The position numbers and the translations under genes are program-made. Shown here piece by piece: positions 1 through 64,000 of a stretch of DNA of 64,000 nucleotides. Location of the stretch: the NCBI RefSeq assembly GCF_000384155.1, contig NZ_KB913031.1:2598961-2662960 (forward strand). Direction: 5' to 3'. The notes under the pieces were generated by a model, which saw nothing but the letters and a program-made list of their open reading frames with translations, was not told the DNA's origin and did not search any database. The stretch comes from Methylophilus sp. 42. GTDB taxonomy: Bacteria > Pseudomonadota > Gammaproteobacteria > Burkholderiales > Methylophilaceae. Position 1 is the stretch's first letter. Each line of letters starts with the position of its first letter.

Positions 1-389
1 AGCAAAAAGTAAATGACTTCTCTGGGCGCATCCAGTGTGGTGGGATAGGAAATCTTACGCCGCAGCCATGTGCCGCCGCATAATGCTTGTAGTGTGGAAG
101 CGACTGCAATCAACAGTGCGACTGTCAGCCCGATCCGGCTGAAATGATGGCTGGCGCTGTAACCGACCCACAAGTTGAGTATCAACGATCCGCAAAAAAT
201 CGCAGGCAGTACGCGCTGCCCAACAATAAAGGTCACCGCAATCGCGATACCAGCGGGCGGAAACATGGCGGAGGCATACCCTGGGGGGACGGCCAGCATC
301 AAGCCCAGCTTGCCGGTGATGATGTAGATCAACACCAAGGCCAGACTAAAAAGAATGCGTTCGCGGTGAGTGGAAAGTCCTGGCAGCAT
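1..389 (-). CDS. MASE1-domain membrane sensor, N-terminal part (cut by window edge)
   Basis: The minus strand is open from an ATG at 389 to the window edge, giving the first 129 residues. They are strongly hydrophobic, with several predicted membrane helices, starting MLPGLSTHRERILFSLAL and containing the segment VPPGYASAMFPPAGIAIAV. A conserved PP-G-SA-FPPAGIA stretch after the first helix is typical of the MASE1 integral membrane sensor domain, which sits at the N-terminus of histidine kinases or GGDEF/EAL cyclic-di-GMP enzymes. The output domain lies outside the window, so the type of signalling cannot be decided. No strong ribosome binding site was seen before this ATG. The 240 bases between it and lpxH hold no gene I can support. 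Confidence 0.72.
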   Translation of the reverse strand, partial: MLPGLSTHRERILFSLALVLIYIITGKLGLMLAVPPGYASAMFPPAGIAIAVTFIVGQRVLPAIFCGSLILNLWVGYSASHHFSRIGLTVALLIAVASTLQALCGGTWLRRKISYPTTLDAPREVIYFL

Positions 390-629
390 TAAAAACAATT
401 TCCAAACCAAAAACGATTTTCAAACATGAGGCAGAATCTAAAAACGGCTAACACTTACAGTACAAAACCAGTGGCATAAATTGATCATTGAAAAGCAATA
501 TCTGCCATCCAGTGACAAGCTTAACACCCCGGTTCGACCCGTCATAACAGGAATTAAATCCCTAAATTGCGCTTTTTCTGCCCTATTGCCACACAAGCCA
601 TTTGAGCTCGGCTAAATCAATGGCAAAAA

Positions 630-1373
630 CTAAGTCAGCAGCAAGGTATATGACTGTAAGCCATGCTGATCCCAACATGCGCACACGGCGTGATCATGCC
701 AGTCACCCAGCACCATACGTTCGCAGGCATGGCCATCAATCTCCAGCCGATGGCGGCCAGGTCTATGCGTATGACCATGTAATAACACGTCCGGGTAATC
801 ATATTCACGCAGCAAGGCGGCCACCGCTTCTGGATTCACATCCATGATATCCATGCCATACTTGCTTTTATTTTGTGTACTTTGCTGACGTGCCTGTTCG
901 GCAAAGGCCAGTCGGGCGGGGAGCGGCTGTGCGAGAAAAGCCTGCTGCCATTGCGGTGTGCGTACCTGGCTGCGGAACTGCTGGTAAGCCACATCGTCGG
1001 TACACAAGGCATCACCATGGCTCAAAAGAATGCGTGTTTCGCCTAATGTCAGCAAGGTTGGATCAGGCAACAATTGCAAGCCACTGGCTTGCGCAAAACC
1101 TTGGCCAATTAAGAAATCACGGTTGCCATGCATAAAGTATAACTTCACGCCCTGGTCCGAGATCGCACGTAACGCTTGCACAATTGGCGCAAACTCCGCG
1201 CCGTGCTGCGGGTCAGCGAGAATATCATCGCCCACCCACACTTCAACAAAATCACCGAGGATATACAGCGCTTCAGCCGTCGTAACTTCCGTCCGCAGCC
1301 AATGCAAAAAAGCCTGCGTTACCGCAGGCCTTTGCGCACATAAGTGCAGATCAGAAATGATCCATGTGGTCAT
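630..1373 (-). CDS. lpxH: UDP-2,3-diacylglucosamine diphosphatase LpxH
   Basis: This is a cytosolic metallophosphoesterase of lipid A synthesis that cleaves UDP-2,3-diacylglucosamine to lipid X and UMP. At 247 residues it matches the usual LpxH length. The calcineurin-type metal motifs appear in order: D8-L-H10, G40-D41, G83-N84-R85-D86, S118-H119-G120-D121 and H199-G-H-T-H203 followed by RP. The GNRD and HGHTHRP blocks are those of LpxH rather than general phosphoesterases. It follows ppiB by 3 bases on the same strand, so it is probably the last gene of the cyclophilin operon. An LpxH next to ppiB is a common order in Gram-negative bacteria. The second metal motif reads GDFVEVWVGDD, a mild variant of the common GDLFE form. 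Confidence 0.95.
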   Translation of the reverse strand: MTTWIISDLHLCAQRPAVTQAFLHWLRTEVTTAEALYILGDFVEVWVGDDILADPQHGAEFAPIVQALRAISDQGVKLYFMHGNRDFLIGQGFAQASGLQLLPDPTLLTLGETRILLSHGDALCTDDVAYQQFRSQVRTPQWQQAFLAQPLPARLAFAEQARQQSTQNKSKYGMDIMDVNPEAVAALLREYDYPDVLLHGHTHRPGRHRLEIDGHACERMVLGDWHDHAVCACWDQHGLQSYTLLLT

Positions 1374-1376
1374 GCC

Positions 1377-1871
1377 TTAGGCAACCACAACGGCTTTTTC
1401 AATGATCACTGGTTCCACTGGCACATCCTGGTGGCCAGCGCGATTGGTCGTTGGTACGGCTTTGATCTTGTCGATCACGTCCATGCCTTCAACCACTTTA
1501 CCGAAGACACAGTAACCCCAACCCTGGCTGGTCGGTGCAGTAAAGTTGAGGAAGTCGTTATCTTTCACGTTGATAAAGAATTGTGCAGACGCTGAGTCCG
1601 GCACCATGGTACGCGCCATGGCCAAGGTGTATTTGTCGTTAGACAAGCCATTGTCAGCCTCGTTTTTGATGGTTGCGTCGGTCGCTTTTTGCTTCATGTT
1701 GGTGTCAAAACCGCCACCCTGGATCATGAAGTCGTTAATCACGCGATGAAAAATCACGCCATCATAAAACCCTTTTTCAACGTAGCTCAAAAAGTTAGCC
1801 ACGGTAATCGGGGCTTTTTCTGCGTTGAGTTCAATCGTAATATCGCCAAAATTGGTAGTCAGTTTGACCAA
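1377..1871 (-). CDS. ppiB: Cytoplasmic peptidyl-prolyl cis-trans isomerase B (cyclophilin)
   Basis: A single-domain cyclophilin of 164 residues with no signal peptide, so it acts in the cytoplasm and speeds proline isomerisation during folding. The catalytic cyclophilin core is visible: [13 protein letters not shown] near residue 40-52 with the active-site arginine, then [17 protein letters not shown] and the [16 protein letters not shown] stretch. It lies between ppiA and lpxH, 3 bases before the latter. The sequence is clearly related to the exported cyclophilin encoded just upstream, and the pair probably arose by duplication. Family assignment is firm, and the cytoplasmic versus periplasmic split rests on the missing leader. 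Confidence 0.95.
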
Positions 1872-1916
1872 AATATTCTCCGTTTATTGAGGATGATGAT
1901 AGTTATTTACTAACCG

Positions 1917-2486
1917 TTACTTGCTAGTCACTATCGTTGCACGTTTAATGATGACCGACCGAATCGGCACATCGGAAAAGCCGCGTTGGTTGCCAGTAGG
2001 CAAATTGCTGATTTTAAACACCACGTCCATACCAGACACCACTTTACCAAACACACAGTAACCGATTCTGTCTGGTTCTGGACTGCTGTAATCCAGAAAC
2101 TGGTTGTCAGCGACATTGACAAAAAATTGCGCAGTGGCTGAGTTAGGATCTTGCGTACGCGCCATGGCGATGGTGCCGGTCTGATTGACCAGGCCATTAC
2201 CGGCTTCATTGATAACCGGTGCGCGGGTTGGTTTTTCTGTCAGCTCGCGATCAAAGCCACCGCCCTGGATCATGAAACGGCCAATCACACGGTGAAAAAT
2301 GGTATTGGTATAAAAACCGTCTTTCACATATTGCAAAAAGTTTTCCACCGTTTTAGGCGCTTTGTCCGCATACACCTCAACCGCAAAATTACCCTGATTG
2401 GTTTCAAACAGTACTTGCGTTGCCGCATTTGCCACACCCACTGCGGCCAACAAGCAACACCCTAATATCCAAGACAACACACGCAT
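1917..2486 (-). CDS. ppiA: Periplasmic peptidyl-prolyl cis-trans isomerase A (cyclophilin)
   Basis: A cyclophilin of 189 residues with an export signal (MRVLSWILGCCLLAAVGVANA), so it assists folding in the periplasm. The core motifs FHRVIGRFMIQGG, MARTQDPNSATAQFF and [15 protein letters not shown] are intact. An in-frame ATG exists 10 codons upstream (2516). I chose 2486 because it places a signal peptide at the true N-terminus, has AAGGA at a good distance upstream, and overlaps the stop of the upstream L,D-transpeptidase gene by one base (TGATG), a classic translational coupling arrangement. The 45-base gap to ppiB suggests one transcript through ppiA, ppiB and lpxH. Confidence 0.92.
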   Translation of the reverse strand: MRVLSWILGCCLLAAVGVANAATQVLFETNQGNFAVEVYADKAPKTVENFLQYVKDGFYTNTIFHRVIGRFMIQGGGFDRELTEKPTRAPVINEAGNGLVNQTGTIAMARTQDPNSATAQFFVNVADNQFLDYSSPEPDRIGYCVFGKVVSGMDVVFKISNLPTGNQRGFSDVPIRSVIIKRATIVTSK

Positions 2487-3733
2487 CACGCTGATCCTTC
2501 GTACAAAATTTTCCATTCACCATTCTCCTGCACCCAGTATTGTCGTTTTTTCATGACATTACGTAATGCAGCGCTCACATATTCCTGCTCAAAATCTACG
2601 ACCACCATGTTGCGCTTGGAGTTCGGATAAGTGAACATGCTCACCTCAGACAAGTTGACGCTCACCTTGGGCTTAGCCGCCTGAATCTGGCGCTTGTAAC
2701 TCGTCCATCTGGACAAATCACCTTCAGAATAGAAGAAGTCGCTGGTGTAATGAGACAGGTAAGCATCGGTATTTTGCGAAGCCCAGTCTTTACGCCACTG
2801 TTCGATCGCAGATTTAAGATCTGCTTTGTGACGGTCCTGATGACGCACAGAATCTGGATTCACCCACTGAAAATTGACACCAATCACGACCGGCGTATTG
2901 CCTGCCTGCAACACTTCTTGCAACGCTTTCATGTCCGGGTTAGACAACACCACACAACCATCACTGGCGCGTGGCGGACGGCTGTAAGTATCCCTGGGCG
3001 TGCCATGTATCCAGATACCGGAACCGGTTTTGCGCTCGTAACTGTCAATCTCGTTTGGATAATTGAGCGGATACGCTGCATCGCCATACAAGTCCGGCAA
3101 GGGGCGATTAAGTTTACGCGAGGCAAAATAAACGCCTATTGGCGTACGCTTGTCACCCTGGTCTTTTTTGCCGATACCGTTTTTACCGATAGTGACATAA
3201 TAATCAGCGACATAGCGCAACACATCGCCCTGCCCCTTTTCATAGACATACAGGCGTGAGCGCGCGGTATCGACAAACAGGACGTGGCTTTGCTTTTCTG
3301 ACAACTCCACCAGCATATTGGGCTGGGTCAAGCCACGGTTACGGTCAAAATAATTGCGGATACGGATTTCAGCTTCTTCTTTGAAATCCTGAATGCGGGT
3401 GACATCTGCCGTATTAGCATCACCAAAATTATTTAAAATCCTGGCTTTGGCAGAAAGCAAATCGCCATGAATCAGATGGGCAAGGGCAAAGTTGGGAGAG
3501 ATCGTCAGCAACTGGTCAACATAATCCAGCGCCTGTTGCAAACGGCCTTCTTTAATCGATTGCAGAGTTTGCACCAACATGCGCTCAACCGCATTGGTGT
3601 TTTTATTTTGGACGAACAAACGCGCAGTTAACGCTTCATGGTTAACCGCGGTTGCATTCCAAGGCAATAACGCAGCACTGACAAACGCAATATAGCAGTA
3701 CTTTCTTAAACTCCTCATACCGATATTATACAT
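2486..3733 (-). CDS. L,D-transpeptidase (YkuD) with C-terminal NTF2-like domain
   Basis: An exported cell-wall enzyme expected to cross-link peptidoglycan or attach proteins to it through a catalytic cysteine. Of 415 residues, the first 29 form a signal peptide (a second possible start is the ATG at 3718). Residues about 50-140 are helical and TPR-like. The YkuD domain follows at about 145-285, with the nucleophile motif HGTP...RASDGCVVLS supplying His and Cys. The last 105 residues form an NTF2/SnoaL-like domain starting EQWRKDWASQN and ending WKILYEGSA. The same C-terminal domain occurs in the neighbouring TPR protein gene. The stop is coupled to ppiA. Similar enzymes in E. coli are the YafK/ErfK group, but orthology is not claimed. 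Confidence 0.88.
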   Translation of the reverse strand: MYNIGMRSLRKYCYIAFVSAALLPWNATAVNHEALTARLFVQNKNTNAVERMLVQTLQSIKEGRLQQALDYVDQLLTISPNFALAHLIHGDLLSAKARILNNFGDANTADVTRIQDFKEEAEIRIRNYFDRNRGLTQPNMLVELSEKQSHVLFVDTARSRLYVYEKGQGDVLRYVADYYVTIGKNGIGKKDQGDKRTPIGVYFASRKLNRPLPDLYGDAAYPLNYPNEIDSYERKTGSGIWIHGTPRDTYSRPPRASDGCVVLSNPDMKALQEVLQAGNTPVVIGVNFQWVNPDSVRHQDRHKADLKSAIEQWRKDWASQNTDAYLSHYTSDFFYSEGDLSRWTSYKRQIQAAKPKVSVNLSEVSMFTYPNSKRNMVVVDFEQEYVSAALRNVMKKRQYWVQENGEWKILYEGSA

Positions 3734-3840
3734 TTGTTTAATTAAAATCTTGCGCGCTTAACCAGCCAAATTCGCCCCTTATTTAGCGATTTTAAAGGCG
3801 CGCCGTCGAACAGCGCATGCTTATTTAGCTTAGAACAACT

Positions 3841-4932
3841 TTAGAACTTACCGACGCGCTCTTGCTGAATTAACCAGCGACCGCCCTCTTTCACTAGATT
3901 CAGTGTTTTGTTCGAGTTTGCATCCAGACCAGTGGCTTTATAGGCCTGACGGAAGGTCACTTTGGCTGCACTATCACTCTCGATTTTGACTGCCAGATTA
4001 CTCAGCTTGACTGAAATCTTGCTTGGGCGGCTGACGCGATCACGACGGGTAGACTCCCACTGCTTGCGTGATTCACCTGCTGGTGTTTTAAAGTCTTTGG
4101 CGTAGCTATCCAGATACTTGTCTACATTTTGTGCTGCCCACGCATCTGCCCAGGCATTCACAGCATCCAGCACAACACGCTCCTGGTGATCAGTGGCTGG
4201 CTTTGCTTCCACAGGCTTGGATTCAACCACCGCTGGTTTTTTGGCCTCAGCGACCACAGGTGGCGTAACCGTTGGCGGTGTCGATGGCTGCGCTGCTGAA
4301 GGTGGCGCAGCAGGCGGATTCACTGACGCTGTATTGGCGGGCGGCGTGACTACAGGTGCTGCTGCTGGCGGTACAGTCGCTGTAGTACGCGCCACAGTAC
4401 GCTTGCCACCAAACAAATCGGTAATCATGGCCAGCTTGCTTTGCGCACGACTATTGGAGGTATCTAGCTTCAACGCCTTGTCGTAAGCTTCTGAGGCCAG
4501 GCGCGCATAAATATCGCCCAGATTCTCATGCGCAGTGGCGTAGCTAGGATGCGTTTTGATCGCAGATTCCAGCGCTTTTCTGGCTTTATCATACTGACCT
4601 TGATCCGCATACAGCACGGCCAGATTGTTATAAGGCTCAGGCAAGTTAGGGTATTTTTCAGTGAGTTCGGTAAATGACTTGATCGCCTCATCGCGCTTAC
4701 CCAGTTCTACCAGAATCACGCCACGCATAAACATGGCTTCAGCGTTTTTAGGGTTGGCAGACAGATAATTATTCACACGCTCCAAAGCGGCCGCCTGGTT
4801 GCCCTGCTCGGACAGCTGGTTAATTTCACGCAGTTCCACATTGGTTTGGCCCGCCAAAACAGAATGAGACAAGGCGACCTGACTTAAAAGGACAGCCAAT
4901 ACCAGCAAAGATTTTTTTAATGTTGCGTTCAT
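3841..4932 (-). CDS. Exported TPR protein with proline-rich linker and NTF2-like domain
   Basis: The 363-residue product has a signal peptide ending near LAGQTN. About four tetratricopeptide repeats follow (residues 30-175, with blocks such as AMFMRGVILVELGKRDEAIK and PYNNLAVLYADQGQYDKARKAL), then a long Pro/Ala/Thr linker (about 180-245). The C-terminal domain of about 110 residues begins VNAWADAWAAQNVDKYLDSY. That domain aligns by eye with the end of the L,D-transpeptidase encoded next door, including the closing G-x-W-x-I motif. The shared domain and the gene order suggest that both act on the envelope, perhaps on the same substrate, which is inference. There are 107 bases between the two genes. 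Confidence 0.85.
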   Translation of the reverse strand: MNATLKKSLLVLAVLLSQVALSHSVLAGQTNVELREINQLSEQGNQAAALERVNNYLSANPKNAEAMFMRGVILVELGKRDEAIKSFTELTEKYPNLPEPYNNLAVLYADQGQYDKARKALESAIKTHPSYATAHENLGDIYARLASEAYDKALKLDTSNSRAQSKLAMITDLFGGKRTVARTTATVPPAAAPVVTPPANTASVNPPAAPPSAAQPSTPPTVTPPVVAEAKKPAVVESKPVEAKPATDHQERVVLDAVNAWADAWAAQNVDKYLDSYAKDFKTPAGESRKQWESTRRDRVSRPSKISVKLSNLAVKIESDSAAKVTFRQAYKATGLDANSNKTLNLVKEGGRWLIQQERVGKF

Positions 4933-5195
4933 GAGTTTATTACCTGAGCAATCGTTGATTTTTAGCAGTATGTTATACTTGGATTGTACAAGAGACAGTG
5001 CGTATTTAGGTGATTATTACACGATGATTCAGCACCAATTTGTGTCCTGCGTGGTTTACCTGACAACAAACAATCAAGCAATGGCAACCCTCGCCGACGC
5101 AAAAACAACAAGCACCACACGTGTTAACATAAATTAAACACTACAATATTTCTGCTAATTTTATCACGCCTTCATCCTTTTTACATTTCGTTAGC

Positions 5196-6554
5196 ATGTT
5201 AAAACTACACAACACCCTCTCCCGCAGCAAACAAGTCTTCCAGCCCATCACAGAAAAAACCGTCAGCATGTACGTTTGCGGCATGACCGTATATGACTTT
5301 TGCCATCTGGGCCACGCACGCGTCATGGTGGTGTTTGACATGGTGGCACGCTGGTTTCGCACCAGCGGCTATAAAGTGACTTACGTGCGCAACATCACCG
5401 ATATTGACGACAAAATCATCAAACGTGCCAATGAAAACAACGAAAGCATCCAAAGCCTGACGCAGCGTTTTATTACCGCAATGGATGAAGACTCGGCCAA
5501 ACTCGGCATTATCCGCCCCGACATTGAGCCACGCGCCACCGAGCACGTGCAAGGCATGCTGGACATGATCAGCCAGCTCATAGAAAAAGGCTTTGCCTAC
5601 CAGGCCAGCAATGGCGATGTGTTTTATAAAGTGCGTAGCTTTAACGACTACGGCAAACTCTCTGGCAAGTCACTCGAAGACCTGCGTGCAGGTGAGCGTG
5701 TCGATGTCGACACCTTCAAGCAAGACCCGCTGGACTTTGTACTATGGAAATCGGTGAAACCGGGCGAACCTTACTGGGAATCGCCATGGGGCAATGGCCG
5801 CCCAGGCTGGCATATTGAATGCTCAGTCATGAGCGCGGCGCACCTTGGCGCACACTTTGATATCCATGGCGGCGGCCAGGACTTGCAGTTCCCGCACCAC
5901 GAAAACGAAATCGCCCAATCCGAAGCCACCCATGACTGCACCATGGCCAACTACTGGATGCACAACGGTTTTATCCGCGTCGATGACGAAAAAATGTCCA
6001 AGTCACTGGGCAACTTCTTCACCATCCGTGAAGTACTGGAAAAATACGACCCGGAAGTCGTGCGCTTCTTCATTCTGCGCGCACATTACCGCAGCCCGCT
6101 CAACTACTCCGACAAACACCTGGACGACGCCAAAGCCTCTTTGACCCGCCTGTATACCGCATTGCGTGGCATAGACGCTGCTGACAGCGCCATAGACTGG
6201 GATCAGCCACAGGCCGCCAAATTCAAAGCCGCCATGGACGACGACTTCAATACACCAGAAGCCATCGCAGTCTTATTTGAACTCGCCAACGACTTAAACA
6301 AAGACAAATCCGCCGCCACTGCCGCATTATTGAAACAATTAGCTGCGATTATCGGCCTGTTGCAACGTGACCCGGAAAGCTTTATGCAAGGCGAAAGCGA
6401 CGGCACGCTCGACGTCGAAAGCCTGATCGCAGCGCGCATTGCTGCCAAAACAGCAAAAAACTACGCTGAAGCTGACCGTATCCGCAAAGAGCTGGCCGAT
6501 GCCGGTATTATTCTGGAAGATACCCCACAAGGCACGACCTGGCGTCGCGCCTAA
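5196..6554 (+). CDS. cysS: Cysteinyl-tRNA synthetase
   Basis: This class I aminoacyl-tRNA synthetase charges tRNA-Cys in the cytoplasm. The 452-residue length is normal. The HIGH-type signature is H37-L-G-H40, the KMSKS loop is K266-M-S-K-S270, and the zinc ligands expected in the family are visible as C28, C209, H234 and E238 within PGWHIECS and [12 protein letters not shown]. The C-terminal helical anticodon-binding DALR-type domain is present, with [21 protein letters not shown] near the end. It diverges from the TPR protein gene across 263 bases that hold no other gene I can support. argJ begins 43 bases downstream and may share its transcript. Confidence 0.97.
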
Positions 6555-6597
6555 TTGCGTAAAAACATTATTCTTTTGAAACATTGAAGGAACACGG

Positions 6598-7824
6598 ATG
6601 CCCGTCAAACTATCTGCCCCTGCTGCCGGAACATTACTGCCTGTCAAAGGCGTACAACTGGGTTTTGCCCAGGCGCATATTCGCAAACCCAACCGCAAAG
6701 ATGTGCTGATCATCACCGTGCCTGAGGGCAGTAGTGTCTCTGGCGTGTTTACGCTTAACCGCTTTTGTGCGGCACCCGTGACGGTCTGCAAACAGCATTT
6801 GCAGCATAACAAAGGCATCCGCGCCCTGCTGGTGAACACCGGCTGCGCAAACGCGGGCACCGGCCAGCAAGGCCTGGATGACGCACGCGCCAGCTGTATC
6901 GGCGTCGCACAGGCACTCAACATCAGCCCAGAACAAGTATTGCCCTTCTCCACCGGCGTGATTCTGGAAACCCTGCCAATGGAAAGACTGCTGGCAGGCA
7001 TCGCCCCGGCTGTCGACAACTTGCAAGAAAACAACTGGTTAAATGCCGCAGAAGCGATTATGACCACCGACATTGTGGCCAAAGGTACTTCACGTCAATT
7101 AGTCATTGACGGCAAAGCAGTCACAATTACCGGCATCAGCAAAGGTTCCGGCATGATCCACCCCAATATGGCCACCATGCTGGGGTATATCGCCACCGAT
7201 GCCGCCATTAGCCAGCCCGCACTCGACAGCATCATCCAGCACGCTGTGAATAAATCATTTAACTGCATCACAGTGGATGGCGACACCAGCACCAACGACA
7301 GCCTGATCCTGATGGCCACCGGCCAGGCAGGCAACGCAGTCATCAGCGAGCAAAGCGCTGATTTTGTAGCCTTGCGTGATGCGCTGACCGAAGTCGCAAC
7401 AGAACTGGCACAAGCCATTGTGCGCGACGGTGAAGGCGCCACCAAGTTTATGACTATCCAGGTTGAAGCGGGTAAAAATGAAGAAGAATGCCGCAAAGTC
7501 GCTTACGCCATCGCCCACTCGCCGCTGATTAAAACCGCCTTTTTCGCCTCAGATCCAAATCTGGGCCGCATCTTGGCCGCAATTGGCTACGCGGGCATTG
7601 ATGACCTGGACGTGAACACCATGCAGCTATATCTGGGTGATGTATTGGTCGCCGAAAAAGGCGGTCGTGCAGCGAGCTATGCTGAAGAACAAGGCGCAGC
7701 CGTGATGAAGGAAAGTGATATTCTGGTACGCGTGGTGTTGAATCGTGGCGATGCAGATGCCACGGTGTGGACCTGCGACTTTTCTTATGATTATGTGAAG
7801 ATTAATGCGGATTACAGATCGTAA
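6598..7824 (+). CDS. argJ: Bifunctional ornithine acetyltransferase / N-acetylglutamate synthase
   Basis: ArgJ transfers the acetyl group from N-acetylornithine to glutamate, closing the acetyl cycle of arginine synthesis. Most such enzymes can also acetylate glutamate from acetyl-CoA. At 408 residues it is full length. The autocleavage site that gives the alpha and beta chains is M191-A192-T193-M194-L195-G, with T193 as the new N-terminal nucleophile. The [11 protein letters not shown] block before it and the GEGATKF block in the beta chain are conserved. AAGGA lies about 10 bases before the ATG. Whether this one is bifunctional or only the transferase cannot be read from sequence. An intrinsic terminator follows the stop. 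Confidence 0.96.
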
Positions 7825-7867
7825 TACGCAGGGATGAACATGTTTTGAGTTCATCAAATGTACGAAG

Positions 7868-7906
7868 AAGCCACCTTAACGCTTAGCCAGTTTTGGTGGC
7901 TTTTTT
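7868..7906 (+). terminator. Rho-independent terminator after argJ
   Basis: An 8-bp stem (AAGCCACC at 7868-7875 with GGTGGCTT at 7895-7902) is followed by a T-run to 7906, 43 bases after the argJ stop. The inverted end of the first dispersed repeat begins two bases after the T-run. Confidence 0.8.
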
Positions 7907-7907
7907 A

Positions 7908-8453
7908 TTTCGCCTTGATGGCGAGTTACTTTTTTTGCTTGCCCCAAAAAAGTAACCAAAAAGAGGGCACCCAGCCATCACGGCCTCCGGCTTCCTTGCG
8001 TTGCTCGACAAAACAAGCGGTAACGAAACTCGCCCTAGCAGCTTGCACACGACGCAAGCTGCCGCGGTGCTCAAACAGTCGCTCCCTCTACTCTTATTTT
8101 GTCTCCGCTACTCAGCGTGATGGGATGGGATTTGTCTCATCTAACTTGCATTGGTTTAGTTCGGACGATTCAAAAACCAGATTCTTTTGTTAAACCTTCT
8201 AAACGATGGCGCTCATTTGGTGTTCGGGGTCCCCATCTGCCGCGCCGAGCAACGCAGGGTTGGCGGGAGTCTTCGGCCATCGGCTGCCCGAGCTCCGCAA
8301 CAAGCCACGTTCTGTGTGGCTTGTCAGGGCGAGCTTCGATGGACGCCCGGCAATCCGAGTAGCGCAAGGAAACAGCGGAAGCTGGGGTGCACTTTCTTTT
8401 GGTTACTTGTTCTTTGTGCAAGCAAAGAAAAGTAACTCGCCGAGAAGGCGAAA
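7908..8453 (+). repeat. Dispersed structured repeat, copy 1 (inverted ends, internal hairpins)
   Basis: This 546-bp intergenic element is repeated at 32002-32623 in the same orientation. Its ends are inverted copies of one sequence, TTTCGCCTT then three variable bases then GGCGAGTTACT. Internal hairpins are at 7925-7956 (11-bp stem, loop TGCTTGCCCC), 8038-8062 (9-bp stem, loop ACACGAC), 8301-8323 (8-bp stem) and 8402-8436. The core from 8076 to about 8375 is almost identical to the other copy, with about five substitutions and one 5-base length change. Open frames exist on both strands, but there is no ribosome binding site or recognisable family, so I do not call genes. No transposase and no target-site duplication were seen. 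Confidence 0.85.
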
Positions 8454-8493
8454 AGCAGCCTTACCAATAAGCGTAGAAAGAATGACCTTATTA

Positions 8494-8895
8494 TCAATCA
8501 TCCCCAACAACCCTACCCCGCCCCTGCTTCACCACCCCACGTTGGATCTTGCCCGCTACCCGCCGTTTTTTAGATGCCAGCGTCGGCCGTGTCGCATAGC
8601 GCACCGCATGCACATGGCTAGCCGCACGTACAACCTCATGCAACCGTGCAATCGCATCCCGTTTATTGGCCTCTTGCGTACGGTATTGCTGGGCTTTGAT
8701 CACCAGCACACCTTCCGCCGTGATGCGTTGGTCTGTGCTATGCAACAACCGTGCTTTAATCACTTCACTCAGGCTAGAGCTGTGAATATCAAAGCGCAGA
8801 TGGATGGCTGAAGAGACTTTATTGACGTTTTGACCACCCGCCCCTTGTGCACGTATGGCGCTGAGTGTGTACTCGTGGGCGGCGATCGTGATCAT
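8494..8895 (-). CDS. arfB: Peptidyl-tRNA hydrolase ArfB (ribosome rescue)
   Basis: ArfB (YaeJ) rescues ribosomes stalled without a stop codon by hydrolysing the peptidyl-tRNA. The catalytic GGQ motif is at G20-G21-Q22 within RAQGAGGQNVNKV, and the last 40 residues are rich in Lys and Arg (RPTLASKKRRVAGKIQRG), matching the tail that reaches into the empty mRNA channel. The length of 133 residues fits ArfB and is far too short for RF1 or RF2. Its ATG overlaps the stop of the DinG-type helicase gene by four bases (ATGA), so translation of the two is probably coupled. The stop lies 40 bases from the end of the dispersed repeat. Confidence 0.93.
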   Translation of the reverse strand: MITIAAHEYTLSAIRAQGAGGQNVNKVSSAIHLRFDIHSSSLSEVIKARLLHSTDQRITAEGVLVIKAQQYRTQEANKRDAIARLHEVVRAASHVHAVRYATRPTLASKKRRVAGKIQRGVVKQGRGRVVGDD

Positions 8896-10844
8896 GCTTG
8901 CAGGGCGTTGTTGATGTAAGTAAAAAAGTCATCCACTTCTTGCTGCACGCGTGTGCGCCTGAAGGGTGGCAGGCTTTGCCAGATACGGCGCCCGTAAGGT
9001 TTATCGACCAGGCGCGGATCGCAAATCATCAGCACACCGAAATCCTGCTCATCGCGAATCAGGCGCCCGGCACCTTGCTTGAGCGTGATCACGGCATAAG
9101 GTAGCTGATACTCCATAAAGGCATTTTTGCCTTCGGCGTTCATTTTTTCGATACGCGCCGAGAGTACCGGGTCATCCGGTGGTGCAAACGGCAATTTGTC
9201 GATGATGACGCATGACAGCGCTTCACCGCGCACATCGACGCCTTCCCAGAAGCTTTGCGAGCCGACCAGCACGGCGTTGCCGTGGGCACGGAACCTATCC
9301 AGCAACTCGGTACGGTTACTCTCGCCTTGCATGAGCAAAGGATAATCCAGGCCATGCTCTTCAAATGCCTGTTTAAGCAGCGCATGCACTTCGCGCATGG
9401 CTTTGAGCGAGGTGCATAACACAAAGGCACGACCGCGGCTGGCTTGCAATACTGGCAAACTCATGGCCGCTACTGCCGCCGTGTACGCGCTGCTGTTGGG
9501 CTCAGGCATGCCGGAGGGCACGTAGAGCAAGGCCTGCTGGCCATAATCAAACGGGCTTTGCCAATGTTTGGTCTGTGCCGCCAGCAAGCCCATCTGGCCT
9601 TGGTAGTGGGTAAAATCACTTTTCACCGCCAGCGTCGCAGAAGTAAAAATCCAGGCGCGCGGCTGCGCGTTGAGTTGTTTGCCAAAACCATCGGCCACAC
9701 TCAATGGCGTCGCGTGTAATTGCACACTTTGGCTAAATACCTCGACCCAGCGCACCAGGTTAGCATGATTACCTTTTAACCAAGCCTCAAGCAAGGCCAG
9801 CAAGGCTTCACCACGCTGCCAGCATTTCTCGAGCAAAGGATCGCGGCCTGCCTGCGTTTCAAGCACAGCAGTCAAGGCACTCAACGTCTCCAGTAAGCGC
9901 TGGTAGGCGGCGTCAAAGTTCTTTAATGATTGCGCTTTCTGCACCGGCATGCGCGCACCTTCAAACTGGAATACCAACCTGAAATCACGGCAGGCTTTTT
10001 CCAGTGGCGGCACCGCCTCACTCAGCGGCACGCAGTCTTTGGCCAGCGTCAGGTAAGCCATCTGGCTATCACGCGCCAGGTCCATCAATTGTGAGGTGGA
10101 AATATCTTCGCCAAAAAACAGGCCGGCGACTTCTGGCAATTGGTGCGCTTCGTCAAACACCACAGTATTGGCGCTGGGCAGCAACTCGGCGACACCTTCA
10201 TCACGCAGCATGACATCAGCAAAAAACAGGTGGTGATTGACTACCACCACATCGGCAGCGAGGGCTTGCTTGCGCGCCTCCATCACAAAACATTGTTTGT
10301 AAAACTGGCAATCCTGGCCGACGCAGTTATCACGTGTCGAGGTGACTTGTTGCCACACCGTGGCTTGCTCGGGCACTTCAACCAGTTCGGCTTTATCGCC
10401 ACTTGTACTGTTCTCGGCAAAGCTTTGCAGGATGGGAATGTATTGCGCATCTTCGCGCGATTGAAAGCGGCCTTCCTGGCTGGCGCGTTGCAAGTGATAA
10501 TGGCAGATATAGTTGGCGCGGCCTTTAAGCATGGCCACCGTCACTGGCACTTTCAGTGCTTCGCGCACTGCGGGCAGGTCGCGTTGATACAACTGGTCTT
10601 GCAAGGTTTTGGTGCCGGTAGAAATAATCACCTTACCACCAGACAATAAGGCAGGTACCAGGTAAGCATACGTTTTACCGGTACCTGTACCCGCTTCGGC
10701 CACTAATTGCTGTTGTTGTTCAATGGCTTCAGCAATTGCTTGTGCCATTTCCTGCTGTTGCGGACGGCTGCGGAAATCAGGCATGGCTTGCGCCAAACAC
10801 CCATTCTCTAAAAACGCGGAACTGACCTGTTGCTGTAAAGACAT
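8892..10844 (-). CDS. DinG-family ATP-dependent DNA helicase (YoaA-like)
   Basis: An iron-sulfur superfamily 2 helicase, 650 residues, of the XPD/DinG group, which unwinds 5'-overhang DNA, R-loops or stalled-replication structures. Walker A is G52-T-G-T-G-K-T58 and the DEAH box is D231-E-A-H234. Four cysteines between them, C114, C174, C179 and C185, are placed as the 4Fe-4S ligands of this family. C-terminal helicase motifs include GSQSFWEGVDVRGEA and QGAGRLIRDEQDFG (motif VI). The length and lack of an exonuclease domain fit YoaA or DinG, and I cannot separate the two with certainty. It is followed by arfB with an ATGA overlap. Confidence 0.9.
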   Translation of the reverse strand: MSLQQQVSSAFLENGCLAQAMPDFRSRPQQQEMAQAIAEAIEQQQQLVAEAGTGTGKTYAYLVPALLSGGKVIISTGTKTLQDQLYQRDLPAVREALKVPVTVAMLKGRANYICHYHLQRASQEGRFQSREDAQYIPILQSFAENSTSGDKAELVEVPEQATVWQQVTSTRDNCVGQDCQFYKQCFVMEARKQALAADVVVVNHHLFFADVMLRDEGVAELLPSANTVVFDEAHQLPEVAGLFFGEDISTSQLMDLARDSQMAYLTLAKDCVPLSEAVPPLEKACRDFRLVFQFEGARMPVQKAQSLKNFDAAYQRLLETLSALTAVLETQAGRDPLLEKCWQRGEALLALLEAWLKGNHANLVRWVEVFSQSVQLHATPLSVADGFGKQLNAQPRAWIFTSATLAVKSDFTHYQGQMGLLAAQTKHWQSPFDYGQQALLYVPSGMPEPNSSAYTAAVAAMSLPVLQASRGRAFVLCTSLKAMREVHALLKQAFEEHGLDYPLLMQGESNRTELLDRFRAHGNAVLVGSQSFWEGVDVRGEALSCVIIDKLPFAPPDDPVLSARIEKMNAEGKNAFMEYQLPYAVITLKQGAGRLIRDEQDFGVLMICDPRLVDKPYGRRIWQSLPPFRRTRVQQEVDDFFTYINNALQA

Positions 10845-11031
10845 ACGCTAATTATCCCACGAGCCAGAATAAATCAGACAAGCATTTTTCAAGAAATACA
10901 TCGGTTAAAAGCAGTCACAACAACAGTAAAAAGGCTAAAAAACTTGCGCATGCTGTTAAAGTATGGCAAGGTTTAGGCCGTAGTCACTTCTGTGTCGCCA
11001 AAAACCCTCTTATTCCAAGCCCTTGATTGTG

Positions 11032-11586
11032 ATGAATAAATCATTTATTCGGCTGGCTGCTTTACTGGTCAGCGTGCTGTTATGCCAATGCAAAAGTGTC
11101 GCCGCGCCCGGCGATGATAAGCGCTGGCAAAACGCTTACAGCTACTCGCAAGAGCAAGTGATGGAAAGCCAGTCCGGCATTGCTGGCTCCTGGTCAGAAA
11201 AAGTGGAAGAAATCATGATTCGCGCGCTGAGCCTGACGGGCGTTGACTATAAATATGGCGGCCGCAGCCCGGAAACCGGCTTTGATTGCAGTGGTTTTGT
11301 ACAATATGTATTTAAACATGCTGCCCAGATTTCCCTGCCACCCTCGGCACGCACCATTAGCGAAATGGGCAATACCGTCAAACGCGAAGAGTTACAGCCC
11401 GGCGACCTGGTATTTTTCAACACTTTGAAATCGGCGTTTTCGCATGTCGGCATCTACGTCGGCAATAATCAGTTTATTCACGCCCCGAGAGCAGGTGCCA
11501 AGGTGCGTATCGAAAACATGGACGAACGCTACTGGAGCACACGCTATAACGGCGCCAAGCGCATGGAAGTAGAAGCGTCAAAATAA
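11032..11586 (+). CDS. NlpC/P60 family cell-wall hydrolase
   Basis: An exported cysteine peptidase that cuts peptide stems of peptidoglycan. From the ATG at 11032 the product has 184 residues with a signal peptide (MNKSFIRLAALLVSVLLCQC...). The catalytic triad is visible as C86 in TGFDCSGFVQYVF, H138 in FSHVGIYVG and H150 in QFIHAPRAG. A TTG codon 9 bases upstream could also start the frame, and neither start has a strong ribosome binding site. The cysteines in the leader do not form a good lipobox, so I call it a soluble periplasmic enzyme. It is a single gene between opposite-strand neighbours. E. coli Spr/MepS is a similar enzyme. Confidence 0.92.
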   Translation: MNKSFIRLAALLVSVLLCQCKSVAAPGDDKRWQNAYSYSQEQVMESQSGIAGSWSEKVEEIMIRALSLTGVDYKYGGRSPETGFDCSGFVQYVFKHAAQISLPPSARTISEMGNTVKREELQPGDLVFFNTLKSAFSHVGIYVGNNQFIHAPRAGAKVRIENMDERYWSTRYNGAKRMEVEASK

Positions 11587-11621
11587 CGCTTCTTTGCACA
11601 GCACGCGTTTATCCCCTGTTT

Positions 11622-11918
11622 TTACTCGCCTGCGCCCTTCACTGGCGTATCACTATGCCCCAGCGAGCGCTCCGGATCGATGAGGTCGCGGATTAATTGC
11701 TTCAATTCTTTAGCCTCGGGAAAACGCCCGACTTCTTTGCGGGAAAAAATCACAGCGCCATCACAGCGCACTTCAAGAATACCGCCGGTCCCCGGCACCA
11801 GGCTCACTGACTTTAAATCGGTATCAAACGTCGTCAACAACTCCTGCGCCAGCCAGGCGGCGCGTAACAACCAACGGCACTGTGTACAAAACTCAATTTC
11901 TACGATAGGCTTTTGCAT
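11622..11918 (-). CDS. SelT/SelW/SelH (Rdx) family thioredoxin-like protein
   Basis: A 98-residue thioredoxin-fold protein of the Rdx family. The redox motif is a CxxC near the N-terminus (EIEFCTQCRW), using cysteine where the animal proteins carry selenocysteine. The later GTGGILEVRCDG and VIFSRKEVGRFPEAKELKQLIRDLI stretches are typical of bacterial members. The cellular role is not known. It converges with the NlpC/P60 gene across 35 bases and diverges from ctpA. Confidence 0.85.
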   Translation of the reverse strand: MQKPIVEIEFCTQCRWLLRAAWLAQELLTTFDTDLKSVSLVPGTGGILEVRCDGAVIFSRKEVGRFPEAKELKQLIRDLIDPERSLGHSDTPVKGAGE

Positions 11919-12091
11919 ATTTCACTCTAAACATTTATTTGCGTGAAGAGTATAGTCAATTTTATTGAAATAGCGGAAAATGAACTTAACAGCGTTCTGT
12001 CCACTCTCTGCAAACAGGCTGTCATCAACAGATGCAACTTGACTCTTATTAAAGTAATATTCTTCGCTTAATTGATCACACAAGGCATGGT

Positions 12092-13519
12092 ATGCGTTCC
12101 AAATTAGAAAAATTCAGCTTGCTGGGTGCAGGCGTGTTTGTAGGTATCCTGGTGAGTATCAACATTTCCGCCTGGGCAGACAGAACCTCCGTGTCGCAAC
12201 TGCCTATCGATGAGTTGCGTGTATTTGCCGAAGTGTTCGCTAAAGTTAAATCTGACTACGTTGAACCGGTAGAAGACAAAAAACTGATCAACGAGGCATT
12301 GTCCGGCATGCTGCAAGGCCTGGACCCGCACTCTACGTTTATGGATGCCGATGCTTACAAAGAACTGCAGGCAGGCACACAAGGTGAGTTTGGTGGCCTG
12401 GGCATTGAAGTCGCCATGGAAGACGGCCTGGTCAAAGTAGTGACACCGATTGAAGATAGCCCTGCTTACAAAGCAGGCCTGAAGTCTGGTGACCTGATCA
12501 TGAAACTGGATGACACCCAGGTGCGTGGCTTGACGCTGAACGATGCTGTAAAACGCATGCGCGGTACGCCAGACACTAAAATCGTGTTGACGGTGATTCG
12601 CAAAGGCGAGGACAAACCACTCACTTTCACCTTGACCCGCGCCATTATCAAATCACAAAGCGTGAAAAACAAATGGATTGAACAAGGCTATGGCTATGTC
12701 CGCATCACACAGTTTCAGGAACGCACCGGTGAAGACCTGGCCAAAGCGCTGAAAAGCTTGCAGACTGAAAACAAAACGCCACTGAAAGGCCTGGTACTCG
12801 ACCTGCGTAACAACCCTGGTGGTTTGCTGGATGCAGCCGTTGGTGTATCGGCCGCATTTTTACCTAAAGATGACCTGGTCGTTTACACAGAAGGACGTGT
12901 AGTCGATTCCAAAATGCGCCTGAATGCAACGCCGATGGATTACGCACGTCGCGGCAAATCAGATTACCTGAAAGACTTGCCTGAAGAGTTCAAGTCTGTG
13001 CCTATCGTGGTGCTGATTAACGCTGGTTCTGCTTCTGCATCTGAAATTGTGGCCGGTGCCTTGCAAGACCATAAGCGCGCCACCATCATGGGTATCCAGA
13101 GCTTTGGTAAGGGTTCAGTACAAACCATTCTGCCGATGAATAACGGCAGCGCCATCAAACTGACGACAGCACGTTACTTTACCCCTAACGGCCGTTCGAT
13201 TCAGGCCAAGGGCATTGTGCCGGATATCACGGTAGATGACGGTTCTGATCCAAGCCTGAGCTTGCATGAAGCCGACCTGAAACGTCACCTGTCTAACCCG
13301 ACCGATGCCAAAGGCAATGTGGACAGCAAAGCAGCAGATGAAGCAAAATCTCGTGCAGCCGCTGAAAAGCTGAAAGAAGAGAAGCATGCTGAAACACGCG
13401 GCCCGATTGAACCAGCCAGCAAAGATGACTTCCAGTTCACGCAAGCCATGAACTTGTTAAAAGGCTTGCCGGTTCAGAAGTCGCAAGAACCTGCTAAAGT
13501 AAGCACAGCCAAACCATGA
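12092..13519 (+). CDS. ctpA: S41 carboxy-terminal processing protease (CtpA)
   Basis: A periplasmic or membrane-bound serine protease that trims the C-termini of envelope proteins. The 475 residues start with a hydrophobic export segment ([19 protein letters not shown]). A PDZ domain follows at about 95-170 ([10 protein letters not shown]...[21 protein letters not shown]), then the S41 core with [11 protein letters not shown], the serine motif [13 protein letters not shown] and the lysine in [12 protein letters not shown]. The tail beyond residue 410 is charged and probably disordered. It is upstream of coq7 by 58 bases. In related bacteria a murein hydrolase activator often precedes ctpA, and none is seen here. 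Confidence 0.93.
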
Positions 13520-13577
13520 TGCCTGTTCTGCTTACCAGCCAGGCTTGGTAAGCAGACGCCACTCTAAGGAAGCGTAC

Positions 13578-14237
13578 ATGTTGACTTTACCACCATTGAG
13601 CCTACCTCCACTAAGCTTGGATAAAGCCATTCATGTGCTGGACATGGGCCTGCGCACGGTGTTTAGCCCGGCCATTGCCAGTCGACCTTATCCGGCAGCC
13701 GACATCGGCGCTGACTCGGCACTCACGGAGAGTGAACGCAAACATGCGGCAGCACTGATGCGCATCAATCATGTCGGTGAAGTCTGTGCACAAGCGCTGT
13801 ATAGCGGCCAGGCACTGGTGTCGCGTGACCCAGCCAATGTGGAAGCCTTGAAACAAGCCTCACGGGATGAAGTCGACCATTTGGCCTGGTGTGAGCAGCG
13901 CATGCAGGAGTTGGGTGGCCGCAAGAGCCTGTTGAACCCCCTGTGGTTTGGCGCCAGCTTTGGCCTGGGAATTACGGCAGGCCTGCTGGGAGACAAATGG
14001 AACCTGGGCTTTTTGGCAGAAACTGAACATCAGGTCTCAACACATTTGCAGAGCCATTTGCAGGAACTGCCCGCACAAGATCATGCTTCGCGCGCCATTG
14101 TCGCTCAGATGAAAGAAGACGAAGAGCACCACGCGCAAACAGCCGAACAATTGGGCGGTGCCGCCTTACCTGCCCCGGTCAAGCTGGCGATGCGCTTGGC
14201 CTCAAAAGTGATGACCCGCACGGCGTATCACTTGTAA
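13578..14237 (+). CDS. coq7: Ubiquinone-synthesis monooxygenase Coq7
   Basis: A carboxylate-bridged di-iron enzyme that hydroxylates the demethoxyubiquinone ring, the last hydroxylation of ubiquinone synthesis. The iron ligands of the family can be placed in [36 protein letters not shown] and [16 protein letters not shown] set the start at the ATG at 13578, giving 219 residues, because TAAGGA lies 7 bases upstream. A TTG frame opens 33 bases earlier but has no such site. It lies between ctpA and a DUF2322 gene on the same strand. The shared fold with ferritin-like proteins does not confuse the call, since the whole sequence is Coq7-like. Confidence 0.94.
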
Positions 14238-14262
14238 GATTTGTAGTAACCTAGAGTCAACC

Positions 14263-14580
14263 ATGCAAAAATTTAGTGACAACCTCCTCACACTGGACAA
14301 TGCCGATCACGTGAAACGCATTGAACTGTATGATGAAAACAACCAGCCAGTTGGTGTGCTTGAAAACAAGCCAGGCACCCAGGGCTCCATCAAGGTCTAT
14401 CATCACTTGTTCAAGGTGTTTGGTGAGATCAATACCGATGCAGCGGTAGAAGGCCTGGCGCTTTACGCCGAGCACACAGAGGACGCCGAAGACCACCCGG
14501 GCAAACACCCGAATATTGATCGCCTGCTCAATGTGCTGGATAAAGAGCAAACGCTTTCAATCAAGCTTGTGACCGAATAA
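14263..14580 (+). CDS. DUF2322 family protein
   Basis: A conserved small protein of 105 residues that I recognise as DUF2322, common in betaproteobacteria. Visible landmarks are the start MQKFSDNLLTLDNADHV, a central YHHLFKVFGEINTDAAVEGL and the conserved AEHTEDAEDHPGKHPNIDRL stretch, rich in His, Asp and Glu. There is no signal peptide or membrane segment, so it is probably cytosolic. Function is unknown. It follows coq7 by 25 bases and is closed by a strong terminator, which makes ctpA-coq7-DUF2322 a likely transcript. Confidence 0.85.
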   Translation: MQKFSDNLLTLDNADHVKRIELYDENNQPVGVLENKPGTQGSIKVYHHLFKVFGEINTDAAVEGLALYAEHTEDAEDHPGKHPNIDRLLNVLDKEQTLSIKLVTE

Positions 14581-14598
14581 GCCCGCACAAGCAGCCAT

Positions 14599-14629
14599 AA
14601 AAAAGCCTCCAATCGTTGGAGGCTTTTTT
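14599..14629. terminator. Bidirectional Rho-independent terminator
   Basis: A perfect stem (AAAAAAGCCTCC at 14599-14610, GGAGGCTTTTTT at 14618-14629) with a 7-base loop has A-runs and T-runs on both sides. It can end the coq7-DUF2322 transcript on the plus strand and the VOC gene transcript on the minus strand. Confidence 0.9.
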
Positions 14630-14666
14630 ACTATCTGGCAAGGTCAATGTGCCGACACACCAGACA

Positions 14667-15071
14667 TCATGCACTTTGCAAATGGCGCGTAATCGGCGGG
14701 TGATAAATAAACTCCAGCAAATGCCCTACACTGTCCAGGCAATAAAACCCGCGCGAACCATCGCGATGACTTTTTGGCACCTCGGTAATCCGCACCCCAT
14801 TGGCGACCATATGCGCATACCAGTCATCCACGGCCTGCGCATCTGTCAGCACGAAGCCGATATGATCCAGGCGCTGTAATGGGTCTGCTTTGTAATCTAC
14901 GCGATGCAAGGCAAACACATCGCCATGATTGCTTAAATAAATATTGTCCGGATCAGGCTGCCACTCAATGTGCATACCGACAATCCGCGTATAAAAATCA
15001 ATCGCAGACTCAAGCTCTTTGATAAACAAGGCCACATGGCGGATGCCTACCATGCCTTTAGGAATGCTCAT
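14667..15071 (-). CDS. VOC-family (glyoxalase/dioxygenase fold) protein
   Basis: A 134-residue protein of the vicinal oxygen chelate superfamily with two beta-alpha-beta-beta-beta halves. Possible metal ligands are the histidine in GIRHVALFI (about residue 12), the histidine in RLDHIGFVLTD (about 83) and an acidic residue in LLEFIYHPP near the end. The substrate cannot be told from sequence, since the family includes glyoxalase I, fosfomycin resistance enzymes and ring-cleaving dioxygenases. It follows the OsmC-like gene by 21 bases on the same strand, and the pair may deal with reactive or electrophilic compounds (inference). Confidence 0.8.
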   Translation of the reverse strand: MSIPKGMVGIRHVALFIKELESAIDFYTRIVGMHIEWQPDPDNIYLSNHGDVFALHRVDYKADPLQRLDHIGFVLTDAQAVDDWYAHMVANGVRITEVPKSHRDGSRGFYCLDSVGHLLEFIYHPPITRHLQSA

Positions 15072-15092
15072 GCAATGCTCCGTTAATCAAGC

Positions 15093-15518
15093 TCACTCAA
15101 AGCTGGGCGCTTTGATTTCATAACCGTGCGTAATCTCACACGCTTTTTGCAGCATGATGCTGGCTGAGCAATACTTCTCAGCAGACAGTTTCACTGCACG
15201 CTCCACCTGTGACTCATTCAAACCTTCACCGGTCACCACAAAATGCACGTGAATTTTGGTGAATACCTTAGGCACCGTGTCAGCACGTTCCGCCTGAATC
15301 TCGGCTACACAATCGACAATCGGCTGACGGGACTTTTTCAAGATGGTCACCACATCAAACGAAGTACACGCGCCCATGCCTATCAGCAACATTTCCATTG
15401 GGCGCATACCAATATTGCGGCCGCCATTTTCAGGCGCGCCGTCTAATACCACGGCATGACCCGTTTCGGATTCACCGACAAAACTGACACCATCTATCCA
15501 TTTCACTTGGACTTGCAT
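15093..15518 (-). CDS. OsmC-family peroxide/thiol reductase-like protein
   Basis: An OsmC-fold protein of 141 residues, closest by eye to the YhfA subgroup. Two conserved cysteines typical of the family are present: one in IGMGACTSFDVVTIL (about 53) and one in SAEKYCSASIMLQKA (about 117). In OsmC and Ohr the pair reduces organic peroxides. The YhfA group lacks a proven role. It carries no signal peptide. The gene lies just upstream of the VOC gene and downstream of a large palindromic intergenic repeat. Confidence 0.85.
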   Translation of the reverse strand: MQVQVKWIDGVSFVGESETGHAVVLDGAPENGGRNIGMRPMEMLLIGMGACTSFDVVTILKKSRQPIVDCVAEIQAERADTVPKVFTKIHVHFVVTGEGLNESQVERAVKLSAEKYCSASIMLQKACEITHGYEIKAPSFE

Positions 15519-15561
15519 TTAGACTCTCATTTCACAAGTATAAAAACGTACCCGACAACGG

Positions 15562-15688
15562 GAAAAATTTTCAGTTTCTAAGCCAGACTAGGCGCAAGTT
15601 CAAAAAAAGATCGCGCGGCATACATCACGTATGTAAGCGAGATTTTTTGAGCTTGCAACAACGTATGGCGACGAAACTAGAAATTTTT
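15562..15688. repeat. Long imperfect intergenic palindrome
   Basis: About 127 bases between the FKBP and osmC-like genes fold onto themselves. Outer arms are AAATTTTCAGTTTC (left) and GAAACTAGAAATTTT (right), middle arms GCAAGTTCAAAAAA and TTTTTTGAGCTTGC, and inner arms CATAC and GTATG around a short loop. I saw no second copy in this window. It resembles dispersed intergenic palindromes known in many proteobacteria, though I cannot name the family. The right end runs into the FKBP stop codon. Confidence 0.65.
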
Positions 15689-16149
15689 TATTTCACGCCC
15701 AGTAGTTCAACATCAAACACCAAGGCCGCATTCGGTGGAATCACGCCACCTGCACCACGTGCGCCATAGCCCATGTCAGAAGGAATAATCAGCGTACGCT
15801 TGCCTCCCACTTTCATGCCTTGCACACCGACATCCCAACCCTCGATGACCTGGCTGCCACCTAAAAAGAAATTGAATGGCGAATTACGGTCCAGGCTGCT
15901 GTCGAATTTTTGGCCTTTGTGGTCTTCTTTGCTGGCGTCGTACAGCCAGCCGGTGTAATGCACGGTGACGTTAAAGCCGACTTCAGCTTCGCGACCTGAA
16001 CCGACCACCGTATCAATTTTTTGTAATTCAGTCACATTGGCAGACATTTGTGCAGATTCCTTCGTATTTGACGAGTTAGATTGCGCTTGGCAACCTGTCA
16101 TGGCCAGCAGCAATACGCTGAGACCGATTAGTTTGATTGCAGATTTCAC
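15688..16149 (-). CDS. FKBP-type peptidyl-prolyl isomerase, lipoprotein
   Basis: A 153-residue FKBP isomerase with a lipoprotein signal: the hydrophobic leader ends [10 protein letters not shown], with C20 as the expected lipidated cysteine. A short Ser/Asn/Lys linker leads to one FKBP domain (about 45-153). Visible family blocks are [51 protein letters not shown] and [23 protein letters not shown]. It therefore acts in the periplasm, anchored to a membrane. There is no second domain of the SlyD or trigger factor type. The stop codon lies inside the end of the palindromic repeat at 15562-15688. Confidence 0.92.
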
Positions 16150-16213
16150 TTGTTTACTCCCAGAAAACGACCATTATTTTACGCGTTTTTAACGTCAAAT
16201 TATCAGACACAGG

Positions 16214-17623
16214 CTAACGGCCTTCAATCAATTGTTTAAGCAAGGCATCCTGCACCGTGCGGACTGCAGAAGCACGCGCGTGATTGGCAATCACCACCAG
16301 CACATAACGTTTACCAGCCATATCCTGCACATACCCCGCAATGCTGCTCACCCCCTCCAGCGAGCCAGTTTTGAGGTAAGCCATGCCTTTGCTACTCCCC
16401 TCTGCCAAGCGCTTTTTGGTAGTGCCGTCCATGCCGAGTATGGGCATAGATGCCATAAGTACCGGCATCAGCGGGCGCTGGTAGGCTGTGACGAGCAACT
16501 GTGCCAAATGTTCCGCACTGATACGCTCATTGCGCGATAAGCCGGAACCATTTTCCAGCACCAGCTCAGGGAACTGCAAGCCACGCTGACGCAAGACCTG
16601 TTTAAGCGCCAATGCCGCACCTGCCTCATCTGCTGGAGTAAATCCAGCCTCTTGCCCGATGGTCAGCAGCAACTGGCGCGCCATCACATTATTGCTCCAC
16701 TTATTGATATCGCGCACCACGCTATCCAAAGGTGGAGATAACCAGGTCGTCACCAGTGTATTGGCGTCCGTCGCTGGCGCCAGCACTAACTGGCCGTTGA
16801 ACTGCCCACCCAATTGCGCCCACAATTTTTTAAAGCTGAAAAATACATATTGCGTGTCGCTAAGCACGCTTAGCTCCAGGTAGCGCTCATCGCACTGGTC
16901 AGGCAAGGTACCACTAAACGCCACCGTCACGCCATCCGCTTGCGGCGTGATGCTGTAATGCAAGTCGCCACGCCAATCGTTACACGCCCCTTTGCGAGTC
17001 TGCATGGTATTAATCACACGGATTTGCGGCAACTCGAATTCTTGCGAGATTTGCACTGCGGGCTTATTGCCTGCATTTGCCACAGAAAAACGGAAACTGG
17101 TGTTGCGGCCATTGAGCAACAAGGCGCTCGGATTAGCGTTATAGGCACGCCAGGGCTCGTCGTCCAGCACGGGCCGCTGGCTGACTTCTGGCGCATACAC
17201 GGACAAGTCCAGAATGAGATTGCCTTTGACCTGACGGATGCCTTGCTGCTGCACTTGTTGCAACAGGCGCCAAAACTCAGTGATATTCAATGCGGGGTCG
17301 CCATAGCCCTTGATGATTAAATCACCATCGAGCACGCCCTGATTCAGTGTGCCATTGCGATAAACCTCTGTTTTCCAGCGGTAAGCGGGCGTGAGTGCTT
17401 CAAGTGCTGCATATGTGGTGACCAGCTTCATCACGCTGGCCGGATTCATGGCTTTGGCGGCATTATGGCTGATGATAGGCCCGCCGCCATCCACAGGCTG
17501 CACCACGACTGCCACGCTATCAGCAGGCAATTGTGCTTTGTTTAACGCCTCTTGCAAGTTGGTTGGTAACACAGCGCGGGCCACGGTCACCCAGCAACCA
17601 CACAATATCAGCAGCCAGCGCAT
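16214..17623 (-). CDS. dacB: D-alanyl-D-alanine carboxypeptidase/endopeptidase (PBP4, DacB)
   Basis: A periplasmic penicillin-binding protein of peptidase family S13 that trims or opens peptidoglycan cross-links. I start it at 17623, giving 469 residues with a signal peptide (MRWLLILCGCWVTVARA). GGAGAG lies upstream, and the ATG shares one base with the bioA stop (TAATG). A longer frame reaches 17692 but lies inside bioA. The catalytic serine motif is S63-V-M-K66, the second is S-N-N in KWSNNVMARQ, and the third is K-T-G in LKTGSLEG. The long insert between the first two motifs is normal for PBP4. Confidence 0.93.
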   Translation of the reverse strand: MRWLLILCGCWVTVARAVLPTNLQEALNKAQLPADSVAVVVQPVDGGGPIISHNAAKAMNPASVMKLVTTYAALEALTPAYRWKTEVYRNGTLNQGVLDGDLIIKGYGDPALNITEFWRLLQQVQQQGIRQVKGNLILDLSVYAPEVSQRPVLDDEPWRAYNANPSALLLNGRNTSFRFSVANAGNKPAVQISQEFELPQIRVINTMQTRKGACNDWRGDLHYSITPQADGVTVAFSGTLPDQCDERYLELSVLSDTQYVFFSFKKLWAQLGGQFNGQLVLAPATDANTLVTTWLSPPLDSVVRDINKWSNNVMARQLLLTIGQEAGFTPADEAGAALALKQVLRQRGLQFPELVLENGSGLSRNERISAEHLAQLLVTAYQRPLMPVLMASMPILGMDGTTKKRLAEGSSKGMAYLKTGSLEGVSSIAGYVQDMAGKRYVLVVIANHARASAVRTVQDALLKQLIEGR

Positions 17624-18957
17624 TACAAGCTCTCCACGATGGCGGCTCGCGTTGTTTGTACCAGATGCGCAATATCGGCTGCGGTCAGACAATAGGGCGG
17701 CATCCAGTACACCGTGTTGCCTATCGGCCTTAACAGCAAGCCATGCTTCAAGGCAGTGGCATAGCAGTCACGGGCAAATTGCTGGTTCCGGGTATCCACT
17801 TCAAATGCAGTAATCATGCCGCGTTGCCGCACATGCCCCAGCGGCAAATCATATCCTGTGGCCGCCGACCATAATTGCTGCGCAGTGTGCTGGTTATCAC
17901 CAAGTACATCACGCGTTTCAAACAGTTTCAAGGTTGCCAATGCGGCAGCACACGCCAAGGGATTGCCGGTGTAGCTATGACTATGCAAAAAACCTTTTAC
18001 TGTCTGGTCATGATAAAAGGCCTGATAAACCTTATCGGTCGTCAGCACCACCGACAGCGGCAAATAACCGCCGGTAATACCTTTTGAAAGGCAGATAAAA
18101 TCCGCAATATCACTCACGCGCTCACCCGCTTGCTCACATGCAAACAAAGTGCCGGTGCGGCCAAAACCGACGGCGATTTCATCAGCGATGATATGCACCT
18201 GGTAACAGCTGCAAATTTCACGCGCCCGCTGCAAATACACCGGGTGATACATTGCCATGCCCGCAGCACCTTGTACCAGCGGCTCAATAATAAACGCGGC
18301 TAATTCGGCATGATGCTCAGCCACATACGTTTCCAGAGCCTCGGCACAACGTAAAGCGTAAGCCTCGTCTGATTCACCTGATTCAGCCAAACGACTATCC
18401 GGACTCGGCATTTGCGCCGATTGTAGAATCAATGGCGCATAGGTATCTTTAAAAATCGCTACATCAGTGACACTAAGCGCCCCTAATGTTTCGCCGTGAT
18501 AACTGTTTTGCAGGCTGATAAATTTGGTTTTTTGCGGCTGCCCAATATTGCGCCAATAATGAAAACTCATTTTGAGCGCAATCTCGGTAGCACTGGCGCC
18601 GTCTGAGCCATAAAACGCGTGGCCCAAGCCTGTTAACGCGGCAAGTTTTTCTGACAACTCAACGACGGGCGCATGTGTAAACCCGGCCAGCATCACGTGC
18701 TCCAACTGATCAAGCTGCGCTTTGATCGCATCTTTAATCACCGGCTGGTTATGCCCAAACAGATTCACCCACCAGCTACTCACCGCATCCAGATAAGCTT
18801 TGCCTTCGCTATCGAACAGCCATGCACCTTCGCCGCGGGCAATAGGCACCAGCGGGTAACGTTCGTGGTGTTTCATTTGCGTGCAAGGATGCCAGACGGC
18901 TTGCAGGGAGCGAGACAGAAGAAGTTGATTTGATAAAGGCTGGCTATTATTTTTCAA
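17623..18957 (-). CDS. bioA: Adenosylmethionine-8-amino-7-oxononanoate aminotransferase (BioA)
   Basis: This PLP enzyme moves an amino group from S-adenosylmethionine to 8-amino-7-oxononanoate in biotin synthesis. The 444 residues cover the whole class III aminotransferase fold: HPCTQMKHHERYPLV near the start with a BioA-type substrate loop, FYGSDGASATEIALKMS, the cofactor stretch IIADEIAVGFGRTG and the PLP lysine in CLSKGITGGYLPLS. No other biotin genes lie beside it, so the pathway must be completed elsewhere. Its stop overlaps the dacB start by one base, an odd partner for a biotin gene and probably only a packing effect. Confidence 0.95.
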   Translation of the reverse strand: MKNNSQPLSNQLLLSRSLQAVWHPCTQMKHHERYPLVPIARGEGAWLFDSEGKAYLDAVSSWWVNLFGHNQPVIKDAIKAQLDQLEHVMLAGFTHAPVVELSEKLAALTGLGHAFYGSDGASATEIALKMSFHYWRNIGQPQKTKFISLQNSYHGETLGALSVTDVAIFKDTYAPLILQSAQMPSPDSRLAESGESDEAYALRCAEALETYVAEHHAELAAFIIEPLVQGAAGMAMYHPVYLQRAREICSCYQVHIIADEIAVGFGRTGTLFACEQAGERVSDIADFICLSKGITGGYLPLSVVLTTDKVYQAFYHDQTVKGFLHSHSYTGNPLACAAALATLKLFETRDVLGDNQHTAQQLWSAATGYDLPLGHVRQRGMITAFEVDTRNQQFARDCYATALKHGLLLRPIGNTVYWMPPYCLTAADIAHLVQTTRAAIVESL

Positions 18958-19010
18958 GAGCGTTGAGTTCCATGACTTGAGCGGCAGTAGGTAACACCAT
19001 GTGCATGCGA

Positions 19011-19310
19011 CTAATGGTAATCATTTTCCCGCTGGTGTTTGATCGCAAGAATGAGTACTTTATGTTCCAGCCTGTCGTAATGGTAGCTGGCCACATATCC
19101 AGTCCTTCCGTGAGAAATCACTAGCTCTCTCAATGCAAGTCCGACTAAGCGACCGGCCAACGGGTGGTCTGCAAGCATTGCTATCGCACTTTTGATAATT
19201 TCAAATACGTCCAAGGCCGCTTCTGGATCTTTTTCAAACAGAAAAAGACTTAATCTGAGAAGGTCACTTTGTGACTCTAACGAGTATTCAAGTGTGGCTT
19301 TAGCAACCAT
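19011..19310 (-). CDS. RelE/ParE-family toxin of a toxin-antitoxin pair
   Basis: A 99-residue protein with the RelE/ParE toxin fold: a helical N-terminal part (ESQSDLLRLSLFLFEKDPEAALDVFEIIKSAIAML), then the conserved turn ADHPLAGRLVG and the C-terminal strands ELVISHGRTGYVASYHYD and HKVLILAIKHQREN. Either a gyrase poison (ParE) or an mRNA interferase (RelE) is possible, and the sequence alone leans to ParE. Its ATG overlaps the antitoxin stop by one base (TAATG), the common antitoxin-first arrangement. Confidence 0.85.
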   Translation of the reverse strand: MVAKATLEYSLESQSDLLRLSLFLFEKDPEAALDVFEIIKSAIAMLADHPLAGRLVGLALRELVISHGRTGYVASYHYDRLEHKVLILAIKHQRENDYH

Positions 19311-19594
19311 TATTTCTTATCTCTTACCGGGATAAGCGCTGGCAGTGGTTCACCCTTGAGCTTTGCATAGATGTAAGCATGCACATCCTCTGCAGCGTAA
19401 GAAATACCAGTTTCTTTGTAATGTTTGAGCGAAGCTTCTGCACGCGCCAAAAATGCTTGATCTTCTTCGATGCGCTGAGCCTCCGTCGCGATCGCATCCA
19501 CCATGAATGCATGCGCACTTTTGCCACTCGCTTCTGCAAGTTTCGCCACGCGCTCTTTAAGTTCTTCCGAAAGCTTTAAACTGGTTGTAGCCAT
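19310..19594 (-). CDS. Ribbon-helix-helix antitoxin (ParD/CopG-like)
   Basis: The 94-residue product begins MATTSLKLSEELKERVAKLA, a ribbon-helix-helix DNA-binding domain, and continues with the helix SAHAFMVDAIATEAQRI. A C-terminal arm follows that should wrap the toxin. I start it at the ATG at 19594 because AAAGG lies 7 bases upstream. A longer frame to 19627 would begin inside the operator. A middle ATG at 19609 is also possible. The protein very likely represses its own promoter through the palindrome immediately upstream. Confidence 0.85.
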   Translation of the reverse strand: MATTSLKLSEELKERVAKLAEASGKSAHAFMVDAIATEAQRIEEDQAFLARAEASLKHYKETGISYAAEDVHAYIYAKLKGEPLPALIPVRDKK

Positions 19595-19617
19595 TGCAGG
19601 GCCTTTCATATACAAAA

Positions 19618-19635
19618 GTGTTACCAAGGTAACAC
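19618..19635. promoter_or_regulatory. Palindromic operator of the toxin-antitoxin operon
   Basis: An exact inverted repeat, GTGTTACC and GGTAACAC separated by two bases, sits 23 bases upstream of the antitoxin ATG. This is the expected size and place for a ribbon-helix-helix antitoxin operator. Confidence 0.78.
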
Positions 19636-19704
19636 CTCAACCTTTACCTGTCAAACGCCGCTTTGTGATATAGTTCGCATCTTATTGATTTATATGCATA
19701 ATCC

Positions 19705-21639
19705 ATGCAAAAAACCCGCAAACATCTCGAACTGCTCGCCCCGGCCAAAAATGCCGATTACGGCATTGAAGCCATTAATCACGGCGCCGATGCGGTGTAT
19801 ATCGGCGGCCCGGCCTTTGGTGCGCGCGCCAAGGCGCCGAATACGGTGCAGGACATTGCGCGCCTGGTGCAACATGCGCATAAATTTCATGCCGAAGTGT
19901 TTGTCGCACTGAATACCATCTTTCACGATAACGAGCTTGAAGGCGTGCGCCAGCTGGTGCATCAACTGTATGACAGCGGCGTCGACGCCCTGATTGTGCA
20001 GGACATGGGCTTGCTGGAACTGGATTTACCACCTATCCAGCTACATGCCAGCACCCAAACCGATATCCGCACCGTTGAAAAAGCACAGTTTCTGGACCAG
20101 GTAGGCTTTAGCCAGATTGTGCTGGCGCGTGAGCTGGATATTGCCACGGTGAGAAAAATCGCAGACGCGACCACAGCCAATCTGGAATACTTTATCCACG
20201 GCGCACTATGTGTGGCGTTTAGCGGTCAGTGCTTTATCAGTCACGCGCATACGGGGCGTAGCGCCAACCGTGGCGAATGCTCGCAGGAATGCCGCTTGCC
20301 TTATACGCTGGAAGACCAGAAAGGCCGCATCATCGGCAAAGACAAACATTATTTGTCGATGAAAGATAACGACCAGAGTGCCAACCTGCGCGCCCTGATC
20401 GCAGCGGGCGTGAGCAGCTTCAAGATTGAAGGTCGCTACAAAGACCTGCCTTATGTCAAAAATGCCACGGCGCATTATCGCGAGTTGCTGGACGAGATTC
20501 TGGAAGAGATGCCGCAATACGCTAAATCTTCCGCCGGTCACGCTACTTACACCTTCACGCCGCAGCCGGAAAAAACCTTTAACCGTAGTGCCACCGATTA
20601 TTTTGCCAATGGCCGCCAGGCGGATATTGGTGCGTTTGATACTCCAAAATTCTCGGGAGAAACATTGGGTACGGTACGCAAAGTCGGTAAGGATTTTATC
20701 GATGTGGCCACTGACATTGCATTGCACAATGGTGACGGCGTCTGCTTTTTTGATGTGCATAAAGAGTTGGTCGGCTTGCGTGTGAACACGGTACAGGCAC
20801 TGGACAAATACACGTACCGCCTGTTTCCAAACGAAATGCCAGCGGATATCCGCAACAATACGCAACTGTATCGCAACCGCGACCATGCGTTTATGCGCTT
20901 ACTGGAAAAAGACTCAGCCACACGCAAAATCGCACTGGATGCTGTGTTTTACGAAACCAAAGATGGCTTTGCACTCACACTGAATGACGAACAAGGCTTT
21001 AGCGCCACGGCTCAATACGATGCCGAGAAACAGCTTGCTAACGACACGCAAAAAGCCGAAGCCTCGCTCAGGGAGAATCTAGCCAAACTAGGCAATACCG
21101 ACTTTGTTGCCAGAGAAATCAGCCTGGAACTCACTCAATTCTGGTTTTTACCAGCTTCCGCCGTTAATCAATTACGCCGTGATGCTGTTGAACAATTGCT
21201 GGAAATCAGAACCATGGGCTATGAGCGCCCGCCACTACGCGCTACGGCCGAACCACCAGCCATTTACCCGCAAGATAGCCTGAGCTACCTGGCCAACGTC
21301 TACAACCAGAAAGCACGCGACTTTTATCACAAGCACGGCGTCAAACTGATCGCCAGCGCCTATGAAGCCAATGAAGAGCTGGACGAAGTGCCGGTCATGA
21401 TCACCAAACACTGTTTACGCTTTAGCCACGGCTTGTGTCCAAAAGAGGCTAAAGGCGTGATTGGCGTACAAGGCACAGTGACGGCAGAGCCGATGACGCT
21501 TATCAGCGGCAACGATCGCTATACGCTCAAATTTGACTGCAAACCATGCGAAATGCATGTCATGGGCAAAGTGCGCAAGCATATTTTGCAAATTGCACCA
21601 CCGCAGCCGGTTACTTTCTTCGACAAACGCCCGGCCTAA
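19705..21639 (+). CDS. U32-family protein, RlhA-like (23S rRNA C2501 hydroxylation)
   Basis: The 644-residue protein belongs to the U32 'collagenase-like' family, now known to contain RNA hydroxylation factors. N-terminal blocks are KHLELLAPAKNADYGIEAINHGADAVYIGG and IQLHASTQTD. The four-cysteine iron-sulfur region is visible around CVAFSGQCFIS and NRGECSQECRLPY. A long C-terminal extension with more cysteines (CLRFSHGLCPK, FDCKPCEMHV) makes it the length of E. coli RlhA (YdcP) rather than of the shorter TrhP (YegQ). Role assignment rests on length and domain order only. Confidence 0.78.
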   Translation: MQKTRKHLELLAPAKNADYGIEAINHGADAVYIGGPAFGARAKAPNTVQDIARLVQHAHKFHAEVFVALNTIFHDNELEGVRQLVHQLYDSGVDALIVQDMGLLELDLPPIQLHASTQTDIRTVEKAQFLDQVGFSQIVLARELDIATVRKIADATTANLEYFIHGALCVAFSGQCFISHAHTGRSANRGECSQECRLPYTLEDQKGRIIGKDKHYLSMKDNDQSANLRALIAAGVSSFKIEGRYKDLPYVKNATAHYRELLDEILEEMPQYAKSSAGHATYTFTPQPEKTFNRSATDYFANGRQADIGAFDTPKFSGETLGTVRKVGKDFIDVATDIALHNGDGVCFFDVHKELVGLRVNTVQALDKYTYRLFPNEMPADIRNNTQLYRNRDHAFMRLLEKDSATRKIALDAVFYETKDGFALTLNDEQGFSATAQYDAEKQLANDTQKAEASLRENLAKLGNTDFVAREISLELTQFWFLPASAVNQLRRDAVEQLLEIRTMGYERPPLRATAEPPAIYPQDSLSYLANVYNQKARDFYHKHGVKLIASAYEANEELDEVPVMITKHCLRFSHGLCPKEAKGVIGVQGTVTAEPMTLISGNDRYTLKFDCKPCEMHVMGKVRKHILQIAPPQPVTFFDKRPA

Positions 21640-21713
21640 ATGCATCGCCTTGGTCATTTGCCAAGGCTATTGTTTTCAGGCAAGCTTTGAGCACCTTAAC
21701 ATTATCATCGGCC

Positions 21714-22355
21714 ATGACTGAATACGCCTACCTGCTCAAAGTCGCAATTGCCCTCATCGCCATTGTCAATCCGATTGGCAGCCTGCCGATCTTTATCAGC
21801 GCCACCAGCGGCTGGAGCAAGGCTGAACGGGCGCGCACCGCACGCACGGTAGCGATCACCGTCATGATTGTATTAGGTGTCTCCGCTTTTATTGGTGACC
21901 TGATTCTGGATTTCTTCGGCATCACCATTCCCTCGTTTCAAGTCGGCGGCGGCATCTTACTCCTGCTGATTTCGATCTCGATGATGCATGGCAAACAAAG
22001 CGGCACACGCCAAACCGCCGAAGAAGCACAAGACTTAAGCGAGCGTGAGGTAATTGCAATTGTGCCGCTCAGCATCCCGCTACTGGCCGGGCCAGGGGCA
22101 ATTTCCAGCATGATTCTTACCGCACAACAGCATCCCGGCTTTTGGGGGCACATCAGCCTGATGCTACCGATTGCACTCATTGCACTGTTTATCTGGGGAT
22201 TATTGCAACTCGCCGATGGTATTACACACTACCTCGGCACCATAGGTATCAATATTGTTACGCGCTTGATGGGGCTGATTCTGGCGGCAATGTCGGTGGA
22301 ATTTATCGCGCATGGGTTGACCGGGTTGTTTCCGCAACTCGCTGGAGCCGCATAG
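21714..22355 (+). CDS. MarC-family integral membrane protein
   Basis: A 213-residue protein with about six membrane helices. The start MTEYAYLLKVAIALIAIVNPIG and the conserved NPIGSLPIF and LLAGPGAISSMIL blocks identify the MarC/UPF0056 family, of unknown transport role despite the historical link to antibiotic resistance. An open frame extends upstream to 21546 but would overlap the U32 gene and add a non-membrane stretch, so I use the ATG at 21714. Confidence 0.88.
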   Translation: MTEYAYLLKVAIALIAIVNPIGSLPIFISATSGWSKAERARTARTVAITVMIVLGVSAFIGDLILDFFGITIPSFQVGGGILLLLISISMMHGKQSGTRQTAEEAQDLSEREVIAIVPLSIPLLAGPGAISSMILTAQQHPGFWGHISLMLPIALIALFIWGLLQLADGITHYLGTIGINIVTRLMGLILAAMSVEFIAHGLTGLFPQLAGAA

Positions 22356-22440
22356 TAAAACAATCGCACACAGCTAAATTAACCCTCCCCCAATCAATCA
22401 CTTAGCGGTAAAATAGCGCTTTTAACGAAACCTGCGTATT

Positions 22441-22932
22441 TTGAATTCCTCCGCTTCAAATCCATCGAAATCCTCCCAGCAATGGAAGCCTAACGTCACC
22501 GTGGCTGCCATCATTGAACAGGACGGCAAGTTTTTGCTGGTTGAGGAAACCACAGACCGTGGCAACCGCTTTAACCAGCCTGCCGGGCACCTGGAAGAAA
22601 ATGAGACGATTATCGCTGCGGCGATCCGTGAGACGCTGGAAGAAACCGCTTACGACTTCACGCCTGAAGCATTGGTGGGCATTTACCACTGGCAACATCC
22701 GCTCAATGGTATTACCTATTTGCGCTTTGCCTTTACCGGCAAGCTGGGCGCGCATTACCCAGCGCAGGCATTGGACGATGGCATACTCCGCACGGTGTGG
22801 AAATCTGAAGCCGAGATCGCTGCGGAAGGCGAGCTGATGCGTAGTCCGCAAGTGTTATTGTGTGTGCAGGATTACCTGGCAGGTAAACGTTATTCTTTAG
22901 ACATTTTGAAGCATTTGGGCCAAGCATTATGA
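22441..22932 (+). CDS. nudJ: NUDIX phosphatase NudJ
   Basis: A NUDIX hydrolase of 163 residues. The Nudix box is G-x5-E-x7-RETLEET (within [20 protein letters not shown]), and the leading [22 protein letters not shown] is characteristic of NudJ, which hydrolyses nucleoside di- and triphosphates and HMP-pyrophosphate. The frame has no ATG near its start. A TTG at 22441 is the first usable initiation codon after an in-frame stop at 22423, and a GTG lies about 60 bases further. Its TGA overlaps the mnmA ATG (ATGA), and the nudJ-mnmA pair is also adjacent in E. coli and many others. Confidence 0.9.
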
Positions 22933-24023
22933 GTAAGCCACATGTCATCGTCGGATTGTCCGGCGGCGTAGATTCCTCCGTCACGGCCTTGTTGTTGAAA
23001 CAACAAGGCTACCAGGTCACCGGTTTGTTTATGAAGAACTGGGAAGACGATGATACTGACGAATACTGTTCTTCACGCCAGGATTTAATTGATGCCGTTT
23101 CGGCGGCTGACAAGATCGGTATCGACATCGAAACCGTGAATTTTAGCGCCGAGTATAAAGAGCGAGTGTTCGCTAACTTTTTACAGGAATACCAGGCTGG
23201 CCGCACGCCTAATCCGGATATTCTGTGTAATGCCGAAATCAAATTCAAGGCATTTTTAGACCATGCCATGGGCATGGGGGCGGATTTGATCGCCACCGGC
23301 CACTATGCGCAAGTACGTGAAAACCCGATTCAACCTGGCAACTTTCAACTGCTCAAAGCCGATGACGGCAGTAAAGACCAAAGTTACTTTTTGTCGCGCC
23401 TGAATCAGGCACAGCTTTCAAAAACACTGTTTCCACTGGGTAAACACCTCAAACGTGAAGTGCGTGAAATTGCACGTGAGCATGGCCTGGCCAATGCAGA
23501 AAAAAAGGATTCCACCGGTATTTGCTTTATTGGCGAACGTCCGTTCCAGGAGTTTTTGCAACGCTATTTACCGCGCCATCCTGGCATCATGCGCACGCCT
23601 GAAGGCAAAGTGGTTGGTGAACACGAAGGCTTGATGTATTACACCATCGGCCAGCGCCAGGGCCTTAAAATTGGCGGTAGCCGCGAGAGCAATGGCGAGC
23701 CATGGTTTGTTGCCGCCAAGCATATGGCGGATAACGAGTTGATTGTCGTGCAAGGTCATGACCACCCACTGCTGCAAAGCGATGGTTTAAAAGCGGGCCA
23801 GTTACATTGGATCAGCGGTGAAGAGCCTCAAACTAACTGGGTATATGCGGCCAAAACACGTTACCGCCAACCCGATGCGCCTTGTGAAGTGGATGCGGTG
23901 AATGCTGAAGAAGCCACCATTCGCTTTGGCCAGCACCAGTGGGCCATCACCCCTGGTCAGAGCGTGGTGGTGTATGAAAGTAATGTCTGCCTGGGCGGCG
24001 GCATTATTACCGGCGCCATTTAA
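22929..24023 (+). CDS. mnmA: tRNA-specific 2-thiouridylase MnmA
   Basis: MnmA thiolates uridine 34 of the tRNAs for Lys, Glu and Gln. The 364 residues begin with the PP-loop ATPase motif LSGGVDSSV (about residues 9-17). The two catalytic cysteines are in [12 protein letters not shown] (about 100) and [14 protein letters not shown] (about 198). The central domain and the C-terminal beta-barrel, with [13 protein letters not shown], are intact. Translation is coupled to nudJ by a four-base overlap. Confidence 0.97.
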
Positions 24024-24103
24024 CCCATTCGCAAGGCATGGTTATTGCTTCTGCTTGCATAATATAATCAAAATGAACGCCAAGTGACGAGGAATGACAC
24101 CTA

Positions 24104-24433
24104 ATGGCCTACGTATTAAAAAATAAAGAAGGTGCAATTATTGCGACAAGCCCAGATACGCAAGTGGCCGCAGACTGGGTTGAAATTGATAATGCAGATA
24201 CCGAATATCTGTGTTTTCTGGATGATGAGCTAAAAAAACATCACACCTTTCGTGAAAGTGATATCCAGTTGGCACGTGTGCTGGAAGACTTAATCAGCAT
24301 ATTGATTGATCGCAGCCTGATCAGCTTTACTGACTTCCCTAGCCCGGCGCAAAAACGCCTGAATGAACGGCAAACCCTGCGTCATAAAAACAACCTGCAA
24401 TTGCTGGCTGACGACGACATACCGCCGCTGTAA
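24104..24433 (+). CDS. Conserved hypothetical protein
   Basis: A 109-residue soluble protein that I do not recognise with certainty. It begins MAYVLKNKEGAIIATS, has an acidic middle (NADTEYLCFLDDEL) and a helical second half with ARVLEDLISILIDRSLISFTDFP and KRLNERQTLRHKNN. Small proteins of this shape are often labelled 'tryptophan synthase beta-like' in pseudomonads, without evidence of any such role. It lies 80 bases after mnmA on the same strand. An inverted repeat (CAGGAATT and AATTCCTG, 24448-24479) after the stop may be a weak terminator. Confidence 0.6.
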   Translation: MAYVLKNKEGAIIATSPDTQVAADWVEIDNADTEYLCFLDDELKKHHTFRESDIQLARVLEDLISILIDRSLISFTDFPSPAQKRLNERQTLRHKNNLQLLADDDIPPL

Positions 24434-24663
24434 TCCCTATGCACGTGCAGGAATTGTCTGCTTAATCAGAAAATTCCTGTAACAATACTGTACGCCCCGC
24501 CCTGCTGCCTGATATCTATATATGTTGCAGCGGACAGCTTCACCAGCTACAAAAGTGTTCACTCACTTATACCCTGCCTCAGCAATCGACAAAGCTTTTA
24601 ATTCAGCATCATTGCTCACCCATGTCGCATAATCTCAATGCCTATTGCCACCTATAGTTGAAA

Positions 24664-24693
24664 TTGACAATCATTCTCATTATCAATTAGCAT
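24664..24693 (+). promoter_or_regulatory. Fur-like box overlapping a sigma-70-type promoter
   Basis: A -35 element TTGACA (24664-24669) and a possible -10 TAGCAT (24688-24693) are 18 bases apart. Overlapping them is a palindrome that on the minus strand reads GATAATGAGAATGATTGTC, 16 of 19 bases of the classic Fur consensus. The rest of the 300-base gap from 24434 holds only the weak inverted repeat noted above. It would put the downstream small frame and protease genes under iron control. Confidence 0.7.
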
Positions 24694-24736
24694 ATAGATT
24701 CCCAAAGGATTTATAAAATAATGAGGAGAGGTTCAC

Positions 24737-24811
24737 ATGACACGCATTCACGGCGTACTGATTTCACTGGCATGCATATTTGCCGCGAAAAGAAGCAGGG
24801 GGCAGCGATGA
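24737..24811 (+). CDS. Short open frame (24 codons) coupled to the metalloprotease gene
   Basis: A frame of 24 codons, MTRIHGVLISLACIFAAKRS ending RGQR, starts 5 bases after a very strong ribosome binding site (GAGGAGAGG). Its TGA overlaps the ATG of the metalloprotease gene by four bases. The middle, GVLISLACIFAA, is hydrophobic and could be a short membrane segment or leader. It may be a small membrane peptide, or a leader that controls translation of the protease. No homologue is known to me. Confidence 0.5.
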   Translation: MTRIHGVLISLACIFAAKRSRGQR

Positions 24812-25560
24812 GCCCCTGGTTGAAACGTATACGAAACGCATCGCTACTGACATGCCTGCTCTCTGGCACCGCGTGGGGTGGTTACTATCCTATGTACGCG
24901 AGTTGGCCACAGCCTAATGGCATAGGCTCAGACATCACGCTGACCTACAGCTTCAGCAATCTGTTCGACGGCGGCGTGATCAGCACCAATGGGCAATCGC
25001 TTTCAGTAGACATCATGCGCAGCGCATTTGAACAGGCGTTTGCTGACTATGCTGCAGTCTTACCCATTCACTTTATTGAAGTTGCTGACGCCGGCGGCCC
25101 ATTGCCGGAAACCGGGCAATACGATCCCACAGGCTTGGCAGATATCCGTATCGGTGTCGTCCCTTACATCAGCGATGCAAATGCCTACGCTTATTTTCCA
25201 CAAAATACAGCGGCCAATGGACTGGCTGGTGATGTCGTCTTTAATGGCCAGCGTTTTGGCCTGGGCTGGACGCAAACAATCTTCTATTCAGTTGCCCAAC
25301 ATGAACTTGGACACTCTTTAGGCATGGGTCATTACATCAATGCAGATGAGTCGCCTGACGACACAATAGCAAATGCTGCATATACCGGCCCCACTTTCCC
25401 ATTAGATAGCATGATGATCACGGCACTCCAAAATGTATATGGCGCAGGGCTTGGTTCAGTCACACCACTGTCAACGGTGCCTGAACCGAACACCTGGGCA
25501 TTACTGATGGCCGGACTGTCACTGTTAATACTTGGCCGACGAGAAAGAAAGCCCACATGA
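24808..25560 (+). CDS. PEP-CTERM-anchored metzincin metalloprotease, first of a pair
   Basis: An exported zinc protease of 250 residues. From the ATG at 24808 (AGGGGG upstream) a signal peptide ends near GTAWGGYYP. The metzincin motif HELGHSLGMGH gives three zinc histidines and the catalytic glutamate, and PLDSMMI downstream may be the Met-turn. The C-terminal 27 residues are a PEP-CTERM sorting tail: VPEPNTWALLMAG, a hydrophobic helix, then GRRERK, recognised by exosortase (not in this window). A longer frame opens at 24721 but the strong binding site there serves another frame. The stop overlaps the next protease gene (ATGA). Confidence 0.86.
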   Translation: MSPWLKRIRNASLLTCLLSGTAWGGYYPMYASWPQPNGIGSDITLTYSFSNLFDGGVISTNGQSLSVDIMRSAFEQAFADYAAVLPIHFIEVADAGGPLPETGQYDPTGLADIRIGVVPYISDANAYAYFPQNTAANGLAGDVVFNGQRFGLGWTQTIFYSVAQHELGHSLGMGHYINADESPDDTIANAAYTGPTFPLDSMMITALQNVYGAGLGSVTPLSTVPEPNTWALLMAGLSLLILGRRERKPT

Positions 25561-26489
25561 AATCATTACACAAAGTACTCACGGCAGCAGGCTTGCTGCT
25601 CACCCTGCCCGCACATGCCTTGACCATAGAGTTTGACTATACTTATGACACCAGAGGCTTTTTTACCGACCTGACGACAGGCACGCCGATGACTGAACGC
25701 AGGGCTTTACTAGAGCAAGCTGCGTCATTCTATAGTGGCTTTACAGACGCCCTGACCGCCATTACACCACAAGCAGGCGATAGCTGGTCGGTGCAAATCA
25801 CGCATCCAAGCTTAGGCGGCCCCTTGATCACACTGAGCAATATCGATATTGCTGCGGACACCTTGCGTATTTATGTCGGCGGCTCAAACTCTGCGCCCGG
25901 CGTTCTGGGCTTTGCCAACACAGGATTCAATCTGATAGCCAGTGGTTCTGATACCTTTATTGATGCAGTCACCACACGTGGACAAGAAAATACCACTGGA
26001 TCAACAGCAACAGATTATGGAGTTTGGGGCGGGATGATCTGGTTCAATGCTGCCAATGACTGGTATTTTGGCAGCGATACCAGCGGCCTGACCGCTGGCC
26101 ACCCAGACTTCCTGACCACAGCAACACATGAACTTGGGCACATTCTGGGTTACGGCGAAGCAGACTCCTGGCTGGCACAAATTGATAACGGCTACTTCAC
26201 CGGAGCTGCCTCCGTTGCTGCTTACGGCAGCGCCGTGCCACTTGATCAATATGGCAGCCATTGGGCCAATGACACCATGAGCACCTATCAGGGCGTGGCA
26301 CAGGAAACATTGATGGATCCAAGTACAACGCCAGGCACCCGTGAACTACCAACCCTATTAGATTATGCCGCCTTCAAAGATATTGGCTGGCAGGTCAATG
26401 TAACCACTGTGCCTGAACCTGATACTTACGCCCTGCTACTGACAGGGTTGGCTTTGATCGGTTTATCAGCGCGTCGCCGGGCAGCTTAA
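25557..26489 (+). CDS. PEP-CTERM-anchored metalloprotease, second of a pair, atypical zinc motif
   Basis: The 310-residue product has a signal peptide ending in LPAHA. Its protease motif is HELGHILGYGEAD: two zinc histidines and the glutamate are kept, but the third metzincin ligand position is Glu instead of His. A likely Met-turn, ETLMDPSTTPGTRE, lies about 60 residues on. The C-terminus is a PEP-CTERM tail, VPEPDTYALLLTGLALIG followed by SARRR. It is coupled to the preceding gene by ATGA and closed by a strong terminator. It may be active with a Glu-ligated zinc, or have lost activity. Confidence 0.84.
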   Translation: MKSLHKVLTAAGLLLTLPAHALTIEFDYTYDTRGFFTDLTTGTPMTERRALLEQAASFYSGFTDALTAITPQAGDSWSVQITHPSLGGPLITLSNIDIAADTLRIYVGGSNSAPGVLGFANTGFNLIASGSDTFIDAVTTRGQENTTGSTATDYGVWGGMIWFNAANDWYFGSDTSGLTAGHPDFLTTATHELGHILGYGEADSWLAQIDNGYFTGAASVAAYGSAVPLDQYGSHWANDTMSTYQGVAQETLMDPSTTPGTRELPTLLDYAAFKDIGWQVNVTTVPEPDTYALLLTGLALIGLSARRRAA

Positions 26490-26502
26490 GTTCGCCATCC
26501 GT

Positions 26503-26537
26503 AAAAAAAGCCCCAGAATTTTTCTGGGGCTTTTTTT
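26503..26537. terminator. Bidirectional Rho-independent terminator
   Basis: A 9-bp GC-rich stem (GCCCCAGAA at 26510-26518, TTCTGGGGC at 26522-26530) has a 3-base loop and is flanked by A and T runs. It ends the protease operon on the plus strand and the TonB-dependent receptor gene on the minus strand. Confidence 0.9.
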
Positions 26538-26556
26538 AACCGGCTCTTTTGCAAGA

Positions 26557-28911
26557 TTAATACATGAGTTCAGCAAAAAACTTCACATTACGACCGGGGC
26601 CAAGAATACCCGAACCTCCCATGGCGTTGTCAAATCGATATTGATTGTTAGTCAAATTCTCACCAATCAACCGCAAAGTCACATTCGGCGATGCTCGCCA
26701 GTTAACACCCGCATTCCATAATACATAACCGTTCTGTATACCATAGGTATAAGGGGAAGAAGCGCTGCCGTCCCCTGACAAAATCACATCACGATCTGAT
26801 ATCTTACGGAAAGTCAGATTGGCATCAATACTGCTCGTAATTTCTTTACCGATATTGATATTCAATGCATTGCCAGGAACGGTATACAAAGGCACAGCCG
26901 TTAATCCATTGTTCAACTCACCCGAGATTTTTGAGTAAGATCCTCGCATAAACCACCCTTGGTATTGCAGGAAACTCTCAAACTCTATGCCATTACGCCG
27001 CTCCCAGCCATCCTGCGTATATTTTCCTTGCGCGGTATCATAGCGCATTGAAGTAAATAAATTTCCAGTATAGATATGGTAAAAGTTAAGTTTGCTACTC
27101 AGAAAAACATTCGTCCCCCATAGCCTTGGGTTCTGATAACTGATACCTGCCTCAGTTGACTCGGAATTCTGCAAATTATATAAATCACCACAGATTGTTG
27201 ACGGCGTTTGTGGAAACAGGCATCTGCTGCCAAAACCACCAGCAGTAAAATACTCATCTAACAAAGGCGGCCTGAATCCTTGCGCATAATTACTATAAAT
27301 CGTCAATTTTTCAGGACTATTACGCCGGAACAGGTCATAAGCGAGACCCAGACTAAAAGTCTCCGCAGTAAACTCTATTTTGTCTGACTGGCCAAATTGA
27401 GCCAGCCGCTTTTTCGTGAGTGCGCCAGTAACTTCCACCTCATAATCATCTCGCCGGTAACCGGGTTTAATATTGAGCTGCCCCCATTGTATATTTGGCT
27501 GCAGATAAAACGCCTTATAGGACCGATTACCTGATGGCGCAGTGAGGTTTTGCCCTCCGGGATAACTATTCACTTGGACAGATGAATTACTGTTCTCATA
27601 GAACCTTGACACTTCGCGCTCGCGACTATTGTATTGCCAGCCAGCCAGAAGGCTTAGCTCCACATTGTCAGTTTTGGCAATGATAGCGGTATTACTCAAA
27701 TCTATCGTTCTGGTTTTGTAATTGTAGTAATCATTCAGGTCACCCGGACAAATTGTTTTATTACTGGGATTAGGTGTAAAAATGATGCCATTACAGAAAC
27801 TATTGCTGGGGTTAATGTTGGACCAGCCAGGTTTCAGAAGATCGTGTAAGTTTGTATAGCCCCCGGCAAACACTGCCTTCAGATTAAGCAAGGGATTGTC
27901 CGGCGTGTAATTTAAAGTTTCGGTCCAACTGAAATCATCAGTCGCGCGACGAACATATCCAAAAAACCCTGGTTGGCCGCCAGTGGCATCATAAGGCTGC
28001 ATGCCTGTATCAGTAAACTTCACCAGAGAGGTAATCATTTCCAGATCATCTCTAGGAAAGATTGAAACTTTAAGTAACTGCGAGATTGACTCAATGGCAG
28101 AATTGTCGAGCTTAGTTTTGTCTGCCAGGGTGATATTATTGGATTGACGGTTAGAGTAATTGTAAAGAATATCTATACGCTCATGAGGGCGTGCATAAAG
28201 CATGTATGAGCGCGAATATTCATCATTATTATTGCCATAGCCGAATTTGGCTTTAGCACCAACGGTTTGCCCCGGCCGCAAAAAGTCGGCAGCATTTTTT
28301 GTCTGCGCAATAATGGTGCCGCCCAGGGCACCAGAGCCACTGGAAATTTGAGGCCCACGTTGCACTTCAATACTTCTAAGCAGCTCTGGCTCAATAAAAG
28401 TCCCTCCCATTCGGTACTTCTCAAAAGCCTTCGGTGCGCCATCTACTTTAACCACAACATCTTCGTTATCCGCAAAGCCACGTATACTGAAAGTCATGCC
28501 GCTGGCACGTGGTCCACCAGAGGTAGAAACGCCAGGCACGGATCGCACTGCCTCAAAAATATTACTGAACTGTGAGCGTTGTAATTGTTCTGAGGTAATT
28601 GTTGTAATGGATTGCGTTGAGTTAATCCCAGAATCCTCTTTTACTCTGACGTCTTTGACGGACACTTCAGGCAAGGTATCAACATCGTCCAACTCCGCTT
28701 TTTTATTCTGTTTAGGCGTGACTGCCTGTTGTTCGAGATTTTCTGAAGAGTTCTCAACTTTGTCAGACTCTTTATCTTTCACAGCATCTTCTGCTGCTAG
28801 CACCTGATGCTGCAGCGAAAATACCAACACTAAACAGACCAGACCGCATTGGCAAACAGCGTAAGTGTTTTTTATTATCAATCGCCAGTAATCGTTGAGA
28901 CGTGTCATCAT
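26557..28911 (-). CDS. TonB-dependent outer-membrane receptor, heme/hemoglobin-receptor type
   Basis: A 784-residue outer-membrane channel with a signal peptide ending near LQHQVLAAED and a TonB-box-like LPEVSV at about 80-85. The plug domain (about 100-215) contains FSIRGFADNEDVVVKVDG, and a 22-strand barrel ends in FFAELMY. The heme-receptor blocks FRAP (here QGFRPPLLDEYF) and NPNL (here YNLQNSESTEAGISY) can be placed. Between them lie two cysteines and no histidine, unlike classic heme receptors where a histidine there binds heme. The ligand is therefore uncertain. It lies downstream of a PEP-CTERM surface protein gene on the same strand. Confidence 0.85.
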   Translation of the reverse strand: MMTRLNDYWRLIIKNTYAVCQCGLVCLVLVFSLQHQVLAAEDAVKDKESDKVENSSENLEQQAVTPKQNKKAELDDVDTLPEVSVKDVRVKEDSGINSTQSITTITSEQLQRSQFSNIFEAVRSVPGVSTSGGPRASGMTFSIRGFADNEDVVVKVDGAPKAFEKYRMGGTFIEPELLRSIEVQRGPQISSGSGALGGTIIAQTKNAADFLRPGQTVGAKAKFGYGNNNDEYSRSYMLYARPHERIDILYNYSNRQSNNITLADKTKLDNSAIESISQLLKVSIFPRDDLEMITSLVKFTDTGMQPYDATGGQPGFFGYVRRATDDFSWTETLNYTPDNPLLNLKAVFAGGYTNLHDLLKPGWSNINPSNSFCNGIIFTPNPSNKTICPGDLNDYYNYKTRTIDLSNTAIIAKTDNVELSLLAGWQYNSREREVSRFYENSNSSVQVNSYPGGQNLTAPSGNRSYKAFYLQPNIQWGQLNIKPGYRRDDYEVEVTGALTKKRLAQFGQSDKIEFTAETFSLGLAYDLFRRNSPEKLTIYSNYAQGFRPPLLDEYFTAGGFGSRCLFPQTPSTICGDLYNLQNSESTEAGISYQNPRLWGTNVFLSSKLNFYHIYTGNLFTSMRYDTAQGKYTQDGWERRNGIEFESFLQYQGWFMRGSYSKISGELNNGLTAVPLYTVPGNALNINIGKEITSSIDANLTFRKISDRDVILSGDGSASSPYTYGIQNGYVLWNAGVNWRASPNVTLRLIGENLTNNQYRFDNAMGGSGILGPGRNVKFFAELMY

Positions 28912-28943
28912 AAAGCGTTCACTACTTCATTCATAAGCGGTAT

Positions 28944-28977
28944 ATAAAAACAAAGGGGCTTTATCAGCCCCTTTGTT
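28944..28977 (-). terminator. Rho-independent terminator between the PEP-CTERM gene and the receptor gene
   Basis: A perfect 12-bp stem (28949-28960 with 28966-28977) has a 5-base loop and, on the minus strand, is followed by TTTTT. It ends most transcripts of the PEP-CTERM gene. No separate promoter or Fur box was seen before the receptor gene, which may depend on read-through. Confidence 0.8.
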
Positions 28978-28996
28978 GTCATCGCACTAAGCTAAA

Positions 28997-29659
28997 TTAG
29001 GCTTTTTTTGCAGAGCGGCGTGCAGCAAATGCCATCAGGCCCAAGCCCAATGCCATCATGCTGAATGCTTCTGGTTCTGGAACAGGTGTCACAGTTGGAA
29101 CAGAAACAGTAGCCAATGCCAACTGATCCAAGCTCATGCTTGAGCTAGAAGCGTTGAATTTAAAGGTATACAAGGACGAAGCTGTGACATTGCTCCATTT
29201 CCAGTAGTACTCACCTTCATCCACAGTACCGAATGAACTGTTAGTGGTACCTAAAAGCTGAGTCACTGCCGTCGCAGAAGTACCGTTTAAGGTTGCAGTC
29301 AATGAAGGCATCACACCAAATGCAGCCACACGCAGGTAAACATCAAAAACACCACTAGTGGCGCCAGTTAACGTTGCTGTGAAGGCAGTTGGAGATGAGA
29401 AGCTGTAAATATTCTGGCTGCCGGTAATAAAGCTTGTACCAGACGTTTCGGTCAGCGTGGCAGTGGCGCCAGTCAATGCAACGTCAGGTGTATTGTCTTG
29501 CTTAACGAAAGGATCTACATAAGAAAATACATTCCACTCTGCATATTGCGCAGTAGTGGCGCTACCCCAAGGGGTTGCTGAATCCCATTTTTCCGTCGTC
29601 GCAAAAGCAGAACTGCTGAATGCCATACCCAAAGCGATAATTAACGCTGAAACTTTCAT
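28997..29659 (-). CDS. PEP-CTERM surface protein of unknown function
   Basis: A 220-residue exported protein with a signal peptide (MKVSALIIALGMAFSSSAFA), a Ser/Thr/Ala-rich beta body with no cysteine or histidine, and a PEP-CTERM tail: VPEPEAFSMMALGLGLMAF then AARRSAKK. Sorting to the outer surface needs an exosortase encoded elsewhere. It has no enzyme motif. The position just upstream of a heme-type receptor and near two iron-controlled PEP-CTERM proteases suggests a ligand-binding or coat role, which is inference. GAGGAG precedes the ATG by 9 bases. Confidence 0.85.
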   Translation of the reverse strand: MKVSALIIALGMAFSSSAFATTEKWDSATPWGSATTAQYAEWNVFSYVDPFVKQDNTPDVALTGATATLTETSGTSFITGSQNIYSFSSPTAFTATLTGATSGVFDVYLRVAAFGVMPSLTATLNGTSATAVTQLLGTTNSSFGTVDEGEYYWKWSNVTASSLYTFKFNASSSSMSLDQLALATVSVPTVTPVPEPEAFSMMALGLGLMAFAARRSAKKA

Positions 29660-29760
29660 AATTTAATTCTCCTCAACGAGCGCTTGTTCCCCTTCCTCTC
29701 GAAGGCCATCGCGCTACCTCTAAAATTAAGTCTCACGGACCCACACCGTTGAGTATTTCA
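29660..29760 (-). promoter_or_regulatory. Structured 5' leader of the PEP-CTERM gene
   Basis: On the minus strand the leader can form two hairpins: CTCAACGG pairing with CCGTGAG, and AGCGC pairing with GCGCT around an inner perfect hairpin CCTTC-GAGAG-GAAGG. The second ends just before the ribosome binding site. It does not match a riboswitch I know. Confidence 0.4.
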
Positions 29761-29817
29761 ATCTCCATGCTGATATTCGCATGGTTGTAAAACTGAAATG
29801 GAGAGAATAAGTTCTGC

Positions 29818-30006
29818 TTATTTTTCTACGATGGCGTCAAAGTCGACCACAAAGCGGTATTGCTTGCCGCAATCGATAATTACTTCTTTTTGCCCACGTT
29901 TTAACAAGCGAATATCCACCTTGATGCTGCCGAAACCATCATGAGCAATCAGCTCATCCAGTAATTCGAGCAATCTTTTTTTAACCGGCGCATTGACAGC
30001 TTGCAT
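29818..30006 (-). CDS. Small conserved protein behind a Fur-like box
   Basis: A 62-residue soluble protein starting MQAVNAPVKKRLLELLDELI and containing DGFGSIKVDIRLLKRGQKEV and IIDCGKQYRFVVDF. I recognise the 'LLKRGQKEV..CGKQYRFVV' pattern as that of a short conserved proteobacterial protein, but know no function. One cysteine lies in the conserved CGKQYRF stretch. The ATG is 33 bases from an almost perfect Fur box, so the gene is very likely iron-repressed. Confidence 0.7.
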   Translation of the reverse strand: MQAVNAPVKKRLLELLDELIAHDGFGSIKVDIRLLKRGQKEVIIDCGKQYRFVVDFDAIVEK

Positions 30007-30037
30007 AGAATTTATTCATCATTGTCTTGTTTATTTT

Positions 30038-30060
30038 TAAATGATAACAATTATCATTTA
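30038..30060 (-). promoter_or_regulatory. Fur-like box upstream of the 62-residue protein gene
   Basis: A perfect palindrome, TAAATGATAA and TTATCATTTA around CAA, matches the 7-3-7 Fur pattern ATGATAA-N3-TTATCAT exactly. The rest of the gap up to 30266 contains no gene I can support. Confidence 0.85.
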
Positions 30061-30266
30061 GTTTATCAATAATAAATTAACAAAGTGCACGCGTAAAGAA
30101 TAGTTAATGGTAAAAATGGGAATTTCAGAGAAAAACAAAACCGGAACAATGGCTTAGGCGAATAGCGTCTCACCCTGTGACTATCGTCAGGAACAAGACC
30201 GTAAAATAGAGGAAAAACGAAGCAGAATACCCGCATTGATAGCAGGCACTCTGTCATGAAGCCAGG

Positions 30267-30890
30267 TTAGGGCTGTGGCATGGTTTGTTTGAAGCTAGGG
30301 CGCTTCACCAGCACGCCATAATGCTTGGCCAGGTTGGGAAACTTCTCTTGCCAGTATTTACCTTCCCACTGGACACTCTTAAAACGCAAATCCAGGTAAC
30401 CCAGGGCGGTGCCCAGCGCAATATCGGCCAAGCTGAAGGTTTCGTTGACACACCACTTCTTTTTGAGCAAATTTTCATCCAGCGCGGTCAAACCAGCGGT
30501 CACCTTGGCAAACTGCTTTTCAATCCAGCCGGCAGACTGTTGTGCCTCTGGTTTGCGTTGTTCCAGCATCACCGCGACTGCCGCATCACAGATGCCATCC
30601 GCCAGGGCTTCCCAGCGGCGTACTTTAATTTTGGCTGAATGATCTTGTGGAATCAGGTGCGCCACCGGCGTACGGTGATCCAGGTATTCAACAATGACGC
30701 GCGAATCATACAAGGCATCGCCATCATCCAGCACCAGCACTGGCACTTTACCTAAGGGATTATGCTGGCTCACCGGGCAATCCGGCGCCGACAACACCAC
30801 CTCGGTTAAGGTCAGATCGACATGTTTTTCGATGGCCACAATACGCACTTTGCGCGCGTAAGGACTGTTTACCGTATATAAAAGCTGCAT
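30267..30890 (-). CDS. Glutathione S-transferase family protein
   Basis: A 207-residue cytosolic protein with the two GST domains. The N-terminal thioredoxin-fold part (about 1-80) reads MQLLYTVNSPYARKVRIVAIEKH with the likely catalytic serine in SPYARK, then NPLGKVPVLVLDDG and the glutathione-binding DSRVIVEYL. The helical C-terminal domain (about 90-207) contains VNETFSLADIALGTALGYLDLRF. Substrate is unknown. Single gene, divergent from nadC. Confidence 0.88.
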   Translation of the reverse strand: MQLLYTVNSPYARKVRIVAIEKHVDLTLTEVVLSAPDCPVSQHNPLGKVPVLVLDDGDALYDSRVIVEYLDHRTPVAHLIPQDHSAKIKVRRWEALADGICDAAVAVMLEQRKPEAQQSAGWIEKQFAKVTAGLTALDENLLKKKWCVNETFSLADIALGTALGYLDLRFKSVQWEGKYWQEKFPNLAKHYGVLVKRPSFKQTMPQP

Positions 30891-31066
30891 AGTGTGATGT
30901 GAGCCAGAAGATTGATACTTTTAACCGAAAAAAATACCCCATCACGAAAAGCTTATGCTTAAAAAACGCTGGTCTTATCGCATGTCTTGGGGCGCTTTTA
31001 TTATAATAGCTTTTAGCATGGGCTTAGAATGTCACATGCATATTTTTTAACCTTGCTGGCAACCAG

Positions 31067-31939
31067 ATGACCACATTCCCGCTTTACCAACACTTACCCG
31101 ATTATCTCGACCAGACCATCATCGCTGAACAGGTACGCGCGACCCTGGCAGAAGATATCGGTAACGGCGACCTGACAGCCGCCCTGATTCCGGCTGGCAC
31201 ACAAGCCTCAGCGACCATCATTAGCCGCGAAGACGCCGTCATTTGTGGCTGCGCCTGGCTCGCACAGTGCTTTGAGCAGTTGGACCCGGCGATACAACTG
31301 ACCTGGCTGGTAAAGGATGGTGAACGTGTGCAAGCCAATCAGCCATTGGTCAATATTCATGGGGATGCGCGCGCCATGCTGAGTGCAGAACGGCCAGCCC
31401 TTAATTTTCTGCAAACCTTGTCGGCCGTGGCAACACATACCCGCCACTATGTAGATGCCATTGCTGGTTTACCGGCACAAATTCTCGACACGCGAAAAAC
31501 GCTGCCCGGCTTACGCCTGGCGCAAAAGTACGCCGTGCTCACCGGCGGTGGCGCCAACCAGCGGCTAGCTTTATACGACGGCATTCTGATCAAGGAAAAT
31601 CATATTGCTGCTGCAGGCTCAATCACCGCCGTGTTACAAGCCGCGTTTGCATTACGGCAGACTGAGAATATCCAGATTGAGGTGGAAAACCTGGATGAAC
31701 TGCAACAAGCGCTGACTGCTGGTGCCACCAGCATTTTGCTGGATAATTTTACGCTGGAAGCGCTGCGTCAAGCCGTCGCCATGAACCAGAAACGCGCTTT
31801 GCTCGAGGCCTCGGGCAATGTGGATTTAACAACAGTGCGGGCGATTGCAGAAACAGGCGTGGACAGAATTTCGATTGGTGCGCTGACTAAAAACATACAA
31901 GCGGTGGACTTGAGTATGCGGATTCAGATGAAGCTATAG
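31067..31939 (+). CDS. nadC: Nicotinate-nucleotide pyrophosphorylase (carboxylating)
   Basis: NadC converts quinolinate and PRPP to nicotinate mononucleotide in NAD synthesis. The 290 residues show the family blocks EDIGNGDLTAALIP, SAERPALNFLQTLSAVAT, LDTRKTLPGLRLAQKYAVLTGGG with the conserved Arg and Lys of the active site, NQRLALYDGILIKENHI, and the C-terminal VDRISIGALTK. Length is normal. No other NAD genes lie nearby. The second copy of the dispersed repeat begins 63 bases after its stop. Confidence 0.96.
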   Translation: MTTFPLYQHLPDYLDQTIIAEQVRATLAEDIGNGDLTAALIPAGTQASATIISREDAVICGCAWLAQCFEQLDPAIQLTWLVKDGERVQANQPLVNIHGDARAMLSAERPALNFLQTLSAVATHTRHYVDAIAGLPAQILDTRKTLPGLRLAQKYAVLTGGGANQRLALYDGILIKENHIAAAGSITAVLQAAFALRQTENIQIEVENLDELQQALTAGATSILLDNFTLEALRQAVAMNQKRALLEASGNVDLTTVRAIAETGVDRISIGALTKNIQAVDLSMRIQMKL

Positions 31940-32001
31940 ATCATTTTGAAAGTAACTCTTTGAGCAAACGGCACAGGCAGTGATGCTTGAAGCAGAAACT
32001 C

Positions 32002-32623
32002 TTTCGCCTTGCTGGCGAGTTATTTTCTGATGCTTGCCCCTCAGAAAGTAACCAAAGAAGAGGGCACCCAGCCATCACGGCCTAAAGGCTCCCTTACGTT
32101 GCTCAACAAAATAAGCCGGTCACGAAACTCAACCTAGCGGGCTGCACACTACGCAGCCCACCGCTGGATTCAGACAGTCGCTCCCTCTACTCTTATTTTG
32201 TCTCCGCTACTCAGCGTGATGGGATGGGATGGGATTTGTCTCATCTAACTTGCATTGGTTTAGTTCGGACGATTCAAAAACCAGATTCTTTTGTTAAACC
32301 TTCTAAACGATGGCGCTCATTAGGTGTTCGGGGTCCCCATCTGCCGCGCCGAGCAACGCAGGGTTGGCGGGAGTCTTCGGCCATCGGCTGTCCGAGCTCC
32401 GCAACAAGCCACGTTCTGTGTGGCTTGTCAGGGCGAGTTTCGATGGACGCCCGGCAAACCGAGTAGCACAGGATAAAAGCGGAAGTTGGGGTGTCTTGTT
32501 CTTTGCCTTCTTTCTTATGGACAAGCATAAGAAAGAATGGTCGCCGAGAGGCGAAATAGATCGATCATAGAGATAGCCTTCGCTTTGGGAAAATAAAGAA
32601 AAGTAACTCGCCAACAAGGCGAA
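32002..32623 (+). repeat. Dispersed structured repeat, copy 2
   Basis: This 622-bp copy lies between nadC and the GspE-type gene, in the same orientation as the copy at 7908-8453. The ends again read TTTCGCCTT, three bases, GGCGAGTTA. The core from 32175 to about 32480 is nearly identical to copy 1. Hairpins at 32019-32052 (12-bp, loop TGCTTGCCCC), 32139-32159 (7-bp, loop ACACTAC) and 32508-32537 (perfect 12-bp, loop GACAAG) match those of copy 1 in place and loop but not in stem sequence. The right part is longer: a variant end at 32508-32555 is followed by a second, standard end. The remaining bases up to 32733 contain nothing I can name. Confidence 0.85.
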
Positions 32624-32733
32624 AAAAGAATACTTTTTCTCTGCATGATCACTTACCCCAAAGTGACCATTCCTGCCACTTTTCCATGGCATGATTTTTG
32701 CACCATAGGCTGGTACTCCTGCCCAAACATGAC

Positions 32734-34524
32734 ATGAATAGCCCAGCCCCATTTAATCTACCCAAAACCTTGGAAAGCCTGCGTCTGGGTGATTTGCTGC
32801 GCATGCTGGTTTCGGATGGCTGTATCGACAAGGCATGGGCAGAAAAACTGCATCAAGACCGCAAGCGGGACAGCTCCAAAATTCACCCGATTGTGATTGT
32901 GGCTGAGCAAAAATGGCCAGACCAGCAGCAGCCATCACAATTACTGACGGTGGAGAGCCTAAGCCGCTATGTGGCGGATAAGGCCGAAGTCCCTTACTAC
33001 CATATTGACCCGCTGAAACTCGATTTCAGTGCTGCCGCGCAAATTGTGTCACAAGCCTATGCCGAACGTTTGCGCATCATGCCAATCACGGTCAAGGATG
33101 GCATCGCGACCATTGCCACCGCCGATCCGTTTCACCAGGCGTGGCTGCACGACCTGGAGCGCCTGCTCAAATTACGCATACAGGTGGTGATGGTGAATCC
33201 GCTGGACTTGCAGCGCTATTTGCCCGAGATATACCAACTCTCTGCGGCGATTCAATCTGCCAACGCGGCCAAGGCCGGGCAAATTGTCGGCGTACAAAAT
33301 TTTGAACAATTAATTGAGCTGGGCAAAGACCGCCAGCTGGATGCCAATGAGCAACATGTAGTGAATATCGTCGACTGGTTGTTTAAATATGCGTTTGAGC
33401 AACGTGCCAGTGATATCCACCTCGAACCGCGCCGTAATATGGGCTTGATGCGCTTTCGTATTGATGGCGTATTGCATCAGGTGTATCAATTACCCAGCAA
33501 TATCATGAACGCGATTACCAGCCGGATTAAACTGCTGGGCCGCATGGACATGGTGGAAAAACGCCGCCCGCAGGATGGCCGTGTCAAAACGGTCAGCGGA
33601 GATGGCAAGGAAATCGAATTACGTTTATCGACCATGCCCACTGCGTTTGGCGAGAAGCTGGTGATGCGGATTTTCAAACCGGATATTCTGGTACAAGACT
33701 TCCAGCTACTTGGCTTTTCTAAACGCCAGAGTGAACAATGGGCGCAATGGACGCGTCAACCGAATGGCATCATTCTGGTCACCGGGCCGACGGGTTCTGG
33801 TAAAACCACCACGCTCTACACCACGCTGAAACAACTGGCGACCGATGAAGTGAATGTGTGTACGGTGGAAGACCCGATTGAGATGATTGAACCTGCTTTC
33901 AACCAAATGCAGGTGACGCAAAATATTGGGTTGGGCTTTGCCGAAGGCATACGCACCCTGATGCGGCAGGACCCAGACATTATTATGGTGGGCGAGATTC
34001 GCGACCAGGAAACCGCGGATATGGCGATTCAGGCTGCACTGACTGGCCACCTGGTGTTATCCACCCTGCACACTAACGATGCCCCTTCTGCCGTGACCCG
34101 TTTACTGGACCTGGGCGTGCCGGCCTACCTGATTCACTCCAGCTTGCTTGGCATCATGGCACAACGCCTGGTGCGCACGCTATGCCCGCATTGCAAAACC
34201 GAAACTGAGATTTCAGACGATGAATGGGCCAGCGTCACGCGCCCGTTTAAAGCCAAAAAACCGGCAAAAGTCATGAAGGCCGTGGGATGTCAGGAGTGCC
34301 GGAAAACCGGCTACCGTGGCCGCACCGGCATTTATGAAATGTTGACCCTTACACCGGCCTTGCGCAAACTGATTACCCCGGAAACGGACTTGTTGCAGTT
34401 ACGGCAAGCCGCCACACAGGCAGGCCTGCAACCATTGATGTTAAATGGGGCAGAAAAAGTGGCAGCTGGCCTGACCACGGTCGAAGAAGTGCTTAAAGTC
34501 GCCCCACCGATTGAAATGGACTAG
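32734..34524 (+). CDS. GspE/PilB-type secretion or pilus assembly ATPase (orphan)
   Basis: A 596-residue hexameric ATPase of the type II secretion/type IV pilus class. An MshEN-type N-terminal domain (about 60-190, with YYHIDPLKLDFSAA) leads to the ATPase core: SDIHLEPR, Walker A GPTGSGKTTTLY, the Asp-rich FQMQVTQNIGLGFAEGIRTLMRQDPD segment, Walker B IIMVGEIRD and HTNDAPSAVTRL. A zinc-binding CPHC and CQEC pair is typical of GspE and PilB. I start at the ATG at 32734. The frame opens earlier at a TTG. No other secretion or pilus gene is nearby. Confidence 0.9.
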   Translation: MNSPAPFNLPKTLESLRLGDLLRMLVSDGCIDKAWAEKLHQDRKRDSSKIHPIVIVAEQKWPDQQQPSQLLTVESLSRYVADKAEVPYYHIDPLKLDFSAAAQIVSQAYAERLRIMPITVKDGIATIATADPFHQAWLHDLERLLKLRIQVVMVNPLDLQRYLPEIYQLSAAIQSANAAKAGQIVGVQNFEQLIELGKDRQLDANEQHVVNIVDWLFKYAFEQRASDIHLEPRRNMGLMRFRIDGVLHQVYQLPSNIMNAITSRIKLLGRMDMVEKRRPQDGRVKTVSGDGKEIELRLSTMPTAFGEKLVMRIFKPDILVQDFQLLGFSKRQSEQWAQWTRQPNGIILVTGPTGSGKTTTLYTTLKQLATDEVNVCTVEDPIEMIEPAFNQMQVTQNIGLGFAEGIRTLMRQDPDIIMVGEIRDQETADMAIQAALTGHLVLSTLHTNDAPSAVTRLLDLGVPAYLIHSSLLGIMAQRLVRTLCPHCKTETEISDDEWASVTRPFKAKKPAKVMKAVGCQECRKTGYRGRTGIYEMLTLTPALRKLITPETDLLQLRQAATQAGLQPLMLNGAEKVAAGLTTVEEVLKVAPPIEMD

Positions 34525-34549
34525 CAGTCCTATCCCAAACAATGCATTG

Positions 34550-35771
<1,222 letters not shown>

Positions 35772-35779
<8 letters not shown>

Positions 35780-36488
35780 ACTCACTTCCGGCGACACTTG
35801 ATGCACTACCGGTATCCTGCACTATCTTGCCATCCAGAAACCGCACCTGCCGCTTGGCATGTTCGGCAATATCAGTTTCGTGTGTAACCAGCACAATGGT
35901 GATGCCTTCCTGGTTGAGGCTGTCAAAAATGGCCATGATTTCTTCACTGGTGGTACTGTCCAAGTTACCAGTGGGCTCATCAGCCAGAATCAAGCGTGGC
36001 TGATTAACCAAAGCACGGGCAATGGCGACCCGCTGCTGCTGCCCGCCAGAAATCTGGTTGGGATGGGAATGCATGTGCTTGCTCAGCCCCACTTTCTCCA
36101 GCAATACCCTGGCACGTGCATGACGCTCTTCTTTGCTGACACCGGCATAAACCAGCGGCAAGGCCACGTTATCCAGCAAGCTGGCGCGTGCCAGCAGGTT
36201 AAAGCCCTGAAACACAAAACCTATCGTTTGATTACGCACCTTTGCCACCTGATCCGCAGCCATGGTCGCCACCGCGTAGCCATCCAGCACATAACTGCCT
36301 GCCGTAGGCATGTCGAGGCAACCCAGAATATTCATAAAGGTCGATTTTCCAGAGCCGGAAGGACCCATGATGGCGACATAATCCCCAGCCAACACCTGCA
36401 AGTTGACGTCCTTTAATACCGGAAAATCCCCTGCCGCCGTTTGATAGGCTTTGTAGAGATGATGTACCTCAATCACTGATTTTTGCAT
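35772..36488 (-). CDS. MacB/LolD-type ABC transporter ATPase
   Basis: A cytoplasmic ABC ATPase of 238 residues. From the ATG at 36488 it reads MQKSVIEVHHLYKAYQTAAG, with Walker A GPSGSGKST at about 43-51, the Q-loop NQTIGFVFQGFNLL, signature SGGQQQRVAIARAL, Walker B LILADEPTGNLDS and the switch histidine in VLVTHETDIA. It belongs to the MacB/LolD/FtsE group that powers mechanotransmission exporters rather than substrate translocation. The frame runs on to 36575 but the upstream part overlaps the adaptor gene. It sits 4 bases after the adaptor stop. Confidence 0.92.
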
Positions 36489-36492
36489 GCGT

Positions 36493-37746
36493 TTAGAACA
36501 TTCTCGGCCCACGCGGGCCATTATTATTACCCTGCCCTTTATTGGCAGAGTTGTCACTTTGCAACTCGCTGACAATCACCTTGTCACCCGCAGCCAGGCC
36601 CTCACCAGACACTGCGGTTGAGCGACCATCGGTAATGCCGGTATGCACGCGTATCATCACCGGTTGGCCAGCCCTCAATACATAAATTTTGCCCATGGCC
36701 CCACCCATTGCTGCGCTAGTGGATGGGCCTTGCCCTTCGCCTTTAGCGCCATGTTTGCGCCAGCCACGCTTGCCTTCACCGCCACCCACCTCTGGTGCTG
36801 ACCGATCGGGCGTCGCAGAGGCACTCAGTTTTGGTTTATAGCGCAAGGCGGCATTCGGCACCAGCAAAGCATGCCGGGCTTTATCCACAATAATATTCAC
36901 GTAGGCAGTCATGCCAGGCAGCAAGGTTAGATCCTGGTTATCAACCGACACCACCACGTTATAGGTCACCACATTCGAAGTGTTGGTTGAATTCAAACGC
37001 AGTTGTTTCACTACCCCTTCAAAGCTACGGTCAGGGAAGGCATCGACATTAAAATTCACTTTCTGCCCTTCTTTAATCTTGCCGATATCCGCCTCGGCAA
37101 AACTGGTGTCAATCTGCATATTGGCCAAGTCTTGTGCAATTTGGATCAAGGTCGGCGTCTGGAAACTGGCAGCCACCGTTTGCCCTACATCGACCACCCG
37201 GTTGACAACAACACCAGATACCGGCGAGCGGATAATACTGAAATTGAGGTTGGTCACATCGCGTGCCAGTAAGCCGCGTGCAGTCTCCAGTTGCGCCCTG
37301 GCTGACTTCAATACCTGCACGGCGGTATCCAGCTCCTGCTTGGACACATACTCTTGCGCATATAACTGGCGCATACGTTTTTCATTGGCAATCGCCAGTT
37401 CCACCGCAGCCTCATTATTCCTAACGCTGCCTTTAGATTGCGCAATCTGCGCATTGAATAAAGTACTGTCCAGCTCTAGCAGCACCTGGTCTTTTTTAAC
37501 CACATCATTAAAATCGACATACATTTTTCTCACAATACCTGAGACCTGGGTACCAACGCTGATCAGGCTAACCGGATTGAGCGTACCATTCGCCGATACC
37601 GTTTGCTCAACATGTCCTTGTGTCACTTCATCCAATCGGTATAAATCTTCCGGCTTGGGTTGGTGGGTCTGCTTGTAATACCAATAGGCTGTCGCGGCTA
37701 TCGCGATTAACAGCAATACCACCAGTATGTTTTTGATGCGCTTCAT
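36493..37746 (-). CDS. MacA-type periplasmic adaptor (HlyD/RND family)
   Basis: The 417-residue periplasmic adaptor links the inner-membrane pump to the outer-membrane channel. It has an N-terminal membrane anchor (NILVVLLLIAIAATAYWYY), lipoyl half-motifs around GTQVSGIVRKMYVDFND and IRSPVSGVVVNRVVD flanking a helical hairpin (about 95-165), and a beta-barrel domain. The C-terminal third holds a Gly/Lys-rich insertion (VGGGEGKRGWRKHGAKGEGQGP) and the tail is Asn/Gly-rich. It follows the TolC-like gene by 15 bases. Confidence 0.92.
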   Translation of the reverse strand: MKRIKNILVVLLLIAIAATAYWYYKQTHQPKPEDLYRLDEVTQGHVEQTVSANGTLNPVSLISVGTQVSGIVRKMYVDFNDVVKKDQVLLELDSTLFNAQIAQSKGSVRNNEAAVELAIANEKRMRQLYAQEYVSKQELDTAVQVLKSARAQLETARGLLARDVTNLNFSIIRSPVSGVVVNRVVDVGQTVAASFQTPTLIQIAQDLANMQIDTSFAEADIGKIKEGQKVNFNVDAFPDRSFEGVVKQLRLNSTNTSNVVTYNVVVSVDNQDLTLLPGMTAYVNIIVDKARHALLVPNAALRYKPKLSASATPDRSAPEVGGGEGKRGWRKHGAKGEGQGPSTSAAMGGAMGKIYVLRAGQPVMIRVHTGITDGRSTAVSGEGLAAGDKVIVSELQSDNSANKGQGNNNGPRGPRMF

Positions 37747-37761
37747 AAATACGTGTCCGTT

Positions 37762-39177
37762 TTAGTTAGAGGTCGCGTGAGCGCCTGGCAGTGACTGAAT
37801 CATGGCATGGTCAAGCTCGCCAATGGCTTGTGCCAGGGTGGCACGTGCGATATTGGCATTCAGTCCGGCCTGGATGTTTTGCTGACGTGCCAACGCCAGT
37901 GCGCTTTGCGCATTGAGTGTATCAATGATATTGCCGACACCGGCCTTATACCGCCCTAGCGCCACCCGATACGATTGCTCGGCACTTTCCAGCAGGGTTT
38001 TGCTGGCTGTCATCGCTTGCAATGCGGTGCGCAAGTTTTGATAGGCACTCCACACATCCAGCGAAATCTGCAAACGTAAACGGTCACGCTGGGCAAGCCG
38101 CAGGTCAGCCGTCGCTTCAGCCGCGCGTATGCGGTAGGTGGGCGCGTAGCCGGCAAACAGTGGAATAGAAACGGTGACGCCCAATGTGGTTGCGCTATTG
38201 GCTGCATACTGTGAGCCATCTTGCAGATTATTGGAAACACCCATGCTGATGGTCGGTTTGCTGGCCGCTTGACTGGCAGCAATGCTGGCCTCGGCCGCGC
38301 GTACCTGTGCTTCACTGGCCATCAAATCCGGGCGGCGCTGCCCGGCCTGCTCAATCAATGCGCTGACATCGTCAAGAATGCTGGGCGGTGCGTCATTCAT
38401 ACTGGCGGCTAACTTCACAGGCCGGTTGGCAGGCGATCCCATCAGGTTCACCAATGCACCATAAGCGACGCGGAGTGTGCCTTCTATGGTAATGCGTTGC
38501 AACGTGAGCTGGGCATAGGCAGTTTGCGCCTGTAATTTATCGGCGGGCGTCGCCACACCAGCCTGGTAACGCGCATTGGCCGCTTTAAAACTTTCCTCTG
38601 CTGCACGCTCTGCCTGTTGGGCGGCTGTCAGTGCCGCAATATTGGCCTGTACCTGGTAGTAGGCAATAATGGTATTCAGCAACACGGTTTGTACCGTACG
38701 GCTCTGGGTAGCACTGGCAGCTAGCAGTAACTGGCGCGCATTCTCTACATTGGCTTTACGGTTGCCGAAGTCATACAAAAGATAGCTCGCCACCACACTG
38801 TTAGCGATATTCAGATTGGGATTACCGCGCGTTGCAGATTCAGGGCTGAGCACGCCCATATTGCTGGAGACGGTATTGGTCACACTGGGTAAATAGGCCG
38901 ATTTAGCCACACCCAATTGCGCTGCCTGCACACGGGCGCTGGCCCAGACTTCGCTGGTCTGCGGGTTATGGCACAAACTGATGTCGACCACATCGGCCAG
39001 CGTCAGTGGCTGCTGCAGGTCTACAGGGCTGCAGTCAGCGGCATTGCCGCGATACTCACCCGGGATTTTTGGCAGCGTGTGTACCTGTGTGTCCAGCGGA
39101 TCACCATCATCGTACCAAAGCGACTCCTGCGCATACACCAGGCCAGGCAGCAACATTAAACATAAATATTTGCGCAT
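37762..39177 (-). CDS. TolC-family outer-membrane efflux channel
   Basis: An outer-membrane trimeric channel of 471 residues from the ATG at 39177, with a signal peptide ending YAQ. It carries the two tandem repeats of the family: LTLADVVDISLCHNPQTSEVWASARVQAAQ... and a second beginning near LIEQAGQRRPDLMASEAQVRAAEAS, and has the YKAGVGNIIDTLNAQSALA stretch near the end. It is the first gene of the operon channel-adaptor-ATPase-permease. The 195 bases upstream contain a perfect 14-base palindrome (39353-39366) next to the following gene and nothing else clear. Confidence 0.9.
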   Translation of the reverse strand: MRKYLCLMLLPGLVYAQESLWYDDGDPLDTQVHTLPKIPGEYRGNAADCSPVDLQQPLTLADVVDISLCHNPQTSEVWASARVQAAQLGVAKSAYLPSVTNTVSSNMGVLSPESATRGNPNLNIANSVVASYLLYDFGNRKANVENARQLLLAASATQSRTVQTVLLNTIIAYYQVQANIAALTAAQQAERAAEESFKAANARYQAGVATPADKLQAQTAYAQLTLQRITIEGTLRVAYGALVNLMGSPANRPVKLAASMNDAPPSILDDVSALIEQAGQRRPDLMASEAQVRAAEASIAASQAASKPTISMGVSNNLQDGSQYAANSATTLGVTVSIPLFAGYAPTYRIRAAEATADLRLAQRDRLRLQISLDVWSAYQNLRTALQAMTASKTLLESAEQSYRVALGRYKAGVGNIIDTLNAQSALALARQQNIQAGLNANIARATLAQAIGELDHAMIQSLPGAHATSN

Positions 39178-39372
39178 GCGATCACTCGAAATCAACAAGA
39201 CAGCGCCACAGAATAAGATTCATAAATCATCACGGATATCAGCAGATGTGCCATCTTAAATGAAGCCGCTGTGCGACTAAAGAGAGCGATACATTTTGAT
39301 ACTTTTATACAAAGTAAAAACAGGCAGGATTTGGGGGGAGAATACGGAGAGCATGCCAGCTGGCATCCGCAT

Positions 39373-39918
39373 TCAGCGAGATTTGCGTTTAAGTGGCGCC
39401 GAACGCCCATGTATCATTTGTGATAACAAATGCTGGCCAGACAGCCGTGACACCACAACCACTGCCAGCACATGTACCACAATCAGACCAAGCAAACCCA
39501 GGCTAAGCACAGCATGCAGATCTACCGGCCAGTCTTCGCCCCATAAGGCATCTGTACGGCTGAGCCAGCCAGTCAGTGAGAGCGCGGCAATCAGTAGCCA
39601 GATCAGGTAGACCGACCATTGCCCCAAGGGATTGTGCCCTTGATAAGGACTAAGATGTCCTTGCCGCATCTCGGCGATATGCGTGCGTATAGCACGCCAG
39701 CGCGGCAGATAAAAACGCCCACTGCTGAGCCTGGTGCAACAGCCTAGCGTGATACGCACAGCCACAATGCCCAGCACCGCATAGCCGACTGAACGGTGTA
39801 TCCAGTCGGTTTCATACCAGGCATAACTCATCAACCACAAAGCAATCACGCCAGCGGCCACCAGCCAGTGACTAAGCCGCAGCCACCAGGGCCACAAGAT
39901 ATCCGCGCGTGCTTGCAT
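39373..39918 (-). CDS. Cytochrome b561-type membrane protein
   Basis: A diheme membrane cytochrome of 181 residues with four helices. Likely heme histidines are in WPWWLRLSHWLVAAG, WIHRSVGYAVLG, and WPVDLHAVLSLGLLGLIVVHVLAVVV. This domain accepts electrons for ferric reduction, cytochrome c or other partners. I start at the ATG at 39918. The frame extends to 39942, which would overlap the PepSY gene. It is the last gene of the cluster starting with the siderophore receptor, and together they suggest a ferric-siderophore reduction role (inference). Confidence 0.85.
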   Translation of the reverse strand: MQARADILWPWWLRLSHWLVAAGVIALWLMSYAWYETDWIHRSVGYAVLGIVAVRITLGCCTRLSSGRFYLPRWRAIRTHIAEMRQGHLSPYQGHNPLGQWSVYLIWLLIAALSLTGWLSRTDALWGEDWPVDLHAVLSLGLLGLIVVHVLAVVVVSRLSGQHLLSQMIHGRSAPLKRKSR

Positions 39919-39925
39919 GAAAATA

Positions 39926-40207
39926 TTAGTCTTTGAGGCCAATCGCTTTCACAATCGCCAGCGTTTTCATATCGAAATAAATCTCGACCTTTTTACCCTC
40001 TTTGCTACGGCCATAAATTTCATAGCAGTTACCATCAATCTTGAATTTCTTGATGGTATATCCTTCAGCCTCCATGGCTTCTTTCAGCGTATCCTCAGAA
40101 GCCCACTCTTCTTTAGGGTAGGACTTGCAGTCTGCAGCGGCAAACGCACTCGTGGCTGAGATAGAGAGTGTTGCAGCCAATACTATGCGAATGAATAATG
40201 TATTCAC
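39926..40207 (-). CDS. Small periplasmic PepSY-domain protein
   Basis: A 93-residue exported protein: signal peptide ending TSAFAAADC, then one PepSY-like domain (SEDTLKEAMEAEGYTIKKFKIDGNCYEIYGRSKEGKKVEIYFDMKT...). Two cysteines could form a disulfide. Small PepSY proteins beside b-type cytochromes are frequent and are thought to bind metals or modulate the cytochrome, though the role is not proven. It follows the FMN oxidase gene by 19 bases and precedes the cytochrome gene. Confidence 0.82.
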   Translation of the reverse strand: MNTLFIRIVLAATLSISATSAFAAADCKSYPKEEWASEDTLKEAMEAEGYTIKKFKIDGNCYEIYGRSKEGKKVEIYFDMKTLAIVKAIGLKD

Positions 40208-40226
40208 GTTACTTCCTTTTCAATCA

Positions 40227-41267
40227 TTAAAACAGGGCTACTTTGTGTAGCGCCTTTAAATTGGCAACCCCGGTCAATGCCATGGTCATTTCCAGTTCAT
40301 CACGTAGTGTGCGGATGACTTTAGCGACGCCCAGCGCCCCTTCTGCTGCCAGCCCCCAGACATAAGGCCGCCCGATACAGACTGCATCCGCGCCCAATGC
40401 CAGCGCTTTAAATACATCTTGCCCACTACGTATACCACTATCGACAATCAGTTTGCATTGTCCGCCGACAGCATCCGCAATCGCAGGCAATACGTCCACC
40501 ACGGTGGGCGTCGTATCCAGTACGCGCCCACCGTGGTTGGAAATAACAAGTCCATCACAGCCAAGGCCTGCGGCCTGTATGGCGTCTTCGACATGCATCA
40601 GACCCTTAAGTAAGAACGGCACGGGGCATTGCTCGCGCAGCCAGGCGACATCCTCCCAATCAGGGGCTTGCGACATCCAGCCATCAAACACCTGGCTTTG
40701 TCCAGGCCCAATCGCCTTAGGCGTCAAGGGTTGGCTCAAATTAACAGCAGCAATACCTTCGGGCAAATCCATCACCGCCTGCTTGACTGGCGCATCCACA
40801 GTAAACACCACGACGCTATATCCGGCAGCCAGGGCTTTTTGCAGCAAGGCCAATGTGCGCGGACGGTCACCCTGCCAATACAACTGAAACCATAATGGTT
40901 GCTGTGCCTGCGCAATAATCTCGGCAAGCGACTGGCTAGCCAGGCTGCTCACCAGCATTTGCCCTTGCTGGGCATTACACGCCACCGCAGTGCCTACTTC
41001 GCCGTCGGCATGAAACAACTTTTGATAAGCCACCGGCGCCAGCATAATCGGATGCTCCCAACGCTCACCAAACAGCTCGCAACGGGTATTAGGATGGCTT
41101 AAAGTTGCCAGCGGGCGCGGGTAAAGCTTGATCGACTGCCAGCCTTGCACATTCGCCAGGCTCTGCTGCCCGCTGCCTGCATCAGATTGTAAATAGTGCC
41201 AGATATCAGCAGGCAAACCAGATTGCGCTTGTTGCGCGTAGTGTTGCAATAAGGGGAGTACTTGCAT
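40227..41267 (-). CDS. FMN-dependent alpha-hydroxy acid oxidase/dehydrogenase
   Basis: A TIM-barrel flavoenzyme of 346 residues related to lactate dehydrogenase LldD, glycolate oxidase and lactate monooxygenase. The catalytic histidine is in LVISNHGGRVLDT, the FMN phosphate loop in IVDSGIRSGQDVFKALALGADAV, and LAPVAYQKLFHADGE and FQLYWQGDR are recognisable. Its substrate is not determined. It lies between the PiuC-type dioxygenase gene (6 bases upstream) and the small PepSY gene, inside an iron-uptake cluster, where it might make or remove a siderophore-related hydroxy acid (inference). Confidence 0.9.
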   Translation of the reverse strand: MQVLPLLQHYAQQAQSGLPADIWHYLQSDAGSGQQSLANVQGWQSIKLYPRPLATLSHPNTRCELFGERWEHPIMLAPVAYQKLFHADGEVGTAVACNAQQGQMLVSSLASQSLAEIIAQAQQPLWFQLYWQGDRPRTLALLQKALAAGYSVVVFTVDAPVKQAVMDLPEGIAAVNLSQPLTPKAIGPGQSQVFDGWMSQAPDWEDVAWLREQCPVPFLLKGLMHVEDAIQAAGLGCDGLVISNHGGRVLDTTPTVVDVLPAIADAVGGQCKLIVDSGIRSGQDVFKALALGADAVCIGRPYVWGLAAEGALGVAKVIRTLRDELEMTMALTGVANLKALHKVALF

Positions 41268-41273
41268 GCGTGT

Positions 41274-41954
41274 TTATAAAGCCCACTGCCGTAAAAGATT
41301 GTGATAAATCCCAGTGAGCTGAACCACTTCAGCCGTTTCACCGTGCTGCTGACGTAACCTGACCAATGCCATATCCATATCAAACAACATGCGCCGGTGT
41401 GCAGCGTCACGCACCATGCTCTGAATAAACATAAAACTGGCCAAGCGCTCACCACGCGTGACGGGCGTCACCGCGTGCACTGAACTGGAAGGGTAAATCA
41501 CAATAGACCCGGCCTTGAGCTTGATGCGCTGATCGCCAAACACATCCTGCACCACCAGTTCGCCGCCATCGTACTCATCCGGATCATTAAAAAACAAGGT
41601 GGCAGACACATCTGCCCGCACGCGCGCACTGCCATCCGGCATGCTACGCATCGCACTATCCACATGAAAGCCATAGTGATTGTTTTGCCCCGCATAACGG
41701 TTCACAAACGGTGGCAAAATTTTATCCGGCAAGGCTGCCGAAAAAAATAAAGGATCGCGATGCAATGCCTGCAACACGATCCCTCGAATGTTTGCCAGCA
41801 ACGGATCCTGTTCGGCCAGTTGCTGGTTATTTTTGACTTGTGCTGCCTGCGCCCCGGCAGTATTGCGACCATCTATCCATTGCGCCTGTTTAAGCAGGCC
41901 TCGGATGGTAGTTAGTTCATCTTCCAGCAATACATCCGGTAACGTCAGCAGCAA
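41274..41954 (-). CDS. piuC: PKHD-type Fe(II)/2-oxoglutarate dioxygenase (PiuC-like)
   Basis: A cytoplasmic dioxygenase of 226 residues. The iron-binding triad is visible: HxD in HYGFHVDSAM and the second histidine in SSSVHAVTPVTRGERLASFMF, whose arginine should bind 2-oxoglutarate. The PKHD family member PiuC is encoded beside siderophore receptor PiuA in Pseudomonas, exactly as here with an 8-base gap to the receptor gene. In that setting it is iron-repressed. What it hydroxylates is unknown. Confidence 0.92.
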   Translation of the reverse strand: MLLTLPDVLLEDELTTIRGLLKQAQWIDGRNTAGAQAAQVKNNQQLAEQDPLLANIRGIVLQALHRDPLFFSAALPDKILPPFVNRYAGQNNHYGFHVDSAMRSMPDGSARVRADVSATLFFNDPDEYDGGELVVQDVFGDQRIKLKAGSIVIYPSSSVHAVTPVTRGERLASFMFIQSMVRDAAHRRMLFDMDMALVRLRQQHGETAEVVQLTGIYHNLLRQWAL

Positions 41955-41962
41955 ATCAACTC

Positions 41963-44164
41963 CTAGAATTTATATTCGGTAGTGATGATCGCCTGGCGTT
42001 TATTGCCCGGAGTCACCAAACCACCGTTGTCATACACGGCATCATAATACTCTTTATTCAGCAAGTTTTTGATGTTCAAGCGCACGGCCCACTTAGGTTG
42101 CTCGTATGCGGCCATCAAGTCAACGCGAGCGTAACCTGGTGCAGCATTCGGGTTGAAGTGACCATTCGTAAAGCTGGCATTGGCGTTCGCTGCACTCGGG
42201 TTGTAAGCATAACGCTCGCCTTTGGCTTCAACACCGCCGCCGACTTTCCACGCATCGTTCAATGCATAGGTTGTCCACAAGTTGAACGTACCAATTGGGG
42301 TGTTACGTGCACGCTGACCAGCCAGGCGCTCGTCTGCATAAGTCACCGCACCTGTCGTGGTATTCAGTATCTGCGCTACGTTGATAATACGTGCATCCAG
42401 GAAAGCAACGCCTGCAAACACATCCCAACGATCGGTCAACTTACCGGTCATTTCAAATTCGACACCATTGGTACGGCGACGGTTGGTCAGGATTGCAGCC
42501 GTTGCTTCCAAGTCCTGGTTACGCTCCCAGTCTTTTGTTGTACTGAACAAAGCCGTACGGAAAGACAGGTCGCCATCCAGGAACAGCCATTTGCTACCCA
42601 ACTCATAAGAACGGCTACGCTCAGGCGGTTGCGCTTTAACTGACAACTGATACAAATCAGCTGTTGGGCTGAAAGAATCACTATATGTCAGGTAATAATG
42701 ACGGTCAGGGTTTGGCTGCCAGGACAAGCCTGTACGGTAGCTGTTCTCACCAAACTTCAAATGACGCATGGTGTCGTTGTTTGCCGTGTAGTTATCTGAG
42801 CTCATATAGTCACGACGAACACCGGCCAGCAATGTCCAGTTAGGCATAAACTCGATACTGTCCTGTGCATAGGCAGCATAGTTATTAGCTTCGAATGTAA
42901 CACGTGCAGCATAGTTTTTGATGTGGCGTGAAAAGCTAGCAATAGTCGCGCTTGGATTTGTATCCAACAATGAGGATCTGAAAGAGTCTTCTCTCAAATA
43001 TTCAATACCAGTAATCACCGAGTGCTTCATCCCGGCCAGCTCAAACTTGGTACTAAAGTCAGATTGCAAGTTAATGGTTTCATAATCCATGTAACGTGTG
43101 ACATTATTAGCATTCGTCTCAAATGGCAAAGGAAGTGTACCGTTGTTATATGGTGTCTTGGCCCAATACGCCCGCTTGTAATTCGCATGGCGCAATTGGG
43201 TGCGCAACTGTGTATCATCGCTAAATTTGTGCGTGAAAATACCCGTAGTCATACGCGTATCACTGTCATCAAAGTTTTGATTGCTACCCCAGAAAGTTCT
43301 ATCAGAACGACCATTAGCAGCATCGTTTAACGGACGCTTGTTAAAGAAACGAATACCGAAGTCCGGCACATCACGAGTTTGCGTGTAAATATGGTTCAGG
43401 TAGAACTCATTTTCTGTTCCGATACCAGCACCAAAACTCACCGCAATCCCTTGACGGTCAAATGATGGGTGATCACCCGTTGCAGGATTCTTACGATAAG
43501 TTTCATCGTGTCTATCCATCACATTGACACGAATGGCTGCTGTTTCAGTCAGTTGTTTATTAAAGTCACCGGTAAACTGGTGATAGTTGTATTCACCGCC
43601 ACTTGCGGTCAGAGTATTTTTATCACGCAATTCAGCCAGTTTGGAAACCTGGTTAATCACGCCGCCCGCTTGGCCGCGACCAAACAACATGGCTGCAGAA
43701 CCACGTAATACATCTACCTGCTCCAGGTTAAATGTTTCGCGGTTGTACTGTGCAGTATCACGCATGTTATCCAGATACAAGTCACCGAAAGTGTAGAAAC
43801 CACGCAGGTTGAAGTTATCGCCAGCACGGCCGCCCTCAGCAGCATTGACAGACAAACCAACCACGTTACGCAAAGCTTCACGCAATGAGCCCACTTGCTG
43901 ATCATGCAGCAATTCCCTGGTCAGCGTGGTCACCGCTTGTGGTACATCTTGTGGATCCTGGTAAGTTTTACCAACGCGGGTTTTGGTCGCCTGATAGCCT
44001 TTATTTGGCTTGTCTTGAATACGTTGAGTTTTAACTTCAACTTCTGGCAGTGTTTGGCTTTTTTGGTCATCGCCCTCAGCATATGCCATTTGCCCACCCA
44101 AACTAAGCAAGCTAACCATGACGGCAATCGGCCGCATGCGTAGCGTATTATTTCGTGTCATCAT
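41963..44164 (-). CDS. TonB-dependent catecholate-type siderophore receptor (PiuA/Fiu-like)
   Basis: An outer-membrane receptor of 733 residues. A signal peptide (about 1-30, ending MAYAEG) precedes a TonB box region LPEVEV. The plug contains QDVPQAVTTLTRELLHDQQVGSLREALRNVVGL and YLDNMRDTAQYNRETFNLEQVDVLRGSAAMLFGRGQAGGVINQVSK, diagnostic of siderophore receptors. The barrel ends in IITTEYKF. Adjacency to piuC supports a PiuA or Fiu-like catecholate uptake role, although the exact ligand is unknown. A Fur-like box lies 34 bases upstream. Confidence 0.93.
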   Translation of the reverse strand: MMTRNNTLRMRPIAVMVSLLSLGGQMAYAEGDDQKSQTLPEVEVKTQRIQDKPNKGYQATKTRVGKTYQDPQDVPQAVTTLTRELLHDQQVGSLREALRNVVGLSVNAAEGGRAGDNFNLRGFYTFGDLYLDNMRDTAQYNRETFNLEQVDVLRGSAAMLFGRGQAGGVINQVSKLAELRDKNTLTASGGEYNYHQFTGDFNKQLTETAAIRVNVMDRHDETYRKNPATGDHPSFDRQGIAVSFGAGIGTENEFYLNHIYTQTRDVPDFGIRFFNKRPLNDAANGRSDRTFWGSNQNFDDSDTRMTTGIFTHKFSDDTQLRTQLRHANYKRAYWAKTPYNNGTLPLPFETNANNVTRYMDYETINLQSDFSTKFELAGMKHSVITGIEYLREDSFRSSLLDTNPSATIASFSRHIKNYAARVTFEANNYAAYAQDSIEFMPNWTLLAGVRRDYMSSDNYTANNDTMRHLKFGENSYRTGLSWQPNPDRHYYLTYSDSFSPTADLYQLSVKAQPPERSRSYELGSKWLFLDGDLSFRTALFSTTKDWERNQDLEATAAILTNRRRTNGVEFEMTGKLTDRWDVFAGVAFLDARIINVAQILNTTTGAVTYADERLAGQRARNTPIGTFNLWTTYALNDAWKVGGGVEAKGERYAYNPSAANANASFTNGHFNPNAAPGYARVDLMAAYEQPKWAVRLNIKNLLNKEYYDAVYDNGGLVTPGNKRQAIITTEYKF

Positions 44165-44197
44165 ATCCCTTTTATGCGTAATGCTAATTATCTGTTA

Positions 44198-44214
44198 ATG
44201 AGAATACTTCTCAT
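44198..44214 (-). promoter_or_regulatory. Fur-like box upstream of the piuC-linked receptor
   Basis: A perfect 7-3-7 palindrome, ATGAGAA-TAC-TTCTCAT, lies 34 bases before the receptor ATG. The intergenic region up to 44281 is AT-rich and contains no other gene. Confidence 0.8.
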
Positions 44215-44281
44215 AAGCAGTCATGATAAATAAAGCAGCATTAGTATTTCGTGGGTATTTTGTGATTTTTTTGTGAATAAG

Positions 44282-45547
44282 CTACAAATTGATCGTGAAT
44301 GTAGACCCGCGTCCAGGCTCAGAAAACAAACTGAGACGCCAACCTTGGTTTTCACAGATCCGCTGGACTAAAGACAGCCCCATACCCAGCCCATCCAACG
44401 GGAGTTCGTTGCCACGTATAAATGGCCTCAGGACCTGGCTTTGCTGATCAAAATCAATGCCGATGCCTGTATCTACAACTGAAATAGACGCTTGATTAAT
44501 GATGATTTCCACTTTACCACTGTGGGTGTAATTCAATGCATTTTTCAACAGGTTTGATAAGGCAGTCAACAATAAATCAGCGTTCAATAGACGAGACTCG
44601 GGCGCCTGCTTCTTGATCAAACTAAAGATAATATTTTTTTCCTCAAACCCGGGTTGCCAGCGTTGAAATGCTTCCTGCGCAATTTGTTCCAGCGTTTGCG
44701 TTTTGGTGGGGTTGATGGCGGTATATTCTGCGCGCGCCACGATCAGTAATGACTCGATCAATTGCTGCAGTTCCAGACTCGCACGGGCAATGCGCTCAAC
44801 TCTTGCGTAATCAGCGGTGTCCTTCGCCCTGGATTGCATTAACAATTCACAGCTGGAAGAAATAATCATCAGCCCGCTACGAAACTCATGACTCACATCA
44901 CTGGTGAATAGCCGTTCACGCCATAATGCATCCTTGACTCTGGCATAGGCATCCTCGAACGCCTGGGCGACCTGTCCAATTTCATCCTGCGAAAACTTGC
45001 TGGCGATTGACTCGTCATCAAGCGAGTCCAATGTCCGGCGAGAAAATAACTCGGAGAGCCTGCTGATTGGTGAGATGATTTGCCGGGCCAATAACCAGCC
45101 AACCAGAATACCCAGCAAAATAGTCAGAAAGAAGCCTGACTTCAAGGCAAGAAACAAATTCCGTTCGAATCCATCTTCATACATGCTTTGGTCTTGCACC
45201 AGGATGTAATCTTGCCCATCAATTATTTGTCGATAGAAATAATAACTGTATGGGCTGGCCTCAACCTCAGTAAAGCCAGGTTTAAGATTCACTAAATATT
45301 TAGAAATATTAGGGTCTGCTGGCGTATCAGCACTGAATAAATGCAGGCCCAGCGTTTTCAAAGTGTCATCCGAGCGAGCTGGGTTAGCCACAATCAGTCC
45401 GAGTTTTGCATGCATCTCCTGCGAGAGCAATTCATCCTCCATGGCATGGACAATTTTATAAATGCCAAGGGTAAAGGCGCCAGCGACAAATAAAGTGATC
45501 AGCGCAAAAGCGATCACAATCCGCCATCTGATTGAGACCTTATTCAT
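44282..45547 (-). CDS. Sensor histidine kinase
   Basis: A membrane-bound sensor kinase of 421 residues from the ATG at 45547, which overlaps the regulator stop by 8 bases. Two membrane helices (about 10-30 and 130-155) flank a small periplasmic domain. The HAMP-like linker and the phosphoacceptor helix with H in DVSHEFRSGLMIISSS follow. The ATPase domain carries N (LSNLLKNALNYTHSG), G1 (VVDTGIGID), F and G2 (GLGMGLSLVQRI) motifs. The periplasmic region (about 100 residues) has no clear ligand motif. It sits amid iron-uptake genes without its own Fur box. Confidence 0.9.
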   Translation of the reverse strand: MNKVSIRWRIVIAFALITLFVAGAFTLGIYKIVHAMEDELLSQEMHAKLGLIVANPARSDDTLKTLGLHLFSADTPADPNISKYLVNLKPGFTEVEASPYSYYFYRQIIDGQDYILVQDQSMYEDGFERNLFLALKSGFFLTILLGILVGWLLARQIISPISRLSELFSRRTLDSLDDESIASKFSQDEIGQVAQAFEDAYARVKDALWRERLFTSDVSHEFRSGLMIISSSCELLMQSRAKDTADYARVERIARASLELQQLIESLLIVARAEYTAINPTKTQTLEQIAQEAFQRWQPGFEEKNIIFSLIKKQAPESRLLNADLLLTALSNLLKNALNYTHSGKVEIIINQASISVVDTGIGIDFDQQSQVLRPFIRGNELPLDGLGMGLSLVQRICENQGWRLSLFSEPGRGSTFTINL

Positions 45548-46214
45548 TTTCAAGCCCGATACGATAACCAATGCCGTGAATGGTGTGCACTAATGGCACA
45601 TCAAATGGCTTGTCAATTTCAGTACGCAACTGATGTATGTGCGCGCGCAAGTTATCGCCGCGGGTGACGGCATCCCCCCAGAACTGCTCTTCCAGGTCAC
45701 CGCGTTTAACGGTGTTAGGACTGTGCTGCATGAGCGTTTCCAAAAGCTTCAGCCCCAAAGGCGGAATTTTCAGGATGACTCCTGCACGCCTGACGACCAA
45801 GCCCTTCATATCAAAGGTTAGGTCGTGCACCATGAGTATATTGTTATTAATGCCTTTGCTGCGCCTGTATATCGCCAGTGCGCGGGCTTCTAATTCAGCC
45901 AGTGAAAAAGGCTTCACCAAGTAGTCATCGGAGCCAGATTCGAAGCCTTTCAATCGGTCGGCCAAGGTATCACGCGCAGTCAGCATGATAATAGGGGTGA
46001 ACACATTGCCATCATTTCTTAAGCGGCTGGCTAATTGCAGGCCATCTATTCCGGGCAACATGACATCAAGGATGATGAGGTCAAACTCCTGCGTCACCGC
46101 CAAATGCAGCCCGGACAGGCCATCCTGTGCGCAATCGACCTTATGCTCTTTTGAAAAGTAATCAAGAATATTCGCCAGAATATCCTTGTTATCTTCAATG
46201 ACCAAAATACGCAT
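45540..46214 (-). CDS. OmpR-family response regulator
   Basis: A 224-residue DNA-binding regulator. The receiver domain (1-115) shows the acidic pocket (IEDN), the phosphorylated aspartate in LIILDVMLPGIDG, Thr in IIMLTARDT and Lys in DDYLVKPFSLAE. The winged-helix domain (130-224) contains PPLGLKLLETLMQHSPNTVKR and ends GIGYRIGLENE. It is the first gene of the two-gene operon, and its kinase follows immediately. Targets are unknown. Confidence 0.93.
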   Translation of the reverse strand: MRILVIEDNKDILANILDYFSKEHKVDCAQDGLSGLHLAVTQEFDLIILDVMLPGIDGLQLASRLRNDGNVFTPIIMLTARDTLADRLKGFESGSDDYLVKPFSLAELEARALAIYRRSKGINNNILMVHDLTFDMKGLVVRRAGVILKIPPLGLKLLETLMQHSPNTVKRGDLEEQFWGDAVTRGDNLRAHIHQLRTEIDKPFDVPLVHTIHGIGYRIGLENE

Positions 46215-46388
46215 GTGAGTTCTTCCTTAGCTGGCCGCCCATTTGGTAAGACTGACTTTCACTTGTGAAATAAACAGTGGCGGGGATAAAGGCTAAATTA
46301 TTGCATATCAGCCATAGAAAAAACTAATGCTATTGAGGCGGCCCGGCGGCCTTACCTCAATACTTGATCAATACTGGATAATGAGAGT

Positions 46389-46428
46389 TGACCTTGAGCG
46401 ATGTCGAAGTCTTCGAAATCTCAGGTCA
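46389..46428. repeat. Inverted repeat overlapping the PepSY protein stop codon
   Basis: TGACCT and AGGTCA, with GAG and CTC inside them, close a hairpin whose inner part is TCGAAG-TC-TTCGA. The last bases include the stop codon of the gene at 46426-47724. No T-run follows on the minus strand, so it is not a standard terminator. Confidence 0.5.
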
Positions 46429-47724
46429 GCGTGTGGCAGAACGCATGCGGCCAGGTGCAGGTGCCTGTCCTTGCACAATAGTGGAAGATACTTTCCTGGC
46501 TTTACGCTTTTTCCACCAGAGATAAACACCGGTCACAGAAAGCATTGCAACCACCAGCCCCATGACTGAAATAAGGATGCGGCCTGGCAAGCCAAGAATC
46601 CGGCCAGAATGCAGCGGGAACTGTGCCTGCACGATCACATCCCCAACGCCACCTTCCCAGGGAATACGCTTGCCAACATAGTGTGCATCCAGCCCATCGT
46701 AATACAACCGCTTATGTCCAGCGCCTGCCACGCCATGATCGGCATCAGGGTGATAAAAATCCACATTAAATAATTGGTAAGCTGCGCTATATGAAATACG
46801 CCCCGCAGGCTCTTGCCAACCTTGCGCACGCGCGTCATTGATCGCTAGATCCAGCACCTTTTCATAATCCACCTTCGGCGGCAATTGTTGCGGCCCGGGT
46901 AAACGTGGACGCACATCCGAAGGCGTAGGCGTCAGCGTGAAAGCAGACTTCATGACTGGCATAAACACTTCTCGCCGCAGATTCAGCGCAAACGCCGAAA
47001 ATGCCAGAATAATCAGCAACAGCCATGTCCATAAGCCAAATGCCCGATGCATATCAAAATAGCGCTTATGCGTACTGCTGTTCCAGCGCATTTTCCAGGC
47101 TGGCCACCAGCGCTGCAAAAATGTTGCTTGATGGCTATGTCGCTGTGCTTTATGCAGCTTGGTTTTAGGCCTATTGGCAGACTTGGGCAAGGTCAGGTAA
47201 AAGCCGATAAAACTATCAATGAGCCAGATGATCGCCACTCCACCCAACAACCAGATGCCCCAGCGGTCTATGCCCCACATTTCGGGCAGGTGCAGGCTGT
47301 AATGTAATTTATACAGAAACGAGACTGCATTGGTGCGATCCACAGGCCACACGGCACCCCACTCGCGCTTGCCTAACTCGTCACCAGTCACAGGGTCGAT
47401 AAACACCTGGTTAAACGTGACTGGCTCAAGTCCATTGGGAGGGTTCGGTAGCGGCCGCACACCAATCGCCAGCGTATGCCCCGGCTCCACCTTCAGCGGA
47501 ATAGAACTGACTTGCACTTGTGGATAGCGCTCAGCCACCTGTTTTGCAAGTGCTAGTGTCGATTGATGCAAACCTTGTGACTCACTATGCATCCAGGCGG
47601 GATTCAGCCACTCGTCTAACTCGTGATCCCAGGAAATCACTGCGCCAGTCAGGCCGGTAAGCAATAAGAATAAGGCGCTTGCCAGGCCTAGCCAGCGATG
47701 AATCAATAACAAAGACGAACGCAA
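46426..47724 (-). CDS. PepSY-associated transmembrane protein (siderophore-iron reductase type)
   Basis: A 432-residue inner-membrane protein with four or five helices. It starts MRSSLLLIHRWLGLASALFLL, has PepSY-TM motifs with likely heme histidines (LHYSLHLPEMWGIDRWG, MHRAFGLWTWLL, FPLHSGRILGLPGRI) and a large periplasmic loop. Members such as FoxB, PiuB and FsrB reduce ferric siderophores. The start codon is TTG at 47724, backed by a GAGGTGAT site upstream and no better candidate. The gene follows the siderophore receptor gene by 16 bases, so reductase and receptor are probably co-transcribed. Confidence 0.9.
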   Translation of the reverse strand: MRSSLLLIHRWLGLASALFLLLTGLTGAVISWDHELDEWLNPAWMHSESQGLHQSTLALAKQVAERYPQVQVSSIPLKVEPGHTLAIGVRPLPNPPNGLEPVTFNQVFIDPVTGDELGKREWGAVWPVDRTNAVSFLYKLHYSLHLPEMWGIDRWGIWLLGGVAIIWLIDSFIGFYLTLPKSANRPKTKLHKAQRHSHQATFLQRWWPAWKMRWNSSTHKRYFDMHRAFGLWTWLLLIILAFSAFALNLRREVFMPVMKSAFTLTPTPSDVRPRLPGPQQLPPKVDYEKVLDLAINDARAQGWQEPAGRISYSAAYQLFNVDFYHPDADHGVAGAGHKRLYYDGLDAHYVGKRIPWEGGVGDVIVQAQFPLHSGRILGLPGRILISVMGLVVAMLSVTGVYLWWKKRKARKVSSTIVQGQAPAPGRMRSATR

Positions 47725-47740
47725 ATCACATCACCTCAAA

Positions 47741-49924
47741 CTAGAAATCAAGTTGTGCACTAATCGTCACAGTGCGTGGGGCGCCTAATACAAGATAGCC
47801 ATAATTACCGGTATCACTTGCAGAGCCACCAGCAGAAGCCCAATAGTCACGGTCTGTAACGTTATCAATACGGCTGCGTACAGTAAACAAATGACCTTTG
47901 ATGTCGGTTGCATATCTAGCCCCGATATCTAATCGCGTCCAGCCTGGAACACGTTGTGTATTCGAGCTGTTGGCATAAAAATGTCCCGTTGTAATCACTC
48001 GCGCATCGAAAGTTAATCCAGGTAGCATAAATGCATCCCACTCTACGCCAAAATTTGCTTGTCGATCTGGAATACCAATCGTTTGCTTGCCCTCAGAGGC
48101 AGCATTTTCTGTATTTTTCTGCTTGGTATCCAACCAGGTAATACCCCCTAGCACCCTTAAACTTGGCAAAATTTGGCCATAAGTCATCAACTCTAGTCCT
48201 TGATGCTCTTCCTTACCTTGCGAAGTAAAGACATTGGCCGCATTTACAAAACCGCGCGGTTTGTCAGTAGTAAAGTAAGCCGTAGTGACACGAACTTTAC
48301 CGAAGTCGAATTTGGCGCCAACTTCTTTTTGCTTTGTTTCATATGGAGCAAGCGTCTGTCCTGGATTAGCTGAAGTTCCAGGCGCTGTTGCTCCCTGCGA
48401 CAAGCCTTCAATGTAATTGGCATATAACGAGATACCATCCCAAGGTTTGACAACTACGCCCAGAACTGGACTCAACTTACTCTTATCATAAGAATCAGTA
48501 AACACGCCAGTGTAGCTATAAGTTGTCCCGACAATCTCTTGGTGCCTTAAACCTAAGGTTACCAACAACTGACTATCTAACATAGAGACTGTGTCACCTA
48601 ATGCCACACTTCGCAAAATAGTTCTACCTGTCGTACTTGGGTTACTTAGAACACCGGCACCAAATCCTGCTGTTGGCAGGGCGTAATAAGTAGGCGAATA
48701 CAAATTGGTAGCCAAAGAGCTACCAAACGCATAAGCGGCTTTCTTTTCAAAATGATACAAGTTTGCATTCAAAACTACATCATGGCTGATAGAGCCAGTT
48801 TCAAACTTACCCTTTAAGCCTACCTCACCCGTTCTAACAGAATCTTCGCGGGTATTATCAAATCTAAAGAAACTACCGGCACCAGTCGCTGAATTACTTA
48901 CAGTCATATTTGCCAAAGAGTTAGCTTCATGTGACTCTCGAAAGCCACCAGCAAAATAAGCAGTGATCTTTTCAGAGAGATCATATTCACCACGTAAGCT
49001 ACCAAAAGTATCCCTCTCGTTAGAGTAGGACCAGGGCTGAGCCCAGTTTGAATCGCTCTTTGGTGCACGAGGTACACCGGTCGCAGCATCTAGAGTGACA
49101 TTGGTGCGCGTTTGCTTCAAGTGGTTATCCTGATAACCAATATCACCGGACAAGCGTAATTTTTCACCGCGCCAATCTAACGCCAGTGAAACCAGATCCA
49201 CATCAGCATGTTCTTTATTAACCGCTGTACCGCCATCACGCTTGGAAACATTCAGTCGAATACCAGCACGATCATCTGGTCCAAAACGTCTGGCAACATC
49301 GGCAGAAATTAATTGCTGGTTACCAGAACTCCAGCCAGCATTCACCACGCTTAGCGGCTCATTTGGCGCACGCTTTGGCAATAATGAAATAGAGCCACCG
49401 ATACCATCTCCATTGGGGCTGGCGCCATTTAAGAATGCAGAAGCACCACGCAACACTTCTACACGTTCAAAAAGCTCTGCCGCAATATATTGCCTGGGTA
49501 ACAGTCCATACAAGCCGTTATAAGCAACGCTGTCTGAATACAATTGAAAACCACGAATAAAATACGATTCCTGGAAGTTACCAAAGCCACGTGCAACCCT
49601 CACAGAAGGGTCGTTCAATAGCACGTCACCGACGCTTTTAGCTTGCTGGTTTTGAATGAGTTCATTGGTGTAAGCATTGATTGAAAAAGGCGTATCCATA
49701 GCATCCTGATTGCCCATCACGCCAACCCGGCCGCCTTTGGCCACCTGGCCGCCAGCATATGGCTTCATCAAGCCTTTAGCGTTTGCATCTGCCGATGCTT
49801 TTACCTTGACCTCTTCCAACGTGACCGTGTCATCCTTTTCAGATGCGGTATCTTGTGCAAATACAGGGATTGCAGCAAAAGCCAACATGACAACCACAAC
49901 CGATTTCTTGGGTAGCAGCTGCAT
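47741..49924 (-). CDS. TonB-dependent siderophore receptor
   Basis: An outer-membrane receptor of 727 residues from the ATG at 49924, with a signal peptide ending FAAIPVFAQD. The frame extends to 49972, and an intermediate ATG exists, so the exact start is uncertain. TonB box is LEEVKV. The plug contains TPFSINAYTNELIQNQQAKSVGDVLL and ELFERVEVLRGASAFLNGASPNG, typical of FhuE or FoxA-type receptors. The barrel ends TVTISAQLDF. It is followed by the PepSY reductase-type gene and has an upstream Fur box and terminator-like hairpin in its leader. Confidence 0.92.
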   Translation of the reverse strand: MQLLPKKSVVVVMLAFAAIPVFAQDTASEKDDTVTLEEVKVKASADANAKGLMKPYAGGQVAKGGRVGVMGNQDAMDTPFSINAYTNELIQNQQAKSVGDVLLNDPSVRVARGFGNFQESYFIRGFQLYSDSVAYNGLYGLLPRQYIAAELFERVEVLRGASAFLNGASPNGDGIGGSISLLPKRAPNEPLSVVNAGWSSGNQQLISADVARRFGPDDRAGIRLNVSKRDGGTAVNKEHADVDLVSLALDWRGEKLRLSGDIGYQDNHLKQTRTNVTLDAATGVPRAPKSDSNWAQPWSYSNERDTFGSLRGEYDLSEKITAYFAGGFRESHEANSLANMTVSNSATGAGSFFRFDNTREDSVRTGEVGLKGKFETGSISHDVVLNANLYHFEKKAAYAFGSSLATNLYSPTYYALPTAGFGAGVLSNPSTTGRTILRSVALGDTVSMLDSQLLVTLGLRHQEIVGTTYSYTGVFTDSYDKSKLSPVLGVVVKPWDGISLYANYIEGLSQGATAPGTSANPGQTLAPYETKQKEVGAKFDFGKVRVTTAYFTTDKPRGFVNAANVFTSQGKEEHQGLELMTYGQILPSLRVLGGITWLDTKQKNTENAASEGKQTIGIPDRQANFGVEWDAFMLPGLTFDARVITTGHFYANSSNTQRVPGWTRLDIGARYATDIKGHLFTVRSRIDNVTDRDYWASAGGSASDTGNYGYLVLGAPRTVTISAQLDF

Positions 49925-49994
49925 ATTGGAAACGCCACTTTTATCTATAAAGATCATTAAAGCTCTCATCATTCGTTAAAAAATTACCATCAAT

Positions 49995-50029
49995 AAAAAA
50001 GGCCACTGAACATTCAGTAGCCTTTTTTT
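49995..50029. terminator. Terminator-like hairpin in the leader of the receptor at 47741-49924
   Basis: On the minus strand AAAAAAGGC-T-ACTGAA pairs with TTCAGT-G-GCCTTTTTT around a 2-base loop, followed by a T-run. It lies downstream of a promoter and Fur box (50064-50092) and about 70 bases before the receptor ATG, so it may be an attenuator or the end of a small RNA. It could also end the upstream receptor gene whose stop is at 50275. Confidence 0.7.
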
Positions 50030-50063
50030 AGCTTATTTGACTGCCAGCTATTTACATGAATTG

Positions 50064-50092
50064 ATGATAATAATTCTCATTTATTAACACAA
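50064..50092 (-). promoter_or_regulatory. Promoter with overlapping Fur-like box
   Basis: Minus-strand -35 TTGTGT (50092-50087) and -10 TATCAT (50069-50064) are separated by 17 bases. The -10 region is covered by a Fur-like palindrome, ATGATAA-TAA-TTCTCAT, at 50064-50080. Between this site and the stop at 50275 no gene was found. Confidence 0.72.
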
Positions 50093-50274
50093 GCTATTTT
50101 ACACAAAAACACCTATCTCGATAATTATTTTGCATAAAAACAACTGATGGATTAAGCGGATATTGCAAGGTCGCCCCGACAACGTCACTTTCCGGTGCGG
50201 ACCTTAACAGCCAATGTTGATCATGCCATTTTTAACCCAAGCCAATCGCTCAAATACCCATATGATTTGTTTGG

Positions 50275-52425
50275 TTAATATTTCCAGGTAAGCGTAGCCA
50301 TGGCATTCACTGGCGCTGCGTAAAAAGCTTGTCCATACGCGGAATATCTAAAGCTCGACAAATACTTTTCATCTGTCACGTTATAGACATTGACGGCAGC
50401 ATCCCAGTGATTGTCGATTTTATAATTAGCCATCAGGTTTAAAACAGCATAACTATCTTGCACATAGCGCACGGTGCCAATATCCACATAGATGTCACTC
50501 TGCCAATTGACGCTTGCGCCGACTTTTAAATTCTGCACAAATGGCACTTTATACACTAGGCTCAAATGCGCCATATGCTTGGGCGTGTAAGTGTTTGCAC
50601 TCGCCCCACCCTGCCCTTTAATACTCGTCAAGCGTGTATAGCCTGCACTCATGCTCAAATGGTCATTCACTTCACCGGAGACATCAAACTCATAGCCTTT
50701 GCTCGTCGCCTCTATGGCCTCGTACACGGTGTTAGTGGGTGTCGACAGTGGGCTGACTACCGGTTGATTTTCCTGTTCGGTTTTAAACAACGCAAATGAA
50801 CTATTAAGCGTTTTGTTAAACCACTCACTCTTAACGCCCACTTCATGGTTTTTACCTTGCAATGGCGCAAGTACCTTGCCGTTGGTGCCTCGTTCGATTT
50901 GCGGCCTGTAAATGCCCGCATAACTGGCATATAACGAATGCGCATTGGTCAAATCGTATATAGCACCCACATAAGGAGTGAACTTATTATCTTCCTTGGC
51001 CTCCTGAGGCAAAGTATAAGCATTACCGTCCAATTTGTAGCTTAACAAATTGCCGCCCACGGTCACTTTTAAACCCTCCACCGGGTTCAACTTGGCAGCA
51101 GTATAAATATTGGTCGTTCTCATTGAATAATCAGAGCTTTTACTTTCAGCCCCAAATGCAGGATAAGGAACATCCCCGGCAGCATCAAAGCTGTCGAGTG
51201 ACACGCCCGCCACGCTGCGAGAAAACTCCCTCATATTACTGCGGCTTAAAGTGGTACCGACGACCAACTCATGCTTGCGGCCGGCCAACTCAAACGGCCC
51301 ACTGGCATAAATATCCGCCACATAATCTTGTGTCTTGAAGGTATAAAAGAATGGATTGGTTTGTAAGCCAAGGCCAGTGGTCCGGTCTTCACTACCTGAA
51401 ACATAATCATGCGGCCCAGCAGAGGTGACGGCCTTTTGCGTAAGCTGGCCTTTAATCTTCCATTCATTATTAAAGTAATGCGTTAACTCAGCAAAACTGA
51501 TATTGGTATCTACATTCCGCTGACTCCAGCTCGGCGCGGTCGAATCAGACACTTTGTAAGGACGCTTGCTGCCATCAGAATACAATAAACTCAAACCACC
51601 AAACATATTGCCGCTGGCGTCGTTTCTTTGATAGGTATGGCCAATCGAGAAACTGGTGTTCTCTGTGAGGTCTGCCTCAATAATGCCGTAGACCACATCT
51701 CGTGTACTACTGTAACGGTCAAGATAAGAGTTCTTCTCCTGATGGGCTGCGACCAAGCGTGCACGTACACTGCCATCACTATTCACAGCGCCAGAGATAT
51801 CGGCATCCAGGCGCCTGTTATCCCAAGAACCAAGGGAGGCGCTGGCTTTAGCCTGAAAATCTCTTGTCGCACGTTTACGAATAAAATTGATGGTTGCAGA
51901 AGGATTGCCAGGACCAGTTAACAATCCATTGGCGCCACGCAGCACTTCAATACGGTCATACGTGGCAATATCCAGATCGCCGTAGTTTGTCCCGCTAAAA
52001 CTAATCGGCGTGCTCAGGCCGTCTACCTGAAAGTTGGTGATATTAAAGCCACGCGAGGTATATTCGGTACGGTCTGTCTCAAACTGCTCAACTTTGATGC
52101 CGGTTGCGTAAGACAATGCATCATTGACGGTCAAGACACGAAAATCATCCAATTGCTCACGTGTCACGACCGAGATGGACTGCGGGGTCTCACGGATTCT
52201 GGTATTTAAACGCGTGGCGGTTGAAGTAGACTTCACCGTATAAGATTTTGTTTTTTCTGAGGGTTGATCTTTTTCTACCTGAGAGGTGACCTTCACCTCT
52301 GGCAGAGACTCTATCTCTTCCTTATGTCCCGACTCTTCAGCATATCCTAAATAAGGGATAGCCAGCATTAGCGCGGCTACCAGGCTACGACGACGGAATG
52401 AATATTGTAATTTTGAATTGCGCAC
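50275..52425 (-). CDS. TonB-dependent siderophore receptor (FpvA/FoxA-like)
   Basis: A 716-residue outer-membrane receptor: signal peptide (about 1-30), TonB box LPEVKV, then a plug with RIRETPQSISVVTREQLDDF and YDRIEVLRGANGLLTGPGNPSATINFIRKRA. The barrel ends AMATLTWKY. The plug block 'TPQSISVVT...VEVLRG' is of the ferric hydroxamate/pyoverdine class. It lies downstream of the heme operon and has its own Fur-like palindrome upstream, so it is probably a separate iron-repressed unit. The ligand cannot be read from sequence. Confidence 0.93.
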   Translation of the reverse strand: MRNSKLQYSFRRRSLVAALMLAIPYLGYAEESGHKEEIESLPEVKVTSQVEKDQPSEKTKSYTVKSTSTATRLNTRIRETPQSISVVTREQLDDFRVLTVNDALSYATGIKVEQFETDRTEYTSRGFNITNFQVDGLSTPISFSGTNYGDLDIATYDRIEVLRGANGLLTGPGNPSATINFIRKRATRDFQAKASASLGSWDNRRLDADISGAVNSDGSVRARLVAAHQEKNSYLDRYSSTRDVVYGIIEADLTENTSFSIGHTYQRNDASGNMFGGLSLLYSDGSKRPYKVSDSTAPSWSQRNVDTNISFAELTHYFNNEWKIKGQLTQKAVTSAGPHDYVSGSEDRTTGLGLQTNPFFYTFKTQDYVADIYASGPFELAGRKHELVVGTTLSRSNMREFSRSVAGVSLDSFDAAGDVPYPAFGAESKSSDYSMRTTNIYTAAKLNPVEGLKVTVGGNLLSYKLDGNAYTLPQEAKEDNKFTPYVGAIYDLTNAHSLYASYAGIYRPQIERGTNGKVLAPLQGKNHEVGVKSEWFNKTLNSSFALFKTEQENQPVVSPLSTPTNTVYEAIEATSKGYEFDVSGEVNDHLSMSAGYTRLTSIKGQGGASANTYTPKHMAHLSLVYKVPFVQNLKVGASVNWQSDIYVDIGTVRYVQDSYAVLNLMANYKIDNHWDAAVNVYNVTDEKYLSSFRYSAYGQAFYAAPVNAMATLTWKY

Positions 52426-52477
52426 GAGGCTCCCCTGTCAATAAATTGCTGGCTACAGGAGTAATGACTCGTTGGCT

Positions 52478-52524
52478 TGCTTTAAATATTGAATGATAAC
52501 AATTATCATTCAATATTTAAAGCA
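52478..52524. promoter_or_regulatory. Fur-like operator inside a 47-base perfect inverted repeat
   Basis: The core ATGATAA-CAA-TTATCAT (52493-52509) matches the Fur pattern. The symmetry extends without mismatch to 22 bases on each side of the 3-base centre (52478-52524). It lies 53 bases before the receptor ATG and 25 bases after the hmuV stop. As RNA it forms a long hairpin, so it could also end the heme transcript. Confidence 0.8.
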
Positions 52525-52548
52525 GAATAAAACATATTGGTGCAAATT

Positions 52549-53355
52549 TTACGCAGATATTTTCTGCTTCAAGCTAGGTGCCACAATCACCTCACCAGTG
52601 TCAGTCACGGCGCTGGCCAATCTGACCTCATACAAAGCCTCAAGCAATGGCAGAGTGACATGTGGCGTTTGATAGTCGCCCACCATGGCGCCATGTTTGA
52701 TAAAAATCAGGCGTTCAAAGCCTTGCAGCGCCTGATTAATATCGTGCAGGATGGCCAAAATGGCGTGACCTCGTTTGGAAGCGAAGGTATAAATCGCTTC
52801 CATCAAGCTGAACTGCAAACCCGGGTCCAACGCGGCTAACGGCTCATCCACCAGCAATAAGCCCTGCTCGACGTCCCACAGCTGGGCAAATACCCGGGCC
52901 ATTTGCACGCGCGCTTTTTCACCGCCGGATAAGGTATCAAAGCGGCGGCCAAGCAGATGTGCCGCACAGGCCTGTTCGGCCGCCTGCTGCACAATGCTGC
53001 TTAACTGCGGGTCATAAGTGCGCGCCACACGACCGAGGCCAATGACTAAATCAACCGGCAAACCGAAGGCGACCTCATGCGACTGCGGCAAAATGGCCCG
53101 GCGACGGCTGAGCTCTGCCAGTGACCAGTCATGCAGGGACCGTTGTTCAAACTGTGCCTGCCCGCTGGCAGGGGTTAATTCGCGTGCCAGCAGCTTGAGC
53201 AAGGTAGACTTACCCGCGCCACTGGGGCCTAAAATGGCAACTTGCTCTCCCGGCTGAATAGACAGGGTGAACGGGCCAAATTGACGTTTACCAAGCGCGA
53301 CGGTGACCTGGTTAAACAACAGCAACTCGGTTGCAGACGTGTGCGAATGTGACAT
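52549..53355 (-). CDS. hmuV: Heme ABC importer ATPase HmuV
   Basis: The cytoplasmic ATPase of heme import, 268 residues. Walker A is G43-P-S-G-A-G-K-S50, the signature is LSGGEKARVQMARVFAQL, and Walker B is LLLVDEPLAALD followed by a switch histidine in ILHDINQAL. The family is the FecE/BtuD/HmuV group. Its place directly after the permease gene (2 bases) in a heme operon supports HmuV. ATP use here powers transfer of heme from HmuT through HmuU. Confidence 0.92.
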   Translation of the reverse strand: MSHSHTSATELLLFNQVTVALGKRQFGPFTLSIQPGEQVAILGPSGAGKSTLLKLLARELTPASGQAQFEQRSLHDWSLAELSRRRAILPQSHEVAFGLPVDLVIGLGRVARTYDPQLSSIVQQAAEQACAAHLLGRRFDTLSGGEKARVQMARVFAQLWDVEQGLLLVDEPLAALDPGLQFSLMEAIYTFASKRGHAILAILHDINQALQGFERLIFIKHGAMVGDYQTPHVTLPLLEALYEVRLASAVTDTGEVIVAPSLKQKISA

Positions 53356-53357
53356 GC

Positions 53358-54434
53358 CTAACTCCCTCTACGCATTCTGGCTAACAGGATGAGGAAAAAA
53401 GGCGCGCCTAGCAATGCGGTAAAAATACCGACCGGGATTTCAGCCGGAATGGCCACGGTTCTGGCAGCAGTATCCGCCAGCAGCAGCAAAATGGCGCCAA
53501 CCAACATGGCCAGCGGTGCCAGGCGGCGCTGGTCTGGTCCGACCAGCAAACGCACAATGTGCGGCGCGACCAGACCGATAAAGCCAATCATGCCGCACCA
53601 TGCCACCGCGAACCCGCACAAGACGGCCACCAGCATGATGACACGCACCCGCAACGCGCGCACATTAACACCCACATGCGCGGCTGCGGCCTCCCCCAAT
53701 GCCAATGCATTCATCGTATGCGTCAAGCGACGCAATGCCCAGAAAGCCAATATAAGCGCAACCAGCAATGCCGTGGTTAATGCCCAGTTTGCACCAGCCA
53801 GTGAGCCCAGTGTCCAGAAAGTCAAACTGCGCAATTGCTCGTCTGTGGCCAGATAGGTGCATAAGCCGATCACTGCCGCCGCCAGGGCGTTGAGTGCGAT
53901 GCCGGTCAATAGCAACCCGGCGATCGAATCTGCAGTTAGCCAGCGTGCCACGCTATCTAAAATAAAACAGACTGCGACTGCGCCAGCAAAAGCCGCTGCC
54001 GGTAGCAACCAGTAACGCAAGGCAACCGGGACTTCAATGCCACTGCCAGCCAATAGCACAATGGTCAATGCGGCAGCACAGGCGGCACCGCTAGTGACGC
54101 CCAGCAAGCCCGGGTCAGCCAGCGGATTACGAAACAAGCCTTGCGTAAGCGCACCAGATAATGCCAAGGCCGCGCCTATCATCACGGCAAACAAGATGCG
54201 TGGTAGCCGTAAATGCCACAAGACATAAGCCCCGCCTGACAGCGGCTCATCGTCGCCTTGCAATATCGCCAACCAATCACTCCAGGTGATGGTGACTGCG
54301 CCCATGGTAGCAGCCGCCCATACGCCCAATATCAATACCAGCATGAGCAACCATGCCGGCCGGTGTGTGAGCTGTTGAGAGAAAAACAAACGTGATTTGA
54401 CCATACGGGATGGCGGTGAAATTGAAAGTGTCAT
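53358..54434 (-). CDS. hmuU: Heme ABC importer permease HmuU (FecCD family)
   Basis: A 358-residue membrane protein with about ten helices of the FecCD permease family. Family blocks are LRLPRILFAVMIGAALALSGALTQGLFRNPLADPGLLGVTSGA, and GMIGFIGLVAPHIVRLLVGPDQR with the coupling-loop glycine for HmuV. A second in-frame ATG lies 10 codons downstream. The gene sits between hmuT and hmuV, which sets its role as the heme channel of the inner membrane. Confidence 0.93.
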   Translation of the reverse strand: MTLSISPPSRMVKSRLFFSQQLTHRPAWLLMLVLILGVWAAATMGAVTITWSDWLAILQGDDEPLSGGAYVLWHLRLPRILFAVMIGAALALSGALTQGLFRNPLADPGLLGVTSGAACAAALTIVLLAGSGIEVPVALRYWLLPAAAFAGAVAVCFILDSVARWLTADSIAGLLLTGIALNALAAAVIGLCTYLATDEQLRSLTFWTLGSLAGANWALTTALLVALILAFWALRRLTHTMNALALGEAAAAHVGVNVRALRVRVIMLVAVLCGFAVAWCGMIGFIGLVAPHIVRLLVGPDQRRLAPLAMLVGAILLLLADTAARTVAIPAEIPVGIFTALLGAPFFLILLARMRRGS

Positions 54435-54480
54435 AGTGATTGGTCATGCCTGTTACAGGCACAACCTTCCTTGTGGAGAG

Positions 54481-55401
54481 CTAGCCTTGCATGGCTTTGG
54501 TGAGCACTTGATCCAATGCCGAAACGGCTTGCGGCAAGCGTGGGCCAAAGCCCAACATAAACATGGCTTCCAGTGCGACCACGCGACGTTTTTGACCAGC
54601 GGTTGTCTGAGCCAGACCGGGTAACTTCAAGACCCCATCCACGCCGCCGACCACACTCATACCCTGCTCTGTCAGCAAGATGATATCCGGCTGGGCGGCA
54701 ATGACCGCCTCTGGTGTTAATGGCTTAAAACCCTCAAAGCCTTCGATGGCATTACGCGCACCGACATAGGCAATCATGGCATCCGCACTACTGCCTTTAC
54801 CGCCGACCATCACCTGCCCAGGGCTATGCGATAAGATAAATAACACACGGGGGGCTGGCGTTTTGCGCGCGATGATAGGTGCACGTGCGCGCTGCCAATC
54901 CTGTTTTAACTGATTTTCGAGCTGGCTGGCCTGTGCACTACGGTCAATCAATGCACCGACGCGCTGAATGCGTTCAACTACGCCCTCGAATCTATCATTG
55001 GCAGACAACACGGTCACCGGTACGCCTGCCGTGCCAATCTGCCTTAACACAGTTGGTGGCCCGGCATCTTCACTGGCCAATACCAGCGTCGGACTCAAAG
55101 CCAAAATGCCTTCGCTGGATAATGCCCTGGCATAGCCTACGCTAGGCAGCTTGGTCGCCGCCTGCGGATACAGCGAGGTCGTATCGACCCCTACCAGCTC
55201 TTTTTCGGCACCCAAGGCATAAATGATTTCAGTCAACCCGCCACCCACACTGACAATGCGACGGGCGACTTTTTTGCCAGACTCATTCGCTAATGCAAGC
55301 TGCGGCAAAGCAATCGTTGTCATCATCGCGCCCAGCTGAGTTAAAAAGTGACGGCGAGGCAGAGGTTTGACAGTTTTTTCTAAGTCATCAAGAGTCAACA
55401 T
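54481..55401 (-). CDS. hmuT: Heme-binding periplasmic protein HmuT
   Basis: The 306-residue substrate-binding protein of the heme importer. Residues about 13-40 hold a twin-arginine-like leader (PRRHFLTQLG, then a hydrophobic stretch ending LALANE), so export may use the Tat route. The mature part has the two-lobed fold of the BtuF/HmuT group: RRIVSVGGGLTEIIYALGAEKELVGVDTTSLYPQ, and GYARALSSEGILALSPTLVLASEDAGPP. Tyr in TSLYP is placed like the heme-ligating tyrosine of known HmuT proteins, by family analogy. It follows hmuS by 5 bases. Confidence 0.92.
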   Translation of the reverse strand: MLTLDDLEKTVKPLPRRHFLTQLGAMMTTIALPQLALANESGKKVARRIVSVGGGLTEIIYALGAEKELVGVDTTSLYPQAATKLPSVGYARALSSEGILALSPTLVLASEDAGPPTVLRQIGTAGVPVTVLSANDRFEGVVERIQRVGALIDRSAQASQLENQLKQDWQRARAPIIARKTPAPRVLFILSHSPGQVMVGGKGSSADAMIAYVGARNAIEGFEGFKPLTPEAVIAAQPDIILLTEQGMSVVGGVDGVLKLPGLAQTTAGQKRRVVALEAMFMLGFGPRLPQAVSALDQVLTKAMQG

Positions 55402-55406
55402 ACAGA

Positions 55407-56450
55407 TTAAGCCTTTGGTAAACGATCGATCAGTGCTACCCAGGCGCCAGCCTCAGGCTTGCCAGCCACACGATCAGCAGCAAACAATGCGATTAAGGCG
55501 CCAGACTGATCCAATAAAGTAAGCGCTGAGAACATACCTTGCACACTGGACTGAACCACCACCCATGCAGACGCAATATGATCTTCGCGCAAATGCAAGT
55601 TGAAGCCAGGATCCAGTACATTCAGCCATGGCCCCATGACGACAACTTTATCTACGGCACCTTGATGCGCTTGCGTGACACCCGCATTACCCACCAGGAT
55701 GCATACTGAAACAGCTTCAGTCGCTGCATTTTCCAGCAATGTTCTGGCTGCATTGACGGACACAGCTTGCACCGACTCAGCGCGCATTTGCTGCAAATAA
55801 GGCAGCGCGCTGCCCTGGCTTTGCGCCAGCAGCGTATGCAGGTCACGGGCATCATTCACCGCATCCCAGGCAGCCAGGAATGCAGGGAAATCTGCCTCCA
55901 CTCCTGCGACTGGCAGTGACTGCACAGTGATTCCAGGCTGCTGATTCGCATCGGCATAGTGATCAACGAGCGCCAGATAAGCAGACAAATCACTATGCGG
56001 CCGTAAAAACACTTTATGCACCGCAGTCCCTGTCGCATCATAAAACTGCAGGCTACGTTGCACGCCTTTTTCACCAGACTCCTCTACCGCAAACCCATGC
56101 TGCCACTGCGCAAAATGGCAATGCAAATCAATATGCACGCCACACACACTGGCGCCAGTCACCGCAGCGTAGCGGCCTTCTTTCTCATGCACACAGGAGG
56201 CATTCCGTGTGAGCGCCATCACCTCACCCAAAGATGCCAGTGCCGTCAGCACCTCAGCCCAACGCGGTTGTAATCGTGTTGCCCGCATCAAAGTGGTAGC
56301 TTCCGCACCAATATGTGCGGCAATCAGCTCCCCTTCAGAAATATGCAAGTTTTCTGCAATCTCACGATGACGCGCGAGACCAGCCTCCCGTGCCAGTGCA
56401 AACTGTTCACGAATAGCAGCTAAAAGGTCATTCGTTAACGGCAAATTCAT
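55407..56450 (-). CDS. hmuS: Heme-handling protein HmuS/HemS
   Basis: A 347-residue cytoplasmic protein of the HemS/ChuS/HmuS family with two similar halves (about 1-170 and 190-347), which receives heme after import and either stores it, passes it on or opens the ring. N-terminal halves show HREIAENLHISEGELIAAHIG and MALTRNASCVHEKEGRYAAV. Members vary in whether they degrade heme. This one follows hugZ by 2 bases and precedes hmuT. Confidence 0.92.
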   Translation of the reverse strand: MNLPLTNDLLAAIREQFALAREAGLARHREIAENLHISEGELIAAHIGAEATTLMRATRLQPRWAEVLTALASLGEVMALTRNASCVHEKEGRYAAVTGASVCGVHIDLHCHFAQWQHGFAVEESGEKGVQRSLQFYDATGTAVHKVFLRPHSDLSAYLALVDHYADANQQPGITVQSLPVAGVEADFPAFLAAWDAVNDARDLHTLLAQSQGSALPYLQQMRAESVQAVSVNAARTLLENAATEAVSVCILVGNAGVTQAHQGAVDKVVVMGPWLNVLDPGFNLHLREDHIASAWVVVQSSVQGMFSALTLLDQSGALIALFAADRVAGKPEAGAWVALIDRLPKA

Positions 56451-56452
56451 GA

Positions 56453-57001
56453 TCAGGCCAATTGATCCATCTTTTGCTGTGTGGCCTTGTCTGGAGACGC
56501 GTGGCCCTGATCATTGCGGTGCGTGACTTGCGTCAAGTCCTGACCATTCAAATGATAGGCTTTGGCAAACCCGGACACATAGCTGCCATGCGCAGGCGTT
56601 AATTCAATCAGGTGAAAGTCCGTCAGTTTGCTGATCACATCCATAAACTTGCCAAACTTGTCAAAGAACAAGCCCATGACGAGGTCGAATTTGGCATCAT
56701 CCCTGGCCACTTCTTGAGCAGCGCATTGAAATACCAGACGTTTTCTGGCGAACAAATGCGCCGCTTCTTTTTCTGCTTCAATAAACATCATGGAGCAACG
56801 GCCGGTGTCGCGCAGGTTGGCACAATGCGTCGCCAATTCACTCACGTAGACATAGAATTTATGCTCATGTGCAACATAGGCAGCATAACTGGCCTCTGGC
56901 AAGCCTTGTGCGTTGGTAGTGGCCAGCTGGATTGATTGAAACTGGCCCTGAAATGCCGCGGCTTCCGCGCCTATGGCTTGCAACTTTTCGGTATCGCTCA
57001 T
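56453..57001 (-). CDS. hugZ: HugZ/HutZ-family heme-utilisation protein
   Basis: A 182-residue protein with a split-barrel flavin/heme fold of the pyridoxamine-phosphate-oxidase superfamily, found in heme operons. HugZ and HutZ oxidise heme to release iron. Visible blocks are SIQLATTNAQGLPEASYAAYV, YVSELATHCANLRDTGRCSMMFIEAE and the FYxLTPxxGSYVSGFAKAY type stretch near the end (here LIELTPAHGSYVSGFAKAY). A C-terminal histidine may bind heme. It is the first gene of the operon, with a Fur-like box about 150 bases upstream. Confidence 0.9.
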   Translation of the reverse strand: MSDTEKLQAIGAEAAAFQGQFQSIQLATTNAQGLPEASYAAYVAHEHKFYVYVSELATHCANLRDTGRCSMMFIEAEKEAAHLFARKRLVFQCAAQEVARDDAKFDLVMGLFFDKFGKFMDVISKLTDFHLIELTPAHGSYVSGFAKAYHLNGQDLTQVTHRNDQGHASPDKATQQKMDQLA

Positions 57002-57154
57002 CTACTTCTTCTCCTTAGATTCATGAAACAAGGCATTGTTTATTTTTGCTTGCACAATGCTTGCTGAAAATACGCTTCTTCAACATGCGCTGATTTGGGC
57101 TATGGTCGCCATCTCACCCATGAATGAGTGACATATCAATTAATGATATTCTAT

Positions 57155-57171
57155 ATGATAATCATTCTTAT
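57155..57171 (-). promoter_or_regulatory. Fur-like box upstream of the heme operon
   Basis: The palindrome ATGATAA-TCA-TTCTTAT (7-3-7) lies 154 bases before the hugZ ATG. A GCATTGT...ACAATGC hairpin (57033-57060) lies in the leader between them. The 188 bases from 57172 to 57359 hold no gene I can support. Confidence 0.72.
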
Positions 57172-57359
57172 TTACAACAAAGAATTAATGAATCATGCAT
57201 ACAGCGCAAAACGAGGGTAAGGAAAAAAGAAAAGATGCTCACTATCAGCGCTAGCGAGCTGATGTGAAATATGAAGCACTAGCAGGCGGGCGCCTGATCA
57301 TTAAAGCGAATGCAGAATGGCCACCCGGAAGCGAGCATAGGTCGCTCACCAAGAGGTGG

Positions 57360-57566
57360 TTAGCGACGTGAAAACAGCGGGTATATCCAGTAGAAAAACA
57401 CCGCAACCAGCACAGGAATCGCGATAGCTGCATTAGCCAGGTATTCGCGCGCATCATCGACGACCAGGGCGAAGATCAAGCCAGCCATTGAGACCACAGC
57501 GATCAGCAACGGCCAGAAGAAGATTTGCGAAAGTTGTTTATTCGGCATAAATAGATGTGTCACCAT
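57360..57566 (-). CDS. Small two-helix membrane protein of the iron island
   Basis: A 68-residue protein with two membrane helices (QIFFWPLLIAVVSMAGLIFALV and YLANAAIAIPVLVAVFFYWI) and a short basic end. GAGG lies about 6 bases before the ATG at 57566. An internal ATG (57548) is possible. Short proteins of this type, sometimes placed in DUF4175, are found next to PepSY-TM genes, though I am not certain of the family. It follows the PepSY-TM gene by 60 bases and is the last gene of the tonB operon. Confidence 0.7.
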   Translation of the reverse strand: MVTHLFMPNKQLSQIFFWPLLIAVVSMAGLIFALVVDDAREYLANAAIAIPVLVAVFFYWIYPLFSRR

Positions 57567-57626
57567 TATTCACCTCACTTGTAGGTTAAGCGCATTTGCA
57601 ATGCCTAACCCACAGTAGTCCTGCGT

Positions 57627-58766
57627 TTAATAGGCCTCACTTAGCGTAATTCTCGAACGGATATCCGGCACATACTGATGCCGCTTTTTCCACCACAGCA
57701 TCAAACCGGTCCACAACACAATAATCGTGATCACATCCAGCACGGCCCATAACCATTTCAAGGTCATGCCGCCGTAATCGCCAAAATGCAGCGGCTGCGA
57801 CACCAGCAAAGCCACCAGGTACCACGGCAAGTCACGACTATCGGTCAAGGTTGCCGTACGCGCATCCACCAGCACAGGCTTAAACAAACGCTTGGTGATA
57901 GGGGAATCGCCACGCATGAAAATACCGTAATGATGCGGGCTGGCATAGGCGGTACCGGGGAAGGCAATAAAGCCCAATTGCATGTCCGGTTCAGTTTGTT
58001 GTGCCACTTGTACAGACGCCTGCAATGACGCAAAGCGATCAGGTGGCGGCAAGTTTTTATAAGGCGCAATCATTTGTGACATCTGGTCAAACTGCCAGTA
58101 CTTAATTAGCAAGTCTGACCAGGCATTAATCACTCCGGTGGCAGCCACCACCAAGGCCCAACTGAGAATGACAATCCCGAGGAAATTATGTACATCCAGC
58201 CGCTTGAGCTTTTTGCCACGCTGACGGCGAATTTCACCAAATGCCAGCTTGCGCATAAATGGCGCATACAGCACGACGCCAGAGATAATCGCCACCAATA
58301 GCAAAAAACCCATCAAGCCTAAAAACAGCATGCCAGGCAAGCCAGCGAACAAGTCGACATGCAACTTGAACATGACGTACATAAAGCCCTCTTCCACTGG
58401 CGGCTCGCCAAGCACTTGCGCGGTACGTGCATCCAGCACCACCTGCTTGAAACCACTTTCGGCTGTCGCAGTTTTGGCCATGCTGATGACCCATTGCAGC
58501 GGCTCATCCTCTTCACGGTACATATACAAAGGCACCATGCCTGGCTGCTTGGTTTTGGCCGATGCGAGCAAGGCATCCATACTGGCCAGCGGCCCTTGAT
58601 GCGCAATCTGTGGTGTTTCGATATGATTGCCCAGCCAGTCACCAATCTCGTGGTGGAAGATCAATGGCAGGCCGGTCAGGCACAGCAATAACATAAAGAC
58701 CGTGCAGACCAGGCTGGACCATTTATGCACCCACGCCCAGGTACGGATAGAGGACTGCGTCGACAT
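57627..58766 (-). CDS. PepSY-associated transmembrane protein (iron-island paralogue)
   Basis: A 379-residue inner-membrane protein of the PepSY-TM family, with four helices: WAWVHKWSSLVCTVFMLLLCLTGLPLI, FLGLMGFLLLVAIISGVVLYAPF, LDVHNFLGIVILSWALVVAATGVINAW and LWAVLDVITIIVLWTGLMLWW. Likely heme histidines are in each of the first four segments (for example VHKWSS, VHNFLG and LHFGDYGG). It resembles the PepSY reductase-type protein encoded at 46426-47724. The gene follows exbD by 21 bases, so it is part of the tonB operon and may supply reducing power to iron uptake. Confidence 0.9.
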   Translation of the reverse strand: MSTQSSIRTWAWVHKWSSLVCTVFMLLLCLTGLPLIFHHEIGDWLGNHIETPQIAHQGPLASMDALLASAKTKQPGMVPLYMYREEDEPLQWVISMAKTATAESGFKQVVLDARTAQVLGEPPVEEGFMYVMFKLHVDLFAGLPGMLFLGLMGFLLLVAIISGVVLYAPFMRKLAFGEIRRQRGKKLKRLDVHNFLGIVILSWALVVAATGVINAWSDLLIKYWQFDQMSQMIAPYKNLPPPDRFASLQASVQVAQQTEPDMQLGFIAFPGTAYASPHHYGIFMRGDSPITKRLFKPVLVDARTATLTDSRDLPWYLVALLVSQPLHFGDYGGMTLKWLWAVLDVITIIVLWTGLMLWWKKRHQYVPDIRSRITLSEAY

Positions 58767-58787
58767 AGAAATACTCAGTTTGCGGGC

Positions 58788-59207
58788 TTATGGTTGCGGC
58801 TGGCTGACAAAACCCACTTTTTTCATGCCAGCCGTTTGCGCCTTTGCCAGCACCTCAGCCAATACTTGATAGCGTGTGTTTTTATCAGCGCGAATCTGCA
58901 ATTCCGGCTGTTGTTGCTTGGCCGCTTCATCTGTCATACGTGCAGATAAGTCAGCGACTGACACTTCGCTGTCATTCCAGAAAATTTTGCCATCCACATC
59001 GACTGCCAGGTCAATCACTTCCGGTTTCTCTTCCAGCGGTTGCGAGGTCGCTTGCGGCAAATCAATCTTGACCGCATGCGTCAGCAATGGCGCAGTAATA
59101 ATAAAGATCACCAACAGCACCAGCATCACATCCACCAACGGCGTGGTGTTGATTTCACTCATGGGTTGAGTGTGCTCACCGGCGCTAAATGGATTTTGCC
59201 CCATCAT
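58788..59207 (-). CDS. exbD: ExbD, TonB energiser subunit
   Basis: A 139-residue protein of the ExbD/TolR family: cytoplasmic N-terminus, one membrane helix (PLVDVMLVLLVIFIITAPLL) with the essential aspartate in it, and a periplasmic domain ending KKVGFVSQP. With ExbB it uses the proton gradient to energise TonB. The ATG overlaps the exbB stop (ATGA), indicating translational coupling. Confidence 0.95.
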   Translation of the reverse strand: MMGQNPFSAGEHTQPMSEINTTPLVDVMLVLLVIFIITAPLLTHAVKIDLPQATSQPLEEKPEVIDLAVDVDGKIFWNDSEVSVADLSARMTDEAAKQQQPELQIRADKNTRYQVLAEVLAKAQTAGMKKVGFVSQPQP

Positions 59208-59950
59208 ACATTGCCACCTTTGTTTGCCACTTTGGCATGCAGTTCAGTCACATTTGCTGGTTTGCCGCCTGCTTTAATCACTAATGGCGCGCCGGTCGTC
59301 AGCAAGGTATGCAAGTCTTGCGCAAAACTCTCCAGCTCGGCCATGATGCCGCGATTAGCCTTGATAAACGCGTTATAAGCCAGCACAGCAGGAATCGCCA
59401 CCGCCAGACCAATCGCCGTCATGATCAACGCTTCACCCACCGGACCAGCCACTTTATCAATGGTGGCAACGCCAGATTGACCGATCGCTGTTAAAGCGTG
59501 GTAAATCCCCCACACCGTACCAAACAAACCGACAAACGGTGCCACGCTGCCAACAGAAGCCAACACTGACAGGCCACTCTCTAATGCCGCTTGTTCTTGC
59601 GACAGAGTGCGACGCAATTGGCGCGCAATAAACTCATCCTGGCTGCAAGCCGCACCCAATGACTGGCTGGCATACTGCTGGTGATGCTGGGTAGATTCGG
59701 CTGCCGTCACTGCCAGGCGAAACGCCGGCGATTGCAACTGCGGCTCTTGTAAGGCTTCTTGCAAGGTTGCCTTACGCCAGAATTGACGCACATAAGCAGA
59801 CACATCGCGCTTGCGCTTGAATACTTGCCAGGTTTTAACCAGAATAAAATACCAGCTCAGCACCGACATCGTCAGTAAAATCAGTGCCACTAAAACCGAC
59901 ACCACACCGCCTTCGGTGATAAAAGCCAAACCACTTGTTGATTGCATCAA
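59204..59950 (-). CDS. exbB: ExbB, TonB energiser proton channel
   Basis: A 248-residue MotA/TolQ/ExbB channel protein with three membrane helices (about 15-40, 130-150, 175-200). Family blocks are GLSVLASVGSVAPFVGLFGTVWGIYHALTAIG and VAGPVGEALIMTAIGLAVAIPAVLAYNAF. It follows tonB by 43 bases and is coupled to exbD. Confidence 0.95.
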   Translation of the reverse strand: MMQSTSGLAFITEGGVVSVLVALILLTMSVLSWYFILVKTWQVFKRKRDVSAYVRQFWRKATLQEALQEPQLQSPAFRLAVTAAESTQHHQQYASQSLGAACSQDEFIARQLRRTLSQEQAALESGLSVLASVGSVAPFVGLFGTVWGIYHALTAIGQSGVATIDKVAGPVGEALIMTAIGLAVAIPAVLAYNAFIKANRGIMAELESFAQDLHTLLTTGAPLVIKAGGKPANVTELHAKVANKGGNV

Positions 59951-59993
59951 AAATTCCCTTTCACTTGAAACTTAACTTATTCTCGAAACTTGC

Positions 59994-60863
59994 TTAATTC
60001 TGCGTCAGCGAGAATGACAATGGTACATTGACATAAGCACTCAATGCTTTGCCACCCTTGCGTGCTGGCTCAAAACGCCATTGCTTGACCGCGGCAACTG
60101 CCGCCTTATCCAGGCGCTCGAAACCACTGCTACTAATCACGTCTACCGACTCCGGGCGACCTTCCACAGAGACCAGCACCTTCATCAGCACTTTACCCTC
60201 TTCACCAGCACGGTGGGAGAGTCTAGGATATTCAGGTCTCGGATTATTCAGGTAGGCCACACCAAATTTCGGCGGCTCTTCTTTTTCTTCTACCACCTCC
60301 TGCTTGGGAGGTGCAGAGGCAACGGGCGCGGGCTTGCTTGGCGCGGCGGCCGCTGGCGCTTCTAACGGTGGTGCGGATGCCTGCGTGCTGGCCTCAAAAC
60401 GCGGCTGGTCAGGCGCAGCTTCCACAATACGTTCGACCACGGGCACCGGGCGCTCAATCGGCTTCACCGGTGTATCTTTAGGCTTGATGACCGGTTTCAC
60501 CACCGGTTGCTGCTTGATGATAGGCACCACTTCCGGCGCAGGCGCCTCTTCTTTCTTGGCCGGCAACGTGATCAGGGAAACCGTCATTGGCTCAGGCTTT
60601 GGCTCAATAACAATTGGCTCCTGATATAACACCAGCGAGGCAATGACTGCGGCATGCAAGGCAACCACCAGCAGCATACCCAAGCCATGCCAGTCCTGGC
60701 GCTTATCGCGTTGTAGCCAATCCTCGGTGGCCAGTACAGACCAGCGGAAAATCCCGGCTAACTCACCCAGTTGACGACGATGCAGGCTCAGCTCAGGTAG
60801 CTGGGGCGCTGACGCACGCGCGGGCTTTAATGACAACCCTTGCAAAGACTCACGTTGCACCAT
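59994..60863 (-). CDS. tonB: TonB energy transducer
   Basis: The 289-residue TonB protein. I use the ATG at 60863 because GGAGGAG lies 7 bases upstream, which an ATG-type start further upstream would not use. It has an unusually long cytoplasmic part (about 65 residues) before one membrane helix (LGMLLVVALHAAVIASLVLYQ). The periplasmic linker is rich in Pro, Lys and Glu (PVIKPKDTPVKPIERPVPV), and the C-terminal domain contains YLNNPRPEYPRLSHRAGEEG and VKQWRFEPARKGGKAL. It follows hemP by 81 bases. Confidence 0.94.
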   Translation of the reverse strand: MVQRESLQGLSLKPARASAPQLPELSLHRRQLGELAGIFRWSVLATEDWLQRDKRQDWHGLGMLLVVALHAAVIASLVLYQEPIVIEPKPEPMTVSLITLPAKKEEAPAPEVVPIIKQQPVVKPVIKPKDTPVKPIERPVPVVERIVEAAPDQPRFEASTQASAPPLEAPAAAAPSKPAPVASAPPKQEVVEEKEEPPKFGVAYLNNPRPEYPRLSHRAGEEGKVLMKVLVSVEGRPESVDVISSSGFERLDKAAVAAVKQWRFEPARKGGKALSAYVNVPLSFSLTQN

Positions 60864-60944
60864 TCGCACACTCCTCCGGCAAAACCACAAAAGGCAACGC
60901 TAGGTTGCCAGTATTACATACACATTTCACGCAGAAAACCTCAA

Positions 60945-61187
60945 CTAATCTTGTTGCACCAATACTGATGTCTTTATCGCATGACACTTGGTCAACAGTA
61001 ATTTATTTTGTTTGGTACGGGTCAACTGATAAGTATCACCACCATGCACAATCGCCAACACACCAGCATCGCCCAACAATTGATTTGCTTCAATAGTCGG
61101 CATGCGACGCAAAGAAACACTGGCCGCATTTTGCGCTTCACCCAGGGGTAATTGCAAGTGGCGCGATGATTGCAAGCGGCTAGCCAT
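60945..61187 (-). CDS. hemP: Hemin uptake protein HemP
   Basis: An 80-residue protein of the HemP family. The typical core is ANQLLGDAGVLAIVHGGDTYQLTRTKQNKLLLTK. HemP (HmuP in rhizobia) is known in some bacteria to activate heme-receptor genes, and its fold binds nucleic acid-like surfaces. Here the family consensus begins about 30 residues into the frame, so an internal ATG at 61103 could be the real start. It precedes tonB on the same strand, and no Fur box was seen in its 194-base upstream region. Confidence 0.88.
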   Translation of the reverse strand: MASRLQSSRHLQLPLGEAQNAASVSLRRMPTIEANQLLGDAGVLAIVHGGDTYQLTRTKQNKLLLTKCHAIKTSVLVQQD

Positions 61188-61381
61188 GCATTAACATCCA
61201 GTCTAAAAAAAGGCCGACTTATATGCAAAAGCATCGCGGCATAGGATTTCAAGGAACACCCTTACCAGGGATAGGTTGGCGCATAACATCACGCCGAATT
61301 TGAGCAATGACATGTTGGGGTTAGGAGCACTGCTCAAATGCTTTACCGGCCAAACCTGATCAGGGCCTGACCAGCGAAAAA

Positions 61382-61999
61382 TTAAACGCGGTTTGAGTAA
61401 TACTCAACCACTTGCTGCACATCCACCGGGAACGGCACATCTTCAATAGATGGCAAATGCCCGATTTTTGCGGTTGCAGATGCTGCTTCTACTGACAACC
61501 ACTCAGGAATCGTCAGGCTTGGGGTTGCCAATGCATCGACCACCATCGGGATCTTGCGGCTTTTCTCTTTCACAGCCACCACATCACCCACTTGCAAGCG
61601 AATAGACGCAATGTTGGCCGATTTACCATTGAGCAATACATGACCATGGTTCACCAGTTGGCGTGCGGCAATCCCTGTCGGCGCAAAACCAGCCCTGAAC
61701 ACCACGTTATCCAAACGACGTTCCAGCAAAGACATCAACTTTTCACCCGTTGGCTCGCTGCCTTTACGGGCTTCGAGGATCAAACGGCGCATTTGCTTTT
61801 CGCTCACGCCATAGTTAAAACGAATCTTCTGCTTTTCCACCAGCTTGACTGCAAAGTCAGAACGACGGCGGCGAGATGCCTGCTGGCCATGCTGTCCTGG
61901 TGGATTAGGACGATTTTCAATTGACTTACGTGACAATCCGGGCAGCTCAACGCCCAATGCGCGCATAATCTTCAGTCTGGGTCCTGTGGTTCTTGCCAT
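61382..61999 (-). CDS. rpsD: Ribosomal protein S4, orphan copy
   Basis: A 205-residue S4 protein. The N-terminal block MARTTGPRLKIMRALG, PGQHGQQASRRRRSDFAVKLVEKQKIRFNYGVSEKQM and the S4 RNA-binding domain (RLDNVVFRAGFAPTGIAARQLVNHGHVLLNG) are intact. It contains no cysteine at all. The usual rpsD lies with rpsM, rpsK and rpoA, none of which is here, so it is likely a second, specialised copy. It follows a small unknown gene behind a Fur-like box and lies 195 bases before hemP. An inverted repeat (ATTTGAGCA and TGCTCAAAT, 61298-61339) lies in that gap. Confidence 0.88.
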   Translation of the reverse strand: MARTTGPRLKIMRALGVELPGLSRKSIENRPNPPGQHGQQASRRRRSDFAVKLVEKQKIRFNYGVSEKQMRRLILEARKGSEPTGEKLMSLLERRLDNVVFRAGFAPTGIAARQLVNHGHVLLNGKSANIASIRLQVGDVVAVKEKSRKIPMVVDALATPSLTIPEWLSVEAASATAKIGHLPSIEDVPFPVDVQQVVEYYSNRV

Positions 62000-62062
62000 G
62001 AATCTATAGCCTTTCTTGATTTATCTTTATTACTATTCTTTAAATTTGCCGTCAGCAGCCTG

Positions 62063-62386
62063 CTATTGCAGCGTGGCCGACTGCTCCACAAAATCAGTCA
62101 CCGCCTGCTGCAGCGCAAACTCCTGATGCGCCTGCAGCAACGCTTGCCAATCCTGCAGCAATTGCTTGGCCGCAGATTGAATCAAACCACTTTCCGCATA
62201 CTCAGGTGCTGTCAGCGTCTGCGCTAAACTGCAACCCAGCAACGCCAGATCCTCAGAAGGATTCACGGCATAACGTGTGGCGACACAACTCAGCGAGACC
62301 AACACCGCACTGGCCGTTGGCAAATCCGGATCAAACAAATGACTGGCTGGCGCTGCGTAATTCACTTGCATTGCAATGACTTTCAT
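62063..62386 (-). CDS. Unknown protein behind a Fur-like box
   Basis: A 107-residue soluble protein I do not recognise. It starts MKVIAMQVNYAAPASHLFDP (a second ATG is 5 codons on), has a helical middle with ASAVLVSLSCVATRYA and SEDLALLGCSLAQTL, and ends in a Gln-rich helix. Two cysteines are present. It has no signal peptide. It is the first gene after a strong Fur-like box and is followed 63 bases later by the orphan rpsD, so the two may form one iron-repressed unit. Confidence 0.6.
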   Translation of the reverse strand: MKVIAMQVNYAAPASHLFDPDLPTASAVLVSLSCVATRYAVNPSEDLALLGCSLAQTLTAPEYAESGLIQSAAKQLLQDWQALLQAHQEFALQQAVTDFVEQSATLQ

Positions 62387-62400
62387 TTAATCGTTTATGC

Positions 62401-62421
62401 AAATGATAATGTTTCTCATTT
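62401..62421 (-). promoter_or_regulatory. Fur-like box upstream of the unknown gene and rpsD copy
   Basis: AAATGATAA-TGT-TTCTCATTT is an almost perfect 9-3-9 inverted repeat (8 of 9 pairs), 14 bases before the ATG at 62386. Confidence 0.8.
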
Positions 62422-62523
62422 ATGATGTCAACTATTGTTTGCAATCCACAGCACAGCCAATCCGGCAATTAGGCATACACCCAACATTCCGGCGATATCA
62501 CCCTCCTCGATTGATCGACAATC

Positions 62524-62552
62524 TTGACCAAATTAGTAAAGCAAGCTAATGT
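62524..62552 (+). promoter_or_regulatory. Candidate promoter of the acetolactate synthase gene
   Basis: TTGACC (62524-62529) and TAATGT (62547-62552) are separated by 17 bases, 40 bases upstream of the ilvB ATG. No leader peptide or attenuator was recognised between them. Confidence 0.5.
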
Positions 62553-62591
62553 ATAGGGTTCAACATTTATTAGCCGAAAAATCAAGGTTTT

Positions 62592-64000
62592 ATGGACGCT
62601 TCAGCCCACTCCGCGACAGACACCCACGCCAAATCCATGACAGGTGCGGACATCGTTGTCTCCTGCCTGAATGAAGAGAAAGTCAAATTCGTATTTGGCT
62701 ATCCAGGTGGCGCGGTCTTGCACATTTACGACGCACTCTATAAACAGAATGGTTTCAAACACATTCTGGTGCGCCACGAACAGGCGGCCGTCCATGCGGC
62801 AGATGCCTATTCACGTGCAACCGGCGACGTCGGCGTCGCGCTGGTCACCAGCGGCCCGGGGGCGACCAATGCGGTCACCGGCATTGCCACGGCCTATATG
62901 GATTCAATCCCACTGGTCGTCATCAGCGGCCAGGTACCCGTGCCCGCTATCGGCATGGATGCTTTTCAGGAAGTCGACATGGTGGGTGCAACGCGCCCCT
63001 GTGTAAAACACAACTTTCTGGTGAAGCACGTAAAAGATATCGCGCCAACGATTAAAAAAGCGTTTTATATTGCCAAAACCGGCCGCCCAGGCCCGGTAGT
63101 GGTGGATATTCCTAAAGATATCACTGCGCACGTGGCTGACTTTATCTACCCCAAAACGGTAGAAATGCGTTCCTACAACCCGATTTTAAAAGGTCACAGC
63201 GGTCAGATCAAAAAAGCGGTCAAATTACTGCTGGCTGCCAAACGGCCGATGATTTACACCGGCGGCGGCCTGGTATTGGGTAACGGCGCAGCTGAGCTGG
63301 TCAAGCTGGCCAGAGCGCTCAACTTCCCAGTCACCAACACCTTGATGGGTTTAGGCGGCTATCCGGCGACAGACAGGCAGTTTGTTGGCATGCTGGGCAT
63401 GCACGGCACCTATGAAGCCAATATGTCCATGCAGCACTGTGATGTGTTGCTGGCTGTTGGCGCGCGCTTTGATGACCGCGTCATCGGCAACCCGAAACAC
63501 TTCTCCAGCCAGAAGCGCACCATCATTCATATTGACGTTGACCCATCCAGCATTTCCAAGCGCGTGAAGGTTGACGTGCCTATCGTCGGTGATGTGCAGT
63601 CTGTCCTGTCCGACATGAATGAAATTCTGGCCCAGGAAGAAAACCAGACCACGGATACCGCTGACTGGTGGACACAGATTAACGAATGGCGCGGCGTGCA
63701 ATCGCTGGATTACGCCTATTCAGATACCGTGATCAAACCACAATACGTGGTGCAGAAACTATGGGAAGTGACCAAAGGCGAAGCCTATGTGACTTCTGAC
63801 GTCGGCCAGCACCAGATGTGGGCAGCGCAATACTATAAATTTGACAAACCACGCCGCTGGATCAACTCCGGCGGTCTTGGCACCATGGGCGTGGGCTTGC
63901 CATACGCCATGGGCTGTCAGTTTGCCGATAAAAACGCGCAAGTGGCCTGTATCACCGGTGAAGGCAGTATCCAGATGAACATCCAGGAACTGTCGACCTG
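62592..64000 (+). CDS. ilvB: Acetolactate synthase large subunit, 3' end cut by window
   Basis: The catalytic subunit of acetohydroxyacid synthase, first common enzyme of valine, leucine and isoleucine synthesis, starting at 62592 (AAGG upstream). The 469 residues seen run [20 protein letters not shown], with the catalytic glutamate in [29 protein letters not shown], and the ThDP-binding GEGS in [15 protein letters not shown] at the edge. Only about the last 100 residues are missing. The GEGS form rather than GDGS is usual in related bacteria. The small subunit gene should follow outside the window. Whether it is ilvB or ilvI cannot be told. Confidence 0.95.

Follow-up and report, generated by a model that had tools for sequence, protein, structure and literature searches.

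What kind of object is the 546-bp repeat at positions 7908–8453 of the window, the 64,000-nucleotide stretch analysed here (2598961–2662960 of the single-contig 2.97 Mb genome of Methylophilus sp. 42)? A preliminary description had noted a second copy (32002–32624, locus L003) and hairpin stems that differ between the copies while each matches its own partner around a fixed loop, and had proposed a structured RNA or a non-autonomous mobile element rather than a gene. Our analysis indicates that the feature is real and unusual and belongs, as a variant, to a kind already known yet unexplained. With moderate confidence, we read it as a non-coding, non-autonomous, REPIN-like DNA element made of two inverted structured units and exchanged as a folded single strand at replication forks.

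Copy 1 (7908–8453, H1 to H1; plus strand unless stated) was delimited from the sequence and by genome and stem searches. It consists of two inverted units of ~230 bp, P on the left and Q on the right, flanking a variable centre, and the element as a whole is a large imperfect palindrome. Reading inward, each unit comprises H1 (a short hairpin, TTTCGCC..GGCGA), HP2 (a longer hairpin), a CACCC box, a long-range helix, HP3 and a G/C-rich inner end. On the left, H1 (7908–7923), a short GC hairpin (TTTCGCC/GGCGA), runs into a T-rich tract and is terminator-like in the inward direction, and HP2 (7925–7956) is a terminal hairpin with an 11-nt stem (7925–7935/7946–7956), 100 % paired around the 10-nt loop TGCTTGCCCC. 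The P unit core (7968–8129, minus strand; alignment A2) holds the CACCC box, a branched structure, HP3 and the inner end GATGGGATGGG; HP3 (GCAGCTTGC-ACACGAC-GCAAGCTGC, 8038–8062) has a 9-nt stem (8038–8046/8054–8062), likewise 100 % paired. Alignment of the copies places the variable centre, ~100 bp long and without strand, at 8130–8230. The Q unit core (8231–8389; alignment and model R1, described below) contains the long-range helix (5′ half 8257–8267, 3′ half 8346–8356; RNAalifold and allele count), HP3 (ACAAGCCAC-GTTCTGT-GTGGCTTGT, 8300–8324; stem search, covariation and RNAalifold) and ATGGAC (8339–8344), an AYGGAY-type motif seen in the sequence and in alignment A1. The right side is closed by HP2 (GTTACTTGTTCTTTG-TGCAAG-CAAAGAAAAGTAAC, 8402–8436; sequence, HP2 test and fold) and by H1 (8437–8453), which is terminator-like inward on the minus strand. 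The inverted ends of copy 1 (7908–7951/8410–8453) match at 75 % over 44 nt.

Copy 2 has a P unit core at 32065–32228 (minus strand; alignment A2) and a Q unit core at 32335–32493 (plus strand; alignment A1). Its left stem (32019–32030/32041–32052) is 12 nt long and 92 % paired, and its right HP2, of type c (TTCTTTCTTATG-GACAAG-CATAAGAAAGAA, 32508–32537; stem search), has a 12-nt stem (32508–32519/32526–32537) that is 100 % paired; the inverted ends (32002–32026/32600–32624) match at 92 %. The stems and loops of both copies are as first described. The right side of copy 2 ends twice, with an H1 finishing at 32556 and an additional end reaching 32624. Compound right ends of this sort, with the 3′ part of a second HP2 and another H1 after the first H1, occur in the window (32557–32624) and at L002, L007, L011, L014, L015, L016, L017, L019 and L027, and resemble an element that landed on the end of another.

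A nucleotide search of the Methylophilus sp. 42 genome returned 90 aligned pieces, many of which arise because one arm of a copy matches the other; 28 places (L001–L028, both window copies included, a few of them partial) were oriented and analysed. The motif CCATCAYGGC, used for polarity, puts P on the left and Q on the right in 28/28 copies, and an exchange of end types from one arm to the other, considered at first, was dropped on this count. HP3 alleles and helix alleles are common to P and Q units. A candidate terminus motif, AAGAATNACCTTC, behaves like conserved flank at several sites, and elsewhere flank identity reaches H1. Beyond the right end of many copies, at a distance of ~25–90 bp, lies a motif like AAAGAATNACCTTC (8477–8489 in the window; right flanks of, for example, L002, L005, L007, L012, L020 and L023), and its reverse complement sometimes lies outside the left end; it acts as conserved flank at several sites and was seen in none of the aligned empty sites.

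Is the structure itself under selection, as compensating changes between the two copies had suggested? Folded as one DNA strand, copy 1 reaches −133.3 kcal/mol, compared with −86.7 (sd 5.3) in 100 shuffles (z −8.8); single units folded as RNA depart modestly from their shuffles (z −2.9 for Q, −1.9 for P). Covariation was assessed by four tests. At 19 loci outside the genome (19 genomes, 17 genera), selected solely on the pattern CTTTGCTTGYNCAAAG, positions 5–8 of the HP2 lower stem are paired in 59/76 cases, against a mean of 29.0 with shuffled partners (sd 4.2, maximum 45 in 5000). Five of these loci (L062, L070, L071, L074 and L078) are without an in-register stem extension and were still counted, and since the loop was part of the search pattern, its conservation in this comparison is by choice. 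Within the genus, HP3 was anchored through its flanks with no pairing required and was placed in 128/152 arms (127 of them of 27 nt); its 21 distinct stems give 174/189 pairs, compared with 123.2 (sd 7.3, maximum 154 of 10000) after shuffling, and its loop reads ACANNNC or the complement. RNAalifold predicted 41 pairs in 49 aligned Q units, 18 with compensated changes. The long-range helix occurs as three alleles in the genus (X, Y and Z), and its halves match in 70/70 classified units (1/71 unclassified), while the HP3 allele lying between the halves varies: CAAGCCAC accompanies helix X 33 times, Y three times and Z three times. The HP2 loop TGCTTGYNCN is conserved across the genus (absent in 5/152 arms); tested inside the genus only, HP2 says little because there are few distinct stems (left, 68/90 pairs vs 55.5, maximum 72; right, 90/117 vs 75.1, maximum 90). 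As shuffles do not model descent, most weight is placed on the 19-locus HP2 comparison, which spans many genera, and on the long-range helix. Selection for structure is therefore supported across genomes, across copies and in the long-range helix, with shuffles as controls.

A covarying fold raises the question of whether the folded molecule is RNA. The outward strand of each unit could be transcribed as an sRNA or a 3′-UTR element, in the simplest case a CsrA/Rsm sponge, an explanation that we regard as somewhat unlikely. On the outward (AYGGAY) strand of alignment A1, variable cells are G.U in 46 cases and A.C in seven, a count that leans toward G.U since the structure was predicted with G.U allowed; this excess also fits RNA. 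However, the inverted pair leaves each strand with one sense and one antisense unit, and a sigma-70 consensus scan of 7700–8700 found no promoter-like site. Several conserved GGA loops, as a sponge of this type would carry, are not found in the aligned Q and P units, and the AYGGAY motif is not firmly kept, being present in 34/49 aligned Q units and 6/22 aligned P units (the region searched holds one loop).

A protein-coding core, the candidate that the preliminary description had set aside, was rejected, as a long frame is not generally kept across 26 copies. Among their 156 frames (26 copies × 6), the longest stop-free run measures 40–99 codons in 120, at least 100 codons in 25 and at least 160 codons in one. 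These short runs lend weak support to the view that the repeat is not a gene; an open frame of 201 aa (8206–8811) does begin inside copy 1. Certain ‘hypothetical proteins’ may in fact be translated repeats of this type.

Gene context offers another possible role. By a simple ORF call, the genes flanking the 28 copies are convergent in 16 cases, codirectional in 11 and divergent in one, compared with 4/46 convergent gene junctions in the window (3/24 where the gap is at least 50 bp); copies thus lie between convergent genes in excess. The element could then be a bidirectional 3′-end device that terminates transcripts where convergent genes meet, or is bound there by gyrase-type proteins, its use keeping the sites fixed. 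The H1 hairpins with T tracts at both ends of copy 1, terminator-like and reading inward, agree with such a device, as does the persistence of sites across species (below). Yet the terminator scan of 7700–8700 found three sites, of which one falls outside the element, where shuffles gave 1.5 (sd 1.2), the T tract is poor in type-b ends, and codirectional genes flank 11 copies. A terminator, moreover, requires neither a homogenised 550-bp sequence nor an orientation set by replication, and six sites in genome G014 are without the element. Taken together, we judge this explanation distinctly unlikely.

What, then, sets the direction of the element? With dnaA at 173545 in the Methylophilus sp. 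42 genome, 1262059 in G008 and 500 in G005, and the terminus assumed to be antipodal to the origin, the replication fork meets Q before P in 25/28 copies of the first (p 2.7e-5; exceptions L021, L022 and L025). The same orientation is found in 24/25 of the G008 copies with the P motif (exception L016) and at 13/17 of the places in G005 (p 0.049; 8/12 oriented by P motif, 5/5 by match strand); these three counts are not independent, as sites are shared. Transcription does not set the direction, since the 11 codirectional sites divide almost evenly between the two orientations (5 and 6). An orientation that tracks replication rather than transcription is a point against the structured RNA.

We then considered how the copies are distributed among genomes. 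Matches were found in 16/18 genus relatives searched (not in G006 or G018) and in 1/12 genomes from other families of the order (G025, weak). In G008, both flanks are present with at least 442 bp between them for 26/28 of the sites, and the P motif is evident at 24 of these 26 (not at L004 and L022; the copy at L002 is short). In G010, 22/28 sites hold 542–686 bp between the flanks, with L012 partial at 293 bp. Flank identity at conserved sites is about 72–99 %. In the more distant G005, 17/17 places fall at sites occupied in Methylophilus sp. 42 (flank identity about 74–88 %), which marks the sites as old and gives little sign of current transposition. Presence is nonetheless variable: six of the 14 sites tested in G014 look empty (L001, L002, L006, L008, L012 and L026), L020 holds an insert and seven could not be judged. 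The aligned empty sites have flanks too diverged for a base-exact junction, and no target duplication was seen in them.

The content of the sites behaves differently from the sites themselves. Orthologous copies are hardly more similar than other copies (0.828 vs 0.817 between Methylophilus sp. 42 and G010; 0.797 vs 0.787 with G008), and the nearest relative of a copy (n=72) is in the same genome in 47 cases, at a non-orthologous site of another genome in 22 and at the orthologous site in three. Sites are mostly common to species, while copies homogenise within genomes, which would be unexpected for independent RNA regulators. In addition, the element is flipped relative to its flanks in six of 48 copies compared: L002, L025 and L026 in G010 (3/23 with P motif) and L016, L021 and L025 in G008 (3/25), where the L021 site holds ~1.3 kb more than the element. 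As a separate observation, the flanks of the L004 and L005 sites (C1:224722 and C1:291542) are re-joined in G010 (C1:249368–249526 and C1:183092–183099) as by an inversion of ~66 kb; the gaps are only 157 and 6 bp, leaving no full element at either breakpoint.

These data also bear on whether the repeat is a MITE, now decayed, that belonged to a conventional DDE transposon, its copies being similar only through recent copying. Inverted ends and multi-copy intergenic spread are what a MITE would display, but insertion was not recent, given the sites common to G005 at such flank identity, and a MITE needs no internal covariation. No target duplication is visible, in flanks too diverged to exclude one. 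We consider a MITE highly improbable.

Does the element belong to a family that is already catalogued? The pattern CTTTGCTTGYNCAAAG is present in 26/369 genomes of the class, that of Methylophilus sp. 42 included, and the reversed control pattern in none. Named genomes scanned for exact matches yielded 63 stretches, which include Xanthomonas, Dyella, Rudaea, Luteimonas, Methylomonas, Methylocaldum, Mannheimia, Actinobacillus, Glaesserella, Desulfobulbaceae, Thiotrichales and Selenomonadaceae. Facing hairpins ~460–550 bp apart were found at least at L073, L100, L104, L131 and L141, while most remaining loci showed a single such hairpin in this loop-specific search. A phage origin was rejected, as a search of 50,697 phage records returned no match at E 1e-5. 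Short plasmid matches occur in four records (two from Pseudoalteromonas, one each from Aeromonas caviae and Ilyobacter), and the annotation of three of these gave genes around the match for Ilyobacter only. On Ilyobacter polytropus pILYOP01, HP2-region matches lie at six places of this fusobacterial replicon (for example, L242, 224000–224047), and the hairpin therefore reaches beyond the Proteobacteria.

An Rfam scan of the window returned nothing at gathering score, and none of the four weak matches around copy 1 (E up to 5) was to TwoAYGGAY (RF01731). The best RF01731 match in the genome reaches 20.1 bits, below the gathering score of 43 bits, and is not at an element copy. Elsewhere, L079 matches TwoAYGGAY at 59.1 bits, and L068 has two weaker matches in inverted orientation. 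RF01731 was found in 15/185 genomes of the class (10 over the cut-off), one of them with at least 14 matches. Hits form inverted neighbours at L143, L146/L161 and L158, and at L151 two lie in direct orientation; in unrelated genomes, inverted neighbours a few hundred bases apart were noted at G188:C3, G188:C2, G188:C15, G116:C3 and G116:C6. The Rfam entry models a single unit. A hairpin of at least 11 pairs lies on the outer side of 13/23 hits and on the inner side of 1/23 (23 of 30 RF01731 loci, from fewer genomes, seven having been omitted for insufficient flank). About 10 of the 13 resemble HP2 (L149, L165 and L168 do not), and the outer hairpins carry loops other than that of HP2.

A covariance model of the Q unit, R1, was built from the genus of the window and run on 84 of 112 non-genus loci, giving 16 matches at E<0.01 in 13 of the 84. 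L060 scored 50.2 bits; both units were matched in L154 and in L155, and L153, L062, L104, L077, L085, L114, L075, L063, L102 and L169 also had matches at this level. In 6/30 RF01731 loci (E values rough), an R1 match and an RF01731 hit overlap in the same orientation, three of them at E<0.01 (L155, 1.4e-5; L154, 0.0035; L169, 0.0055) and three weakly (L156, L153 and L162, 0.12 to 0.6); the other 24, the highest-scoring included, are unmatched. Two terminal loops reading AYGGAY, the signature of TwoAYGGAY, are not kept in the Q and P units. On the strength of the R1 overlaps, we take the unit to be divergent but related to some TwoAYGGAY units at least; as it falls below the Rfam threshold and keeps the motif poorly, it is called related and not filed as a member.

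This relationship counts in favour of the structured RNA. In the available portions of the sources, TwoAYGGAY is listed as probably RNA and probably not cis-regulatory (Weinberg 2010, PMC2864571), CsrA binding is proposed for it in a 2014 paper (PMC4333381) and it is also named in PMC11701678 and PMC7657543. RF01731 belongs to clan CL00106 together with RsmW and rsmX. Between the two possibilities that had been left side by side at the outset, the orientation by replication and not transcription, the inverted pair and the homogenisation favour DNA, and the relation to TwoAYGGAY keeps RNA in play. The relation can also be read in the opposite direction. TwoAYGGAY and its relatives might be units of a widespread class of paired, replication-oriented DNA elements, copied and exchanged between chromosomal sites as folded single strands, rather than sRNAs, an idea that we advance as possible only. 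Their stems would then be swapped as matched units and their sites kept while the content is rewritten, which we put forward just as tentatively; the 24/30 RF01731 loci missed by R1 lower our confidence in this reading.

For the element itself, we return to exchange of folded DNA at the fork. A fork opening the duplex would allow one strand of the element to fold into its hairpins, which may be recognised by a candidate nuclease, transposase or strand-exchange activity, and the folded stems could be copied or exchanged between sites as units. Such a process would be expected to produce rare spread, frequent rewriting of copies, an occasional flip and a direction tied to the fork. The element may survive at gene 3′ ends simply because it is tolerated there, or because it brings a side benefit, for example by terminating transcription that arrives from either flank. 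In a search for Y1_Tnp, seven of 19 genus genomes had a match (six over the cut-off), that of Methylophilus sp. 42 having one (31 bits, cut-off 23), and the element-rich G008 and G010 had none. A RAYT/Y1 transposase was therefore rejected as the sole driver, and the partner is more plausibly another candidate activity or general recombination.

If this reading holds, TwoAYGGAY, a family catalogued but unexplained, would be extended to a larger unit in which terminal hairpins close an inverted pair. It would also acquire a behaviour in the genome and a connection to replication that can be tested. Sites that persist while their content turns over, and stems that remain matched through recombination of alleles, would be an unusual way for a bacterial repeat to evolve. 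The main value would lie in recasting an orphan family of RNAs as a question, open to experiment, of how DNA folds at the replication fork.

Among known systems, BIMEs are mosaics of palindromic units at 3′ ends; those between convergent genes differ from the present element in size and unit. REP sequences and REPINs with their RAYT (Y1) share with it, in the available portions of the literature, the inverted pair of palindromic units, the extragenic location and the many copies, all of which are found here. The REPIN unit is 20–40 bp long in the accessible part of PMC3733652, in contrast to ~230 bp here, and the usual RAYT/Y1 partner has no match in G008 or G010. What was available of the literature on REPINs, replichore-biased palindromes, concerted evolution of intergenic repeats and Methylotenera MITEs does not describe the element. 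We find it reasonable, at the same moderate level of confidence, to regard it as a large REPIN in which a hairpin closes each ~230-base unit outward. TwoAYGGAY, a candidate RNA of Weinberg 2010, differs in that RF01731 has no hit at the Methylophilus sp. 42 copies and its two-loop AYGGAY signature is not kept in them. It resembles the element in unit architecture, through the six R1 overlaps, and, as here, some of its hits are inverted neighbours and over half of those with sufficient flank (13/23) have a hairpin on the outer side.
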